Below are positions 1 through 64,000 of a DNA stretch of 64,000 nucleotides, piece by piece. The DNA lies in contig PXRI01000012.1 of NCBI GenBank assembly GCA_003021005.1, positions 1 to 64,000 on the forward strand, read 5' to 3'. Each line of letters starts with the position of its first letter. Position 1 is the stretch's first letter. Origin of the DNA: Halobacteriales archaeon QS_1_69_70 (GTDB lineage: Archaea > Halobacteriota > Halobacteria > Halobacteriales > Haloarculaceae). Position numbers and translations under genes: made by a program. The notes beneath the pieces are model-generated. The model searched no databases. It was not told where the DNA came from and worked only from the letters and a program-made list of their open reading frames with translations.

Positions 1-2094
1 AACAAGCCGTACGCGTTCGTCGTCATCTTCCGGTCGGAGAAGGAAAACGAGCTGAAGTACTACCTCGTCGAACCGGCGCTCAACGGGGTCGAGGAGGACT
101 TGCTCGAGTTCCTCGCCGAGAAGCTCGCCGACGCCATCAAGTACTCCCGCGAGGCCGGTCGGAAGAACGACACGGCCGCCGACCGGGCCGAGGTCATCGC
201 CGGCGAGACGAAGCGGCTCCTGGGCCGGTACAACCTCGTCGGCGACGACGTCGCCGTGGACCTCGGCCTCGAGGCCGGCAGCCGCCTCTCGACCATCACC
301 GACTCGCTGTCGTCGATATTCGCCGAGTCGGAGGCCGACGACGGCGACGTCGACAGCGGGGCCGCCGGGAGCATCTATCCCCCGGAGGAGACCGTCGGCG
401 CACCGGCCGGGGTCGCCGCCCGCCCGCGGTCGGCCGTCGTCGAGGAGGGCTACGACGACCTCACCGAGTACCAGGTCGAGAAGCTCCTGTACTACCTCCG
501 GCGGGACTTCGTCGGCTACGAGCGTATCGACGGCATCAAACACGACGTCAACGTCGAGGACATCTCCTGTGACGGCTACGACGCCCCGGTGTTCGTCTAC
601 CACACCGAGTACGAACAGACCATCACCAACCTCGTGTACGACCCGGAGAGCCTCGACGACTTCGTCGTGAAGCTCGCCCAGCGGTCCGGGAAGGGAATCT
701 CGAAGCGCCAGCCCCAGGTCGACGCGACGCTACCCGACGGCTCCCGGGCACAGCTCACCCTCGGCACCGCCGTCTCCGACCACGGGACGAACTACACGAT
801 CCGGCAGTTCAAGGACGTGCCCTTCACGCCGGTCGACCTGATCAACTGGCACACGTTCTCACTGGAGGAGATGGCCTTCCTGTGGCTCTGCATCGAGAAC
901 CACAAGTCGCTGATATTCGCCGGGGGCACCGCCTCCGGGAAGACGACGTCGCTGAACGCGATCTCGCTTTTCATCCCGTCGAAGGCGAAGATCGTCTCCA
1001 TCGAGGACACACGCGAAGTCGAGCTCCCCCAGCGCAACTGGATCGCGAGCGTCACCCGGCCCTCCTTTGCGGCCGACGACACCGGCGACGTCGACGAGTT
1101 CGACCTGCTGGAGGCCGCCCTCCGGCAGCGCCCCGAGTATATCGTGATGGGCGAGGTCCGGGGCGAGGAGGGCCGGACGCTGTTCCAGGTCATGTCCACC
1201 GGCCACACGACCTACACCACCTTTCACGCGGACTCCGTCGGCGAGGTCGTAAAGCGGTTCACCACCGACCCGATCAACGTCTCGAAGACGCTCTTTACCG
1301 CCCTGGACCTGGTGTCCATCCAGGCCCAGACCCGCGTCCGTGGCCGGAAGGTCCGCCGGAACCAGGCGCTGACCGAGATCAACAGCTACGACGCCGAGAA
1401 CGACGAGATCAACGTCCAGGACGTCTACACCTGGAAGGCCGGCGCCGACGAGTTCACCAGACAGCCCGGCCCCCAGATCTTAGAGGAGATCATGTTCGAC
1501 CGCGGGTGGTCCCGCCGCCGCCTCGAGGACGAACTGCACAAGCGGGAGGTCATCCTCGCGTACCTCATCGACCGCCGCATCTCCGCCTACGAGAAGGTGG
1601 CAGCGACGATCCAGGCGTTCATCAACGACCCCGACACCATCCTCGCGCTGGTCGCCCGGGACCGCCTCGAGGAGAGCCTCGACGACCTCCGGGAGATGGA
1701 GACCGTGTTCATGGACATCGACGACGAGACGGAGGCGCTCGTCCCGCGGCCGTCCCCGGACGAGGGGACACGGACCCGGGCGGCCGGCATCCTCGACGAG
1801 CACGCCGAGATGCTGGACAGCTACCGCCAGGTCGACACCGACGGGGTCGAGGAGGCGCTGCCGACCGACCTCGACTGGAACGTCGAGAGCGGCGGCGACG
1901 TGGGCGGGTCGCTCCCGACGTCGGTCGAGGTCGACCGGTCGCTCGACGCCGGCCTCGAGTCGCCCACCGAGGAGCCACCCGAGGAACGGCCCACCCGCAC
2001 CGAAGTGCGGGCGGAGGACATCTCCTTCGCGGGCGCCGCCGACGACGACGAGGGCGACGGCGGGGTTCGGACCACGCGATACGACGAGGAGTGA
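1..2094 (+). CDS. Type II/IV secretion (pilus) ATPase, PilB/TadA-like, 5' partial
   Basis: Cytoplasmic hexameric ATPase that would power assembly of type IV pilus-like filaments or secretion with the membrane protein encoded next to it. The reading frame is open to the first base of the window, so the N terminus lies outside. Visible motifs are a Walker A (GGTASGKTTS, near 915-945), an Asp-box region (VSIEDTREVELP), a Walker B-like RPEYIVMGEVRGEEG and a His box (STGHTTYTTFHAD), all typical of the GspE/VirB11 superfamily. The long acidic C-terminal tail after about 1700 is common in haloarchaeal members. The stop is one base from the next start, so the two genes are probably co-transcribed. 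Which pilus or secretion system it serves cannot be told from this fragment. Confidence 0.9.
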   Translation, partial: NKPYAFVVIFRSEKENELKYYLVEPALNGVEEDLLEFLAEKLADAIKYSREAGRKNDTAADRAEVIAGETKRLLGRYNLVGDDVAVDLGLEAGSRLSTITDSLSSIFAESEADDGDVDSGAAGSIYPPEETVGAPAGVAARPRSAVVEEGYDDLTEYQVEKLLYYLRRDFVGYERIDGIKHDVNVEDISCDGYDAPVFVYHTEYEQTITNLVYDPESLDDFVVKLAQRSGKGISKRQPQVDATLPDGSRAQLTLGTAVSDHGTNYTIRQFKDVPFTPVDLINWHTFSLEEMAFLWLCIENHKSLIFAGGTASGKTTSLNAISLFIPSKAKIVSIEDTREVELPQRNWIASVTRPSFAADDTGDVDEFDLLEAALRQRPEYIVMGEVRGEEGRTLFQVMSTGHTTYTTFHADSVGEVVKRFTTDPINVSKTLFTALDLVSIQAQTRVRGRKVRRNQALTEINSYDAENDEINVQDVYTWKAGADEFTRQPGPQILEEIMFDRGWSRRRLEDELHKREVILAYLIDRRISAYEKVAATIQAFINDPDTILALVARDRLEESLDDLREMETVFMDIDDETEALVPRPSPDEGTRTRAAGILDEHAEMLDSYRQVDTDGVEEALPTDLDWNVESGGDVGGSLPTSVEVDRSLDAGLESPTEEPPEERPTRTEVRAEDISFAGAADDDEGDGGVRTTRYDEE

Positions 2095-2095
2095 C

Positions 2096-4032
2096 ATGGC
2101 GACAGGCACCCCACGCGGCGGCATCTCGGGGGCACGACGCACCGACAGCGTCCTCGACACCCTCGCCGGCCTCTGTTACCCCATCTACGCCCGGTACTTC
2201 GACGAGGACGGCGACCTCGTCAAGCGGGTCAACCGGAAACTCGACGAGGCCCTCCGGGACTCGACCGTCGAGATGTACCTCTCGCGGGCCATCGTCGTCG
2301 GCGTCATCGCCGCCATCACCTTCGCCGTCGCCGGCTGGCTCGCGGCCTGGGCCGTCGCCGAGTTCGTCCTCACCGAAACGCCCATCCTGTTCGGCCTGAG
2401 TCTGTCGGAACCGTGGCTCACGATCGTCAACACTGTCAAGACGCCGGCGATCGTGGTGGTCTCCGGACTCGTCCTGGGTGGCATCGGGTTCGCGGTCGGC
2501 TTCTGGGCGCCGATCACGTTCCTCTACCTGGAGGCCGGCGAGCGCGGCCGCGAGATCGACATCCTCCTCCCGGACGCCGTCGCGTACATGTACGCGCTAT
2601 CGGTCGGCGGGATGAACCAGCTGGAGATCATGGAGGCCGTCGCCGAGAGCGAGGAGGTCTACGGCGAGGTCTCCCGGGAGTTCCAGGCTGTCCTCCAGGA
2701 GACCCGCTACTTCGACACCGACTACCGGACGGCCATCCGCCACCGCGCCCTCGAGACCCCCTCCGACCAGCTGTCGGGCTTCATGACCGACATGCTGTCG
2801 ATCCTCAACTCCGGCGGCGACATGACCCAGTTCCTCGACGGCAAGACCGACCTCATGATGCGGGACGCCAAGAAGATCCAGGAGGGCAACCTCGAGACCC
2901 TGGAACTGTTCGGCGAGATGTACCTCACGATCTCGATGCTGCCGCTGCTTCTCATCATCCTGCTCGTCACCATGGCGATGTTGGGCGAGGCCAGCGACCT
3001 GCTCCTGTATCTCACCGTCTATGCGCTCATCCCCGGTATCGGCGTCGCCTTCCTCGTGCTCGTGTCCATCGTCAAGCAGGACGAACCCGGCGGCGGCACC
3101 CTCTCGACGGACACCGAGGGCGTCGAGGGCCTCACCAGCGGTGACTCCGTGCTCGACCGCAGCGTGACGAAGGCGTTCGCCGAGCGGGACACCGCCGACG
3201 TGTTCGAGGACATCCACCGCCGAGAAACGTGGCACCGGATCGGGTACCTCCTCCGGAATCCCCACGAGCTGTTCATCGAGGAACCGCTCTACAGCCTCGC
3301 GGTGACGGTCCCGGTCGCCCTTGCCGTCGTCGTCGCCACCGTCACCGCGGGCCTCGCGCCGACGTCCTGGAGCGGCCTCACCGAGATGCCCGTCTGGGGC
3401 ACCTTCGTCTATGCCTACCTCCCGCTGTACATCGTCCTGTTGCCCCTCGGCGCGTTCGACCACCTGAACCGGCGGCGCCGGTTCGTCATCCTCGAGGACC
3501 TCTCGGAGGCACTCCGGAAGCTCTCGAGTGCGAACGACACCGGATTGAACTTACTGGAGAGCTTCCGGAACGTCGCCGAGACGTCCACCGGCAAGCTCGC
3601 CCGCGAGTTCGAACGCATCCACACCACCGTCAACTACGGCGGCGATCTCAAGCGGGCGCTCATCGCGTTCAACAACCGGTACGAGGTCCCCCGGATGGCC
3701 CGCACCGTCAACCTCATCGCCGAGGCCCAGGAGGCCTCCTCGGAGTCCTGACGCTTCTGGGGGTCATGGCGCTGTTGAAAGTCCAGTTCCTCGACGTCAT
3801 CGGCAACCTGGCCGAGGAGACCGGCCAGTCGGGGGGCGGCCGCCAGGGTGCCAGCTCCGTCACGGACATCAACGTCGACCGGCTCTCGATGCTGTTTCTC
3901 CACGCCGTGATGCTGCAGGCCATTTCCGCCGGATTCATCGCCGGCTACCTCCGCGAGGCCCGCATTCTCGCCGGCATCAAGTTCGTCGTGGTGCTCGCCA
4001 CCGTCTCGCTCGTCGTCTGGATCCCGCTCTGA
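2096..4032 (+). pseudogene. Type II secretion F-domain membrane protein (PilC/TadC-like), frameshifted
   Basis: Polytopic membrane platform protein partnering the upstream ATPase. The first frame gives 551 residues with two T2SSF-type helical cytoplasmic domains and several membrane segments, then stops at 3749-3751 just after NLIAEAQEASSE. The family C terminus (LTLLGVMALLKVQFLDVIGN through FVVVLATVSLVVWIPL) follows at once in another frame, ending at 4032. In relatives that I recall, roughly 35-40 residues lie between these two blocks, so about 110 bases appear missing at about 3748. Both sides are otherwise well preserved, suggesting a very recent deletion or a sequence/assembly gap rather than an old pseudogene. 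If genuine, the product would lack its last membrane segments. Confidence 0.85.
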
Positions 4033-4075
4033 CGCCGAACGCTTTTTACCCAGCCTCCCGTGGCCCGTATCCAGG

Positions 4076-4477
4076 ATGGCAACCGTCCTCGTCGTCGACG
4101 ACGAACCGGACATCGCCGAGTCCTACGGGCAGTGGCTGCGGGACGACCACGACGTCCGCGTGACCACGAGCGGCGAGGATGCCCTCGAGGCACTCGACGA
4201 TGCCGTCGACGTGGTTCTCCTGGACCGGCGGATGCCGGGGTTGAGCGGCGCGGAGGTTCTAGAGGAGATCGCCGACCGGGACGTCGACCCCGGCGTGGTT
4301 CTCGTCACGGCCGTCGACCCCGGCTTCGAGATCGTCGAACTCGACTTCGACAACTACCTCCCCAAGCCCGTCACCCCCGACGACATCGTCGAGGCCGTCG
4401 AGGAGCTGACCAGCACGGGCGGCTACGAGACGCCCGGCGGGGAGTCCGACTGGCCGCCCGACGAAGGTCTGCGGTGA
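4076..4477 (+). CDS. Stand-alone response regulator receiver protein
   Basis: A 133-residue CheY-like receiver. Acidic pocket D8/D9, phosphoacceptor D50 in VVLLDRRMPGLSG, the conserved Thr in VLVTAV and the lysine of YLPKPVT are all present, so it should accept phosphate from a histidine kinase. Haloarchaeal relatives often carry a C-terminal HalX helical domain; here the protein ends in a short Gly/Pro/Asp-rich tail, so it is either receiver-only or has lost that domain. No kinase gene is nearby. A T-rich box (gctttttacc, 4041-4050) lies about 30 bases before the ATG and is the likely TATA element of a near-leaderless transcript. Confidence 0.85.
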   Translation: MATVLVVDDEPDIAESYGQWLRDDHDVRVTTSGEDALEALDDAVDVVLLDRRMPGLSGAEVLEEIADRDVDPGVVLVTAVDPGFEIVELDFDNYLPKPVTPDDIVEAVEELTSTGGYETPGGESDWPPDEGLR

Positions 4478-4555
4478 CCCCGTCGGCCGGGGAGATCTCA
4501 CCCGGCGCCGTCGCGTCCCGACACACGTAAAGCACTCGACCGCGAGGGTCCGACA

Positions 4556-5996
4556 ATGAACGACGGCGGCGAGGTCGGCTCCGTCCGGGTCGTCGGGACG
4601 GCCCACGTCTCCGAGGCGAGCGTCCGGGAGGTCGAGGACGTCATCGAGGCCGACCAGCCCGACGTCGTCGCCGTCGAACTCGACGAGGGCCGGTTCCGAC
4701 AGCTCAAAGGCGAGACGCCGGAGGAGTTAGACGCCGGCGACCTCCTGCGCGGCAACACCGTCTTCCAGTTCCTCGCCTACTGGATGCTGTCGTACGTCCA
4801 GGCCCGACTGGGCGACCGGTTCGACATCGAACCGGGCGCCGACATGAAGGCCGCCGTCGACACGGCCGAGGACAACGCCATCGACGTCGCACTGGTCGAC
4901 CGCGACATCCAGGTGACCATCCAGCGGTTCTGGGCCCGCCTTTCCACCCTCGAGAAGCTCCAGCTCGTCGCCGGCCTCGCCGTCGGCCTCGGGGACCCTC
5001 GCGAGGTCGGCCTGGGCTTCGGGCTCGGGATATCCCTCATGCTCGCCGTCGTCGCGACCGCCGTCGCGGGCCCGTTCGTCGTCCCCGCCGGCGCCGTCCC
5101 CGGCATCCTCGTCGCCATCCTGGACACCCTCCTCGTCGCCGCCGGCCTCGGGGTCGTGCTCGGACTCTTGCTGTCGGTCGCGCTCGCCCGCGCCGCCCCC
5201 GACGACGACGTCGAGGAGTTCGACGTCGACCGCCTGACCGACACCGACGTGGTCGGCGCCATGATGGAGGAGTTCCGGCGGTTTTCCCCCGGCGGGACGG
5301 GGCCACAACGTCGTCGCCGTCGTCGGCGCCGGCCACCGGGACGGGATCGAAGCCCACCTCGAGCGCCCGGAGACCCTCCCGTCGATGTCGGACCTCACCG
5401 GTCGGACCTCGGGTCGCCGGGTGTCGCTGTACCGGCTGTTCGGCTATCTCTTCACGCTCGGTTTTTTCGTGTTCTTCGTCTTGCTTGCCATCGCGACCTA
5501 CACCGGCGTCGAGGGCACCTCGAGCCGGCTCCTGTTCGAGCTGTTCGCCGCCTGGTTCCTCGTCAACGGCGTCGTCGCGTTCGTGCTCGCGAAACTGGCC
5601 GGCGCCCACTGGTCGTCGGCCGGCGTCGGCGGCGGCGTCGCCTGGCTCACCAGCGTCAACCCCCTGCTGGCGCCCGGCTGGTTCGCCGGCTACGTCGAAC
5701 TCCGATACCTCGACGTCAACGTCGGCGACGTCTCCACGCTGAACGAGATCGTCTCCGAGGAGGAGGCGCCGCTCCGGGACCTCTGGAACGACCTGCGGGC
5801 GGTCCCACTGTTCAGACTCATCATGATCGTCGCGCTCACGAACGTCGGCAGCTTCATCGGCAGCGTCCTGTTCGCGACCGTCCTCCTCCCGTACCTGTTC
5901 GCCGGCTCCGGCGTCGAGGGCGCAACCGGCGTCGCCCGTCTCATGCTTGCGGGTGCCGAAAACAGCATCGACCTCATCCTGGAGGCGGTCCGGTGA
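4556..5996 (+). pseudogene. TraB/PrgY family membrane protein, frameshifted
   Basis: TraB/PrgY-family protein (related to bacterial pheromone-shutdown proteins; role in archaea unknown). The N-terminal domain shows the hallmark GTAHVSEAS and AVELDEGRFRQL motifs, followed by hydrophobic segments. After EEFRRFSPGG (near 5290) the frame is lost. The family continuation (GHNVVAVVGAGHRDGIEAHL, then hydrophobic C-terminal helices) resumes immediately in another frame and ends at 5996. From family knowledge about 20 residues belong in the gap, so roughly 60 bases seem missing. The downstream protease gene overlaps its stop codon, so the two are translationally linked. The otherwise intact sequence argues for a fresh deletion or an assembly defect. 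Confidence 0.85.
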
Positions 5997-6634
5997 GTGC
6001 CAAAAGTCTCGACGGCATCCGGTTTTACCCCAACGAGCTGCGCGACCTCGCCATCGCCTGGGTCGCACTCGGGGTCGCCTTCGCCGTCTTCATCCTCGAC
6101 CCGCCCGTCTCGCCGGCGCTTCTGACCGACCTCACCTCCCCGGCATTCGTCCGGGTCCTGTTCGTCAGCATGCTCACCGTCGGCGTCGGGTTCCTCCTCC
6201 ACGAACTCGCCCACAAGGTCGTCGCCGTCCGGTTCGGACAGGTCGCCGCCTTTCGGGCCGACTACGGGATGCTCGCACTGTGTGTCGGCGCCGCCTTCGC
6301 CAACTTCCTCTTTGCGGCCCCGGGCGCCGTCTACCACCGCGGCCGGATCACCGAACGGCAGAACGGGCTCGTCGCGATCGCGGGCCCGCTCACGAACGTC
6401 GCGCTCGCGGCCGTCTTCGCCCCCCTGTTATTCCTCGAGGGGCTCCCAGGGAGCGTCGGCGCCTTCGGCGTCTTCATCAACCTCGTCCTCGCCGCCTTCA
6501 ACATGATCCCGTTCGGGCCCCTGGACGGCCGGAAGGTCAAGGACTGGCATCTCGGCGTGTTCGGAGCGACCTTCCTCGGGACGGTCGCGCTCGCGGCTGC
6601 GGCGTTGCTCTTCGTCGGGTTCCCGACCGTCTGA
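5993..6634 (+). CDS. Site-2-type zinc metalloprotease (M50 family)
   Basis: Membrane-embedded metalloprotease of the S2P/M50 class, about 213 residues. With a GTG start at 5993 overlapping the TraB stop, the zinc-binding HELAH motif is at residues 70-74 inside a membrane helix, and the third ligand region is the C-terminal NMIPFGPLDGRKV. Four to six hydrophobic segments are evident. Haloarchaeal homologues of this compact form have no PDZ domain, and none is seen here. Substrates are unknown; anti-sigma-like or membrane-anchored regulators are usual targets of the superfamily. The 219-base gap downstream holds no convincing gene. Confidence 0.85.
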   Translation: MSAKSLDGIRFYPNELRDLAIAWVALGVAFAVFILDPPVSPALLTDLTSPAFVRVLFVSMLTVGVGFLLHELAHKVVAVRFGQVAAFRADYGMLALCVGAAFANFLFAAPGAVYHRGRITERQNGLVAIAGPLTNVALAAVFAPLLFLEGLPGSVGAFGVFINLVLAAFNMIPFGPLDGRKVKDWHLGVFGATFLGTVALAAAALLFVGFPTV

Positions 6635-6853
6635 CGTCGCGTGGGGGCGTCACTGCGCTCGCCCGGGGGCACTATTCAGAATAGGATGTCGTTTGTCAGA
6701 TAGCTCGACTCACCGGGCTCAGGGCCCTTGTCGGCGCTCGGAGAACCATATCGGGCGGGACTCCGCCGATGTATTCCTCCACGTTTACCTGAACAGTGAT
6801 GCCGCTGGAACCGACGCGTTTTTGCTCCGGTCGGCCGGCGGGTGAGACGAGAC

Positions 6854-7831
6854 ATGACCGGGGATGGCGACGACGGGCTCACGTACGCCGAGGCAGGGGT
6901 CGACATCGACGCCAGCGAGGCGGCGACGGCGGCGCTCGTCGGTGCCGTCGGCGAGGTCGAGGGGGATTACGCCGGGCTGGTCGACCTCGGGGACCGGTAC
7001 CTGGCGCTTGCGACCGACGGCGTCGGGACGAAGCTCCTGGTCGCCGAGGCGCTCGAGGAGTACTCCACGATCGGCATCGACTGCGTCGCGATGAACGCGA
7101 ACGACCTCATCGCGGCCGGGGTCACGCCAATTGCCTTCGTCGACTACCTCGCCGTCGAGACGCCGGACGACGAGACGGCCGAGGCGGTGGGCGAAGGCCT
7201 CGCAGCCGGCGCGGCACGGGCCGACGTCGCCCTCGTCGGCGGCGAGACGGCCGTGATGCCCGACGTGGTCCGGGGCCTGGACCTGGCGGGCGCTTGCGCC
7301 GGCCTCGCGACCGCCGAGGAGGTATTCGACGGGACCGCCCGGGTGGGCGACGTCCTGGTGGGACTGCCCTCATCCGGGATCCACGCCAACGGGCTGACGC
7401 TCGCCCGGGAGGCCGCGACCCGGGACCACGACTACGAGGATCCGTTCCCGTTCGACGAGGATCGGACCATCGGGGAAGTGCTGTTGGAGCCGACACGCAT
7501 CTACCGGGACGCGCTCGAGCCCCTGTCGTCCGTCGAGACGCACGCGGCCGCCCACGTCACCGGCGGTGGGTGGACGAACCTACGCCGGATGGGCGATCAC
7601 CGGTACGTGGTCGAGGAGCCCTTCGAGCCACAGCCGGTGTTCGCGTTCGTCCGGGAGGCGGGTGAGGTGAGCGCCGCTGAGATGCACCGGACCTTCAACA
7701 TGGGGACCGGCTTCGTCGCCGCCCTCCCGGAGGCCGACGCCGCGAGCGTCCTCGAGGAGCTTCAGGACGCCCGCGTCATCGGGCGCGTCGCCCAGGGCGA
7801 GGCGGTCGCGATCCGGGACCTGGAACTGTAA
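6854..7831 (+). CDS. purM: Phosphoribosylformylglycinamidine cyclo-ligase (AIR synthetase)
   Basis: Fifth step of de novo purine synthesis: ATP-dependent closure of FGAM to aminoimidazole ribotide. The 325-residue product has the family signatures YAEAGVDID at the N terminus, ATDGVGTKL, MNANDLIAAGVTPIAFVDYL, VGGETAVMP, GLPSSGIHANGLTLAR and the C-terminal HVTGGGWTNL with FNMGTGF. No gap is seen. The ATG at 6854 is preferred over an in-frame start 12 bases upstream because it begins directly at the conserved region; a T-rich box sits at 6818-6825. It is not next to other pur genes in this window. Confidence 0.95.
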   Translation: MTGDGDDGLTYAEAGVDIDASEAATAALVGAVGEVEGDYAGLVDLGDRYLALATDGVGTKLLVAEALEEYSTIGIDCVAMNANDLIAAGVTPIAFVDYLAVETPDDETAEAVGEGLAAGAARADVALVGGETAVMPDVVRGLDLAGACAGLATAEEVFDGTARVGDVLVGLPSSGIHANGLTLAREAATRDHDYEDPFPFDEDRTIGEVLLEPTRIYRDALEPLSSVETHAAAHVTGGGWTNLRRMGDHRYVVEEPFEPQPVFAFVREAGEVSAAEMHRTFNMGTGFVAALPEADAASVLEELQDARVIGRVAQGEAVAIRDLEL

Positions 7832-7979
7832 GTTGCGAGCAGGCGGGGCACGGACGAGGGTTCCACCGGCCGTGACCGGTCCTGCCCCGCGCTCCCGCCT
7901 CGGGGACCGGCCGCCGACAACTCCGGCACGGGGTCGGTGGCCTCGTCATCCTACTTGAACGTGGGGGAGGGGGAACGCT

Positions 7980-7988
7980 TTTGTATAA
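7980..7988 (+). promoter_or_regulatory. Probable TATA box of the HTH-CBS regulator
   Basis: The stretch tttgtataa is centred about 24 bases before the ATG at 8008, the spacing expected of a leaderless haloarchaeal transcript. It supports 8008 as start rather than the upstream TTG at 7981, which lies inside the box. Confidence 0.5.
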
Positions 7989-8007
7989 CTACGGGTTATT
8001 GGCCGGT

Positions 8008-8556
8008 ATGGGGATGGACCTGCCGACGCCCGCAGACCTGAAGGAGCGCCGGACCGACCTGGAGCTCACCCAGAGCGAACTGGCCGAGCGGGCCGACGTC
8101 TCCCAGCCGCTCATCGCCCGCATCGAGGGCGGGGACGTCGACCCGCGTCTGTCGACGCTCCGCCGGATCGTCGGCGCCCTCGACCGGGCGGAGAGTGCCG
8201 TGATGCACGCCGAGGACATCATGCACGAGGGCGTGGTCTCGGCCGCGCCCGACGACGGCGTCCGGGAGGCCATCGACCTGATGGTGACCGAGAGCTACTC
8301 CCAGCTTCCGGTCGTCCGCGACGGGCGTCCGCAGGGCATCATCTCGAACTCCGACATCCGGCAGCTCGACTCCGAGCACGCGGGCGACCTCCCGGTCGCG
8401 GAGGCGATGCGGGAGGCCACGACGACGGTCGAGCCCGACGCGACGCTGGACGAACTGAACGCCCACCTGAACCACCAGGACGCCGTGATGGTCGTCGACG
8501 ACGGCCGCCTCGTCGGGATCATCACCGAGGCGGACGTCGCCGCCCACGTCTCCTAG
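8008..8556 (+). CDS. HTH (XRE-type) transcriptional regulator with paired CBS domains
   Basis: About 182 residues. An N-terminal XRE helix-turn-helix (LTQSELAERADVSQPLIARIEGG) is followed by two CBS motifs: AEDIMHEGVVSAAPDDGV through LPVVRDGRPQGIISNSDI, then VAEAMREATTTVEPDATL through AVMVVDDGRLVGIITEADV. CBS pairs usually bind adenosyl nucleotides, so this looks like a DNA-binding protein gated by a nucleotide or SAM-like ligand; the ligand is inferred. The family is widespread and conserved in haloarchaea. Its stop overlaps by a few bases the stop of the convergent DUF555 gene. ATG at 8008 is favoured by the TATA box; ATG at 8014 is an alternative. Confidence 0.85.
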   Translation: MGMDLPTPADLKERRTDLELTQSELAERADVSQPLIARIEGGDVDPRLSTLRRIVGALDRAESAVMHAEDIMHEGVVSAAPDDGVREAIDLMVTESYSQLPVVRDGRPQGIISNSDIRQLDSEHAGDLPVAEAMREATTTVEPDATLDELNAHLNHQDAVMVVDDGRLVGIITEADVAAHVS

Positions 8557-8912
8557 TCCTCCACGTCCTCGCCGGTCTCGACGGTTTCGATGACCGAAAG
8601 CGGCACGTCCCGGAGGGCGCCGCCGACCTCGCTCTTGGCGATCCGGGCGGCGTGCTCAGTGCCGTCGGCGTTGTACACCTCCATCTCCAGGAGCAGGCCG
8701 ACGAGGGCGGTATCGGCCGCGATGAAGGCCGAATCGAAGGCCTCGCCGCAGGCCGGACACGGCGTCGCACCCACCTCGACCTCCACGTAGTCCATCTCGG
8801 CTTCGTTGAGTCGCTTTCCGGCCTCGCTGACGGCGACGCCGATCGCATCGTCGACCGCCTCGACGTCACGGACCAGCCACGCGGCTTCCATCGCGACGAG
8901 GTAGTTGCTCAT
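8553..8912 (-). CDS. DUF555 family protein (UPF0212)
   Basis: A 119-residue conserved archaeal protein of unknown function. A CPAC pair (GATPCPACGEAF) in the middle looks like half of a zinc site, which could be completed on dimerisation. The rest is a compact alpha/beta domain with a typical start (MSNYLVAMEAAWLVRDV). It is convergent with the HTH-CBS gene. Family assignment is confident; nothing in the sequence reveals a reaction. Confidence 0.85.
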   Translation of the reverse strand: MSNYLVAMEAAWLVRDVEAVDDAIGVAVSEAGKRLNEAEMDYVEVEVGATPCPACGEAFDSAFIAADTALVGLLLEMEVYNADGTEHAARIAKSEVGGALRDVPLSVIETVETGEDVED

Positions 8913-9145
8913 GGGTCGTCCCTACGCGGGGGGACGGATACCAGTAGTGTTTCCGGTTGCCAGCGACGGGAGCGGAGTGCTACGAGCGTCCGAGCCGGCC
9001 GTGTGTGCGTCCTGTACCCGCTCGGCATAGTGGACGGTCGCGTGGTGGTTCGCCCTTTGGGCTAACCGACGAACAGGGCCGCATTCGAGGTCCCACTGGG
9101 CCGCGAGATCGACTGCCTCGGCGGAGGCGCCGACTGACTGGAAGG

Positions 9146-9152
9146 TTTTATC
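9146..9152 (+). promoter_or_regulatory. Probable TATA box of psmB
   Basis: The element ttttatc sits about 28 bases before the psmB ATG, consistent with leaderless transcription. No other feature was recognised in the 264-base gap between DUF555 and psmB. Confidence 0.5.
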
Positions 9153-9176
9153 AGCGGCCGGCCCAACCTGCCGGCA

Positions 9177-9896
9177 ATGCGACAGCCAGACTCCTCGCTG
9201 CCCCGAACCGGCCAGGACCACACCCGGTCGCCGTACGAGCCCGAACTGGGCGACGTGCCGTCCAATGATCTCTCCCGGGAGGACCTCGAGAACGTCCACG
9301 AGACCGGGACGACGACCATCGGCATCACGACCGCCGAGGGCGTCGTCATCGCGACCGACATGCGGGCCTCGCTGGGCGGTCGGTTCGTCTCGAACAAGGA
9401 CGTCCAGAAGGTCGAGCAGATCCACCCGAGAGCCGCACTCACGCTCGTGGGCTCCGTCGGGGGCGCCCAGTCGTTCATCCGGTCGTTGGAGGCCGAGATC
9501 AACCTCTACGAGGCGCGCCGCGGCGAGGAGATCTCCATCGAGGCGCTGGCGACCCTGGCGGGCAACTTCGCCCGCGGCGGCCCCTTCTTCCGGATCAACC
9601 CGATCCTGGGCGGCGTGGACGACGCGGGCCACCACGTCTACTCGATCGACCCTACCGGCAGCGTCATGGAGGACGACTACACCGTCACCGGCTCCGGGCT
9701 CACTGTCGCCTACGGCACCTTAGAGCGGGAGTACGAGGAGGAGATGACGAACGAGGAGGCCACGCGCGTCGCCGCATCCGGCATCGAGGCCGCCGTCGAG
9801 CGCGACACCGGCTCCGGCAACGGCATCTACCTCGCGGAGATCACCGACGACGGCGTCACCATCGAGGGCCACACGGAGTTCGACGAACTCCTGTAA
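9177..9896 (+). CDS. psmB: Proteasome beta subunit
   Basis: Catalytic subunit of the archaeal 20S proteasome. A 44-residue propeptide ends in HETG and autocleavage would expose T45 of TTTIGI as the catalytic nucleophile. The mature enzyme keeps the catalytic Asp in ATDMRAS, the lysine of VSNKDVQKVEQ, and GSGNGIYLA near the end, as in active archaeal beta subunits. Length (239 residues) is normal. Some haloarchaea have one beta and two alpha subunits; no alpha gene is in the window. It appears monocistronic. Confidence 0.95.
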   Translation: MRQPDSSLPRTGQDHTRSPYEPELGDVPSNDLSREDLENVHETGTTTIGITTAEGVVIATDMRASLGGRFVSNKDVQKVEQIHPRAALTLVGSVGGAQSFIRSLEAEINLYEARRGEEISIEALATLAGNFARGGPFFRINPILGGVDDAGHHVYSIDPTGSVMEDDYTVTGSGLTVAYGTLEREYEEEMTNEEATRVAASGIEAAVERDTGSGNGIYLAEITDDGVTIEGHTEFDELL

Positions 9897-9938
9897 CGGC
9901 ACGGACGCCGGACCCGATCCGTCGCCAGCTGCTGACTG

Positions 9939-10587
9939 TCAACTCTGGCCCGGTCGGTTCGTCGGGTCGTCGACGACCGGGATGAGCGGCGTCGCGGTCG
10001 CCTTCCACGTCAGGACGACCGCACGGCCCGGCGAGAGATCCAGGCGGTCCGCGCTGTCGGCGGTGACGAGCGGCCGGAACGTTGTGCCATCGACGTAGAC
10101 CCGAACTGTCGCCACGGTTTCCCCCCGGTCGACGGAACTGACGGTGCCGGTCCGGCGGTTGCGGGCGCTCGTCGCGTCCGGCGCCGGGTCCGCATCCGGC
10201 GCCACGAGGGTCACCGCGTCGGGTCGCCAGTTCCCCGTCGACGGCCGTTACGGTCCCGCGGAGGACGGTCTCCGGCACGGTGGCGGTCGCAGAGAGGGCG
10301 GCCTGGAGCCGGCTGAACCTGGCCAGCACCGCCGTCGCCTCCTCGGTCAACCGGCTGCCGCCGCCGTCGCTGCCGCCCCGCTGCCGCTCCACGCCCGCGC
10401 CGAAGGCAGCCTCCAGGGTCTCCAGGCGTGTCAGGGCCCGGGCCCGGGAGCGACCGAGGACCTCGGCGGCCCGGGCGACGGATCCGGTCCGTCCGATCGC
10501 CCGGAACAACGCGGCGTCGCCGGCGTCGAACTCCACGTCGCCGCTGACGAGCGCCGCGCGGCCCTGGCCCGCGGTCTCCCCGGTCAC
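9939..10587 (-). pseudogene. ModE-like regulator (winged HTH + TOBE), frameshifted
   Basis: N-terminal LysR/ModE-type winged helix (DAALFRAIGRTGSVARAAEV and SRARALTRLETLEAAFGAG) and a molybdate-binding-like TOBE region. The HTH part starts with GTG at 10587 and is in frame to VTAVDGELAT near 10225. The remaining TOBE portion (VTLVAPDADPAP, then GTVSSVDRGETVATVRVYVDG) lies in another frame and ends at 9939. Only a few codons seem to be missing at the junction. The neighbouring tungstate/molybdate transporter on the same strand suggests it senses oxyanion and controls that operon, as ModE-like proteins do. The frame break would remove the second ligand-binding half. Confidence 0.75.
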
Positions 10588-10645
10588 GTCGATCGGCCTC
10601 CCGCGGCGTGGTCTGCGTGGGGTGTCGCCGTGACCGCATGAGCCA

Positions 10646-10690
10646 TCAGTACACCAGCTCCCGGTGTATCATCAGTACACCAGCTCCCCA
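10646..10690. repeat. Short tandem duplication of the tupC 3' end
   Basis: The last codons and stop of the ABC ATPase gene (tcagtacaccagctccc on the plus strand) occur at 10646-10662 and again at 10672-10688, 26 bases apart. The copy at 10646 is outside the gene. It resembles a recent slippage duplication. Confidence 0.75.
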
Positions 10691-11475
10691 CGGATGAAGC
10701 GGCGGGCGGCGGGGTCCTCGGGGTCGCCGAAGACCCGCTGGGTTGCGCCGACCTCGATCAGTCGGCCGCCGAGCACGACCGCGACGCGGTCGGCCACCCG
10801 TTCGGCCTGGTCCATGTCGTGGGTGGCGACGACGACGCCTATCTCCCGCGCCGCGGCGGTGTCGATGGCCTCCTCCAGCACCGCGGTGTTCCGGGGGTCC
10901 AGATCCGAGGTCGGCTCGTCCAACAGGAGGAAGTCGGGGTCGTACGCCAGCGCCCGGGCGAAGGCCACCCGCTGGGCCTCCCCGCCGGAGAGGTCGGTCG
11001 CGTTCCGGTCTGCGGCCTCCGCCAGCCCGACCACGGACAGGTCGTCGGCGACGGAGATCGGCGCCGGCGCGCCGGTCTTCCGTCGGATCCAGGCTCGGAG
11101 TCGGGTCGGCCAGTCGCGGCGGACGCGGAGGCCGTAGCTGACGTTCCGCCGGACGCTGGCGCCAAAGAGGTTCGCCTCCTGGAACACCATCCCGACCCGG
11201 CGGCGGGCGGCGAGGCGGCCCCGTTCGTCGCGGGTCCAGACGTCCGTGCCGTCGACGCGGAGCTTTCCCTCGTCCGGCCGGTCGAACATCGCGAGCAGTC
11301 GCAACAGCGTGGTCTTGCCCGTGCCGGACGGCCCGATGACCGCCAGGGTCTCGCCCGGCCGGACCGAGAGGGTGACGTCGTCGAGGACCGGGCCGGCACC
11401 GAACCCGTGGGTGGCGGCCGCCAGCGTCAGGCCGCCTGCCTCGTCGGACCGCCGGTCACGAACGGCCCGCTGCAT
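10672..11475 (-). CDS. tupC: ABC transporter ATPase, tungstate/molybdate type (TupC-like)
   Basis: ATP-hydrolysing subunit of an oxyanion importer. The 267-residue protein has Walker [11 protein letters not shown]-loop [11 protein letters not shown], signature [15 protein letters not shown], Walker [14 protein letters not shown] and the switch histidine in VVATHDMDQ. Its ATG at 11473-11475 overlaps the permease stop, so the two are translationally coupled. Substrate specificity is inferred from the binding protein of the same operon, which looks like TupA. Confidence 0.85.
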
Positions 11476-12203
11476 CAGACCCGCCTCCCGCCCAGCCGCA
11501 GCAGGACGCCGTTGATGAGCAAAACGAGCGCGAGCAGGACGGCGCCCAGCGTCAGCGCGAGGCCGAAGCGGCCCTGCCGGGCCTCCAGTTGGATCGCGGT
11601 CGTCAGCGTTCGGGTGACCGAGGTGCCGTCGGCACGGGCGATGTTCCCGCCGACGATGAGCACGGAGCCCACCTCGCTCATCGCCCGGCCCAGCCCCGCG
11701 AGCACGCCCGTGAGGATGCCGTACCGGGCCTCCTTGACGGTCACGAGCAGCCGGTCGAGGCGGGCGCCGCCCAGGGCGTAGGCGGCGTCGAGGACGCCCT
11801 CCTCGACGCTCGTGACGGCCGCGAGGCTGACCCCCGTGATCACCGGGGTCGCGAGGACGGTCTGGGAGAGGATCATCGCCGTCGGCGTGAACACGAGGTC
11901 GAAGGTCCCGAGGGGGCCGTCGCTGGAGACGGCGAACAGCACGACGAGCCCCACGACGACGCTTGGCAGTCCCATCCCCGTGTTGACGAGCGCCACGACG
12001 GCGCCCTTGCCGCGGAAGTCGGCGCGGCCGACGGCAAGGGCCAGTGGGACGCTGACGAGCGTGCTCAGGGCGACGGCGGTGAGGCTGACGACGAGCGAGA
12101 CCCGGACGATGCTCACGACGTAGCGGCGCTCGAACGGGAACTCGACGAGCATCGGCGCGGCGTCGGCGACCGGTCCCGCCGCGAGCGGCTCGAGGACGGA
12201 CAC
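11475..12203 (-). CDS. tupB: ABC transporter permease, tungstate/molybdate type (TupB-like)
   Basis: Inner-membrane channel subunit of about 242 residues with five to six hydrophobic helices. The cytoplasmic coupling loop [23 protein letters not shown] fits the EAA motif of binding-protein-dependent permeases. GTG at 12203 or TTG at 12206 could be the start; both lie a few bases after the tupA stop. Operon order A-B-C on the minus strand is the standard tup arrangement. Confidence 0.85.
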
Positions 12204-12208
12204 CAAAG

Positions 12209-13114
12209 CTACGCCTCCGCCTCCCAGCCATCGGGGACGTACTGCTGGAAGGTCGGGTCCTCGGAGACGGCCTCCGGGAAGAACAGCTGTTTGCCGTCCA
12301 CGGTGTACTCCTTGATGATCCGCTGGCCGTCGGGGGCGGTCACGTAGCCGATGTAGGCCATAGCGAGGCCGTAGTCGACGCCGTCGTGGCGGCCCGGGTT
12401 GACGGCGATGACGCCGTAAGGGTTCGCCAGCCGCCCGGGCCCGCCCTCGATCGGGCCCTGGACGCGGATGCCGATGTCGAGGCTCGAGCGACGCGAGCGG
12501 TAGGTTCCGCGGTCGGCCAGCGTGTACGCTGATATCTCGTTCGCCTGGGTGAGCACCTCGCCCATGCCGCTGCCGGCCGCCCGGTACCAGGAGCCGGCGG
12601 GCTCGACGCCGGCGGCCTCCCAGACGGCGAGTTCCGTCGCGTGGGTCCCGGAGTCGTCGCCGCGGGAGACGAACGTCGCCCCGGCCTCGGCGATGGCCGC
12701 GAACGCCTCGGTCGCAGACGACATCCCCTGGATGCCGGCGGGGTCGGCCGGCGGCCCGAGGATCACGAAGTCGTTGAACATGAGATCACGCCGGTTGAGA
12801 CCGTGCCCCGCCCGAAGAAACGCGTCCTCCTTCGAGCGGGCGTGGACCATGACGATGTCGGCGTCGCCGTTGCGGGCAGTCTCGAGGGCCGCGCCGGTGC
12901 CCTGTGCGACGGCGTGGACGGACGCGCCGAACGCTGCCTCGAAGCCGGCGTTGAGTTTGTCGACGAGCCCGGTGTCGTACGTGCTGGTCGTCGTGGTGAG
13001 CGTGAGCGTCTCGTCGGCGACCGCGGGGCCCTCGCCAGCGGCGTCGCCCAGGCACCCGGCCGCGAGAGAGACGGTCCCGGCCACGGCCGTCGCGAGGTAC
13101 GTCCGTCGATGCAT
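12209..13114 (-). CDS. tupA: Tungstate/molybdate-binding lipoprotein (TupA-like)
   Basis: Extracellular oxyanion-binding protein, 301 residues. The N terminus has a signal with a lipobox-like end ([10 protein letters not shown]21), so it is probably membrane-anchored by a lipid. The mature start [16 protein letters not shown] is the TupA signature; further motifs are [23 protein letters not shown] and [10 protein letters not shown]. TupA proteins bind tungstate tightly and molybdate less so; selectivity cannot be read here. First gene of the operon, with the promoter expected between 13115 and 13200. Confidence 0.88.
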
Positions 13115-13528
13115 CGTGAACGATACATCGGTCTGGGCCGGTCCACTTAGTGGTTGCCCCGGACAATTCCGTCGCGACGGATGGCCGCCCCGACAGTGTA
13201 CATCACCCCGCCATCGGAAGAGTACCGCGCGCCGATGACAGTAGCCACAACCCAACCCACGGATGAGTATGCCGGGAACCTCAGAATTCTGCGTTCTCTC
13301 GACGAAGGGATGATGGGCGATACAAGATAACCGCGACGGGGGGGCGGCGAACTCGCCCGCTGCTATCCGTTCCGGTCGTAGCGGGTGGACCGCCCGGCCG
13401 TCGCGGACCTCGCGTCGGCGCCGGACCCGGAACTCGTCGTGCCGCTGCACAACGGCAGCTTCGCAGCCATTGAGGCCGCCGCCGCGGTGTTCGTCGATGT
13501 CTCTGGATCGTGTGGCGACACATCGCGA
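13115..13528. other. Intergenic region upstream of tup operon with a possible gene remnant
   Basis: Holds the presumed tup promoter; the palindrome-like ccacttagtgg at about 13143 is the only candidate operator I see. From 13385 to 13573 on the plus strand a short open frame begins [20 protein letters not shown] and runs into a low-quality tail. It reads like the start of a haloarchaeal protein whose remainder is missing, but I do not recognise the family. No other feature seen. Confidence 0.3.
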
Positions 13529-13795
13529 TTAGACGAGGAGGAGGACCGCCACCGTCACGACGACGAGCAGTGAGACGAACAGGAGGACCCGGAAGACGAG
13601 CGCGACCCGGCCCTCGTCCCGGACCAGGCTCCGGTCGGCGTCGCCGGGCGCCATCAACCGGCGGCGGAGGCCCGGGAGTGAGAACCGGTCCGCATGACCG
13701 TCGCCATCGTCGGGCTCGACGGCTGCCGACCCACAGCGACACGTTTCCGGGGGCCGGTCGTACGTCCGGTCGCAGTCCGCACACCGCCAGGTCAC
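13529..13795 (-). CDS. Small zinc-ribbon protein with C-terminal membrane anchor
   Basis: About 88 residues. The N terminus carries WRCADCDRTY and CRCGSAAV, two Cys pairs that look like a rubredoxin-type zinc ribbon, and the last 25 residues (ALVFRVLLFVSLLVVVTVAVLLLV) form a membrane helix. This architecture recurs in haloarchaea without known function. No ATG precedes the first Cys pair in a sensible place; GTG at 13795, directly before the conserved TWRC, is chosen. It lies upstream of the top6 genes on the opposite side from their start. Confidence 0.55.
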   Translation of the reverse strand: MTWRCADCDRTYDRPPETCRCGSAAVEPDDGDGHADRFSLPGLRRRLMAPGDADRSLVRDEGRVALVFRVLLFVSLLVVVTVAVLLLV

Positions 13796-13907
13796 GACTC
13801 CGCTTTGGCGGGGCCGGCCAAAAGCCCACGGACAGCAAGCCCCGATGCGGCACGGGGCCACCGTGACCCTCTCGGGAGCGGAGCCAGCCGGGTGGCGCGC
13901 CCAGCGG

Positions 13908-15020
13908 CTAAATGACGCCCATCTCCTCGAGCCGCTCCGGCAGGTAGGTCTCGGTCACGAAGTCCAGCCCGCGGGAGGCCAGCGCCTGCTGTTCGGCCTT
14001 CTTGTCGATGTCGAGCTGCAGTTCGATCTGGTCGGTCCAGAAGTCGTCTTGGAACCGCGGGTCCTCGAGTTCGCTCTCCAGGGCGTTGACGTCCGACTCG
14101 GCCAGCGGGTCCGTCGGGAGTTCGTACTCCACGATGTCCTCGGGTCGGATGCCGACGAACTCCGCCTCCGGCGTCGCGAGGTGCTCCGAGAGGTGGGCGG
14201 ACTTGATGGAGCCGTAGGCGACGGAGCCGTAGATGCGGTACGACCACGGGTCGCCGTCGGTGAACACCACGACGGGGAGGTCGAGTTCGTCCCGTAGCCG
14301 CTTGGTGAGCCGGCGGGTCGCCCGCGCCGGCTGGCCCTTGAGGTGGACGACGACGACGTTGTACGCCTCGTCGAACCCGTTCTCGACGAGGCGGTCGCGC
14401 ATGCCGCCGGTCTCCACGCAGAGGACGAAGTCGGCGTCGTGTTCCAGGAACTCGATTGTGTCGGGGTTGTTCGGGATCTGGTAGCCGCCCTCCCCGACGT
14501 CCTCCTGGCAGTGGATCTCACGTTCGCCGCGGCGGGTCTGCTCTCTGAGGAACAGCGGCCCCATCACGGTCGCGCCGGACTCCTCGGGCCGCATGTGGAA
14601 GTCCTCGCGGGTGACCTCCGAGACGATCTCGAGGTCCTCGATGAGCTGGTTGGACTGGTCCTGGGTGTCGAACTGGGCGTGTTCGACGTCCCAGGATTCC
14701 GACAGGTAGTACAGCTCCCGCAGCGTCGAGGAGCGGTCTTCCTCGAGCTGTTCGGCGAGGAACTCGATGGTGTAGACCGCCTTGAGGAGCTTCTTGGCGC
14801 CGCGGACGCTGTTGGCCGACCGGGTGGAGTGTCGCTCGCCGTACACCCAGACCTGCTCCTCCTCGTCGAAGACGATATTGCTCTTGGTCCGCGTCGGGAT
14901 CTTCATCGACGGCACCGTGCCGTCGGCGAACTGATCGTAGAACTGTGCCGCGAGGTCGACGAGCTGCTCGCGGGCCTCCTCGTCGGCCAGGTAGGTGTCG
15001 GTGTCCGTGTCGGTGCTCAT
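13908..15020 (-). CDS. top6A: DNA topoisomerase VI subunit A
   Basis: DNA-cleaving subunit of the type IIB topoisomerase, homologous to Spo11. The 370-residue product has the 5Y-CAP domain with the active-site tyrosine in [12 protein letters not shown] (Y105, the second Tyr of the pair) and a Toprim domain with LCVETGGM and [16 protein letters not shown], the latter supplying the metal-binding Asp residues. It begins one base after the top6B stop and is expected to form an A2B2 enzyme with it. No gap or insertion is seen in this subunit. Confidence 0.96.
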
Positions 15021-15021
15021 G

Positions 15022-18000
15022 TCAGGCGTTGATCGTCAGCTTCTCGGGTTCGATGCCCTCGACGGAGACGTCGAAGTCGGGGTCGCCCTCGACGCTGTAG
15101 GAAAGCGTCGCGGACTCGCCCGGCTGGACCTCCGCGTCCCACTTGAGGAACCACTCGCCGTCCATCTCGACGACGGTGGCGTCGTCGACACCGCCAGGGT
15201 CGGCGGTCACCATTTCCGTCACCTCCCCCGCCACCGTCGTGTCGTCGAAGTTGTGGACGGTGAGCTCGACCGTGGAGCCGTTGACGGTCCGCTCGAGCAG
15301 GACGTTGTTCATGATGCGGGCCAACGAGTCCTCCACGTCCAGCGGCTCGTGGCCGGTCACCTCGGTCAGCTTGTCCGCCATCACCGGGAGTATCTCGGCG
15401 ATGACGTTCTGCTTGCGACGGCGCTTCTCGAGGGAGCGTCGCTTGTTCAGGTAGGACTTCAGCTCCCGGGCGGCCTCCCGCAGCGCGAGTTCGATCTCGT
15501 CTTCGATCCCCGGGATGTTCGCGACCGCGTCCTTCGACTCGCTGGTGAACGGGACGTTGGTCGAGGCGACGTGGACCAAAAGGACGGCGGGCCCGTTCGG
15601 CATCCCCGTGCCGCCGGGCTGGTCCAGCCCGTAGTTCCGCCAGTTTATCTCCCTGAGGACGTCGACCGTGGCGCAGGCGCCGCGCTGGTAGACCAGCGGC
15701 ACGCGGTTGGCGAACCGGAGCACCTCCACCTCGCCGTCGTCCTCGAGGTCGCCGCCGTAGGCGACGCCGGCCTCGACGACGAACGGGTCGCCGCCGTGGA
15801 CCTCGGCGTCCCGGGTCGCCGCCGCGTAGAAGTCGGCGTCGTACTCCTTGCGGAGCCCGGCCTCGACCAGATCCTCGTCGATCGGCGCCAGGCAGTCGGT
15901 CGGCGGCGACAGGATGTCGGTCTCCCGCATCGCCTCTAAGAGTTCGGCGGCCGCGTCCCGCTGGTCCGCGACGGTGCTCACCTTCGGAACGTCGTCGGGC
16001 ACCGTGCGGGCTCGCTCCCAAAACGCCGCCGTGACGTTCTCGCGGGCGGTGTCGCCGAACGTCGCGTCGTCGTACTCCTCGGTGGCGTCGGCCGCACGAT
16101 CGACGAACCCGCGGAGTTCCTCGCGGGTCAGCCGGTTGCGCCGGTCGTCCTGGCCCGCGAACGTCTCGGCCAGCCGCCTCGACAGTCCGTCGACGACGTC
16201 GTCGTCCTTCCGCGTCGTCGTCGCCCCGTCGACGACTGCATAGCAGTCCGAGGTGCGGTCCGCGGCGACCTCACTCCAGGCGGCCTCGACGGCCTTCTCC
16301 CGGACGGTCGAGCCGAACGTCTGGTCGTACTCCGCCTCGACCCCGTCGGCGGCCGCCGCGACGACATCGGCGACCGTCGAGTGGGCGACCCGGTCGTACT
16401 CCCGCACCTCCTGGGTCACGCGCCTGGCGAACGCCGCCGTCGCCTCGGCGCGCTTGTTGGCGACGGCGCCGCGGACGGCCGGCTCGACCTCGGCGTCCTC
16501 GTGGCGCGCGGGCGGCCGCCAGGCCATCTCCCGACCGAAGTGGCGGTCCCGGAGGTTATCACACACCCCCTCGGCGGTCTTGGCGCCGACGCGGGTGAAC
16601 TCCCCCTGGAGGAACCCGGAGATTGAATAGGAGTCGGTCGCCTCCAACATCTTCAGGAGCGTCCCGAGTTCCACGCCGTGGGGGTGGGGACGGATCTGCT
16701 CGGTCTCCGGCGGGAGGTCCTCGGTCGCCCGCTCGAACTTCTCGGAGTCGGCCGGCTCGTGAAACTCGATGCGGGCGTGGGGGTTGACGACCGCCGTGTA
16801 CTGGATGTAGTCGTGGAGCTGGCGCCGCGCCCGCATGTTCGCCTCCATCTCGAGTTCGATGCGGGTGCCGTGGGGCCGCTCCCAGCTCGCTGACTCGTCG
16901 ACGTCGATCTCGGGCTCGTTCGAGTCCGTGTCGATCGTCAACTCGAAGTAGCGGGCGCCGTCGCCGTTCTCGGTCTTCGAGGTGATGCGGGCGGGCTTGC
17001 CGGAGGTCAGCTGGGCGTACAGCACCGCGGCGGAGATTCCGATCCCCTGCTGGCCGCGGCTGTTTTTGACGGATAGCGCCCCATCGTTCGCAACGACGAA
17101 GTTCTCGTCGTAGCCGGTCGCACCGGGAACCGAGATGTCGTATACGTACTCCGGGGGTTCGGTTCGTTCTACGTTCTGGACTGGTAGCAGACACATGTCG
17201 GACCCGGTGAAGCCACGGAGGTTTCGGATGGTCGACCAGAGGTTCTCGAGCGGTTCTGTCGGCCGATGGTCGTCGTCGAGGAGTCCCTTCTCCTTCAGGT
17301 TGTGAACGTATCGGGGCTCCGTGACGTACTCGCCGTTGACCGCGTCCTCGATGAGTCGCTGGTAGACTTCGGCGTGCTCGAGGCGGGACCCGACCCCGGC
17401 ACCCATCAACAGTCCAGGAACCGAGTCGGGGACCGTTTCGCTCGGAGCTTCCCCGACCCGGACCTCGTCGAGAAGGGACGTCGGAATCCGTTTGTAGGCC
17501 TGCTCGCCAGCCGGTCCATCCCGGGAGAAGGCGTTTCCGAGGTCCACGTCCTCGCCGTAGACTTTCGTCCGGTACCGGGTTGCGGGGTCGTCGGCGTATC
17601 CACTACTGTTCTCGGTGGTTTCGATGCTCGCCACCACGCCCCGCATGTTCCAGAGTACCGACAGTTGCCGTGCGAGCGTCTCGCTCGTGGTGGTGTGTGA
17701 GAGTTCGTTGCCCGGGTAGGCGTCCGACCCGTCACCTCGGTAGAGGGCGGCTATGAACCGTTCCTGTAACTCCGGGTCGATGTCGAAGACGAACCCGGGG
17801 ATTCGCTTGTTGTCGGCCGCGTCGCCGCAGACGGACTTCAAGAACATCGACAGCGGCGACCCGAACGCTTTCACGCGGGTAGCGTTGCGTTCCCGCTGAA
17901 CCGTCGTCGTAGACCCGACCACGCCAGCGACCGCTTTCTCGGTCGCTTCGATGAGTTCCGTCTCGTGGGAGCCGAAGGTGAATCCGGCCTGCCGGGGTCC

Positions 18001-19083
18001 GGCATGCCCCTCCGAGATGTAGTGTGCAATCATCTCGACGAGCGCCTCATCGACTGCTAGCGACACCGGCATCGTCGTCGTCTCGCCGCCGACCTGGTAC
18101 GTCCTGAACGCGCAGTCGGCGGCCTTCTCCTCCCAGCCGAGTTCGACTACGGTTTCGGCCGGAAGATAGCCCTTCTCGAGGTAGTTTTGCTCCAGGCTGT
18201 CCCGAAGGATATCGGTTGCCTCGTACCGGTAGTAGTATCGCTTTCGGTCGCTTTCCTCGGTGGGTTTCTTGCGGATCACCTCGCCGGTCCGGAGTTCGGC
18301 GAGCGTCTCCTCGTCGAACCCGTACACGTAGATCCGGCGGTCTTCCAGCCGTTCTCGCGTCAGGTACTCGAGGACGTTTATGTTATCGACGGTTCCGCCG
18401 GTCTGCGGGAGCCGCCGGGGAGCGAGGAGGGAGTCACCGGGTTCGAGAGCCCCGGCTTCCATCTCTCGGGTGTTGCCGTCCTTCGTCAGCCCGAAGACGC
18501 TGTGGTTGCCCGTCACTTCGACGGTCCGTCCCCGCTGGGTCGTGACTTCGTAGGTCGGTTCGTCGGTCTCGTGTTCACGATCGAAGGAGGGAACTTCGAT
18601 GTCGTCCGGAACCGGACCCGTCGCTTCGCCCTCCGCGGGAAGGTACGCATCACACAGCCTCCCGATGCTGACGAACTCGAGGTTTCCGTTCCGTCTGACG
18701 AGCAACCGTTGGTCCGGCGTCAACGACTGCTCTCTGGCGTGGAAACGCGACCCGTACAGCAGTTTCCCGAACACCTTCGGCACCTCGTCTTTCGTGATCC
18801 CGGGCCCGTTGTCCTCGACCACCAACCTGTAGTAATCGCCGCGGTCTTCGATCTCGACGTAGATGTCCGGGAGGAAGCCGGCCTCCTCTGTGGCGTCCAA
18901 TGCGTTGTCCACCCCCTCCTTGACGGCGGTCACCAGCGCCTTCGCGTCGCTGTCGAAGCCGAGCATCTGCTTGTTCTTCTCGAAGAACTCGGCGATCGAG
19001 ATGGAGCGTTGGCCCTCGGCGAGTTCCTCCGCGGTGGCCCCGGCTTCACTCCCCCCGCCGAGTTGCGACTGAAGCGAGGTCAT
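15022..19083 (-). CDS. top6B: DNA topoisomerase VI subunit B with intein
   Basis: ATPase subunit of topoisomerase VI. The coding frame is 1353 residues; removing a 555-residue intein leaves about 798, normal for haloarchaea. The GHKL ATP site is complete: [14 protein letters not shown] (N1) and [13 protein letters not shown] (N2) before the insertion, and [17 protein letters not shown] (N3) directly after it. The C-terminal half contains an H2TH-transducer and an Ig-like tail ([19 protein letters not shown] onward). The intein splits the ATP lid, so the enzyme is inactive until splicing. It is transcribed divergently from gyrB and is followed by top6A. Confidence 0.96.
17062..18726 (-). mobile_element. 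Intein in Top6B (LAGLIDADG endonuclease type)
   Basis: A 555-residue in-frame insertion between HAREQ and SRGQQGIG of the host protein. It starts with Ser1 ([20 protein letters not shown], block A), has block [17 protein letters not shown], and ends VYDISVPG, then [14 protein letters not shown] (blocks F/G) followed by host Ser+1. The terminal Asn is preceded by Lys instead of the usual His. Two LAGLIDADG-like helices, [10 protein letters not shown] and [11 protein letters not shown], mark a homing endonuclease. Codon use and GC are slightly less extreme than in the exteins, in keeping with lateral movement. Confidence 0.93.
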
Positions 19084-22921
<3,838 letters not shown>

Positions 22922-23728
22922 GTCGTTCGAAGCTGAACCAGGATTCCGAGAGATGACACGTAGTGTACGACGCGACGCCCGTATTTTCTACGAGGGCAAG
23001 CGGGGCGGCCACTCGGTCACGACCACCTCCGAAGCCCTCGACCGGCTCGACCGGCCGGGAGGCGCGCTGCGCTCCTCGCTGGCGCTGCGGTGCTTGCGGC
23101 CTCCGGGCCGGGTCGACCTGCTCACGGCTCCCTCCGGTCGCCGTTCGCATTCGAGACGGCTCGCTTCGCTCGCCGTCTCGCCGGTCTCGCCCTTCGAATC
23201 CACCTGGGACAGCACCGCGACCGCACCACAGACCTCCCCAGCCGACTCGTTCGGCGGTCGCGATTCTCCCGCCTCACTCGTCCCTCGCACGGTGCCCGCT
23301 GGCGGGCGACTCGGCGGTCCTCGTCACCCGCCAGCGAGCGCGCGCCACGTTTCGACCGGGTACACTTTAGAACCCGTCCAACCGATAGCCTGGCGGACTG
23401 AAAGTGCGAGGCGCGCGTGGCGGCGTAGCCGCCACGTTAGAGGCGGTCGGCGCAGCCGACCGCCCGCTCGCGCCGAAGGAGCGTCGCTATGCCGGCCCTA
23501 TCCGAGCCGCGAGGCCGAGGGAGCACCGCGACCGAGGCCTCGGACGCCGGGAACGGCGAGCGAACCGAGCCGTGACCGGGAAGCGAGGATATCCGGCATA
23601 GCGACCGCGAGCGCGCCGAGGGCGTTCGAGGCGGTGGCATCTCCGGCTTGGTTGCCACGCTCGGCGGAACGAGTCACCGGATCGAATATCGAGGAGACGG
23701 AAGACGCAGTCAGCACGGACGTACACAC
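22922..23728. repeat. Hairpin-rich spacer between gyrB and gyrA
   Basis: An 807-base region with no supported gene, where haloarchaeal gyrB and gyrA are usually almost adjacent. It is filled with inverted repeats: gagacggc with gccgtctc near 23149-23175; cgctggcggg with cccgccagcg near 23300-23335; gtggcggc with gccgccac and ggcggtcggc with gccgaccgcc near 23418-23465; and a larger nested palindrome with arms gtcgctatgccgg and ccggcatagcgac spanning roughly 23445-23620. The style matches the mosaics at 32.8-33.3 kb and 43.25-43.72 kb. Confidence 0.7.
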
Positions 23729-26302
23729 ATGAGTTCAGACTTACCGGACACCCCGGACGTGCCCGCCGACGAGGTGACGCCGGTCCGCATCGAAGAGGAG
23801 ATGGAACAGTCCTACATCGACTACGCGATGAGCGTCATCGTCGGCCGGGCGCTGCCCGACGCCCGGGACGGCCTCAAGCCGGTCCAGCGCCGGATCCTGT
23901 ACGCCATGGACGAGATGGGCGTCACGTCGAACGCGGGCCACCGCAAGTCCTCCTCGGTGGTCGGCGAGACGATGGGCGACTACCACCCCCACGGCGACTC
24001 CGCAATCTACGACGCACTGGCCCGGATGGCCCAGGACTTCTCGCTCCGGTATCCCCTGGTGGACGGCCAGGGGAACTTCGGCTCGGTCGACGGTGACCCG
24101 CCGGCGGCGATGCGGTACACGGAGGCCCGGATGGCGCCCATCGCCGAGGAGCTCCTGGCGGACATCGACGAGGACACCGTCGACTTCCACAGCAACTACG
24201 ACGACCGGCTCACCGAACCCGAGGTGCTGCCGTCGAGGGTTCCTAACCTGCTGGTCAACGGCGCCTCCGGCATCGCGGTCGGGATGTCGACGAAGATCCC
24301 GCCACACAACCTCGGGGAGGTGATCGACGCCGCGATACACGTCGTCGACAACCCGGACTGTGACGTCGCCGACCTCGTCGACACGCCGGAGACGGACGAC
24401 TACGTGAAGGGCCCGGACTTCCCGACCGGCGCGAAGATCGTCAACCGCGAGGGCCTCTGGGACGCCTACACCGAGGGCCGTGGCCGCCTCCGCGTCCGGG
24501 CGGAGATCGACGTCGAGTACGACGACAGCGGCAGCGACCGACTCGTCGTAACCGAACTCCCGTATCAGGAGAACAAGGCGCGCCGCATCGAGCGGATCGC
24601 CGAGGACGTCACCGAGGGCAAGATCGAGGGCATCCGGGACATCCGCGACGAGTCCGACCGGAACGGCGTCCGCGTCGTGATCGAGTGCAAGCGCGGCGCG
24701 AACGTCGACGTCGTCGAGAACCAGCTGCTGGAACACCACCTGGAGAACACCTTCTCCGTCATCTCGCTCGCGCTCGTCGACGGCCAACCGCGCGTCCTGG
24801 ACCTCAAGGGACTGCTCGAGCAGTTCCTCGACCACCGGCGGACGGTCGTCCGCCGCCGCTCCCAGCACGAACTCGCCGCGGCCCAGGACCGGCTGCACAT
24901 CCTCGACGGCCGCCTCGTCGCGCTGGCCAACGTCGACGACGTCGTCGAGCTCATCCGGAACAGCGAGGACCGCGACGCCGCGATCGCCGGCCTCAGGACG
25001 GAGTACGGCCTCTCGAAGGACCAGGCCGAACACGTCGTCCGGATGCAGCTCGGCTCGCTCACCTCGATGGAGGTCGGCGAGGTCGAGGCCGAGTACGAGG
25101 ACGTCACCGCCGAGATCGAGCGGCTCGAGACCATCCTCGCCGACGAATCCGAACTCCTCGCCGTCATCAAGGACGAACTCCGGGAGATCAAGGCCGACTA
25201 CGACGACGACCGCCGCACCCGCATCATCCAGGACGCCGGCTCCGTCACCCGGGAGGACCTCATCGCCGAGGCGGAGGTTGTCGTCGTGGTCACCGAGGAC
25301 GATTACGTCAAGCGGATGCCGCTGGAGACGTTCGACCCCCAGCACCGCGGCGGCAAGGGCATCATCGGCTGCCGCCCCAAGGAGGGCGACCGGGTCTCGA
25401 CGGTCTTCACCGCCTCCACGCACGACTACCTGCTCTGCTTTACGAACCGGGGCCAGGTCCACCGCCTGAAGGTGTTCGAACTCCCGGAGATGGGCCGGAC
25501 CGCCCGCGGCACGTCGGCGGTGAACATCCTCGACCTCGACGACGGCGAGGAGATCACCGCCGTCGTCAACACCGACGACGTCGACGCCGGCTCGCTCGCG
25601 ATGGCCACCCGGAACGGGTACGTCAAGCGGACCGCCGTCTCGGAGTTCGAGAACATCCACGCCGGCGGCATCCGGGCGGTGAAACTCGAGGATGGCGACG
25701 CCCTGGTCGACGTGGAGGTCACGAACGGCGACGGCGACCTGCTCGTCGGTAGCCGCGAGGGCATGACCATCCGGTTCGCGGAGGCCGACGCGCGCCCGAT
25801 GGGCCGGTCGGCCCGCGGCGTCAATGGCATCGACCTGCGGGGCGACGATGAGGTGGCCGGCCTCGTCGCGGCCGACCCCGACGACGACCGCGACCTCCTG
25901 ACTGTCACCAAGCACGGCTACGGGAAACGGACGCCGCTGTCGGCGTACCGGAAGCAGTCCCGCTACGGGCAGGGCCTCATCGACATCAAGACCGACGACC
26001 GGAACGGCCCCGCCTGCTCCATCGAGACGGTCGCGCCCGGCGACGGGCTGGTCATTATGAGCGAGTCCGGCCAGATCATGCGGAGCGAGGTCGAGGAGGT
26101 CTCCGAGGTCGGCCGGAACACCAAGGGCGTCGTCGTGATGGCGCTCGACGAGGACGACCGGGTCGCCGGCGTCGACGTCGTGGACAACACCGGCGGGGAG
26201 GCGGGCGAGGGTGATGCCGACGCGGCCGGGGGCGACGGCGACGAGGACGACGACGATGGCAACGGAGGCACCGACGCTTCCGAGGCCGGCGCGGAGAACT
26301 GA
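23729..26302 (+). CDS. gyrA: DNA gyrase subunit A
   Basis: DNA breakage-reunion subunit of gyrase, 857 residues. The quinolone-region helix ([20 protein letters not shown]) is present, and the catalytic tyrosine is in MRYTEARM. The tower and coiled-coil regions follow, then a six-bladed beta-pinwheel whose GyrA-box-like motif is [14 protein letters not shown]. The C-terminal tail is Asp/Gly-rich and low complexity. ATG at 23729 matches the family start; the upstream in-frame TTG at 23648 lies in the hairpin spacer and is rejected. No internal gap is seen, in contrast to gyrB. The long spacer suggests its own promoter or read-through of a highly structured mRNA. Confidence 0.96.
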
Positions 26303-26343
26303 ACGCGACGGCACCGCCCGACAGCCCGCCGCCGCCCCAACAG

Positions 26344-26351
26344 TTTTGTAC
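26344..26351 (+). promoter_or_regulatory. Probable TATA box of trpB
   Basis: The element ttttgtac is centred about 25 bases before the trpB ATG, pointing to an independent leaderless promoter rather than read-through from gyrA. Confidence 0.5.
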
Positions 26352-26371
26352 ATTACCGGACAGGTTCCGCC

Positions 26372-27535
26372 ATGGCAGAGTCCGGCGAGCACGAGTTCGG
26401 CGAGTTCGGTGGCCAGTACGTCCCGGAGCCGCTTTTGGAGCCGCTGGGGGAGTTGGCGGGCGCATTCGAGGAGATCGTCCCCACAGCAGAGTTCCAGGCG
26501 GAGTTCCGGGCAGTGCTGGAAGAGTACGCCGGCCGCCCGACGCCGCTGTTCCACGCGGCGAACCTCAGCGAGGCCTACGGCGCCGACATCTACCTCAAGC
26601 GCGAGGACCTGCTGCACGGCGGCGCCCACAAGATCAACAACTGCGTCGGCCAGGCCCTGTTGGCCAGGAAGGCCGGCAAGGAGCGGCTCATCGCGGAGAC
26701 CGGCGCCGGCCAGCACGGCACGGCCACGGCCATGGCCGGGGCGCTGTTCGACCTCGACACGGAGATCTACATGGGGACGAAGGACGTCGAGCGCCAGAAG
26801 ATGAACGTCTTCCGGATGCGGCTGATGGGCGCGGAGGTCAACGAGGTGACCCGTGGCGGTGCCGGCCTGGCCGACGCCGTCGACGCGGCCCTGGAGGATT
26901 TCGCCGGCAACGTGGCTGAGACCCACTACCTCGTCGGCAGCGTCGTCGGCCCGGACCCGTTCCCCCGGATGGTCCGGGAGTTCCAGTCGGTCATCGGCGA
27001 GGAGGCCAGAGAGCAGTTCCTCGACAGGACCGACGGCCTGCCGGACGCCTGCGTCGCCTGCGTCGGCGGCGGCTCGAACGCCATGGGGCTGTTCGACGAG
27101 TTCCGCGACGACCCGGTCGCGTTCTACGGCGGCGAGGGCGGCGGCGAGGGCCCGGCGTCGACCAGCCACGCCGCGCCGCTTTCGGCCGGGAGCGAGGACA
27201 TCATCCACGGCATGCGGACCCGCGTCATCGACGACGACGTCGAGGTCCACAGCGTCTCCGCCGGCCTGGACTACCCCGGCGTCGGCCCGGAGCACGCGAT
27301 GTTCCGGGCGGCCGGCCGGTGTGAGTACCGCGCCATCACCGACGAGGAGGCGCTTGCGGCGTTCAGGGACCTCTCGGAGCTTGAGGGCATCATCCCGGCG
27401 CTGGAGACGGCCCACGCGGTCGCGCTGGCCGGCCAGCTCGCCGACGAGGGCGACCACGACACCATCCTCGCGAACCTCTCCGGCCGGGGCGACAAGGACA
27501 TGCACCAGGCCGCGGAGCTGCTCTCGCTGGACTGA
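26372..27535 (+). CDS. trpB: Tryptophan synthase beta chain
   Basis: PLP enzyme that condenses indole with serine. The 387-residue protein has the family start FGEFGGQYVPEPL, the PLP lysine in HGGAHKINN, AETGAGQHGTATA, SVVGPDPFPRMVREFQSVIG, the phosphate-binding VGGGSNAMG and SAGLDYPGVGPEH. It is a standard TrpB1-length protein. No trpA or trpC is adjacent, so it is either a stand-alone second copy or the operon is dispersed; TrpB copies outside an operon can salvage indole. The segment VAFYGGEGGGEG replaces the more usual VGVEAGGEG and may alter the subunit interface. Confidence 0.92.
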   Translation: MAESGEHEFGEFGGQYVPEPLLEPLGELAGAFEEIVPTAEFQAEFRAVLEEYAGRPTPLFHAANLSEAYGADIYLKREDLLHGGAHKINNCVGQALLARKAGKERLIAETGAGQHGTATAMAGALFDLDTEIYMGTKDVERQKMNVFRMRLMGAEVNEVTRGGAGLADAVDAALEDFAGNVAETHYLVGSVVGPDPFPRMVREFQSVIGEEAREQFLDRTDGLPDACVACVGGGSNAMGLFDEFRDDPVAFYGGEGGGEGPASTSHAAPLSAGSEDIIHGMRTRVIDDDVEVHSVSAGLDYPGVGPEHAMFRAAGRCEYRAITDEEALAAFRDLSELEGIIPALETAHAVALAGQLADEGDHDTILANLSGRGDKDMHQAAELLSLD

Positions 27536-27631
27536 GGCGGCAAGACGGCCAAACGGCCCACTGACCGTCGGCAGATGCGTCGGCCGACGGCGACGCCAGA
27601 CTTGCCCCTCCCGAACGCTGTATCGGCCGGC

Positions 27632-28531
27632 TTACAGGATCCGGTCGCCGAGGCCGCTGGAGATGAGTTCGACGGCGAGGTCGGCGGTCCGGTTGTGGGA
27701 GTCGAGGATGGGGTTGACCTCGACGACCTCCATCGAGCACAGCGCCTCCGTCTCGGCGACCAGTTCCATCGCCGCGTGGGCCTCACGGTAGGTAACTCCG
27801 CCCGTGACGGGCGTCCCGACTCCCGGGGCCTCGTCGGGGTCCAGGAAGTCCATGTCGAGGCTGACGTGGAGCGCGTCGACGCCGGAAAGCGCCGAGTCGA
27901 GGGCGTCCTCGACGACCGACACGATCCCCCGCCGGTCGATGTCGCTCATCGTGTAGGGGTCGACGTCGGTGTCCCGGATGGCGGTTCGCTCTCTGTCGTC
28001 GACGTCCCGGAGGCCCACCATCGCGACGTCCCGTTCGGCGACGTCTGCGGTCGCCCAGCCCATCTCGCCGAAGACCCCGCGGCCGAGGAGGGCCGCGACC
28101 GGCATCCCGTGGACGTTCCCACTCGGGGTCGTCTCGGGGGTGTTGAAGTCGCCGTGGGCGTCGAGCCAGAGGACGCCGACGTCCCGGTCCCGGCTGGCGC
28201 CGCCGATGCTCCCGATGGCGATGGAGTGGTCGCCGCCGAGGACGAGCGGCGTCTCGCCGTCGGCCAGCGCGTCGGCGACGGCGCTCTCGACGCGGCGACA
28301 CACCCACCGCGTCTCCTTGAGGTACTTCGCGCTGCCCGCCTCGGGCCGCTCGGCGTTCGGGTCCCGGCCCTCCGGCCGCGGCACGGGCAGATCCCCAGCG
28401 TCGTCGTAGGAGATGCCCGCCTCGCGGACGGCCGCCGAGAGGCCGGCGTACCGGATGGCCGACGGCCCCATGTCGACGCCCCGCCGGTCCGAGCCGAGGT
28501 CCATGGGGGCACCGATGGCTCGCAGGTTCAT
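27632..28531 (-). CDS. rocF: Arginase (ureohydrolase family)
   Basis: Manganese enzyme hydrolysing arginine to ornithine and urea. The 299-residue protein has the three metal motifs: GGDHSIAIG, WLDAHGDFNTP and SLDMDFLDP. The segment PSGNVHGMPVAALLG after the second motif and the PVTGGVTYREAH loop match arginases better than agmatinases, which usually have DAHTD rather than DAHGDFN. Cytoplasmic. It stands alone, convergent with trpB. Confidence 0.85.
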   Translation of the reverse strand: MNLRAIGAPMDLGSDRRGVDMGPSAIRYAGLSAAVREAGISYDDAGDLPVPRPEGRDPNAERPEAGSAKYLKETRWVCRRVESAVADALADGETPLVLGGDHSIAIGSIGGASRDRDVGVLWLDAHGDFNTPETTPSGNVHGMPVAALLGRGVFGEMGWATADVAERDVAMVGLRDVDDRERTAIRDTDVDPYTMSDIDRRGIVSVVEDALDSALSGVDALHVSLDMDFLDPDEAPGVGTPVTGGVTYREAHAAMELVAETEALCSMEVVEVNPILDSHNRTADLAVELISSGLGDRIL

Positions 28532-28883
28532 ACTCCATTATCGGTCCACGCGGCGTTAAACCTACCCTTCGGCGGGTCAATCGGCGATGGAGGCCCGCCT
28601 GAGCGGCCCCGCCCCGGTACGAGGGAGCCACGCCGACCTGTCCTGCCCGGGAAAGCGCCACGGGCGTCCGTCCCCGTCGAGGGACTGCCGTCTCGCTTCC
28701 TCCCCGTTTAGGGACTGCCGCCTCGCTTCATCACCCTCGATGAAGTGCCATCTCCATCAGAGCGCGATGCGAGACTGCAGCACCGGGAGTGACGAGCACG
28801 GAAATTCGGCCGAGAACCCACCATCCGAACGGTTCCGCCAGCTCACCGCCGGGTTTAAGACGGAAACTCCCGAATGAAAGTTC
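28532..28883. repeat. Intergenic region with 30-base tandem repeat
   Basis: A 352-base gap. Two consecutive 30-base units begin gggactgccgtctcgcttcc at 28681 and gggactgccgcctcgcttca at 28711, with a degenerate third (tgaagtgccatctcc) at 28741. A TATA-like tttaaga at 28854-28860 serves the following gene, about 27 bases from its ATG. No gene was recognised. Confidence 0.65.
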
Positions 28884-29423
28884 ATGTCATCCATCGAGCT
28901 CACGCCCAGCCAGAAGACGATCCTCCAGGAGCTCATCAACCTCTTTCGGGACTCCGAGAGCGCGGTGAAAGGGGAGGACATCGCGGCGGAGGTCGACCGG
29001 AACCCCGGGACCATCCGCAACCAGATGCAGAGCCTCAAGGCACTCCAGCTCGTCGAAGGCGTCCCGGGGCCGAAGGGCGGCTACAAGCCGACGGCGACGG
29101 CCTACGACGCACTCAAGATCCAGGAGATGGACCAGCCGGCGGACGTCCCCCTGATGCACGAAGGGGAGGCGGTCGAGGGCGCGAACGTCCAGGAGATCGA
29201 CCTGACGAGCGTCCACCACCCGGAGCTGTGTCGCGCCGAGGTGACACTCCAGGGCTCGATCGCCGACTTCGGGGAGAGCCACACCGTCGTCGTGGGGCCG
29301 ACCCCGCTGTCGAAGCTCGTCATCGAGGGCACCGTCGAGGGCAAGGACGACACCAACAACAGCCTCATCCTCACCATCGACGACATGGTGGCGCCGGCCG
29401 GCGAGAAATCGCCCGAGGCCTGA
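28884..29423 (+). CDS. Winged-helix transcriptional regulator (Rrf2/TrmB-like, haloarchaeal)
   Basis: A 179-residue protein with an N-terminal winged helix (TPSQKTILQELINLFRD, GEDIAAEVDRNPGTIRNQM, VEGVPGPKGGYKPT) and a C-terminal all-beta domain (LCRAEVTLQGSIADF to NNSLILTIDDM) that may sense a ligand or mediate dimerisation. Near-identical proteins are common in haloarchaea and usually labelled Rrf2- or HTH-family; no Cys cluster for an Fe-S centre is present, only one Cys. The TATA box at 28854 supports the chosen ATG. The target is unknown. Confidence 0.75.
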   Translation: MSSIELTPSQKTILQELINLFRDSESAVKGEDIAAEVDRNPGTIRNQMQSLKALQLVEGVPGPKGGYKPTATAYDALKIQEMDQPADVPLMHEGEAVEGANVQEIDLTSVHHPELCRAEVTLQGSIADFGESHTVVVGPTPLSKLVIEGTVEGKDDTNNSLILTIDDMVAPAGEKSPEA

Positions 29424-29512
29424 CCGGGAACCGCCGGACTGCAGCGGGGCGGGCCTGGCCACCGGGCGGGGCTTTCAACAGGTTTGTATCCGTGCGCCGC
29501 CGACGCTCCGGC

Positions 29513-30679
29513 ATGACGGCCGACGTCGTCGTACTGGGGTCTGGCTACGCCGGCACCGGTGCGGTCAAGCGACTGGAAGGAGAACTCGACGACGGGGCGG
29601 ACCTCACCTGGGTGTCCGACGTCGACCACCACCTCGTGCTCCACGAGGCCCACCGGCTCATCCGTGACCCCTCTATCGCCGAGACGATCACCTTCGACGT
29701 CGCGGACGTCAAGGCCCCCGACACCCGGTTCGTGCAGGGCCGGGTCACCGACATCGACGCCGCCGACCGGACCGTGACCCTGGCCGACGACGCCACCATC
29801 CCCTACGACTACCTCCTCGTCGGCATCGGCTCCCGCACTGCCTTCTTCGGCATCGACGGCCTCCGGACCCACGCGTTGCCGCTGAAGAGTCTCGAGGACG
29901 CCCTCGACATCCACGAGGCGGTGGTCGCGGCCGCGCGCGAGGCCTCCCGCGCGGACCCCGCCCAGGTCGTGGTCGGCGGCGCCGGCCTCTCCGGCATCCA
30001 GTCGGCCGGCGAAGTCGCGGCCTACCGCGACGGCCACCGCGCGCCCATCGAGGTCCACCTCGTCGAGGGGCTGGACGACGTCCTCCCGCACAGCGACCCC
30101 GCCGTGCAGTCGAAGCTCCGGGCGCTCCTGGAGGACAGGGACGTCGAGATCCACACCGGCGAGTTCGTCGGCGGGGTCGACGCCGACACCGTCTACGTCG
30201 GGGAGGACGCGGAACTCCCCTACGACGTCCTCGTGTGGACCGGCGGCATCACCGGTCGGGAGGCGGCCGAGCGCGTCGACGTCGAGGCGGACGAGCGCAG
30301 CCACCGACTGGAGGCCGCCGCGGACTTCCGGACCTCCGACGACCGGATCTTCGCGGTCGGCGACGCCGCGCTGGTCGAGCAGGCCGACACCGACCACCCG
30401 GCCCCGCCGACGGCCCAGGCCGCCTGGCAGGCCGCCGAGGTCGCCGGCGGGAACATCGCCCGCGCCATCCGCGACCAGTCGCTCCGGGAGTGGGAGTACG
30501 ACGACAAGGGCACGCTCATCTCCGTCGGCGACGACGCCGTCGCCCACGCCGTCACGGGGGTGCCCGTCGACACCTTCGGCGGCTACGCGGCCAGGGCGCT
30601 CAAGAAGACCGTCGCCGCCCGCTGGATCCGGACGGTCAACGGCTTCGCCGACGCCGCGAAGGCCTTCCCGGACATGTAG
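29513..30679 (+). CDS. FAD-dependent NAD(P)H oxidoreductase, NDH-2-like
   Basis: A 388-residue flavoprotein of the two-dinucleotide-binding-domain class. The FAD-binding VVVLGSGYAGTGAVK is at the extreme N terminus. The NAD-binding motif is VVVGGAGLSGIQSAGEVA and the second FAD motif is IFAVGDAALVEQ. The C-terminal part (GTLISVGDDAVAHAV and a positively charged amphipathic stretch KKTVAARWIRTVNGF) resembles type II NADH dehydrogenases that dock on the membrane and reduce quinone. Exact substrate not determinable; sulfide-quinone reductase is less likely because its catalytic Cys residues are absent. Confidence 0.85.
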   Translation: MTADVVVLGSGYAGTGAVKRLEGELDDGADLTWVSDVDHHLVLHEAHRLIRDPSIAETITFDVADVKAPDTRFVQGRVTDIDAADRTVTLADDATIPYDYLLVGIGSRTAFFGIDGLRTHALPLKSLEDALDIHEAVVAAAREASRADPAQVVVGGAGLSGIQSAGEVAAYRDGHRAPIEVHLVEGLDDVLPHSDPAVQSKLRALLEDRDVEIHTGEFVGGVDADTVYVGEDAELPYDVLVWTGGITGREAAERVDVEADERSHRLEAAADFRTSDDRIFAVGDAALVEQADTDHPAPPTAQAAWQAAEVAGGNIARAIRDQSLREWEYDDKGTLISVGDDAVAHAVTGVPVDTFGGYAARALKKTVAARWIRTVNGFADAAKAFPDM

Positions 30680-30765
30680 CCCGGCGGCTGAGCCCAGACC
30701 GTTCCAAGATGTGCGACGGCCGTCGCCGTCCGCGGCGGCGGTTCGACGGCCGTCGGCGGCCCCGG

Positions 30766-31836
30766 TCAGATCCCAAGCGTCGCCCGGAGGGTGTCCCGGG
30801 TGCCGGGGCCGAGGCCGACGGCGAGGATGGCGATCAACAGGAGGTAGGCGTACCGCGGACTCTCTTCGAAGATGCGGTCGTCGAACACCCAGACGACGAG
30901 GACTGCGGCGGCGACCTTGATGAGGACGAACGGCCAGGCGGTCCCGACGGCCTCCGAGAGCCAGGCGGGCTGGACCGACTCCGTGACCCGGACCGTCGCG
31001 CGGTTGACGACGTGCTTGGAGCCGTACGACTGGCCGACGAGTTCGGGGCCCCAGTCGAGGCTCAACACGTTCGCGAGGCCGTCGACGGTGTGGCCCCACA
31101 CCACGAGGATCCCCATCCAGCCGGTGCCCTCGTTGACCACGGGCGCGTACCGTTCGGAGCCGAGCCAGAACAGCGCGCCAACGAGGCTGGCACCCCCGAC
31201 GACGAGTGCGAAGAAAAGCGGGTTGAACGCGACGGGGTCGAACGCGATCGAGGCGTACGCGAGCGCACCGAGGGCGACGAGCAGCCCGGCGGTGCCCGCG
31301 ACGGCGAGTGCCGGTTCGAAGTGCTCGATCGCGCCGCGTCGCTCCAGGGCCACGCTCGCGACGAGCGCCGAAAGCGTGAACGCGAACATCACGAAGTAGA
31401 TGAAGGGGCTGATGATGAGGTCCTCGACGACCCGGAGTGCGCCGCCGAGTAGCATGAATGGAAACAATGCGTAGAAGAAATGCGGGGACATCTCGACCCC
31501 GAGTTCACGGAGCAACAGCAGGACGCCGACGAGCATGAACACCAATATGAGGGCGTAGGACACCGTCGAGACGGTGGTGTACCCGGGCTGGGCGACGACG
31601 CCGTCGGCGGCCCGGCAGGCGGCGGCGGTGTAGAGTCGTTCGGTCGTCCCGCCCGACCGGACCGCACACGTGGCGGCGTGGGCGTCGGCGTCGACCGGGC
31701 CCCAGAAGTACCGCCACAGGACGCCGTCGGCCACGCGTCGGGGAAAGGCCAGGGCGGCGGCGGCCGTGAGAACGACGCCGGCCGCAAGGGCCGCCAGCCA
31801 CGCGCGGGCGGGGTCGATCTCCTCGGACAGCTCCAT
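30766..31836 (-). CDS. DUF63 family integral membrane protein
   Basis: A 356-residue protein with eight or more hydrophobic helices and no known function; the family is archaeal. The conserved core LLGGALRVVEDLIISPFIYFVMF is present, but relatives as I recall them carry a loop of several to about 20 residues between RVVED and ISP, so a small in-frame loss is possible here. WGHTVDGLANVL in the middle, with its His and Asp within a helix, is a conserved polar motif of the family and hints at an active site or ion site. Confidence 0.8.
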   Translation of the reverse strand: MELSEEIDPARAWLAALAAGVVLTAAAALAFPRRVADGVLWRYFWGPVDADAHAATCAVRSGGTTERLYTAAACRAADGVVAQPGYTTVSTVSYALILVFMLVGVLLLLRELGVEMSPHFFYALFPFMLLGGALRVVEDLIISPFIYFVMFAFTLSALVASVALERRGAIEHFEPALAVAGTAGLLVALGALAYASIAFDPVAFNPLFFALVVGGASLVGALFWLGSERYAPVVNEGTGWMGILVVWGHTVDGLANVLSLDWGPELVGQSYGSKHVVNRATVRVTESVQPAWLSEAVGTAWPFVLIKVAAAVLVVWVFDDRIFEESPRYAYLLLIAILAVGLGPGTRDTLRATLGI

Positions 31837-31905
31837 GTGGCCCTCCTGCGGCCACCGCCGGTTTGACGCTTCCGGTCGCGGGCGGTGGACGACTCCCGCC
31901 GTCGG

Positions 31906-32697
31906 TCACTGCCCCCGTTCGGCGGTGCGGGCGGCCGCCAGCACCTCGTCGTGGGCCGCACCGTTCGAGGCCACCAGCCCGACGCTGTCGTGCCGCCAGG
32001 GATCGCCGTGGACGTCCGTGACGGTGCCGCCGGCGGCCCGGACCAGGCCGGCGCCGACGACGGTGTCCCACGGGTCGGTCCGGACGTTCGTGACCACCCC
32101 TTCGACCCCGCCGGCGGCGCACAGCGCCAGCGCGTACTGCGCGGAGCCGTAGCGACGCAGGTCGCCGAACCGCTCGACGATGCCACGACAGACCGCGGCG
32201 TACTCCGCCCGGCGGTCGAACCCCCACCACACCGTCGGGACGACGGCGAACGTCTCGGGATCCGTCCGGTCGCTCACCCAGAGCCGCTCGCCGTCGCGGA
32301 ACCCCTCGCCGTCGGCCAGCGTGAACGTCTCCTCGAGCGCCGGACAGACCGTCGCGCCGGCGACGACCGCGCCGTCCACCGTGGCGGCGACGCTCGTGGT
32401 CCACAGCGGCACGCCCCGGACGAAGTTGTTCGTGCCGTCGATGGGGTCGACGATCCACGCCGGGCCCTCGTCCGGCACCGCCGAAGGCTCGTCGTCCTCC
32501 TCCCCGACGATCCGTTCGTCGGGATAGCCATCCCGGATGGTGGCCTCGACACGCCGCTGGGCGTCCCGGTCGGCCTGCGTGACGACGTCCGTCTTGCCGG
32601 CCTTCGTCTCGACGGCAACGTCCTCCCTGAACGACGCGAGCGCGACGGCGCCGCCGGCCTCGGCCGCGCCCAGCGCGCGGTCCGCACGCTCATCCAT
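31906..32697 (-). CDS. Inositol monophosphatase / fructose-1,6-bisphosphatase family phosphatase
   Basis: Mg-dependent sugar or inositol phosphatase of 263 residues. Metal site motifs are the EE of IVGEEDDE, DPIDGTNNFVRG and WDTVVGAGLVRAAGG. Archaeal members often have dual IMPase/FBPase activity, so gluconeogenesis or solute metabolism are both possible. ATG at 32697 is chosen because upstream residues are not conserved. It is the last gene before the repeat-rich zone. Confidence 0.88.
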   Translation of the reverse strand: MDERADRALGAAEAGGAVALASFREDVAVETKAGKTDVVTQADRDAQRRVEATIRDGYPDERIVGEEDDEPSAVPDEGPAWIVDPIDGTNNFVRGVPLWTTSVAATVDGAVVAGATVCPALEETFTLADGEGFRDGERLWVSDRTDPETFAVVPTVWWGFDRRAEYAAVCRGIVERFGDLRRYGSAQYALALCAAGGVEGVVTNVRTDPWDTVVGAGLVRAAGGTVTDVHGDPWRHDSVGLVASNGAAHDEVLAAARTAERGQ

Positions 32698-33307
32698 ATC
32701 CGCCGTGGGCGGCCGGCGCGGAAAGCCACTCCGGTTCGTCCACGCAACGATTCGACAGCGATCGACCCTCGAGGCCTGCAACTACCCCGATCATCTTCCA
32801 CTCACCGCTCCGTGACCGACGGTCGGACGGAATCTTGCGAGGGAAGACGCCCCAAGAGAGGCGGTCTTCCGCATGGGTTCGCGGCGTGGACCGCCGTTCG
32901 CCGTCATCGAGACGGCTCGCTGGTTCGCGGCTCTGCCATTCATCCAGCCCGAGGCGCTCCAGCTGGTCGCGCCTCGTGGCTCGTGTGTCGTCCATCGCGC
33001 CGCCCAGTCCTTCCGCTCGCTCATCCGGCGGCGCTCCAGCCGGTCGCGCCGCCCTGCTCGCGGCTTCGCCGCTCGGCCGTTCCGAGGCCTCCCTGTGGTC
33101 GGCCTTTCGGCTCGCGTGTCGTCGGTCGCTCCGCTCCCTCCTCCCGCTCGCCGTCTTCGAGGCGCCTCGCTGGTTCGCGGCTCCGCCGCTCACCCAGTCC
33201 GAGGCGCTCCCTGGCTCACGGTTCACTTCGTTCACCGTTCGCCCGTTCGGCGGCCTCCCTGCGGTCGGCCGCCTGCGTCGCGCCTCGCGCCGCTCGGCGC
33301 CTCGCTA
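32698..33307. repeat. Hairpin mosaic region A
   Basis: No supported gene. From about 32835 the sequence is a patchwork of short GC-rich modules such as ctcgcgtgtcgtcg, tccgaggcgctccctgg, ggctcacggttcacttcg, ttcaccgttcgcccgttc and cctccctgcggtcggcc. Nearly all occur again, in reverse complement, at 43.25-43.72 kb. At 32836-32874 a hairpin (gaagacgcc with ggcggtcttc) opens the array. Open frames in it encode repetitive Arg/Ser/Ala peptides in several frames and are not genes. Confidence 0.75.
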
Positions 33308-33865
33308 TGCGAGGGGAGGGATTCGAACCGAGTCGAGACGGTCCGGGCTCCTCGCTCCGCTGCGGTGCCGGGCTGCGACTAGCCGGCTTCGAATCCCTCG
33401 AACGCACTGGGGATCCACGTGAGTTCGGAGGAGTCGCTATCGCTCCGCGTCGCTGACGACCGAGGAACACCCAGTGCGAGGGAAGGGATTCGAACCGAAG
33501 GAAGACGGTCGCCCTCGCTTCGCTCGGGCGCTGCGTCTTCCAGGCTTCGAATCCCTCGTCGCATCCCCGCTCACGAGATACTTGCGACGCGTCGGTACCG
33601 CGACGCGTCGCTCGCGTGTCGTCGCTCCCGCTGGTCACTCCTCCCGCTCGCTCATCCGGCGGCGCTCCCTGCGGTCGCGCCGCCCGGCTCGCGGATGTTC
33701 TCGGGGATGCGAGGGAAGGGATTCGAACCGGAGGAAGACAGTCGCCCTCGCTTCGCTCGGGCGCTGCCTCTTCCAGGGTTCGAATCCCGCGAACGCACTG
33801 GGGTTCCACGCGAGTTTGGACGCGTCGCTATCGCTCCGCGTCGCTCACGACCGAGGAAGTCCCAG
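33308..33865. repeat. Tandem hairpin units carrying copies of the tRNA-Leu 3' end
   Basis: The sequence tgcgagggaagggattcgaa, the complement of the last ~20 bases of tRNA-Leu, occurs at 33475, 33708 and in the tRNA itself at 33866; a one-base variant is at 33308. Each copy outside the tRNA opens an imperfect hairpin of about 80-92 bases closed by ttcgaatccc. Two hairpins (from 33308 and 33708) are followed by a ~70-base inverted repeat bounded by gcactggg and cccagtgc, with common core cgctatcgctccgcgtcgct. The repeats therefore form two composite units of about 160 bases downstream of the tRNA, where integrative elements insert. Confidence 0.8.
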
Positions 33866-33949
33866 TGCGAGGGAAGGGATTCGAACCCTCGGACCTCTAC
33901 AGGAGCGGATCTTGAGTCCGCCGCCGTTTCCAGGCTTGGCTACCCTCGC
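33866..33949 (-). tRNA. tRNA-Leu (anticodon CAA)
   Basis: Minus-strand 84-base tRNA. The acceptor stem GCGAGGG pairs with CCCTCGC before discriminator A. The D arm is TAGCCAAGCCTGGAAACGG; the anticodon loop CTCAAGA gives CAA (Leu, UUG codons); a long class II variable arm follows; the T arm is GAGGGTTCGAATCCCTT. No intron and no encoded CCA. Its 3' end is repeated three times just downstream, implying use as an integration site. Confidence 0.95.
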
Positions 33950-34013
33950 ACGCAGTCGGGCTTATCGGCTATCCGGGTAAGCACTTTCGGATTGTATCGC
34001 CATACGTCGATAA

Positions 34014-34060
34014 TATGGCCCTCACGGGGTCTCGAACCCTGAGTCGTGGGCCCGTGGCCG
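34014..34060 (-). other. Possible tRNA 3'-half remnant
   Basis: Read on the minus strand, 34050 to 34014 gives actcagggttcgagacccc then gtgagggccat, which resembles a T arm and acceptor strand. No matching 5' half is found, and one T-stem pair is mismatched. It may be a leftover from an integration event or a chance match. Confidence 0.25.
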
Positions 34061-34201
34061 CAGTCCTCCGACGCGTCGTCGTCGTGAAACCGTTCTGAGA
34101 GACTCGACGCTAGTACCGAGTTGCTGAAAGTCCGTGACGTTCTCCGTTATCACCTCCCTGCAGTAGGATGTCTGAAAAGGAATTTGATGAGGTAACACGT
34201 G

Positions 34202-34435
34202 TCAAGAATCACCTGCTATCTCCCGCCGCACTTCGTCGACGCTCGATGTGTCCTGCTTTTCGCTTCGTCTCAGCATGGCTTCGCCCGTTTCCTCGGAGAT
34301 GATCCCGGCCACGAGTTCGGGGTCCGGTCCCGGTGCGCCCGTCAGTCGGACCAACGCCTCACCCATTGTTTCATCCACTCTTTTTTCCGTTTTCAGATAC
34401 TCGTGGAACCATTCATCTACCTTGACCGTCTTCAT
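34202..34435 (-). CDS. VapB-like antitoxin, orphan
   Basis: A 77-residue protein. The opening MKTVKVDEWFHEYLKTEKR with VDETMGEALVRLTG follows the haloarchaeal VapB pattern (a beta strand then two helices of a ribbon-helix-helix-like fold), with a charged C-terminal tail that would bind a toxin. No PIN toxin follows directly; 104 bases separate it from the next gene upstream. ATG at 34435 is chosen; the track of codons upstream is not conserved. Base composition is clearly less GC-rich than in the core genome. Confidence 0.55.
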   Translation of the reverse strand: MKTVKVDEWFHEYLKTEKRVDETMGEALVRLTGAPGPDPELVAGIISEETGEAMLRRSEKQDTSSVDEVRREIAGDS

Positions 34436-34539
34436 CGTGTATCGAGATACACGGCCCTGAGTCAAGTGGTTTGGGCCACTCTCAGTAGCTCACAACGGTT
34501 CGGTTCTGAAAACCGCAACCGCGACCGCGTGCGATTGAC

Positions 34540-34890
34540 TCATTCCTGAATCCACGGGTCGACGGTTTCAATTTTTCCGACAATATTGCGCGGAGACCGG
34601 TAAGCGTCGACAATGTCCAGAACAGCATTCGCAATCGCGTACGCTGAGGCTCGCTGGTTGTTGACCAACAGGAGTCCTTCGTGCCGGGAGTTATCCAGTG
34701 CCGCGAAATTCTTGATATCCGCGGTCACGATCATCAGTTCTTCCTGCTGTACGTAAGGGAGTATATCGTCCTCATCGTCAGCGTCCTCATCGAGTACGTA
34801 GTCAGAGTACTCGGCCGGGTAACCTTCTTTCCGTAGAAATTCAGCAATGCGCGGTTCGAGGTTTGCGTCGATGAAAAACCCCCACCGCAT
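34540..34890 (-). CDS. DUF5615 PIN-like toxin candidate
   Basis: A 116-residue protein resembling the DUF5615/Mut7-C PIN-like fold: FFIDANLEPRIAEFLRKEGY at the N terminus supplies the first acidic residue, and LMIVTADIKNFAALD holds the second acidic motif, as in putative RNases of toxin-antitoxin pairs. Its ATG directly abuts the stop of the DUF433 gene (34891), the usual antitoxin-toxin order. The lower GC and location next to tRNA-Leu suggest horizontal transfer. Ribonuclease activity is inferred from the fold only. Confidence 0.65.
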   Translation of the reverse strand: MRWGFFIDANLEPRIAEFLRKEGYPAEYSDYVLDEDADDEDDILPYVQQEELMIVTADIKNFAALDNSRHEGLLLVNNQRASAYAIANAVLDIVDAYRSPRNIVGKIETVDPWIQE

Positions 34891-35184
34891 CTATCCTTCG
34901 TCCGGGGGGGTGACGCCATCGGGTCGAGTGATACTGCCCTCTACGTCGGCCATGATTTGCTGCCGGTCGCGTCGTAGTTTCTCGAACTCTCTGGGGTGGT
35001 CGTGATAGTATAGCAGCGCAGCGTACACCTCCGAGATATCGAGGTTGTGACGGTCTGCGACGGTTTGAGGTGTGAGTCCGCTCCCTTCGACCCTCTCGAC
35101 GATGGTCAGGACTGGCACACGCCGACCGTCGATGTGTGGCTCATCCAATATGTCCTGCACGATGCGGGTCTCCTGTTGGGACAT
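34891..35184 (-). CDS. DUF433 antitoxin
   Basis: A 97-residue protein with the DUF433 core: ILDEPHIDGRRVPVLTIVER, then GLTPQTVADRHNLDISEVYAAL and YYHDHPREFEKLRR. This is a helix-turn-helix-like domain paired with DUF5615 toxins. Its stop touches the toxin start, so translation is coupled. It should both neutralise the toxin and repress the pair. ATG at 35184 fits the family start better than a start 33 bases upstream. Confidence 0.7.
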   Translation of the reverse strand: MSQQETRIVQDILDEPHIDGRRVPVLTIVERVEGSGLTPQTVADRHNLDISEVYAALLYYHDHPREFEKLRRDRQQIMADVEGSITRPDGVTPPDEG

Positions 35185-35299
35185 GTGTCCTATGTCATGA
35201 TATGCACCGACGCCCACATGAATGGAATGGTCAGTTCACGTGCAACGCTAGCGATGCTTTTGCCCGCTGTTTGAGCATCGGTGTGTCAGACTCGCCCAG

Positions 35300-35375
35300 T
35301 CCATCTTGAACTAACCTACCCATCAGTTCCCGTATAAATACCGCTGTATGGGCGACATAGCTAGTTCAAGATGGA
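35300..35375. repeat. Long imperfect palindrome at the 3' end of the second toxin gene
   Basis: Perfect 14-base arms tccatcttgaacta (35300-35313) and tagttcaagatgga (35362-35375) flank a loop with further partial pairing (cccat with atggg) and a TATA-like tataaata at about 35334. The right arm overlaps the toxin stop codon. It could terminate transcription or serve as an operator between the two toxin-antitoxin modules. Confidence 0.65.
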
Positions 35376-35609
35376 ATGGTTCTCCTGAAAGAGAGTCGGG
35401 TAGCCACGGGCGAGGAAATCCTGATCACTGGTGAGAACCAGTCGGTTCGTCTCCTCGGCGTACTGTTGTACTTCGTCGTCAGTGGCTTGAGGTTCAACGA
35501 CGTCGACGACCATCTCGGCGTCGTGGCTCCGTTTCTCCAGATAGTGCATCGCTCTGCGCTCTACGTTCTCGTCGAGAAGAAGACGATAGCTACTCTTCGT
35601 CGGCGACAT
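35361..35609 (-). CDS. DUF5615 PIN-like toxin candidate, second copy
   Basis: An 82-residue protein closer to the DUF5615 consensus than its neighbour: YRLLLDENVERRAMHYLEKR, then VVEPQATDDEVQQYAEE and RLVLTSDQDFL, giving the acidic residues of a PIN-like active site. It overlaps the end of the preceding antitoxin gene by about 20 bases. It differs strongly in sequence from the first toxin, so the two modules are not a recent duplication. The product ends in the palindrome at 35300-35375. Confidence 0.65.
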   Translation of the reverse strand: MSPTKSSYRLLLDENVERRAMHYLEKRSHDAEMVVDVVEPQATDDEVQQYAEETNRLVLTSDQDFLARGYPTLFQENHSILN

Positions 35610-35766
35610 CGACCTCATGTCGGTCCGCTACTGTCTGCGGGTCCAGACCACGCCCACCGACGCGGGCGTGGATGGTCAGCACCGTGAGGCGGCGGCCCTC
35701 GATGTGAGGTTCGTCGTGAATCTCCGAGTTTTCACCGGAGACAATCCGATACTCTGTCTTCGGCAT
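35590..35766 (-). CDS. DUF433 antitoxin, C-terminally short
   Basis: A 58-residue protein whose first 50 residues match the other DUF433 copy (IHDEPHIEGRRLTVLTIHAR, GLDPQTVADRHEVDV). It stops after VADEE, where the complete copy continues for about 40 residues with the YYHDHP helix. This is either a minimal form or a truncation caused by a deletion near 35595. If truncated, the toxin downstream may lack effective neutralisation, unless the first DUF433 protein cross-reacts. Confidence 0.6.
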   Translation of the reverse strand: MPKTEYRIVSGENSEIHDEPHIEGRRLTVLTIHARVGGRGLDPQTVADRHEVDVADEE

Positions 35767-36088
35767 CCATTACGCAACGAATTGCACACGCTTGAATCTG
35801 TCTGCGAATCAGCTCTGATAGTGATTACTGCAACTGTTTAACCGGTACGATCGCACGCCATCGTGCGGTCGATACCGAAATGACTTGCAGTAGTCACTCT
35901 GGAAACGGCGTCAGAACACCGCTCCGTGCGATTCAGGAGAACCTGTGCTTCGGCAGATGAAATATGTCCCTGTTCCGATCGAAGCGCGCCACAGAAGTGG
36001 TTCCGCCGCCTACGGAGGGTATGGTCACGGCGATTGTACACAAATCCCACCGTCAGCGAGACGTGTTCGAGCGGCCAGCAACTAGCTT
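35767..36088. repeat. Intergenic region with a long imperfect palindrome
   Basis: The segment 35819-35899 forms an imperfect hairpin: arm agtgattactgcaa pairs with ttgcagtagtcact, and the inner arm cgatcgcacg pairs with cgtgcggtcg. It stands upstream of the second toxin-antitoxin pair, opposite the palindrome at 35300-35375. The rest of this 322-base gap shows no gene; lower GC than the core genome. Confidence 0.6.
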
Positions 36089-36574
36089 ATGACCGACCAC
36101 ACGCGGACCCTCACCCTGGACCCACCGACCTCGGGGAACCCGACCGGGTGGAACGCCGAATCCGGGAAATGGGAACACGCCACCCTTCGCCGGGCGGTGA
36201 TTCACGGCGTCCGGCTGTACAATTCCGGCGCGTTCCACGAATCACACGATTGCTTCGAATCAGAGTGGTACAACTACGGGAGCGGGACCACCGAAAGCGC
36301 ATTCGCTCACGGTATGGTGCAAGTCGCGGCGGGCGCGTACAAGCACTCCGTCTTCGAGAACGACGACGGAATGCGTAGCCTCTTCGAGACGGCCTTGGAG
36401 TACCTCCACGGCGTCCCGAATGATTATTACGGGATCGACGTTCTCGGCGTCAGAACCACGCTCACGAACGCACTTGACGATCCAACCGTCGTAGACGGGT
36501 GGCAAATCGAACTCGACGGGGAACGACCGGAAGCGGGACCGGAGGATTACGAACACGCCGAACGCCTGGAATGA
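36089..36574 (+). CDS. DUF309 family protein
   Basis: A 161-residue helical protein with the DUF309 signature [17 protein letters not shown] followed by [15 protein letters not shown], then [18 protein letters not shown]. The paired His and Glu/Asp of HESHDCFE may bind metal. The family is widespread in bacteria and archaea; no activity is established that I know of. It sits at the far edge of the lower-GC island and could be part of it or the first core gene beyond. Confidence 0.8.
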
Positions 36575-36683
36575 GGCTGCTCTACATCCCAGGGGGACAA
36601 CTCTCCATAGACGGGCGGCCATTCCCATAGTGTCATTGTTCCCACGAGTACGTCGACGGGCACGAGTAGCCGGGCGTTCCCAG

Positions 36684-37370
36684 TCAGGTCGCATCGCCGA
36701 GGCGGTCGGTCGCCGACAGCACGGCGAGTACCAGCCCGGCCCCCAGGCCGACCGCGCCCGCCAGCACCGCCAGATCGGCGCCCGACCGGAGCCCGCTGCC
36801 GGCGCTCGCACCGCCGCCGCCACCGGCGCCGGCCGTCGGCTCGATGAGGTCGTCGTCGGTCGACCCGACGGCCACGACGCCCTTCATCCCGACCGACCGG
36901 TGTGGCTCACAGAAGTACCGGAACGTCCCTTCCGCCTCGAAGGTGTACTGGAACGTCTCGCCCGCCGCCTCCTTTTGGTCGCTCTCGAAGGCCGGTTCCG
37001 CGTCGTCGGCCGTCGGTTCGTGGGTGACGGTGTGGCCGCTGCCCTCGCCGGTCCACTCCCAGGTGACCGTCGTCCCGGGGTCGACGAGGATGGCCGGCGG
37101 GGCGAACAGCTGGCCGTTCTCGCCGGCGCCGACGGCGACCGTCACCGCCGACTCGCCCGTGTGATCCTGTGTCGCCTCGTAGTTCGACGTGTCGGACAGC
37201 CAGCCGCCGTACGCCTGAGCGGCCGCGGTCCCGCCGGCGCCGGCGATGCCGGCGGCCACTGCCGTCCCGACGCCGGCCCGAATGAACCCGCGGCGCCCGC
37301 GCGCAGTCTCGTCGTCGGTGCCCTCGACCGGTGCGGGCTCCCGGTCCGTGGGTGGCGTTGATTCGCCCAT
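36684..37370 (-). CDS. Halocyanin-type blue copper protein, Tat-exported, membrane-anchored
   Basis: A 228-residue small electron carrier. A twin-arginine signal (RGRRGFIRAGVGTAVAAG) precedes a plastocyanin-like domain. Copper ligands are the His of GSGHTVTHEP and the Cys, His and Met in FRYFCEPHRSVGMKG. A Gly/Ala-rich linker and a C-terminal helix (LAVLAGAVGLGAGLVLAVL) anchor it outside the membrane. ATG at 37370 places the signal at a normal position. It is divergent from a copper-exporting ATPase gene, so shared copper response or copper supply is plausible. Confidence 0.9.
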   Translation of the reverse strand: MGESTPPTDREPAPVEGTDDETARGRRGFIRAGVGTAVAAGIAGAGGTAAAQAYGGWLSDTSNYEATQDHTGESAVTVAVGAGENGQLFAPPAILVDPGTTVTWEWTGEGSGHTVTHEPTADDAEPAFESDQKEAAGETFQYTFEAEGTFRYFCEPHRSVGMKGVVAVGSTDDDLIEPTAGAGGGGGASAGSGLRSGADLAVLAGAVGLGAGLVLAVLSATDRLGDAT

Positions 37371-37564
37371 GGGCGCCCCTCGGCCCGCCGCGGGTTTATA
37401 AGGACGGGATTCCCGGCGGACGCGGTTTCCGAGCGGGCCCACGAGCAGTTGCGATGCACTGAACCGATGCGTGGGCCGAGGTTTCGATTCGGAACTGTTC
37501 CGTCCGGGTCCCGTCGGCTGTCGAAGGGACAAACCGCTTCAACGTGGGTCCCGTACAGTGACAC

Positions 37565-40141
37565 ATGAGCAGTCGGGAGCGACTCGAAGTCGGTGGCATG
37601 CACTGTTCGAGTTGCGCGGAGACGATCCGCGACGCCGTCGAGTCGGTCGAGGGCGTCGAATCCGCGACGGTCAACTACGCGACCGACGACGCGACCGTCG
37701 CGTACGACCCCGACCGCGCGCCGCTGTCGGACGTCCACGAGGCGATCGAGTCGGTCGGCTACGAGCCGCGGACCGAACAGCGCACGATCGAGATCGCCGG
37801 GATGCACTGTACCAACTGCTCGGAGACGGTCGAGGCCGCCCTCGGCGACCTCGAGGGCGTCGTCCGGGCCGACGTCAACTACGCGACCGACGAGGCCACC
37901 GTCGAGTACAATCCCGAGCCGTTCTCGCTGGGGGCCGCCTACGGGGCCATCGATGGGGCGGGCTACGAGGCGGTCCGGGAGGCCGAAAGTGAGGGCCCCG
38001 ACGGCGACTCCCCGGCCGAGCGCGAACTCCGGAGGCAACGCCGTCTCGTCCTCGGCGGCCTCGCATTGACGGCGCCGTTCGTCTACCTGATGGCGGCGAT
38101 GGTGACGCCGCTGGCCAGGCCGGAGACGGTGGCCGGCGTCCCGCTGGGCTGGATCGAGTTCGCCATCGCGACAATGCTCATGGCGACGCTCGGCCGGGAG
38201 TTCCTCGTCGGCGCCTACACGGCCGGCCGGAACGGCTCGCTGAACATGGACACGCTGGTCGCCATCGGGGCCTCGGCCGGCTACGCGTTCAGTACGGCCG
38301 TCCTCGTGTTCGACGTCCCGGCGGGCCTGTACTTCGAGGCCGTCGCGTTCATCCTGTGGTTCATCACGCTCGGCAACTGGCTGGAGGCCCGCTCGAAGGC
38401 GCGGGCTTCCGAGGCCCTCCGGGAGCTGCTCCGGCTGGAGGCCGACGACGCGACCGTCGTCCGCGACGGCACCGAGGAAACCGTCCCCCTCTCCGAGGTC
38501 GAGGTCGGCGACCGGCTGAAGGTCCGGCCGGGCGAGCGGGTTCCGACGGACGGGGTCGTCCGCGAGGGCGAGTCCGCCGTCGACGAGTCGATGGTGACCG
38601 GCGAGTCGGTGCCAGCGGAGAAGGAGCCCGGCGACGAGGTCGTCGGCTCGACGGTCAACGAGAACGGCGTCCTCCTCGTCGAGGCCACGAAGGTCGGCGA
38701 GGACACCGCCATCCAGCAGATCGTCCGGCGCGTCAAGGAGGCCCAGTCCCGCCAGCCCGACGTCCAGCGGCTCGTCGACGTCGTCTCCGGGTACTTCGTC
38801 ACCGCCGTGATCGCGAACGCCGTCCTCTGGGCCGCCCTGTGGCTCCTGTTCCCGGAGCAGCTGTACGCGGTCGCGACCGCGCTGCCGCTGTGGTCGCCGG
38901 TCGGGGGCGGCCCGGTCGGCGGCGTGCCCGTCTTCGAGTTCGCCGTCATCGTGTTCGCCTCCGCCGTGCTCGTCGCCTGTCCCTGCGCGCTCGGGCTGGC
39001 GACGCCGGCGGCGACGATGGTCGGCTCGACCGTCTCGGCGAAGCACGGTGTCCTCTTCGAGGGCGGCGACGTCCTGGAAGCGGTCCGGGACGTCGACGCC
39101 GCCGTCTTCGACAAGACCGGGACGCTCACCGCCGGCGAGATGGAACTGACCGACGTCGCGGTGGTCGACGACAGCGGCGCCGGCGGGGCCGCCGCGGCCC
39201 CCGACGGTGGCGTCGCCGCAGAGCGGCCCGTCGACGAAGCTTTCGTCCTCGAGGTCGCCGCCGCGGCCGAGTCCGGCTCGGAACACCCGCTGGGCCAGGC
39301 CGTCGTCGCCGGCGCCACCGCCCGGAACGTCGACACCGGCGACCCGGAAATCTTCGAGAACGTGCCCGGGAAGGGCGTCGAGGCCACCACCGAGCACGGC
39401 GAGGTCGTCGTCGGCAACCGGGCGCTCGCCGAGCGGAACGGCGTCGACCCCGGGCCCGCCGCCGAGCAGATGGCCCGCCTGGAAACCGAGGGCAAGACCG
39501 CGATGCTCGTCGCGCTCGACGGGGCAGTCATCGGCGTCCTCGCGACCGCCGACACGGTGCGTGAGAGCGCTCGGCAGACGGTCGCGACGCTCCAGGACCG
39601 CGGCCTGGACGTCCACATGGTGACCGGCGACAACGGGCGGACCGCCGCCGCCGTCGCCGACGACCTCGACATCCCCGACGACCGGGTCCGGGCGGAGGTG
39701 CTCCCCGGGGAGAAGGCCGACGTCGTCGACGACATCGAGGGCGACGGGACGCAGGCGCTGATGGTCGGCGACGGCGTCAACGACGCGCCGGCGCTCGCCG
39801 CCGCCCACGTCGGCGTCGCCATCGGCTCCGGCACCGACGTCGCCATCGAGTCCGCCGACGTGACGCTGATGCGGTCCGACCCAGCCGACGTCCTCACGGC
39901 CATCCGTGTCTCGGAGGCGACCATCGCGAAGGTCCGGCAGAACCTGTTCTGGGCGTTCGCCTACAACGCCGCGCTGATCCCCATCGCCTCGCTCGGCCTC
40001 CTGAACCCGGCGCTTGCCGGCGCCGCGATGTCCGCCTCGAGCGTCTCCGTCATGACCAACAGCCTCCTGTTCGCCCGGTACCGGCCGACCGCAGACTACG
40101 TCCCGCTCCCGCTCCGGCCGCTGGCCGCCCTCCGGGGCTGA
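37565..40141 (+). CDS. copA: Copper-translocating P1B-type ATPase
   Basis: 858-residue membrane pump. Two N-terminal heavy-metal domains have GMHCSSC (C14, C17) and GMHCTNC (C82, C85). Transmembrane CPC is at 472-474 (VACPCALGLATPAA), the typical Cu(I) site. Other parts are the actuator loop DESMVTGESVP, the phosphorylated D516 in DKTGTLTAG, nucleotide-domain SGSEHPLG, GDGVNDAPAL and the C-terminal MTNSLLFARYRP near the membrane. Length and all motifs are complete. It exports Cu(I), or delivers it to external cuproproteins; the neighbouring halocyanin makes the latter worth considering. ATG at 37565 is close to a conserved start. Confidence 0.95.
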   Translation: MSSRERLEVGGMHCSSCAETIRDAVESVEGVESATVNYATDDATVAYDPDRAPLSDVHEAIESVGYEPRTEQRTIEIAGMHCTNCSETVEAALGDLEGVVRADVNYATDEATVEYNPEPFSLGAAYGAIDGAGYEAVREAESEGPDGDSPAERELRRQRRLVLGGLALTAPFVYLMAAMVTPLARPETVAGVPLGWIEFAIATMLMATLGREFLVGAYTAGRNGSLNMDTLVAIGASAGYAFSTAVLVFDVPAGLYFEAVAFILWFITLGNWLEARSKARASEALRELLRLEADDATVVRDGTEETVPLSEVEVGDRLKVRPGERVPTDGVVREGESAVDESMVTGESVPAEKEPGDEVVGSTVNENGVLLVEATKVGEDTAIQQIVRRVKEAQSRQPDVQRLVDVVSGYFVTAVIANAVLWAALWLLFPEQLYAVATALPLWSPVGGGPVGGVPVFEFAVIVFASAVLVACPCALGLATPAATMVGSTVSAKHGVLFEGGDVLEAVRDVDAAVFDKTGTLTAGEMELTDVAVVDDSGAGGAAAAPDGGVAAERPVDEAFVLEVAAAAESGSEHPLGQAVVAGATARNVDTGDPEIFENVPGKGVEATTEHGEVVVGNRALAERNGVDPGPAAEQMARLETEGKTAMLVALDGAVIGVLATADTVRESARQTVATLQDRGLDVHMVTGDNGRTAAAVADDLDIPDDRVRAEVLPGEKADVVDDIEGDGTQALMVGDGVNDAPALAAAHVGVAIGSGTDVAIESADVTLMRSDPADVLTAIRVSEATIAKVRQNLFWAFAYNAALIPIASLGLLNPALAGAAMSASSVSVMTNSLLFARYRPTADYVPLPLRPLAALRG

Positions 40142-40167
40142 GCGGGCCGCCGGAACCACGTCCGGCC

Positions 40168-40222
40168 ACCGGCGATGGGGCGCCGGCCCTTCGTTCGGCT
40201 ACCGGCGATGGGGTGCCGGCCC
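40168..40222. repeat. 33-base spaced direct repeat
   Basis: The 22-base segment accggcgatggggcgccggc with cc occurs at 40168 and, with one change, at 40201. It lies between copA and the reductase gene. The gap holds no gene. Confidence 0.6.
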
Positions 40223-40235
40223 CGTGGGCCCGACC

Positions 40236-40243
40236 GGTTTTAG
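40236..40243 (+). promoter_or_regulatory. Probable TATA box of the RibD-like reductase gene
   Basis: The element ggttttag is about 27 bases before the ATG at 40267, suggesting leaderless transcription independent of copA. Confidence 0.45.
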
Positions 40244-40266
40244 TTCTCGCGGGCCCCACGACAGGT

Positions 40267-40932
40267 ATGCACGTGGCCGTCAACGCCGCCGTCAGCGCCG
40301 ACGGGAAGCTCTCCTCGCGGCGCCGCGACCGGATCGCCATCAGCGGCGAGGCGGACTTCGCCCGCGTCGACCGCCGCCGCGCCGCGGCCGACGCCGTCGC
40401 CGTCGGCGTCGGGACGGTGCTGTCGGACGACCCCTCGCTCACCCGGTTCGACGAGCCACACCGCGCCGACGTCCACGGGCCCGACGCGGCTCCGCCGGCC
40501 CGCGTCGTTGTCGACTCCCGTTGCCGCACGCCGCCCAACGCCGCCGTCCTCCGGGGCGACCCCGCGACGTACGTGCTGACGAGCGAGGCCGCGTCGGATA
40601 CGGACCGGGACGCACTGACGGCCGCCGGTGCGACGCTCGTCACGGCCGGCCGCGAGCGCGTCGACCTCACCGCCGCGTTCGAGGCCCTGGCCGCCGACGG
40701 CGTCGAGCACCTCATGGTCGAGGGCGGCGGCGAGCTGATCTTCTCGCTGTTCGAGGCAGAGCTGGTCGACGACCTCTCGACGTACGTCGGCAACCTGGTC
40801 ATCGGCGGTCGGGACGCACCGACGCTCGCCGACGGCGAGGGGTTCATCGAGGAGTTCCCCGGCCTCTCCCTCGATTCGGTCGAGCGCGTCGACGACGGCG
40901 TCCTCCTCGAGTGGACCGTCCGGGACGGATAG
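40267..40932 (+). CDS. 2,5-diamino-6-ribosylamino-pyrimidinone 5'-phosphate reductase (archaeal riboflavin pathway)
   Basis: A 221-residue RibD C-terminal/DHFR-fold reductase without a deaminase domain, as in archaea and fungi. Motifs are VNAAVSADGKLSSRRRDR, the NADPH loop VGVGTVLSDDPSLT, and HLMVEGGGELIFSLFEAELVDDL. It would reduce the ribose chain of the early riboflavin/F420 precursor using NADPH. No other rib genes are adjacent. ATG at 40267 begins at the first conserved strand. Confidence 0.88.
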   Translation: MHVAVNAAVSADGKLSSRRRDRIAISGEADFARVDRRRAAADAVAVGVGTVLSDDPSLTRFDEPHRADVHGPDAAPPARVVVDSRCRTPPNAAVLRGDPATYVLTSEAASDTDRDALTAAGATLVTAGRERVDLTAAFEALAADGVEHLMVEGGGELIFSLFEAELVDDLSTYVGNLVIGGRDAPTLADGEGFIEEFPGLSLDSVERVDDGVLLEWTVRDG

Positions 40933-40957
40933 CCGGATCGGCTGCCGACGAGCGGCA

Positions 40958-41242
40958 TCAGTGGTCGTGGCCGGTCAGTTCGCCGTAGGTGGCGCCGAAG
41001 CGCTCCTCGAACAGCGCCATCGTCCGCTCCTCGATGGCCCGGTACCGCTCGGTGTCGCCGCCCTCGGCGTGGTGGACCGTCGCGTGGATCCGCTGGGCAC
41101 AGGAGAAAAGCGCCAGGTCCCCGACGACCTCGGCGTCCGACTCGTCGGCCTCCCGCAGCAGGTCCAACATTCCGACGGGCAGCGTGACCTCGTCGGCGGC
41201 CGCTTCGCCCTCGATGGACAGCGTGACGGTCTCGTCGGCCAT
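40958..41242 (-). CDS. Conserved haloarchaeal protein, unknown function
   Basis: A 94-residue acidic protein with no recognised catalytic motif. It has a beta-rich N-terminal half (ETVTLSIEGEAAADEVTLPV) and a helical C-terminal half with CAQRIHATVHHAEGG. Similar short proteins occur across haloarchaea, possibly the DUF7545 group; the name is from memory and tentative. Convergent with the reductase gene. Confidence 0.6.
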   Translation of the reverse strand: MADETVTLSIEGEAAADEVTLPVGMLDLLREADESDAEVVGDLALFSCAQRIHATVHHAEGGDTERYRAIEERTMALFEERFGATYGELTGHDH

Positions 41243-41354
41243 GGCCGCCGGTTCAGCTGCAGCACGGAAGGCGCTTCCGGTCGCCGGGCCGACCGACCGC
41301 CGAACGTGGGTCGGGTCCGGCGGGTCCCGGCGAGTGCGCCGGTGGGCGGCCGGA

Positions 41355-41392
41355 TCAGTCGTCCGCGGCGACGGGCTCAGTCGTCCGCGGCG
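41355..41392. repeat. Short duplication of the trxB 3' end
   Basis: The trxB stop region (tcagtcgtccgcggcg on the plus strand) is present at 41355-41370 outside the gene and at 41377-41392 as the gene's own end, 22 bases apart. It is comparable to the duplication beyond tupC. Confidence 0.75.
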
Positions 41393-42411
41393 GCTTCGGC
41401 GGCCCGCTCGTCGCGCTCGCGCGCCTCGAGGTACTCGTCGGCGTCAATCGCCGCCTTACAGCCCATGCTGCCGGCGGTGACCGCCTGCTGGTAGTGGTAG
41501 TCGACGACGTCGCCCGCGCCGAAGATGCCGGGGACGCCGGTCCGTGTCTGGCCGGCGCCGGCGCCGCCCTCGGTCCGGAGGTAGCCGGTGGCGTCCATCT
41601 CGACGTCCGTGTCCGCGATGTAGTCGGTGTTCGGCGTGTGCCCGATGGCGAGGAAGACGGCGCCGACGTCCAACTCGTAGGTCTCTGTCGCGTCCTCCTC
41701 GAGCTTCTCCGTGGGGTACCCCTCGGGGTTGTGCGCCAGTGTCACGCCGTCGACGCCGTCGTCCGGGGAGCCGTGTATCTCGAGCAGTTCGGTGTTCCGC
41801 ATGATCTCGACGTCGCCGTCGGCTTCGAGGTCGGTGACGCGGTCGACCCAGTACTCTTCCGCCCGGAAGTTCTCCCGGCGGTGGGCGATAGAGACGGTGT
41901 CGGCGAACTTCGTCAGGAACGCGGCCTCCTCGCTGGCGGCGTCGCCGCCGCCGACGACGAGCATGTCCTCGCCGCGGAAGAACGCGCCGTCGCAGGTCGC
42001 ACACGTCGAGACGCCGTACCCCATCAGCTCGTCCTCGCCGGGCACGCCGAGGGTCCGGGCGGACGCCCCGGAGGCGGCGATCAAGGCGTCGGCCGTGTAC
42101 ACCGTGCCGTCCCGGAGTTCGACGCGGTGGGGCGGCCCCGGGTCGACGTCGACGACGACCCCGTGGTCGATCTCGGCGCCGAACCGCTCGGCCTGGGCCT
42201 TCATGTCCTCGACGAGTTCGGTACCGCCGATACCCGACGGGAACCCGGGGTAGTTCGCGACGTCCGTCGTCAGCGTCAGCTGGCCGCCGGGCTCGGGGCC
42301 CTCCAGCACCAGCGGCTCGTCGTTGGACCGCGCGGCGTAGATGGCGGCCGTGAGTCCGGCGATCCCGGAGCCGGCGATGACGAGGCGACGGTGGTCGGCG
42401 TCCGCGGACAT
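41377..42411 (-). CDS. trxB: Thioredoxin-disulfide reductase
   Basis: FAD enzyme passing electrons from NAD(P)H to thioredoxin; cytoplasmic, 344 residues. FAD motif LVIAGSGIAGLTAAIYAAR, TLTTDVANYPGFP, the redox-active pair in STCATCDGAFF, the nucleotide motif LVVGGGDAASEEA and the end motif FGAGDVVDYHYQQAVTAGSMG are all present. The short acidic/Ala tail is lineage-specific. ATG at 42411 starts at the conserved N terminus. Confidence 0.95.
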   Translation of the reverse strand: MSADADHRRLVIAGSGIAGLTAAIYAARSNDEPLVLEGPEPGGQLTLTTDVANYPGFPSGIGGTELVEDMKAQAERFGAEIDHGVVVDVDPGPPHRVELRDGTVYTADALIAASGASARTLGVPGEDELMGYGVSTCATCDGAFFRGEDMLVVGGGDAASEEAAFLTKFADTVSIAHRRENFRAEEYWVDRVTDLEADGDVEIMRNTELLEIHGSPDDGVDGVTLAHNPEGYPTEKLEEDATETYELDVGAVFLAIGHTPNTDYIADTDVEMDATGYLRTEGGAGAGQTRTGVPGIFGAGDVVDYHYQQAVTAGSMGCKAAIDADEYLEARERDERAAEAAADD

Positions 42412-42518
42412 GCCCGGCCGTAGCCGGCGGCGGGGTTTGTAGCTTGCGCCCCCGCAGAACCGTCCGCCATCCCGCCGTGCTCTCTGCCCCGCCGGCGGAC
42501 CCTCCGGGGCCGGTTGTG

Positions 42519-43217
42519 TCACCGGAGCGTGGCCGAGAGCAGCGTCCGGACGAACGTCGGCCCGTGGCGGAGGTACATCCTCGGGGCGGTGCGGCGGGCC
42601 TCCTCGAGTGCCCGGCGGAGTTCGCCGGCCGCGTCGGTGGCGACGCCCTCGCCGTGGCCGCAGAGGACCCGCGTCGGCTCCACGTCCGCGAGGGTCTCGC
42701 CCGGCGGGACCGGGCGGCGGGCGAGCGAGACGCCGAGCCGTTCGCCCGGCGCCAGGAAGTACGTCGCGGTGCCGACGGACTCCGCGACGACGAGGGTCTC
42801 GCCGTCGAACAGCGCCCACTCCTGCCAGACCCGGTTCCGGGTGACCGGCCGGAGGAAGTAGCCGGTGTCGCCGAGGCGGCCCTCGAACCGCCGGACCGGG
42901 GCCGCGACGTCGGCGTCGGACAGCGCCGTCATCCCCGCGGGCAACAGGACCGGGACGCCGTGGCGGGCGGCGATGGCACTGGCGTCCCGGCGGTGGTAGT
43001 TGTAGAGGACGACCACGCCACGCAACCGACCGCGTTCGTCGAGGCGGTCGTCGAGCCCCTCGGCGTCGACCGGGTCGACGAGCCAGACGTCACCGCCGTC
43101 GAACAGCGCGTGGCCCGCCCGCTCCATGGTCTCTTCGGGGTGGGCCCGCCAGCCGATCCCGCCGTCGAAGACGTCGATCTCGACGAACGACCCGAGCCCC
43201 GTCCCTTTGACCGGCAT
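42519..43217 (-). CDS. Metallo-beta-lactamase-fold-like haloarchaeal protein
   Basis: A 232-residue protein with an overall beta-lactamase-fold flavour (WLVDPVDAEGLDDRLDERG, VVLYNYHRRDASAIAARHG, VLCGHGEGVATDAAGEL). The classic HxHxDH zinc motif is replaced by NYHRRD, so it may have lost hydrolase activity or bind a single metal. No signal peptide. Similar degenerate proteins are common in haloarchaea. The start at 43217 is used because the upstream sequence is repeat DNA. Confidence 0.6.
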   Translation of the reverse strand: MPVKGTGLGSFVEIDVFDGGIGWRAHPEETMERAGHALFDGGDVWLVDPVDAEGLDDRLDERGRLRGVVVLYNYHRRDASAIAARHGVPVLLPAGMTALSDADVAAPVRRFEGRLGDTGYFLRPVTRNRVWQEWALFDGETLVVAESVGTATYFLAPGERLGVSLARRPVPPGETLADVEPTRVLCGHGEGVATDAAGELRRALEEARRTAPRMYLRHGPTFVRTLLSATLR

Positions 43218-43860
43218 ACCGCCACGCCACCGCGCCCGGGATAAAGGTGCGTCGGTCGCGCGGCGCGAGCGGAGCGAGCGCCGCGGAATGAGCGAGCGGG
43301 AGGAGTGAGCGGAGCGAACGACGACACGCGAGCCGGGCGGCGCGAGCGGCGCGAGGCCGACCGCAGGGAGGCCTCGGAACGGGCGAACGGTGAACGAAGT
43401 GAACCGTGAGCCAGCGAGCGCCGCGGAATGAGCGAGCGGCGAAGCCGCGAGCCGGGCGACGCGAGGCCGACCGGAGGGAGGCCTCGGAACGGGCGAGCGG
43501 GAGGCGCGAGGCGCGACCAGTGGGAGCGCCTCGGACTGGTGAGCGGCGAGCGGAGCGAGGAGGAGCGACCAGCGGGAGCGACGACACGCGAGCCGCGCGG
43601 CGCGGTGAGCGTAGCGAGCCGTGAGCCGCGCGACCAACCGGAGGGAGCGCCTCGGAACGACCGAGCGGCGAAGCCCTGAGCCGGTCGGCGCGTCCCGGGC
43701 GGACGATCCTCCGGCGACAACCGGTCCCACGCCGGCCTCCGCCGCCTGCATAGACCCGTGGACCGAGCCCACCGCCGCGGTCACCGTCTACCGTCGCCGC
43801 ACCATCATACGACGACAGGGACCGGGCCGTTTCAAGTGCCGTGGCCGCACACGACGGAGT
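43218..43860. repeat. Hairpin mosaic region B
   Basis: No gene between the two divergent neighbours. From about 43255 to 43700 the sequence is the reverse complement, module by module, of the 32.84-33.30 kb mosaic. Examples are gaacgggcgaacggtgaacg then aagtgaaccgtgagcc at about 43378-43409, gaggccgaccgcagggaggc at 43351, and ctcggactggtgagcgg at about 43531. Module order is shuffled. The remaining bases before the mutase ATG include ccgtttcaagtg (about 43829), a plausible promoter element. Confidence 0.75.
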
Positions 43861-45222
43861 ATGAACCTGTTCGGGACGGCGGGCATCCGGGGGGAGGCCG
43901 CCACCGAGGTGACGCCGTCATTCGCGCTGTCCGTCGGCCGGGCGGCGGCGGTCGACGGCGACATCTTCGTGGTCGGCCGGGACGGCCGCGAGACCGGAAG
44001 CGCGCTCGCGGCCGCCGTCGAGGCCGGCCTCGAAAGCGGCGGGGCGGACGTCGTCCGGGTCGGACAGGTCCCGACGCCCGCGCTGGCGTCCGCGTCTCGC
44101 GGTCGCCGGGGCGTGATGGTCACCGCGAGCCACAACCCGCCGACGGACAACGGCCTGAAGCTGTTCGTGGACGGCACCGAGTACGACGTGGCCGCCGAAC
44201 GGACCCTCACGGACCGCGTCGAGGACGTGACGGCGCCCGTCGAGTGGGCGGCGTGGGGGACGACGACCCGGGCGTCGGTACTCGAGCCGTACCGGCGGGA
44301 CGTTGCCGACTACGCCCGCGCCCGCGTCGGGGGCTGCGACGGGCTCCGTGTCGCCGTCGACTGCGGCAACGGGATGGCGGGCGCGGCGACGCCGCAGGTC
44401 CTCCGGATGCTGGGGGCACAGGTGGTCGCACTCGACGCCAACGTCGACGGCCACTTCCCGGCCCGGCGCTCGAAGCCGACGCCCGAGAGCCTCGCCGCGC
44501 TGCGGACCTTCGTCGCCGAGGGCACCTTCGCACTCGGCATCGGGCACGACGGCGACGCCGACCGCATCGCCGTCGTGAACGCCGACGGCGACGTCGTCCA
44601 CGAGGACACGGTGCTGGCCATCCTGGGGGCCGCCTACACCCGCCGGAGCGACGCGGCCGACCCCGTGGTCGTGACCACGCCGAACGCCTCGGACCGCATC
44701 GACGACCGCGTCGCCGCGGCCGGCGGCCGGGTCGAGCGCGTCCGGCTGGGCGCCCTCCACGAGGGCGTCGACGCCGCGCTGTCGGCCGGCGACAGCGGCA
44801 CCGAGGTGGTGTTCGCGGGCGAGCCCTGGAAGCACGTCCACACCGCCCTGGGTCAGTGGATCGACGGCGTGGCGAGTGCGGCCGTCCTCGCCGGCCTGGT
44901 CGCCGACGAGGGCCTCGCCGACCTCCGGGCGCCGATCGAGGAGAAGCCCTACCGGAAGGAAAGCGTCCCCTGTCCCGACAACCGCAAGGGACCGGTCATG
45001 GCGCACCTTGAGTCCCGGCTCCCCGAGGCGTTCCCCGAGGCCACCGTCGACACCGAGTACGGCGTCCGGCTCGCCCTCGAGGACGGCGCCTGGACGCTCG
45101 TCCGGCCGAGCGGCACCGAACCGTACGTCCGCGTCTACGCCGAGAGCGAGACCGTCGACGAACTGGTGGCGGCGGTTCGAGACGTCGTAGAGGCGGCCGT
45201 CGAGGAGTTGGGGGGCGAGTAG
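43861..45222 (+). CDS. Phosphohexomutase family protein (phosphomannomutase/phosphoglucomutase-like)
   Basis: 453-residue alpha-D-phosphohexomutase. The phosphoserine loop is VTASHNPPTDNG (S90), the metal loop HDGDADRIAV (D230, D232, D234), and the phosphate-binding loop LVRPSGTEPYVRVY. The sugar-binding loop reads FAGEPWKH rather than the GEQSGH of glucosamine mutases, so substrate cannot be assigned firmly. Being followed by cytidine deaminase and a nucleoside phosphorylase, it could act as a pentomutase handling (deoxy)ribose-1-phosphate; this is inference from context. Confidence 0.85.
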   Translation: MNLFGTAGIRGEAATEVTPSFALSVGRAAAVDGDIFVVGRDGRETGSALAAAVEAGLESGGADVVRVGQVPTPALASASRGRRGVMVTASHNPPTDNGLKLFVDGTEYDVAAERTLTDRVEDVTAPVEWAAWGTTTRASVLEPYRRDVADYARARVGGCDGLRVAVDCGNGMAGAATPQVLRMLGAQVVALDANVDGHFPARRSKPTPESLAALRTFVAEGTFALGIGHDGDADRIAVVNADGDVVHEDTVLAILGAAYTRRSDAADPVVVTTPNASDRIDDRVAAAGGRVERVRLGALHEGVDAALSAGDSGTEVVFAGEPWKHVHTALGQWIDGVASAAVLAGLVADEGLADLRAPIEEKPYRKESVPCPDNRKGPVMAHLESRLPEAFPEATVDTEYGVRLALEDGAWTLVRPSGTEPYVRVYAESETVDELVAAVRDVVEAAVEELGGE

Positions 45223-45326
45223 GCCGCGGCGACCGGCGTCGAGTAGCCGCGGGGACCGGCGGCGGGACGGCTCGCGGCCGCCGCGGCGGGGGTAGGTATT
45301 TGCAGCGGCCGGACCCAGCCGTGAAC

Positions 45327-45719
45327 ATGGAGGACACCGAGCTGCTCGAGCGGGCCCGTGCGGCCGTCGAGCGATCCTACGCGCCGTACTCCGAGTACCG
45401 GGTCGGGGCCGCGCTCGCGACGGCCGACGGCACCGTCTTCACGGGCTGCAACGTCGAGAACGCGAACTACTCCAACAGCGTGCACGCCGAGGAACTGGCG
45501 CTGTCGAAGGCCGTCGCGGCCGGCCACCGGTCGTTCGACCGCCTCGCCGTGAGTTCCGACCGGCGGGACGGCGTCACGCCCTGCGGGATGTGCCGGCAGT
45601 CCCTCGCGGAGTTCTGCGGGACGGCGTTCCGCGTCGTCTGCGAGGGCGACCCGGAGCCGTCGGTCCATTCGCTCGGCACACTTCTGCCGGACGCGATCTC
45701 GATGGAGCACCTGCGATGA
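45327..45719 (+). CDS. cdd: Cytidine deaminase
   Basis: 130-residue enzyme converting cytidine and deoxycytidine to uridine forms. Catalytic motif SVHAEELAL (H53, E55) and zinc motif TPCGMCRQ (C86, C89); substrate-binding GCNVENANYSNS. The numbering matches the small tetrameric bacterial enzymes, but the first zinc ligand is His instead of their Cys, a ligand set usually associated with the larger dimeric form. Co-directional with udp, with only 19 bases between. Confidence 0.92.
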   Translation: MEDTELLERARAAVERSYAPYSEYRVGAALATADGTVFTGCNVENANYSNSVHAEELALSKAVAAGHRSFDRLAVSSDRRDGVTPCGMCRQSLAEFCGTAFRVVCEGDPEPSVHSLGTLLPDAISMEHLR

Positions 45720-45738
45720 CGCGACGGGAGGACCGACG

Positions 45739-46560
45739 ATGACCGGCGACGCCGACGCGTCGAGCGAGGACGTCCAGTACCACGTCGAACTCGCCGAGGG
45801 CGACGTCGAGGGTCCGGTGCTGCTCCCCGGCGACCCCGACCGGATCGAGGTCATCGCCGACTGCTGGGACGAGTACGACGAGAGGGCCAGCCACCGCGAG
45901 TACCGGACCCTCGCGGGCACACACGACGGCGAACCCGTCACCGCGACCTCGACCGGCATCGGATCGCCCTCCGCGGCCATCGCCGTCGAGGAGCTGGCTC
46001 GCGTCGGCGCCGAGACGGTCGTCCGCGTCGGCTCCTGCGGCGCCATCCAGGCGGACGCGTCGGTCGGTGACCTGGTCATCACGACCGCCGCTGTCCGCCA
46101 GGAGGGCACGAGCGACGAGTACGTCCGTGAGGACTACCCCGCCGCGGCCAATGGGGAGGTCGTTACGGCCTTGGTGACGGCTGCCGAACGCCTCGGCCAC
46201 GACTACCACCTCGGGGTGACCTGCTCGACGGACTCCTTCTACGCCGGACAGTCCCGCGAGGGCTTCGACGGCTTCCGCGCGGCCGGCGCCGACGAGCGCA
46301 TCGAGGAACTTCAGGCGGCCGGCGTCGTAAACTTCGAGATGGAGGCCAGCGCCATCCTGACGCTCGCGGACCTGTACGGACTGCGCGCGGGCGCCGTCTG
46401 TGCCGTCTACGCCAACCGCGTCACCGGCGAGTTTCGCACGGAGGGCGAGGCGAAGGCCGCCGAGACGGCGTCGCTGGCCGCCGCCATCCTCAGCAGGATG
46501 GACCGCCGCAAGGCCGAGGCCGACGTCGACCGCTGGACGGCGGACATGTCGCTGGAGTAG
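45739..46560 (+). CDS. udp: Nucleoside phosphorylase, uridine phosphorylase-like
   Basis: 273-residue NP-I family enzyme splitting nucleosides with phosphate to base and ribose-1-phosphate. Motifs: LLPGDPDRIEVIAD, TSTGIGSPSAAIAVEEL, VRVGSCGAIQ, and VVNFEMEASAILTLADLYG with the 2'-OH-binding Glu-Met-Glu. It follows cdd, which produces its uridine substrate, and a mutase that could process the sugar phosphate. Together the three read as a pyrimidine nucleoside catabolic unit. Confidence 0.9.
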   Translation: MTGDADASSEDVQYHVELAEGDVEGPVLLPGDPDRIEVIADCWDEYDERASHREYRTLAGTHDGEPVTATSTGIGSPSAAIAVEELARVGAETVVRVGSCGAIQADASVGDLVITTAAVRQEGTSDEYVREDYPAAANGEVVTALVTAAERLGHDYHLGVTCSTDSFYAGQSREGFDGFRAAGADERIEELQAAGVVNFEMEASAILTLADLYGLRAGAVCAVYANRVTGEFRTEGEAKAAETASLAAAILSRMDRRKAEADVDRWTADMSLE

Positions 46561-46566
46561 CGGCCG

Positions 46567-47895
46567 TCACCCGGCGCTGCCGTCGAGCGCGTACACCGCC
46601 CCGTCGACGCCGACGAATGCGACGTCACCGGCGGTCGCCACACCGGCGAGTTCCGACTCCGGCTCGAAGCTCCACCGCGGGTCGCCGGACTCCGGGTCCA
46701 GCGCCCAGACCCGGCGGTCGGCGTGGGCGAACACCGTCGACGGCGCGCCGGCCTCGACGTGGACGTAGCCCCCGACGTCCGGCTCGAACGCCCAGGCGCG
46801 CTCGCCGGACACCGGGTCGACGGCGTGGACCCCGGCACCGGCGACGTAGAGACGCTCGCCGGTCCTGGCGACGCTCGGGCGGAACCCCTGGTCGCGGTCG
46901 ACCGATAGCGTCCAGCTGGTGTCGCCCTCCAGCGGGCTCACCGCCAGCAACCGACCGCCGGAATCGCCGACGTACACCGTCTCGTCCATCGCGGCCCGCG
47001 GCGAGGTGATCCTGGTGACGTTGAACTCGAACCCCCGGCGCCACAGTTCCGCGCCGTCGGCGTGCGCGAGGCCGCGAACCACGTCCTCCCCTTCGGCCTG
47101 GACGAACACCCGTTCGGCCCGGTTGTCGTAGGCGTGTGACTCCGCCGGGACGCTCCAGACCGCCTCGCCGTCCTCGAGGGCCAGCGCGCGCAGGCGAGTG
47201 GTCGTGTCGACGAACAAGAGGTCCCGGCGGGCGGTGTGGCCGGACGGCACGACGTCGCCGGATTCGGTCCGCCACAGTTCCGAGCCGTCATTGCCGTCCA
47301 GGGCGTATACGAACTCCCCGGCCCCGAACTGGTCGTCCCGGCGACCAACGAACACGGTGCCATCCTCGATCGCCAGCGGGTAGTGGAGTCTGTGCTCCTC
47401 GGGGCCGAACCGCCAGGCCCGGTCCCGCTCGTCGGGGTCGACGGCCTGGACGACGAACCCCACGTCGAAGCGGCTCGTGCGACCCGTCGCGAAGACGAAA
47501 CGCGTGCGATCGTCGGCATCGAGGTACATCGGCGGCGTCTGGACCGGGTGGTCGACACCCACGTGCCAGTGCTCCTCGCCGCTCTGGAGGTCCAGCGCCC
47601 GCAGTGTGTTGTCCTCGGAGTTGTCCTCGCCGGCGTCGGCACTGGCGACGAACAGCCGCGGCGTCTCGGGGCCACCGCCGAGGGAGACGACGCCGACGCG
47701 GTCGGCCGGAGTCTCCCGAATCCAGACGGCGTACTCCGGCGCTTCCGAGGGTGTCGAACTGCCCACCCTCTCCGTACCGAAATCCGGTTCCCCGGTCGAG
47801 GTGTGGTCCGGATCGGCATCCGACCAGAGGTCCGTACAGCCTGCCACGCCGGCCGCGAGGGCCGACGCGAGGATCGCTCGTCTGCTGGAGGGCAT
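46567..47895 (-). CDS. PQQ-repeat (beta-propeller) lipoprotein
   Basis: 442-residue exported protein. The N terminus MPSSRRAILASALAAGVAGC gives a lipobox with C20. Then come repeated WD-like blades of the PQQ type, each with an AxD-x-x-SG-x-x-W pattern, for example ALDLQSGEEHWHVG, ALDGNDGSELWRTES, ALALEDGEAVWSVP, AVDPVSGERAWAFEP and ALDPESGDPRWSFEP. About seven blades. No enzyme signature for PQQ dehydrogenase, so a scaffold or binding role outside the cell is more likely. Divergent from the next lipoprotein gene. Confidence 0.85.
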   Translation of the reverse strand: MPSSRRAILASALAAGVAGCTDLWSDADPDHTSTGEPDFGTERVGSSTPSEAPEYAVWIRETPADRVGVVSLGGGPETPRLFVASADAGEDNSEDNTLRALDLQSGEEHWHVGVDHPVQTPPMYLDADDRTRFVFATGRTSRFDVGFVVQAVDPDERDRAWRFGPEEHRLHYPLAIEDGTVFVGRRDDQFGAGEFVYALDGNDGSELWRTESGDVVPSGHTARRDLLFVDTTTRLRALALEDGEAVWSVPAESHAYDNRAERVFVQAEGEDVVRGLAHADGAELWRRGFEFNVTRITSPRAAMDETVYVGDSGGRLLAVSPLEGDTSWTLSVDRDQGFRPSVARTGERLYVAGAGVHAVDPVSGERAWAFEPDVGGYVHVEAGAPSTVFAHADRRVWALDPESGDPRWSFEPESELAGVATAGDVAFVGVDGAVYALDGSAG

Positions 47896-47997
47896 CGTGC
47901 AGGCCGCTTGGCGCCGTCCGGTAAGTATCTTCCCGACTCGCTCCTCGACGTTTCGGCGACCGGAAGATACTCGGGCGTGTTCGGCCTTGTGGCCGAC

Positions 47998-48840
47998 ATG
48001 CGCCGCCGCCAGTTCCTCGCGGGCGGAACCGCCCTCCTTTCGGTCGCCGTCGCCGGATGTGGCCACCCGAACCAGGTCCTCGACCTCGATGAGGCGTCCG
48101 AGGAGGACATCGCAGACGAGGGCTCGACGAGGGTCGATCCGGGCTCCGAGGAGTACCGGGTCCTCACGTCGGCCCGGGACAACGGCTCGGCCACGCGAAC
48201 GGGTAGTTATGAACTGTTCTACTGGACCGACACCGTCAGGGTAGACGGGGCCTACTACGAGGTATCGGAGACCCGAGTGGAGAGCACCGTCTACAACGTC
48301 CTCGTCGACCTGGACCCCGGCGATAGGACCGCCGAGTTCGGTGAGATCGCCTACGAGGACCTTCCGGAGTTCGACCGGGAGAAACTGGCCGTCATCACGA
48401 ATGCGTCCACGGGCGATCGGCAGCACTACGTCAACGTCGAGTACGGAACCGCCGAGGACGTCGACAACCGGTCAGTCCTCGTCCCGGACCCACAGTACGA
48501 CATCGTCACCCACGAGGGTGACCGCTACCGGGCCGAGGTCGAAAGGCAGAGGGACTCGGAAGGCGAGTACCGCTACGAGGTTACGGAGATCGCACCCGAC
48601 GTCGAGTCCTTCGCTGACCAGGTCCGGGAGGCGTACCTGTTCGCGCTGACCGGCCTCTCGGCGGGCGAACGCGAGGTGGTCGAGGAGGCCATCGACGGCG
48701 CCTACTACGAGGACGACAACGCGTTCCGGTCGGTGGTCGAGAAGATCCGGGATCACGACGGCGTGACCGTCAGGGAATCCTCCGGGACGTGGCTCCTCAG
48801 CTACGAGGACGTCGAGTACCTCACCGACGTCAAGTGGTAG
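47998..48840 (+). CDS. Tat-exported lipoprotein, unknown function
   Basis: 280-residue protein with a short twin-arginine-type start (MRRRQFLAGGTALLSVAVAGC, reaching lipobox C21). The mature part is acidic, alpha/beta, without recognised motif; repeated Tyr-rich strands (ELFYWTDTVRVDGAYYEV, REAYLFALTGLSAGE) are seen. Similar proteins appear as paralogous families in haloarchaea. It diverges from the PQQ-repeat lipoprotein with 102 bases between, so both may share a control region. Confidence 0.75.
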   Translation: MRRRQFLAGGTALLSVAVAGCGHPNQVLDLDEASEEDIADEGSTRVDPGSEEYRVLTSARDNGSATRTGSYELFYWTDTVRVDGAYYEVSETRVESTVYNVLVDLDPGDRTAEFGEIAYEDLPEFDREKLAVITNASTGDRQHYVNVEYGTAEDVDNRSVLVPDPQYDIVTHEGDRYRAEVERQRDSEGEYRYEVTEIAPDVESFADQVREAYLFALTGLSAGEREVVEEAIDGAYYEDDNAFRSVVEKIRDHDGVTVRESSGTWLLSYEDVEYLTDVKW

Positions 48841-48855
48841 TGCGGGCTCGGACCG

Positions 48856-50490
48856 CTACAGCTCCTCGCTGGAGCCGAGCGAGCCGTCGAGCCGCGTCTC
48901 GACGTCCTCCTCGAGTTTAAACCGCTGTACTTTCTGCGTGGCGCTGCGCGGCAACGCCTCGCGGAAGAAGATCCGGCGCGGGTTTGCGTACGTCGCCACG
49001 TGGTCGAGCGAGAACTCCCGGAGGTCCTCCTCGGACGCGTCGGCTCCCTCCTCGAGGACGACGTAGGCGACCGGTGCCTCGCCCTTGATCTCGTGTGGGG
49101 CGCCGACGACGGCGGCCTCGGCGACGTCGGGGTGTTCGTACAGCGCGTCTTCGACCTCGGCGGGGTAGATGTTCTCGCCGCCGGCGATGATCATGTCGTC
49201 GGCGCGGTCGACCATCCAGAAGTAGCCGTCCCGGTCGACGCGGGCGATGTCGTTCTTCTCCGGCCGGTTGTAGTACCCTTCGAATACCGTCGGGCCGCGG
49301 ATGGCGATCTCGCCGGTCACCTGCTCGTCGTCGGAGAAGTCGATGTTCTCGTCGGGGTGCGGCTCGAGGTCGGCGGCGGCGATCCGTGTCTCCCGCGTGT
49401 CCGGGTGGACCAGCTGGAGGTCGACGTTCCGGAGGGCCGGCCCGATACAGCCCGCCGACTTGCGGACGCCGCGGGCGGGTTCGACCGTGCCGGCGGGGCC
49501 GGTCTCGGTCATGCCCCACCCTTCGGTCATCGGGACGCCCCACGCCTCCTCGATGGTGCGGCGGGTGTCGTCGGCCAACGGCGCCGCCGCGCAGATGACG
49601 TCGGTGAGCGACGACGTGTCGTAGGCCTCGGGGTCCTCCCGGTAGGTCTGCCACATCATGTTGTACAGCGCGGGGACGCCGGCGAAGTTCGTCACCGGCT
49701 TCTCGGAGATGGTCCGGAGGATCATCTCGGGGTCCGGCCGCGGGATCAGGTGCATCGTCGCGCCGTTGTAGACGTAGGTGCCCTGGATTGCGTTCAACGC
49801 GTAGATATGGAACAGCGGCAGCACGAGGACGATGCTGTCATCGGGGTCGATGGGGAGCCCGCCCTTCTCGTAGGCCTCGATCGTCGAAAGGAGGTTACGG
49901 TGGGACAACAGCACGCCCTTAGGCTTGCCCGTCGTGCCGGAAGTGTAGGGCTGGCAGGCGACGTCGTCGAACGCCCGGTGGACGGTCTCGAAGCTGTCGG
50001 CGGCCTCGGCGGTCGCCTGCGAGTAGTTGACCACGCCGTCCGTGGCGACGCCGGAGACGTAGACGTTCGGGACGCCGGCGCGCTCGGCGAGTTCCGTGGG
50101 GCCGACGATGTGGCCCTCCTCGGTGTCCATCCCACCAGCGAGGAGCGGCGACCCGATCACGTGGTCGACGTCGCCGTCCTCGAGGACGAACTCCAGGGTG
50201 TTCGGGTCCATCCGGAGGTTCAGCGGCACCGGGATGGCGCCGGCCTTCAGCGCGCCGAAGTACGCCTTCGGGAACTGGTCGGTGTTGGGGACGTACAGGC
50301 CCACCCGGTCGCCAGCCCCGACGCCGTGGGCGGCCAGGACGTTCGCGACGCTACAGGCGCGCGCCTCCAGTTCCGCGTACGACGTCTCCTGGCCCATGAA
50401 CGTGAGGGCGGTCCGGTCGCCGTAGCGATCGGCCGCCATCGCCGGCAGGTCGCCCATGTGCTCCAGCCGCTCGCCGTCGTGGTATTCCAT
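48856..50490 (-). CDS. Acyl-CoA ligase (AMP-binding family, long-chain fatty acid type)
   Basis: 544-residue adenylate-forming enzyme. P-loop YTSGTTGKPKGVLLSHRN, A5 motif TEGWGMTETGPAG, A7 YFWMVDRADDMIIAGGENIYPAEVE and the catalytic Lys region near LPRSATQKVQRFKL are present. It activates a carboxylic acid with ATP then CoA; substrate length cannot be read. Cytoplasmic. The start is a few bases from the presumed start of the divergent gene. Confidence 0.9.
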   Translation of the reverse strand: MEYHDGERLEHMGDLPAMAADRYGDRTALTFMGQETSYAELEARACSVANVLAAHGVGAGDRVGLYVPNTDQFPKAYFGALKAGAIPVPLNLRMDPNTLEFVLEDGDVDHVIGSPLLAGGMDTEEGHIVGPTELAERAGVPNVYVSGVATDGVVNYSQATAEAADSFETVHRAFDDVACQPYTSGTTGKPKGVLLSHRNLLSTIEAYEKGGLPIDPDDSIVLVLPLFHIYALNAIQGTYVYNGATMHLIPRPDPEMILRTISEKPVTNFAGVPALYNMMWQTYREDPEAYDTSSLTDVICAAAPLADDTRRTIEEAWGVPMTEGWGMTETGPAGTVEPARGVRKSAGCIGPALRNVDLQLVHPDTRETRIAAADLEPHPDENIDFSDDEQVTGEIAIRGPTVFEGYYNRPEKNDIARVDRDGYFWMVDRADDMIIAGGENIYPAEVEDALYEHPDVAEAAVVGAPHEIKGEAPVAYVVLEEGADASEEDLREFSLDHVATYANPRRIFFREALPRSATQKVQRFKLEEDVETRLDGSLGSSEEL

Positions 50491-50493
50491 GGC

Positions 50494-51084
50494 GTGTGGG
50501 GGTCCCGTGGACGGATATTAAAGATTCGACGGTTCCCGGTCCCCGACGTCGAGGAGGTCCCCGAGGACGTCCGCGAGCGCATCGAGACGGAGACGGACGA
50601 GGCGGGCTTCACGCCGAACGTCTTCCCGGCGTTCGCCTACAGGCCGAGTCACTTCCGGGCCTTCTTCGCCTACCACGACGCGCTCACCGACGAGACGCCG
50701 CTCGAGCGCGAGGAGGTCGAGATGGTCGTCGTCACCGTCTCCGGGGTGAACGACTGTCTGTACTGTGTCGTTGCCCACGGGGCGCTGCTCCGCATCTTCG
50801 CCGACGCGCCGACGCTGGCCGACCAGCTGGCGACCAACCACCGGACGGCGGACCTGTCGGCGGCCCACCGCGAGATGCTCGACTTCGCCGTGAAGCTGAC
50901 GGAAACGCCGGGGCTGGTCGAGGACGCGGACGTCCACCGGCTCCGGGACGCCGGATTCTCCAGCAAGGAGGTCTGGGACATCGCGAGCGTCGTCTCGCTT
51001 TACAATCTCTCCAACCGGATGGCGACCGTCGCCGACATGCGGCCGAACGAGGAGTTTTATAAAATAGCACGCGACCAAACCTAA
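50494..51084 (+). CDS. Carboxymuconolactone decarboxylase family protein (peroxidase-related), start uncertain
   Basis: AhpD-like protein, about 196 residues. The family core is clear: RRFPVPDVEEVPEDVRERI, GFTPNVFPAFAYRPSHFRAFF, then VSGVNDCLYCVVAHGALLR with the CxxC and proton-relay His, and VWDIASVVSLYNLSNRMATV. The catalytic Cys pair suggests a peroxide-reducing or thiol role. No ATG exists in the conserved N-terminal stretch; the only start before IRRFPVPD is a GTG at 50494, four bases from the divergent gene and upstream of that gene's TATA box. A small loss near 50522 may have removed the true start. Confidence 0.8.
   Translation: MWGSRGRILKIRRFPVPDVEEVPEDVRERIETETDEAGFTPNVFPAFAYRPSHFRAFFAYHDALTDETPLEREEVEMVVVTVSGVNDCLYCVVAHGALLRIFADAPTLADQLATNHRTADLSAAHREMLDFAVKLTETPGLVEDADVHRLRDAGFSSKEVWDIASVVSLYNLSNRMATVADMRPNEEFYKIARDQT
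50513..50522 (-). promoter_or_regulatory. Probable TATA box of the acyl-CoA ligase gene
   Basis: On the minus strand ctttaatatc is centred about 27 bases upstream of the ATG at 50490, right for a leaderless transcript. It lies inside the extreme 5' part of the divergent decarboxylase frame, which makes the start of that gene doubtful. Confidence 0.5.
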
Positions 51085-51166
51085 CCAGTCGAGAAAGTGA
51101 TATCACATGTCGATGGAAAATATTCATGTAAACATCTGCCTTGACAGGGTTTCCTCACGAGGAGGA

Positions 51167-51541
51167 ATGACGGACTACGAAATAACGCCCCCGCCCGAGA
51201 GACTGGCCGACCGCGTGCAGCTACGCACGGCATTCTCCACGGAGCGCGGCGAGGTGCCGCGGTTCATGGTCCAGTTGGAGTACTGGCTCAACGACGGCTG
51301 GAGCGAGGTCGTCCGCTACGACCACGACCAGGACGCCCCTGGCGGCCACGACGTGACCGAAGAGGGATTGCACCGGGATGTGTACCGCGACGGCGAGAAA
51401 TACGACACCGAAGAGGTCTCGCCGCCGATTCCGGCGAAGAAGGCCTTCAATTACGCCGAAGAGGATTTACGCGAGAACGTCGAACGATTTATCAAGAGGT
51501 TTGTAACATGGCACGGAGTGAAGGACAGGAGCGATCTGTGA
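51167..51541 (+). CDS. Conserved haloarchaeal protein (DUF7718-like)
   Basis: 124-residue protein with a conserved core VQLRTAFSTERGEVPRFMVQ, LEYWLNDGWSEVVRYDHD and HDVTEEGLHRDVYRDGEK. The family usually precedes a small partner gene, as here. Function unknown; often found near mobile or toxin-like genes. An ATG at 51167 directly preceded by ggagga is chosen; ATG at 51107 would add 20 unconserved residues. Confidence 0.65.
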   Translation: MTDYEITPPPERLADRVQLRTAFSTERGEVPRFMVQLEYWLNDGWSEVVRYDHDQDAPGGHDVTEEGLHRDVYRDGEKYDTEEVSPPIPAKKAFNYAEEDLRENVERFIKRFVTWHGVKDRSDL

Positions 51542-51639
51542 GCGAGGACGAATACGAGTCGATGCCCGAGCGCATCAGCAACCACTTCGACCGGGTACGC
51601 GACCTGCTGGCCGAAGCGACCAGCGACTCCGACGTCTAG
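51508..51639 (+). CDS. Small overlapping partner protein, unknown function
   Basis: 43-residue frame in +1 relation, overlapping the end of the DUF7718-like gene by 34 bases. It is acidic, with a predicted helix ERISNHFDRVRDLLAEA. The overlapping layout and recurring presence of a similar helix after DUF7718-like genes suggest a two-gene module, possibly toxin-antitoxin. I have no direct evidence of activity. Confidence 0.5.
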   Translation: MARSEGQERSVSEDEYESMPERISNHFDRVRDLLAEATSDSDV

Positions 51640-52048
51640 GCAGTTCACTGAACTATCGCAACGTAGTCCCGAACTGTTCGATTCTCCTCATAGCAACAAC
51701 CATTCTCGGACCTGGCGCCCCACCCTGTTCATATGGCAATAGTCGCGAAACCATCGGCTCGACGAAAGCGAACATTTCCTGATTGGTATATCGGGAATGA
51801 AGACTGACTCGGACCTGGCGATGCCTTCGAATCGACCTACCGGATTCGGACGAGGGACGCCGACGTCGAGTGTGGCCTGGGGCGGCCCCGGCCCGGCACA
51901 TCCGCCCACGGGGACGGTGAACTCGAGGAACTGGACGGATTTCACGGACCCGCCGCCGGGGCGATCGCGGGACGGCCCCGGTGCGGACAGCCGGCTGGAA
52001 ACCGCAAAGCGCGTGTTTCATACGCCCGGGGCGGCTACGACGCGGTAG
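51640..52048. other. Intergenic region, nothing supported
   Basis: A 409-base gap. Open frames on both strands (51797-52045 plus; 51688-51945 minus) are Pro/Gly/Arg-rich or start inside one another and show no family resemblance. The first 150 bases are somewhat less GC-rich, which could mark the boundary of a transferred segment containing the DUF7718-like pair. Confidence 0.4.
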
Positions 52049-52903
52049 ATGCGCGTCGAGACGCTGGGCGAGGGCGAGCCAGAGGTGGCCGTGGTGGGGG
52101 CGATACACGGCGACGAGCCGTGCGGCGCGACGGCCATCGAGGCCGTCCTCGAGACCGATCCCGACGTCGAGCGGCCGGTGAAGCTCATCGTGGCCAACGA
52201 GGCGGCCCTCGAGCGCGGCGTCCGTTACGTCGAGGTCGACCTGAACCGGGCGTTCCCCGGGAGTCGGGACGCCGACACGCACGAGGGCCGGCTGGCCCAC
52301 GAACTCCTCGCCGAGATCCGGGGCTCGGAGGTCCTGTCGCTGCACTCGACGCGGTCGTACGCCGCGCCGTTCGCGCTGGTCAACGGGCTGGACGGCCACG
52401 CCCGCTCGATCTGTCCGTACCTCTCCGTCGAGGCGGTCGTCGAGACCGCCCAGTACAGCGAGGGTCGGCTCATCGCGTACCCGGACGTGATCGAACTGGA
52501 GTGTGGGCTCCAGCGGTCGGCGACCGCCGCCGAGAACGCCAAGACGCTCGTCCGTGAGTTCCTCCTCGCGACCGGCGTCCTGCCCGGCGACGCCGGGCCG
52601 CCGCGGCACCATCCGCTTTCGGTGTTCCGGCTCGACCAGCGGATCCCGAAGGGCGGCGCCGAGACCTACGAGATCTTCGTCGAGAACTTCGAGCGCGTGG
52701 CGGAGGGCGAACGGTTCGCGGCGACCGACGGCGACCCGCTCGCCGCCGACCGGCCGTTCTACCCGGTGTTGCTCTCGGCGGACGGCTACGAGGAGGTGCT
52801 GGGCTACGCGGGCGAGCTGGTCGGCCGCCTCGACGGCGACGAGGTCCTCGCCCCGACCGGCGAGGAACGGTCCTCGACGGCCGACGGCCGCCAGCGCACC
52901 TGA
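52049..52903 (+). CDS. Succinylglutamate desuccinylase/aspartoacylase family (M14-like) deacylase
   Basis: 284-residue zinc carboxypeptidase-fold protein. Zinc ligands are in GAIHGDEPCGATA (H and E) and LSLHSTRSYA; DLNRAFPG and VIELECGLQ supply substrate-binding and catalytic residues. The C-terminal beta domain runs from TYEIFVENFERV to FYPVLLSADGYEEVLGY. It should release an acyl group from an amino acid or related amide; identity of the substrate is open. Confidence 0.85.
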   Translation: MRVETLGEGEPEVAVVGAIHGDEPCGATAIEAVLETDPDVERPVKLIVANEAALERGVRYVEVDLNRAFPGSRDADTHEGRLAHELLAEIRGSEVLSLHSTRSYAAPFALVNGLDGHARSICPYLSVEAVVETAQYSEGRLIAYPDVIELECGLQRSATAAENAKTLVREFLLATGVLPGDAGPPRHHPLSVFRLDQRIPKGGAETYEIFVENFERVAEGERFAATDGDPLAADRPFYPVLLSADGYEEVLGYAGELVGRLDGDEVLAPTGEERSSTADGRQRT

Positions 52904-52938
52904 GGCCACTCCCCGCGCAGTGGGCGTCGCTCCCCGGG

Positions 52939-53712
52939 TCAGTACCAGGTGCCGCCGGAGTCGACGCCGATCTCCTGGGCCGTGACGTGCCGGGCGTCGG
53001 GCCCGGCGAGGTACGCTACCTGCTCGGCCACGTCCGCCGGAGGCACCACGAACTCGTCGAGCGCGAAGTTGTTCGGCCCGATGCTGGCTGGTTCGGCGTT
53101 GTCCAGCGCCGCGAGTTCGGCCTGTTTCTCGATCACCTCCTCGATGCGGTCGCCCTCGACCGGGCCGGGGAGGACGGCGTTGACGGTGACGTCGTCGCGG
53201 CCGAGTTCGTAGGCCAGCGTCCGCGTCAGTCCGACGAGTGCCAACTTCGAGGCGGCGTACGGAGTCCGGTTCGGGTACGGGCGCTTGCCGCCGATGGAGG
53301 CGATGTTGACGACGCTCCCCCGGTCGCTTTCCCGGAGGTGCGGCGCCGCGAACTTCGCGCAGGTCAGCGGCCCGGCGACGTTGACGGCCTGGGTCTCCAT
53401 GAACGCGTCCCGCTCGATCCGGTCGAACGGCTGGACCGGGCCGGCGACGCCGGCGTTGTTGACGACACAGTCGAGGCCGTCGAACGCGTCGGCCGTCGCC
53501 TCGATGGCCGCCGCGACGCTGTCCTCGTCGGTGACGTCGGTCTCGACCGCGAGCGTTCGTTCCTCGCCGTCGATCCGGTCTGCGGTCTCGTAGATGCCGT
53601 CGCTTCGAGCGGCGATGGCGACGTTCGCCCCGTAGCCAGCCAAGGTCTCGGCGATCTCGCGCCCGATGCCGCCACTGGCACCCGTGACGAACGCCGTGGT
53701 GTCGGAATGCAT
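52939..53712 (-). CDS. SDR-family NAD(P)-dependent oxidoreductase
   Basis: 257-residue Rossmann enzyme. Cofactor loop VTGASGGIGREIAE, CVVNNAGVAGP, catalytic VVNIASIGG...YAASKLALVGL (Ser, Tyr, Lys triad) and VNAVLPGPVEGDRI. The Ala-Arg-Ser (AARSDG) after the second strand favours NADP(H) over NAD. The substrate is not evident. ATG at 53712 begins directly before the first strand. Confidence 0.9.
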   Translation of the reverse strand: MHSDTTAFVTGASGGIGREIAETLAGYGANVAIAARSDGIYETADRIDGEERTLAVETDVTDEDSVAAAIEATADAFDGLDCVVNNAGVAGPVQPFDRIERDAFMETQAVNVAGPLTCAKFAAPHLRESDRGSVVNIASIGGKRPYPNRTPYAASKLALVGLTRTLAYELGRDDVTVNAVLPGPVEGDRIEEVIEKQAELAALDNAEPASIGPNNFALDEFVVPPADVAEQVAYLAGPDARHVTAQEIGVDSGGTWY

Positions 53713-53781
53713 GCCCGGGCGGTCGCGCCGGCGGCGCAAAACCGTTCCGCCGGCCGGCGTGGACGTCGCGTTCGGGTGGAC

Positions 53782-54228
53782 TCACTCGTCCTCGGCGGCG
53801 AACTCGACGAGCGTGAGGTCCCGCTCGAGCATGCAGTGGTCGTGGGGCGGGTCGCCGGCGACCTCGGTGATCTGGTAGTCCGTCCCGAAGTCCGCGCCTG
53901 CGGGTTCGCAGAACTCGTGGCTGGGACACTGCGTGTACGGGCAGGGACCGGCGAGCTCGGCCTTGCTGCCGGCGTAGGCGACGGTCGAGGGGACGTTCGC
54001 GAGCACCGGGGCGGGTTCGACCTCGACGGCGGTGACACCGGTGTCGTGGACGGCACACTCCAGCGTCCCGGAGTCCCGGACGCCGGTCACCCGGAAGCGG
54101 CGGCCCTCGGCGAGGTTCAGACACTGCTCGCGGTAGGGGCAGCCCTCGCAGGCGTCGGACTCCCCGCCGTAGACGAACTCCGTGCCGACCTCCGCGAGGC
54201 GCTCGCCGATGAGCGTCACCGTCGACAT
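53782..54228 (-). CDS. UPF0179 family protein
   Basis: 148-residue archaeal protein of unknown function. Cysteine-rich: SDACEGCPYREQCLNL, GTLECAVHDTG, GPCPYTQCPSHEFC and HDHCMLERDL, a pattern suggesting a metal or Fe-S centre. Family start MSTVTLIGERLAEVGTEF matches ATG at 54228; a second ATG six bases upstream is possible. A conserved ~40-base element shared with 62.8 kb lies about 140 bases upstream. Confidence 0.85.
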   Translation of the reverse strand: MSTVTLIGERLAEVGTEFVYGGESDACEGCPYREQCLNLAEGRRFRVTGVRDSGTLECAVHDTGVTAVEVEPAPVLANVPSTVAYAGSKAELAGPCPYTQCPSHEFCEPAGADFGTDYQITEVAGDPPHDHCMLERDLTLVEFAAEDE

Positions 54229-54363
54229 GGTCATTGGTTTCGCCGGCGGCTTGTTAAGGGCGTCGGCACTCGGGACGGACGCGATGGCTGTACCGTCCTC
54301 GGTTACCCCCGGGCGCTCGGTGGGACGTGCCGGCTCGCCACGCCATACTGCTGACCGAATGTC

Positions 54364-54404
54364 CGTAACGTCACGTTCGCGTGGATGATCTCGTCGCGAC
54401 GATA
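54364..54404 (-). repeat. Conserved intergenic element, copy 1
   Basis: On the minus strand it reads tcgtcgcgacgagatcatcc then acgcgaacgtgacgttacg. Copy 2 at 62831-62869 matches at about 32 of 39 positions, most differences being transitions. Both copies lie upstream of, and in the same orientation as, a gene (UPF0179 and the winged-helix protein). It could be a regulatory element or a shared relic. Confidence 0.5.
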
Positions 54405-54451
54405 CTGACCGGCCGAGCACGGGACGGTCGAATGGGGTCCGTCCGGCAGTA

Positions 54452-54844
54452 TCAGCCATCGCGGCCCGTGAGCGAGTCTAGTTCCTCGAGGTACCGATCC
54501 CGCGGCACCTGGTACAGCGACCGGTAGTCCAGCTCGCCGGCCGCGAACCGCTCGGAGAGCGATTCAGCACCCAGCAGGGCGGCCTCGCGGGTCTCGTAGG
54601 CGTCCGGGGGCCGCTCGACGTCGGGTTCGAGGTACAGCGTCACCAGCCAGGGGGCGTCCGGCGGGAGGTTCCGGTTGGCCCCGGGCCGGCGGTTCCGGCG
54701 GCCGCGGGTGACGTATATCGTCGGCAGGCACGGTGCCGGGAACTCCTCGCCGTCGAAGACGTCGGGGCGGTAGGCGAATACGACACGGGCCTCCTCGGCG
54801 TTCCAGACCTGCCAGCCGGCGCCCGGGGCGGCCTCCTCGACCAT
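54452..54844 (-). CDS. DUF5820-like haloarchaeal protein
   Basis: 130-residue protein with no catalytic motif I recognise. Conserved-looking segments are GWQVWNAEEARVVFAYR, CLPTIYVTRGRR and YETREAALLGAESLSERF. The Arg/Asn-rich middle (RGRRNRRPGANRN) is unusual for an acidic proteome and could touch nucleic acid. Family name is from memory and tentative. Confidence 0.6.
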   Translation of the reverse strand: MVEEAAPGAGWQVWNAEEARVVFAYRPDVFDGEEFPAPCLPTIYVTRGRRNRRPGANRNLPPDAPWLVTLYLEPDVERPPDAYETREAALLGAESLSERFAAGELDYRSLYQVPRDRYLEELDSLTGRDG

Positions 54845-55192
54845 GCGTGGTGGAGGGTCCGGCGGCCCATCAGCCCTCCGGTTTATAAACCTCGGGAAAC
54901 GTCCGTCACATCTGACGGGTTTCGAGTGGACGAACCCCGGTCCTGTTTGCTGGTTTCCCGACGGGCGTGGGCCGGTCGGCCGTGGTGCGTGGCAACAAGA
55001 CTTATACATCCGGCAGACTCGACTATATGATACTACCGGTGTGTGTCCGTCCACGCGGCCCCGGCCGTCACCCGCACCCACGCCCCTGGCGCGGGTGCCG
55101 GGCACGGCACGCGACGACGTGGCATCCCACCGTGACGCCGGCCGACCGGTCAGCCCCGCCCGCCCTGGGGGAGGCGACGCCCCCGTGATAGC
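54845..55192. promoter_or_regulatory. Upstream region of the prkA-spoVR operon
   Basis: A 348-base gap. A good TATA candidate, cttatacatc, is at 55001-55010, implying either a leader of about 150 bases or a short leaderless frame beginning ATG at 55027. No conserved gene is visible, so a structured leader is the simpler reading. A weak hairpin lies in 55060-55120. Confidence 0.4.
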
Positions 55193-57186
55193 ATGAGTGA
55201 CATGGACACCCTGGAGGAACTCAGCGAGGAGTACAGGACGTCGATCCCGTCGGACCTCCGCCGGACGCGGTCGTTCGAGTGGTACCTCGAGACGCTGTAC
55301 GACGAGCCGACGGTCGCGCGCAACGCCCACCAGCGGGTCGCGGACATGTTCGACTTCTACGGCACCAGCTACGACGAGGAGACGGGTGTCGTGGAGTACG
55401 AACTCGCCTCCGAGGACCCGCTCGGCGACGGCGAGAACACCTTCTACGGCCGCGTCGTCCACGAGGCGATCCACGAGTTCATCAATAAGGTGAAGTCGGG
55501 CGCCCGCGGGCTCGGCCCCGAAAAGCGCATCAAGCTCCTGCTGGGGCCGGTCGGCTCCGGGAAGTCCGACTTCGACCGCCAGCTCCGGCGCTACTACGAG
55601 GACTACTCGACACGCCAGGAGGGCCGGATGTACACCTTCCGGTGGACCGGGCTGTGTGACGTCCTCCGGGACCAGGACCCCGCCGACGACGTCGTCCGCT
55701 CCCCGATGAACCAGGACCCGGTCGTGCTGTTGCCCGAGGCCCAGCGCGAGTCGGTGCTCTCGGAGGTGAACGAGCGGCTCGACGCTCCCTACACCATCCG
55801 GAACGAGCAGTCGCTGGACCCCGCAAGCGAGTTCTACATGGACCGGCTGCTGGAGGAGTACGACGACGACCTCCAGGCCGTCCTGGAGACCCACGTCGAG
55901 GTCGTGCGGCTGCTCGCCGACGAGAACAAGCGACAGGCCATCGAGACGTTCGAGCCGAAGGACAAGAAGAACCAGGACGAGACCGAGCTGACCGGCGACG
56001 TCAACTACTCGAAGATCGCGGTCTACGGGGAGTCCGACCCGCGGGCGTTCGACTACTCCGGGGCCTTTTGCAACGCCAACCGCGGCATCTTCTCCGGGGA
56101 GGAGCTGCTCAAGCTGCAGCGGGAGTTCCTCTATGACTTCCTGCACGCCACCCAGGAGCAGACCATCAAGCCGAAGAACAACCCACGGATCGACATCGAC
56201 CAGGTGATCGTCGGCCGGACGAACATGCCGGAGTACCGGGACAAGAAGGGCGACGAGAAGATGGAGGCGTTCAACGACCGGACCAAGCGCATCGACTTCC
56301 CGTACGTCCTCCAGTACGCCGAGGAGTCCGGCTGTTCGGGGTGCTCACCCGCATCACGGAGCCGGACGGCGGCACCGTCTCGATCACGCAGAAGGCGAAG
56401 GCGTACAACGGCGAGATCGACGAGGCCGACGACATCGACGTCCGGAAGCTCCGCGAGGAGGCCGACGACGTCGCCGACATCGGCGAGGGGATGGACGGCA
56501 TCTCGCCGCGGTTCATCGGCGACGAGATCGCGGAGGCGATCATGGACTCGATGCACCGGAGTCGTGGGTTCCTGTCGCCGCTGACGACGTTCAACCACCT
56601 CGAGGAGAACCTCGAGAACCACGGCTCGGTCCCGACGGAGAACTTCGAGACCTACTACCGGTACTTAGAGCGGGTCCGCGAGGAGTACAAGGAGCGCGCC
56701 ATCGAGGACGTGCGCCACGCGCTGGCGTACGACTTAGACGAGATCCAGCGGCAGGGCGAGAAGTACATGGACCACGTGATGGCCTACATCGACGACGACA
56801 CCGTCGAGGACGAGATCACGGGCCGCGAGCAGGAGCCCGACGAGAAGTTCCTCCGGGACGTCGAGGAGAAGCTCGACGTCCCCGGCGACCGGAAGGACGA
56901 CTTCCGGCAGGAGGTCGCAAACTGGGTCAGCCGCCGGGCCCGGGAGGGCGAGCCGTTCGAGCCCCAGGACAACGACCGGCTCCGCCGCGCCTTAGAGCGG
57001 AAGCTCTGGGAGGACAAGAAGCACAACATCAACTTCTCCGCGCTGGTCTCCAGCGGGGAGCTGGACGACGACGAGCGGAACGCCTGGGTCGACGCCCTGG
57101 AGGAGCAGGGCTACAGCACCGAGGGGGCGAAGGAGGTACTGGAGTTCGCGGGCGCGGAGGTCGCGAAGGCCGAGATGGAAGAATGA
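55193..57186 (+). pseudogene. prkA: PrkA-family serine protein kinase/AAA protein (first copy), frameshifted
   Basis: PrkA proteins combine an AAA+-like P-loop domain with a kinase-like C-terminal domain. Here the P-loop is LLLGPVGSGKSDF (near residue 115). The first frame runs to RIDFPYVLQYAEES at about 56328 and is then lost. The family continuation LFGVLTRITEPDGGTVSITQ resumes at about 56332 in a different frame and ends with the gene at 57186, overlapping the next start (ATGA). About 30 residues that normally lie between these blocks are absent, so some 90 bases look missing. Both sides are otherwise intact and close to consensus. Confidence 0.88.
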
Positions 57187-59459
57187 CCGGCGAGGAGTAC
57201 ATCGACAGCGCCGACGAGACCCTCGAGGAGACCTACGAGCCGCCGATGTCGTTGGCCGAGTACGTCGATGCCGTCATGGAGCACCCCTCGACGGCGGCCC
57301 ACGCCTCGAAGTACCTCTTGGACGCCATCGAGGCGGCCGGCACCCGGACGGTCCTCGAGGAGGGCGAGCGCACGGAGCGGTACCGCTTTTTCGACGACCC
57401 GCACAACGACGGCGAGCACGCCATCCTCGGCAACACCGAGGTGCTGAACAGCTTCGTCGACGACCTCCGCTCGATCGCCGCCCGCCGCGGCAAGGAGGAG
57501 AAGATCCTGTGGCTCGACGGCCCGACAGCGACGGGCAAGTCGGAGCTGAAGCGGTGTCTCGTCAACGGTCTGCGGGAGTACTCGAAGACCGCGGCCGGCC
57601 GCCGGTACACCGTCGAGTGGAACGTTTCCGGCGTCGGCGGCGCCACCGGGATGACCTACGCCGACGAGCCGACGCCCGACGAGGACGACTGGTACGCCTC
57701 GCCCGTCCAGGCCCACCCGCTGTCGGTGTTCCCCCGGTCGGTCCGCGCCGAGCTGGTCGCGGCGCTCAACGAGCGGCTGGACGACCACATCCCGATCCAC
57801 CTCGAGGCCGACCTGGACCCGTTCAGCCGGGAGGCCTACGACCACCTCGAGGAGCAGTACCGCCGGCAGGGCGTCGAGGACCTGTTCTCGGCGATCACCG
57901 ACGAGCGCCACCTCCGGGTAAAAAACTACGTGGTCGACGTCGGCCGCGGCATCGGCGTCCTGCACAGCGAGGACGACGGCCCGCCGAAGGAGCGGCTCGT
58001 CGGCGCCTGGATGGCCGGCATGTTGCAGCAGCTGGACTCCCGCGGCCGGAAGAATCCGCAGGCGTTCAGCTACGACGGCGTGCTCTCGCAGGGCAATGGC
58101 CTGCTCACGGTCGTCGAGGACGCGGCCCAGCACGCCGACCTCCTCCAGAAGCTGTTGAACGTGCCCGACGAGGGCTCGGTCAAGCTGGACAAGGCCATCG
58201 GGATGGACGTCGACACCCAGATGGTCGTCATCTCGAACCCGGACCTGGAGGCCCAGCTGAACAAGCACGCCGACTTGGAGGGCTCGGACCCGCTGAAGGC
58301 GCTGAAGCGGCGGCTCGACAGACACGAGTTCACCTACCTGACGAACCTCTCGCTGGAGGCCGAACTGGTCCGTCGGGAGCTGACCAACGAGACCGAGATC
58401 TGGGAAGCCGACAGCTACGACGCCGTGGCGGCGCGGATCCGGGAGCCGGTCACCATCTCGGTCCGTGGGGGCGACGGCGACGTGCGGGACCGGGAACTCG
58501 CCCCGCACGCCATCGAGGCGGCGGCGCTGTATGCGGTCGTCACGCGGCTCGACGCGGAGTCGCTCCCGCCCGGCCTGGATCTCGTCGACAAGGCGTTCGT
58601 GTACGACCGCGGCTACCTCCAGGACGGCGACGAGCGGCGGTACAGGGAGGAGTTCGACTTCGAGGACGCAGAGGAGGGCGGCGCCGGCATCCCCGTGACC
58701 TACACGCGGGACCTCATCGCCGACCTGCTGCACGAGGAGACCGACCGCCACCACCCGGACCTCGCGGTCGAGGGCGTCATCATGCCGCGGGACCTCCTGA
58801 ACGCGATGGCCGAGCGACTCGACGACGCGCCGATGTTCTCCGGCAACGAGCGCACCGAGTACGAAAACCGGCTCGTCCCGGTGAAGAACCACGTGTTCGG
58901 CCGCCAGGAGGACGACGTCGTCGACGCAATCATGCGGGACAAGCGGGTCGACGAGGCGACCGTCGAGGAGTACCTAGAGCACGTCTACGCCGCCGTCGAG
59001 GACGAGCCGATCGAGAACGAGCGCGGCGAGCGCGTCGAGCCGGACCCGCTGAAGATGAAGGTCTTCGAGATCGAGCACCTCGGGCGGTTCGACGAGAGCG
59101 ACTACGACGTCGCGGAGGCGACGGAGGGCCCGTGGGCGTTCCGGGAGGAGAAGGTGATCACGGCGCTGAACCGCCACGCCTGGCGGCACCGCGACGAGGA
59201 GTTCCGGGTCGGGGACGTCGACCCCCGCGAGATCCCCGTCATCGAGACGGTGCTGGGGAGCCACGACTGGGACGACGTCGCCAGGACCTACGAGGACCTG
59301 GAGCCGAGCCAGTGGGACGACCCGCCGTCCGGCACCGAGACCGCACGGCTCAAGGCAAAGGCCGTCGAGAACCTAAAGGAGCTGTTCGGCTACTCGCCGG
59401 CCTCCGCCGAGCTGACGAGCCGCCACGTCATGGGGCAGGTGAGCTACCGATGGGACTGA
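57183..59459 (+). CDS. PrkA-family serine protein kinase (second copy)
   Basis: 758-residue paralogue of the preceding gene. P-loop [21 protein letters not shown]-like segment [43 protein letters not shown] and a long C-terminal region ending [12 protein letters not shown]. It starts within the stop of PrkA1 and ends ten bases into yeaH. Two PrkA proteins in tandem before yeaH and spoVR is the common haloarchaeal arrangement, so they likely act as a hetero-complex. Cytoplasmic. Confidence 0.9.
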
Positions 59460-60784
59460 AGGAGGACCTCGACCGGTACCGGGCGGTGGGTGAGGCCCGC
59501 CGGCAGGACCTCTCGGAGTTCATCCAGTACGGCGACCTCGGCCAATCGCGGCCCGACGAGGTGAAGATCCCGATCAAGATCGTCGACCTGCCGGAGTTCG
59601 TCTACGACCCGCGCGATCGGGGCGGCGTCGGCCAGGGCACCGACGGGACGCCGGAGGTCGGCGATCCGGTCGGCGAGCCGGATCCCCAGCCCGGTGACGG
59701 CGAGGAGGGCGGCGCGCCGGGCGAGGAGCCGGGCGACCACGAGTACTACGAGATGGACCCCGAGGAGTTCGCCCGGGAACTGGACGACGAACTCGGCCTG
59801 GACCTGGAGCCGAAGGGCAAGAAGGTCATAGAGGAGACGGAGGGCGAGTTCACCGACGTCACGCGGACGGGCCCGGCCAGCACGCTGGACTTCGAGCGGC
59901 TGTTCAAGCAGGGGCTCGGGCGGAAGCTGGCGACGGACTTCGACGAGGAATACGTCGAGGCGGCGCTGCGGGTCGACGGCTGGGGTCCGGCGCGGGTCTT
60001 CGAGTGGGCGCGCGACAACCACATCCCGGTCTCCCGGGCGTGGATCGAGGACGCCCACGACTCGCTGCCGGCCGGGGAGGCCGACCGGTGGGCGTCCATC
60101 GAGGAGATGGAGGCGAACGTCGAGCGGGAAACGACGGCCGACCGCATCCGCCGGGACGGCCTCGACCGGATTCCGTTCCGCCGGGAGGACGAGCGGTACC
60201 GGTACCCGGAGGTCATAGAGGAGCGGGAGCGGAACGTCGTCGTGGTGAACATCCGCGACGTCTCCGGGTCGATGCGGCAGGCAAAGCGGGAGCTGGTCGA
60301 GCGGACGTTCACGCCGCTGGACTGGTATCTCTCGGGGAAGTACGACCACGCCGAGTTCGTCTACGTCGCCCACGACGCCGACGCGTGGGAGGTCGACCGC
60401 GAGGAGTTCTTCGGGATCAGGTCGGGCGGCGGGACCCGGATCTCCAGCGCCTACGAGCTCGCGGCCGACGTGCTCGCAGAGCGGTATCCCTACAGGGAGT
60501 GGAACCGGTACGTCTTCGCCGCCGGGGACTCGGAGAACTCCTCGAACGACACCGAGAAGAACGTCATCCCGCTGATGGAGGAGATCGACGCGAACCTCCA
60601 CGCCTACGTGGAGACACAGCCGTCGGGCAACGCGATCAACGCGACCCACGCCACGGAGGTCGACGACCACTTCGACGACCGGAGCAACGTCGCCGTGGCG
60701 TACGTCAACGGCCCGGAGGACGTCGTCGACGCGATAGACGCCATCCTCAGCACCGAGACGCGCGAGGAGGCCGTCGCGGGATGA
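59450..60784 (+). CDS. yeaH: YeaH/YhbH (DUF444) family protein
   Basis: 444-residue protein with a von Willebrand A-like domain: [19 protein letters not shown] carries the MIDAS DxSxS-type motif, followed by [22 protein letters not shown] and [15 protein letters not shown]. The N-terminal half is acidic, with a Gly/Pro/Glu-rich linker. In bacteria YeaH is linked to PrkA (YeaG) in nutrient and stress survival. Overlapping starts and stops with both neighbours indicate a single operon and coupled translation. Confidence 0.9.
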
Positions 60785-62781
60785 GCACCGACGACCGCAT
60801 CCGGAAGCAGCACGTGGCAGGGGACCTCGCGGAGCCGGCCCGGGAGGCCCGCCGGCTGGCGGAGAAGCTCGGGCTCGCCCCGTTCGACGTGAACTACTGG
60901 GTCGTCGACTACGACGAGATGAACGAACTCATCGCCTACGGCGGCTTCCAGCACCGCTACCCACACTGGCGGTGGGGGATGGCCTACGACCGCCAGCGGA
61001 AGCAGACGCAGTTCCTCGGCGGGAAGGCCTTCGAGATCGTCAACAACGACGACCCCGCCCACGCCTTCCTCCAGGAGTCCAACGACCTCGCCGACCAGAA
61101 GGCCGTCATCACCCACGTCGAGGCCCACGCGGACTTCTTCCGGAACAACGAGTGGTTCCGGCTGTTCGGCACCTCGCCCGACGCCGCGGCGATGCTCGAA
61201 CGGCACGGCGAGACGGTCGCCGAGTACATGGCGGACCCCGAGGTCTCCCGGGAGGACGTCGAGGCCTGGATCGACCACGTGCTGTGTCTGGAGGACAACA
61301 TCGACCAGCACCGGGAGTTCGCGACCGCCCGGGCGAGCGACGAGGAGTCGGTCACGCCCGGGGATCTGGCCGAGGAACTCGAGGGGATGGACGTCTCCGA
61401 GGAGGTCCGGACGGAGGTCTTCGACGAGGAGTTCCTCGAGGCGATGACCGACGACGGCGAGGGGCCGACGTTCCCGCCGGCCCCCGAGACTGATCTGCTC
61501 GCCTTCCTCGTCGCCCACGGGAAGGCCTACGACGAGGAGGCGGGCAAGGCGACCGACTACGAGGAGTGGCAGCGGGAGATCCTCGAGATCCTCCGGACTG
61601 AGGCGTACTACTTCGCGCCCCAGAAGATGACGAAGGTGATGAACGAGGGGTGGGCCTCGTTCCACGAGTCGCTGATGATGGCCGACGAGCGGTTCGCCGG
61701 GCCCGACGAGTTCCTCTCGTATGCCGACCACATGGCGCAGGTGCTCGGGTCGCCGGGGCTGAACCCCTACAAGCTCGGGTTCGAGCTGTGGCAGTACATC
61801 GAGAACCGGCGGAACCGCCGGGAGGTCGTAGAGCATCTGCTCCGGGTCGAGGGGGTCACCTGGCGGAACTTCGCCGATACCGTCGACCTGGACGCAGTCC
61901 AGGCGATGCTGGAGCCGGACCCGGAGATGGCCGACCCCGTCGCATTCCTCGACGCGCTGGAGGCCGACGACCCGCGCGTGGACGCCGAGGCGCTTTCGGC
62001 TGCCCGGCGGGGGGCGCCCGACGACGGGGGGATCGACGTCGAGCGGTACCCCTGGAAGCTGTTGACCTACGAGGGGCTCGCCGAGCGGCACTACTCGCTG
62101 TCGAAGCCCCAGCACCGCGGATTCTTAAAGCGGATCAACAAGGCGGAACTCGAGAAGATCTCGCGGTACCTCTTCGAGACCGACCGGTACGACGACGTCG
62201 CCGCCGCCGTCGCCGCCGTCGACCGCACCGCGGGCTGGGACCGGATGCGGGAGGTGCGGGAGAGCCACAACGACGTGACGTTCCTCGATGCCTTTCTCAC
62301 GCCGGAGTTCGTCGACGAGAACGACTACTTCACCTACGAGTACACCCGGACGACGGGGGACTTCCGGGTCACCTCCGACGCCGCCGAAGACGTCAAGAAG
62401 AAGCTGATGCTGCAGTTCACGAACTTCGGAAAGCCGACCATCGCGGTCAAGGACGGCAACTTCAGGAACCGGAACGAACTCCTCTTGGTCCACCGGTACA
62501 ACGGCGTCCAGCTCGACGTCACCCGCGCCAAACAGACCCTGGAGCGAGTCTTCGAGCTGTGGGGTCGCCCGGTCGCGCTGAAGACCATCCGCAAGGAGCT
62601 GGACGACCACGACATCGAGGTCGCCCGGCGCCGGGACACCGAACCGGAGCCGACGGAGCAGGGCACGCTCATCCGGTTCGACGGCGAGTCCTTCGAGGAG
62701 ACCGACCTCCCGGACGAGGAGATCGAGGAACTCGTGGCGACCGACGTCGACTACGACACCAAGCCGGAGGAGTGGCTCTGA
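60781..62781 (+). CDS. spoVR: SpoVR family protein
   Basis: 666-residue cytoplasmic protein. Family blocks include [84 protein letters not shown] and [13 protein letters not shown]. The family name is from Bacillus spore cortex formation, but archaea do not sporulate; the PrkA-YeaH-SpoVR trio is thought to serve stress adaptation. His/Glu-rich motifs (HVEAH) suggest a metal site. The start ATG overlaps the yeaH stop. Confidence 0.93.
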
Positions 62782-62830
62782 TCCCGCCGGACCTATCCCA
62801 TCCAACCATACCCTTGCTCGTCCGGATTGT

Positions 62831-62869
62831 CTCGTGGCGGCGAGACCATCCACGCGAACGCGACGTCAG
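62831..62869 (+). repeat. Conserved intergenic element, copy 2
   Basis: It reads tcgtggcggcgagaccatcc then acgcgaacgcgacgtcaga and is the counterpart of the element at 54364-54404. It lies about 60 bases upstream of the winged-helix gene. Confidence 0.5.
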
Positions 62870-62925
62870 ACGTACGTCCGCAGTCAGGAGGTAGTTTCTT
62901 GTCATCCGGCCCGGTACGGGCGGGC

Positions 62926-63468
62926 GTGTCGGAATCGGCGACCGAGGAACCGGCGGACCTCGACGAGCGGGAGATCCACGACGTCCTCCGGAACGACCGC
63001 CGGCGACTCGCCCTCGAGGCACTGCGCGAGCGCGGCGGGCAGGCGACGGTGCGCGAGCTGTCCGAGCGGCTCGCCACCCAGGAGACCGGCGAGGACCCGC
63101 CGCCCGACGACAAGCGGCAGTCCGTCTACGTCACGCTGCACCAGACCCACCTCCCCAAACTCGAGGAGCTGTCCATCGTCGAGTACGAGCCCGACGAGAA
63201 GGACGTCACGCTCACCGACCGGATCCAGGAGGTCGAGGTCTACATGGAGGTCGTCCCCGCCTACGGGCTATCCTTCGGGGAGTTCTACCTCGGACTGGCG
63301 CTTTTGGGCATGCTGACGACGGTCGCCGTGCTGCGGTTCCGCCCCGACGTCTCGCCGTTCGTGCTGGCGGGACTGCTCGTCGCGTACTTCGGCCTCCAGA
63401 TCGTCGCCGCCGCCTACCACGTGTACAGCCAGCAGGACCGCGTCATCCTCGACCGCCTGCTCGAATGA
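62926..63468 (+). CDS. Membrane-anchored winged-helix protein (DUF7344-like)
   Basis: About 180 residues. A winged helix (IHDVLRNDRRRLALEALRER, ATVRELSERLA, LPKLEELSIVEYEPDEKDVTL) is followed by two membrane helices (EFYLGLALLGMLTTVAVL and FVLAGLLVAYFGLQIVAAAY). DUF7344-type proteins are a large haloarchaeal family, presumed membrane-tethered regulators. GTG at 62926 is the likely start; upstream codons in frame are not conserved. Confidence 0.75.
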   Translation: MSESATEEPADLDEREIHDVLRNDRRRLALEALRERGGQATVRELSERLATQETGEDPPPDDKRQSVYVTLHQTHLPKLEELSIVEYEPDEKDVTLTDRIQEVEVYMEVVPAYGLSFGEFYLGLALLGMLTTVAVLRFRPDVSPFVLAGLLVAYFGLQIVAAAYHVYSQQDRVILDRLLE

Positions 63469-63526
63469 CCGGCCACTGCAACGCGGCCGTTCCGGCGGTC
63501 GGGGCCCCTGCCCCGGTAGTGCCCCG

Positions 63527-63910
63527 ATGACGACCTTCGAGGTCGAGACCGACCGGCGGACGGAGGTTCGGGACGTCACGGACCGCGTCGAGGCCGCGCT
63601 GGCAGGCGACGCCGACGGCGTCGCGACAGTGTTCATCCGGCATTCCACCGCCGGTGTCGCCGTCAACGAGGCGGAACCGCGACTCCTGGAGGACGTGGAG
63701 TCCGCGCTGGGCGGGCTCGTCGCCGACGAGGGCTGGGCGCACGACGCCCTCGACGGGAACGCCGACGCGCACCTGCGGGCGTTGCTCGTCGGGCCCGCGG
63801 CCACGATACCGGTGACCGACGGCAGCCTGGAGCTGGGATCCTGGCAGGCAATACTGTTCGTGGAGTGTGACGGCCCGCGGAGCCGGACCGTCGAGGTCCG
63901 GACCGGGTAG
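63527..63910 (+). CDS. YjbQ/UPF0047 family (secondary thiamine-phosphate synthase-like)
   Basis: 127-residue beta-sandwich protein. Conserved FIRHSTAGVAVNEAEPRLLEDVE, GWAHDALDGNADAHLRALLVG and SWQAILFVECDGPRSRTVEV. Some homologues have weak thiamine phosphate synthase activity; the physiological role is unclear. Complete, ordinary member; it ends 90 bases from the window edge, and nothing is seen beyond it. Confidence 0.92.
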   Translation: MTTFEVETDRRTEVRDVTDRVEAALAGDADGVATVFIRHSTAGVAVNEAEPRLLEDVESALGGLVADEGWAHDALDGNADAHLRALLVGPAATIPVTDGSLELGSWQAILFVECDGPRSRTVEVRTG

Positions 63911-64000
63911 CCGACGGACGCGACGGCCCGGCCGGGTTCAAGCGAATCCGCCGGCCGGCGGACGCGGCGACCGGAGTGCCGACCCGACGTTGGATCGCGA

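Follow-up and report, generated by a model that had tools for sequence, protein, structure and literature searches.

In integrons, new units join next to a fixed site and the crossover falls beside a GTT, features that the units described here appear to share. The CTX phage integrates as a single-strand hairpin with the help of the host Xer recombinases; its target is dif and the element is a phage genome. CRISPR arrays and casposons are characterised by direct repeats and polarised growth, and some casposons target a tRNA. Integron attC sites and attC clusters devoid of an integrase are known, archaeal integrons among them (PMC9668308). Elements with a tyrosine integrase are known to insert at the 3' end of tRNA genes, where the tail is repeated and the tRNA stays intact (PMC8371274). 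The MITEs, PATEs and small mobile repeats (SMRs) of Haloquadratum are short, non-coding, often palindromic and mobile, and PATEs and SMRs are described as inserting without target duplication (PMC3119063).

Here we analysed a locus of a haloarchaeal genome (G000; 2.45 Mb, 44 contigs) lying in the window, that is, the whole 64,000-nt stretch of DNA under study. An earlier note had taken the repeats at this locus for minute, self-complementary elements without coding capacity, which successive integrations had piled up at the 3' end of a tRNA. The results below support that description, and they point to the units as an unrecognised kind of minimal mobile DNA. No description of such units was found in the open-access literature searched; subscription papers and preprints were outside this scope, and a description elsewhere is possible.

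Three tandem units downstream of tRNA-Leu(CAA)

Three units follow tRNA-Leu(CAA) in the sense of the tRNA. Each has the order S-T'-H-T, in which S is a spacer, T' an inverted ~10-nt copy of the T-arm, H a hairpin core and T a copy of the last 20 nt of the tRNA, positions 54-73 (Table 1). A sequence search confirmed that the tail copies start at 33308, 33475 and 33708, and every one of them opens a hairpin closed by TTCGAATCCC, as had been noticed earlier. The GCACTGGG-ended repeat that was also reported exists, but it is the spacer S of units 1 and 3 and not a separate second element. Compared with dinucleotide shuffles, RNA folding gave z = -1.4 (33308), -5.6 (33475) and -4.8 (33708), so the hairpin at 33308 is not exceptional on its own. 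The GCACTGGG-ended stretches lie at about 33404-33474 (z = -0.6) and 33794-33866 (z = -2.7). According to Rfam, the tRNA alone reaches the gathering score in the window, and the units there match no described RNA family.

Table 1. Features of the tRNA-Leu(CAA) locus, in window coordinates
Feature	Position	Strand	Basis or remark
tRNA-Leu(CAA), single copy	about 33865..33949	-	ARAGORN + Rfam
Tail T of tRNA-Leu(CAA), positions 54-73	33866-33885	-	source of copies
Unit 1 spacer S, GCACTGGG...CCCAGTGC ends	33792..33865	-	
Unit 1 T', inverted T-arm copy	33779..33791	-	
Unit 1 core hairpin H	33728..33778	-	folding, covariance model
Unit 1 T copy, 20 nt, tRNA positions 54-73	33708..33727	-	
Unit 2 spacer S, akin to the tRNA-Leu(TAA) S, lengthened by nested dispersed repeat	33559..33707	-	
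Nested GC-rich dispersed repeat copy, outside the unit family	33610..33694	.	strand not assigned
Unit 2 T'	33546..33558	-	
Unit 2 core hairpin H	33495..33545	-	folding, covariance model
Unit 2 T copy, identical to tRNA-Leu(CAA) tail	33475..33494	-	
Unit 3 spacer S, GCACTGGG type	33401..33474	-	
Unit 3 T'	33388..33400	-	
Unit 3 core hairpin H, 97% identical to tRNA-Leu(TAA) H, same genome	33328..33387	-	
Unit 3 T copy, matches tRNA-Leu(TAA) tail, not Leu(CAA)	33308..33327	-	

The unit 2 spacer differs from the spacers of units 1 and 3 and is longer, while the related S at the tRNA-Leu(TAA) locus is without the GC-rich repeat. This repeat (~85 bp) has many copies in G000, often clustered; besides 33610-33694, the window carries it at about 32968-33151. 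The resemblance to the second leucine locus extends to unit 3, which has its counterpart at tRNA-Leu(TAA) in H, in T and over a further ~120 bp past T, T being the tail of that tRNA. The unit 2 spacer also resembles the S found there. Taken together, sequence has moved between both leucine tRNA loci.

On the 5' side of tRNA-Leu(CAA), at 34202-35618, the window contains several short minus-strand ORFs, presumably toxin-antitoxin type partners (PIN-like, DUF433-like).

A family of units linked to tRNA genes

Used as a query against G000, the array yielded a total of 139 matches, the greater part to the GC-rich repeat stretch. It also matched the tRNA-Leu(TAA) and tRNA-Lys(CTT) loci, the latter having a Lys tail and a similar core. 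The pattern TYGAACCGNNNNRAGACNGTC, taken from these loci, had matches in 83 of the 195 genomes of the order, and its reversed control had 0 among the matches listed. We aligned 42 hairpins that matched the pattern, lay near a tRNA and had a closing arm scoring 9/12 or better (alignment A1), and built from them the covariance model R1. The window hairpins score E = 1.8e-20, 1.1e-18 and 3.4e-14 with this model, all three being among its seed sequences. In G000, R1 gave 25 matches at E < 1e-9, all with a same-strand tRNA upstream; these adjoin 14 tRNA genes, namely tRNA-Leu(CAA) and 13 others, and one of them (L247) is 1.2 kb from tRNA-Trp. A chance origin of the window array is excluded because the architecture recurs at 13 other tRNAs and in other genomes.

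Matches were obtained in 56 of the 57 genomes of the host's family (E <= 0.1) and in 176 of the 195 Halobacteriales genomes (E <= 1e-4). In a phylum sample, 51 of 294 genomes matched, 50 in Halobacteriales and one outside, the latter with a single marginal match. At E <= 1e-4 there was none in some genomes of the order that are 98-99% complete (e.g. G060, G088, G144, G190 and G010). Species of Haloarcula and Halorubrum are among those that carry units. A scan of named genomes yielded at least 119 stretches; 96 matches were dropped, chiefly bacterial, and some of those dropped were haloarchaeal, with a weak arm or on a stretch without a tRNA. Loci gathered across genomes gave 143 distinct units at 32 tRNA kinds and 18 amino acids, which bears out the expectation that hairpins opening with other tRNA 3' ends exist.

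Linkage was measured in G143, G226 and G075, three complete single-contig genomes of one genus with 126 tRNAs by Rfam. R1 (E <= 0.1) gave 84 matches, and 75 of them lie downstream of a same-strand tRNA at a distance of up to 800 nt, where 0.6% would be expected from the space covered. The units are thus not scattered away from tRNA genes; such scatter is what the earlier note had named as contrary to its reading. At least one unit stands behind 59 of the 126 tRNA genes (G143 25/41, G226 15/43, G075 19/42); the other 67 are without one by R1. Among the nine unlinked matches, two are beside tRNA-Pro(CGG), missed by Rfam and found by ARAGORN, two were apparently moved away from tRNA-Ala and tRNA-Tyr by larger elements that integrated there, and the remaining five have low scores (at most 30.5 bits). 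The existence of the unit family and its linkage to tRNA genes are very secure.

At the tRNA-Tyr site (L408, G226), a 6.8-kb stretch with a tyrosine integrase occupies about 541-7275; on the far side it ends in a simple tail copy, and it has apparently displaced an older unit. At L400 (G075), 4522-5814, a unit adjoins a tyrosine integrase ~16.7 kb from tRNA-Ala(CGC), apparently displaced by an integrated element. An adjacent integrase as the unit's own enzyme (L400, L403/L408) was rejected, as the units look older and displaced by ordinary elements. L263 in G000, at about 1440-1640 (C43:88673-88749), holds a 26.5-bit match without a tRNA, with GTTCCCGCGAGAC twice in the stretch, and is possibly a related hairpin away from tRNA genes.

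Carriage of units by viruses was rejected on the IMG/VR and phage results: 46 pattern matches in IMG/VR included 0 with a closing arm of 10/12 or with a tRNA in place, and the one phage match was to an annotated tRNA-Leu. The one plasmid match lies beside tRNA-Gly.

Anatomy of the unit

The 143 units have median lengths of 41 nt for S and 51 nt for H, and a period of about 129. We examined 208 adjacent T pairs from 139 arrays, chosen for at least 18/20 matches to the tRNA tail; per-position identity was 0.94-1.00 within T and only 0.54 at +1, against 0.50 expected. Arrays reach four T copies beyond the tRNA. Under a looser choice (at least 14/19), which retained 47 of the 66 candidates in G143 and G075, the tRNA of the genome that fits best is their own for 45/47 T copies, and 35/47 are exact. 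The left border falls between positions 53 and 54: H ends GG in 137/143 units, also where the tRNA has GA or AG, as in tRNA-Thr(GGT) with A at 53. At the unit start, CCA follows position 73 in 0/143, and the next base is a pyrimidine in 142/143. The result speaks against a copy of mature tRNA made through RNA, for which CCA is expected after the first T. A tandem duplication of whole tRNA-Leu genes was also considered, since the 5' part of the hairpin resembles the tRNA-Leu 5' end, but the design stands behind 32 tRNA kinds.

For 227 T copies we looked for TYGAA, taken as T', in the 125 nt upstream; it was lacking at 51, present more than once at 17 and exactly once at 159. The 159 single candidates, taken with no match threshold, agree with their own tRNA at 9.92/13 positions compared to 8.72 +- 0.08 after shuffling (0/5000 shuffles). 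The excess peaks at positions 57 (0.96 vs 0.51) and 63 (0.63 vs 0.36) and is gone at 66. The agreement of T' with T suggests a role for T':T pairing. Folded in silico, 135/143 units, pre-chosen for a T' match of at least 8/13, show T' paired to the distal T; with the proximal T included in the fold, T' pairs with the proximal T in 46/143 and with the distal T in 87/143.

The H stem alone covaries (0.415 vs 0.147, 0/500 shuffles), and 94.2% of its cells are paired compared to 32-49% for slid versions; the plain number of pairs changed on both sides is reached by 60/500 shuffles. The covariation of the whole fold (0.303 vs 0.130) was obtained with units partly selected for a good T' match. Because of this, the T' and H-stem tests were repeated without T' selection, and the result stands.

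S folds better than simple shuffles (z below -1.5) in 86/140 cases and often begins with a T-rich stretch. Across genomes it follows the kind of tRNA (0.554 vs 0.476, 0/300 shuffles) and, weakly, the clade (18/300). Clustering of H was not significant by tRNA (27/300 shuffles) or by clade (236/300). The longest ATG ORF per unit has a median of 0 and a maximum of 47 aa.

Insertions between related genomes

We compared orthologous sites of G143 and G075 using 80 regions of the 83 tRNAs (one and two were left out; one G143 tRNA was added later). The 39 orthologous site pairs comprised 9 insertions, 11 with the same trailer start and 19 that were unreadable. At the nine sites, the post-tRNA sequence of one genome lies 115-355 bp farther in the other, with 35-36/36 flank bases matching. 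Insertions start exactly at the mature tRNA end, displacing older sequence (9/39 sites), and a perfect T copy precedes the displaced sequence at 7/9 of them; the copy scores 17/20 at tRNA-Pro(TGG) and 8/20 at tRNA-Gly(TCC). At tRNA-Glu(CTC) there is a match in the other direction too (219 bp, T copy 10/20), and this site is taken as rearranged because the matches run in both directions.

This test sees only differences adjoining the tRNA, and the polarity rests on a comparison of shared units. The extra units are tRNA-proximal to a shared unit (identity 0.81-1.00) at tRNA-Asn, Thr, Arg(CCG), Gly(GCC), Met, Ser(TGA) and Arg(GCG). Val(TAC) is the exception, its shared unit (0.86) being proximal and its extra units distal. 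Orthology is less sure at Met and Val because of low upstream identity (0.63 and 0.49). Copy number therefore varies between related species, a kind of variation that the earlier note had proposed to look for between strains, with extra units proximal at 7/8 sites that have a shared unit; the arrays differ between relatives and are not fixed in them.

The third genome, G226, allowed gains to be called by comparing the 60 nt after its tRNA with the genome without and the genome with the extra unit. Pro(TGG), Gly(TCC), Arg(CCG) and Gly(GCC), in this order, read as gains: G226 agrees at 44/63, 53/60, 54/60 and 57/60 with the genome without the extra unit, and at 33/69, 32/70, 40/72 and 39/67 with the genome that has it. 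Mobility of the units is well supported by these sequence comparisons; insertions at the tRNA end together with the four gains argue that they are mobile, tRNA-stacking, non-coding cassettes.

A candidate recombinase

The unit-rich genome G143 shows no more than two PF00589 matches, one being an integrase of the element type and the other a XerA-like protein of 353 aa. Among the NCBIfam models the latter fits archaeal XerA best, with 111 bits, short of the cut-off of 220. XerA-like relatives, 56-74% identical, are present in 14 of 15 other genomes, and five of these 14 are without units. In G026, which has units, the one stretch examined held no XerA-like gene. We regard the G143 protein as a candidate enzyme. 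L452 and its relatives, XerA-like tyrosine recombinases of ~350 aa, possibly represent a core recombinase of haloarchaea. A profile of all tyrosine recombinases was abandoned as an enzyme marker, as it was present with and without units and did not discriminate.

Discussion

The unit borders and the polarity fit site-specific recombination with a crossover between positions 53 and 54 (G/TTC). We think it probable, if not strongly so, that the units are cassettes inserted at this point by a recombinase acting in trans, probably as a folded single strand. The incoming cassette would supply a new tRNA tail and the old tail would be pushed outward to become T; a crossover there, with the tail supplied by the cassette, explains why the duplication stops precisely where the mature tRNA does. 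For the recombination step itself our confidence is moderate. We further hypothesize that T' and T of the folded strand would pair and so reproduce the T-arm core in double-stranded form, with H as its cap, that the recombinase would act on this folded cassette as on the tRNA gene, and that the conserved XerA-like tyrosine recombinase may be the enzyme. Units might be lost by recombination between direct T copies. The earlier note had placed the units where tRNA-targeting integrases insert; the part played by such an enzyme is what we infer. Several findings count against this account. Similar H cores occur at different tRNAs, though a foreign tail would spoil the tRNA; the XerA-like gene is present in five genomes without units and absent from the one stretch examined of G026; T' is absent upstream of 51/227 T copies and ambiguous at 17, and it pairs with the proximal T in 46/143 units when both T copies are in the fold; the polarity is reversed at Val(TAC), 19/39 pairs are unreadable, and Glu(CTC) matches both ways.

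The units could instead be a structured RNA trailer or terminator of the tRNA transcripts with a regulatory or processing role, the species differences then being losses through T-repeat recombination or slippage. Their position downstream of and sense to the tRNA, the frequent T-rich start of S, the covarying H stem and the ability of T' to pair with either T copy are all in keeping with a trailer. We consider it unlikely, however, as 67/126 tRNA genes in the three genomes are without a unit by R1 and some genomes that are 98-99% complete have none, four sites read as gains, arrays run up to four T copies beyond the tRNA, and in a trailer a copy of positions 54-73 would be superfluous.

If an integrase akin to a transposase or to Cas1 inserted the units by cutting the tRNA end with a 20-bp stagger, T would be a target-site duplication, and the fixed-length direct repeat and the insertion on one side of the array would follow. 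The borders, though, fall where the T-loop starts and where the mature tRNA ends, which is what a need to rebuild the tRNA would predict, and plain target duplication leaves unexplained an internal T' that follows the tRNA; we hold such an integrase to be quite improbable. In a fourth reading, ordinary integrative elements lost their interior by deletion, and the units are what is left of them, attL fused to attR. Larger tyrosine-integrase elements do use the same tRNA ends, and two appear to displace units (in G226 and G075), but by eye those two carry simple tail copies only and no T'-H hairpin of their own, and at the loci looked at none of the elements with an integrase had S and T'-H on its flanks; we regard this origin as very improbable.

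If insertion of cassettes by site-specific recombination is right, a major archaeal group carries a class of mobile DNA far smaller than the known integrative elements, behind about a third to three fifths of the tRNA genes in the three genomes. Site-specific recombination that relies on hairpins could then be tested in a setting other than integrons and phages. The partial tRNA copies of these genomes would have an explanation, and one would have to ask how a single cassette design can suit many different tRNAs. The array order would give relative age, a natural record of insertion.

Comparison with known systems

The consensus of the attC boxes is RYYYAAC for R'' and GTTRRRY for R'. Each box was found in 0/143 units, because every T begins TTCRA (the anchor used), which the R-box consensus excludes. 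The integron integrase TIGR02249 had a match above the cut-off in 0/10 genomes, with weaker matches below the cut-off in 8/10. Integrons have gene cassettes whereas the units have none (spacer median 41 nt), and the fixed site differs, being a tRNA gene for the units. On boxes, integrase and cassettes, the units do not belong with integrons. Like attC sites, they are imperfect hairpins with a conserved structure (the H stem covaries) in a tandem array (PMC9668308). It is a tentative and rather doubtful idea that they form a tRNA-anchored, gene-less integron-like system, in which the T':T stem of folded cassettes imitates the T-arm and a housekeeping XerA-like recombinase moves them; if true, most haloarchaeal genomes would keep a turnover of hairpins behind their tRNA genes.

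With the integrative elements that target tRNA genes the units share the tail duplicated at the far end and the intact tRNA. They differ in being ~130 bp, non-coding and furnished with an inverted tail copy and a hairpin core, one design serving at 32 tRNA kinds. Those elements carry their own integrase, unlike the units (median period 129 bp, no ORF longer than 47 aa). Insertion specific to tRNA genes is absent from the description of the Haloquadratum MITEs, PATEs and SMRs in the part of the source available, and in this the units differ from them (PMC3119063). The dispersed insertion sites of MITEs are likewise not a property of the units, 75/84 matches being tRNA-linked. CRISPR arrays and casposons resemble the unit arrays in direct repeats and polarised growth, the repeats of the units being tRNA tails. 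The closest mechanism would be that of the CTX phage, a folded strand presented to a host recombinase, from which the units differ in having a tRNA and not dif as the target.
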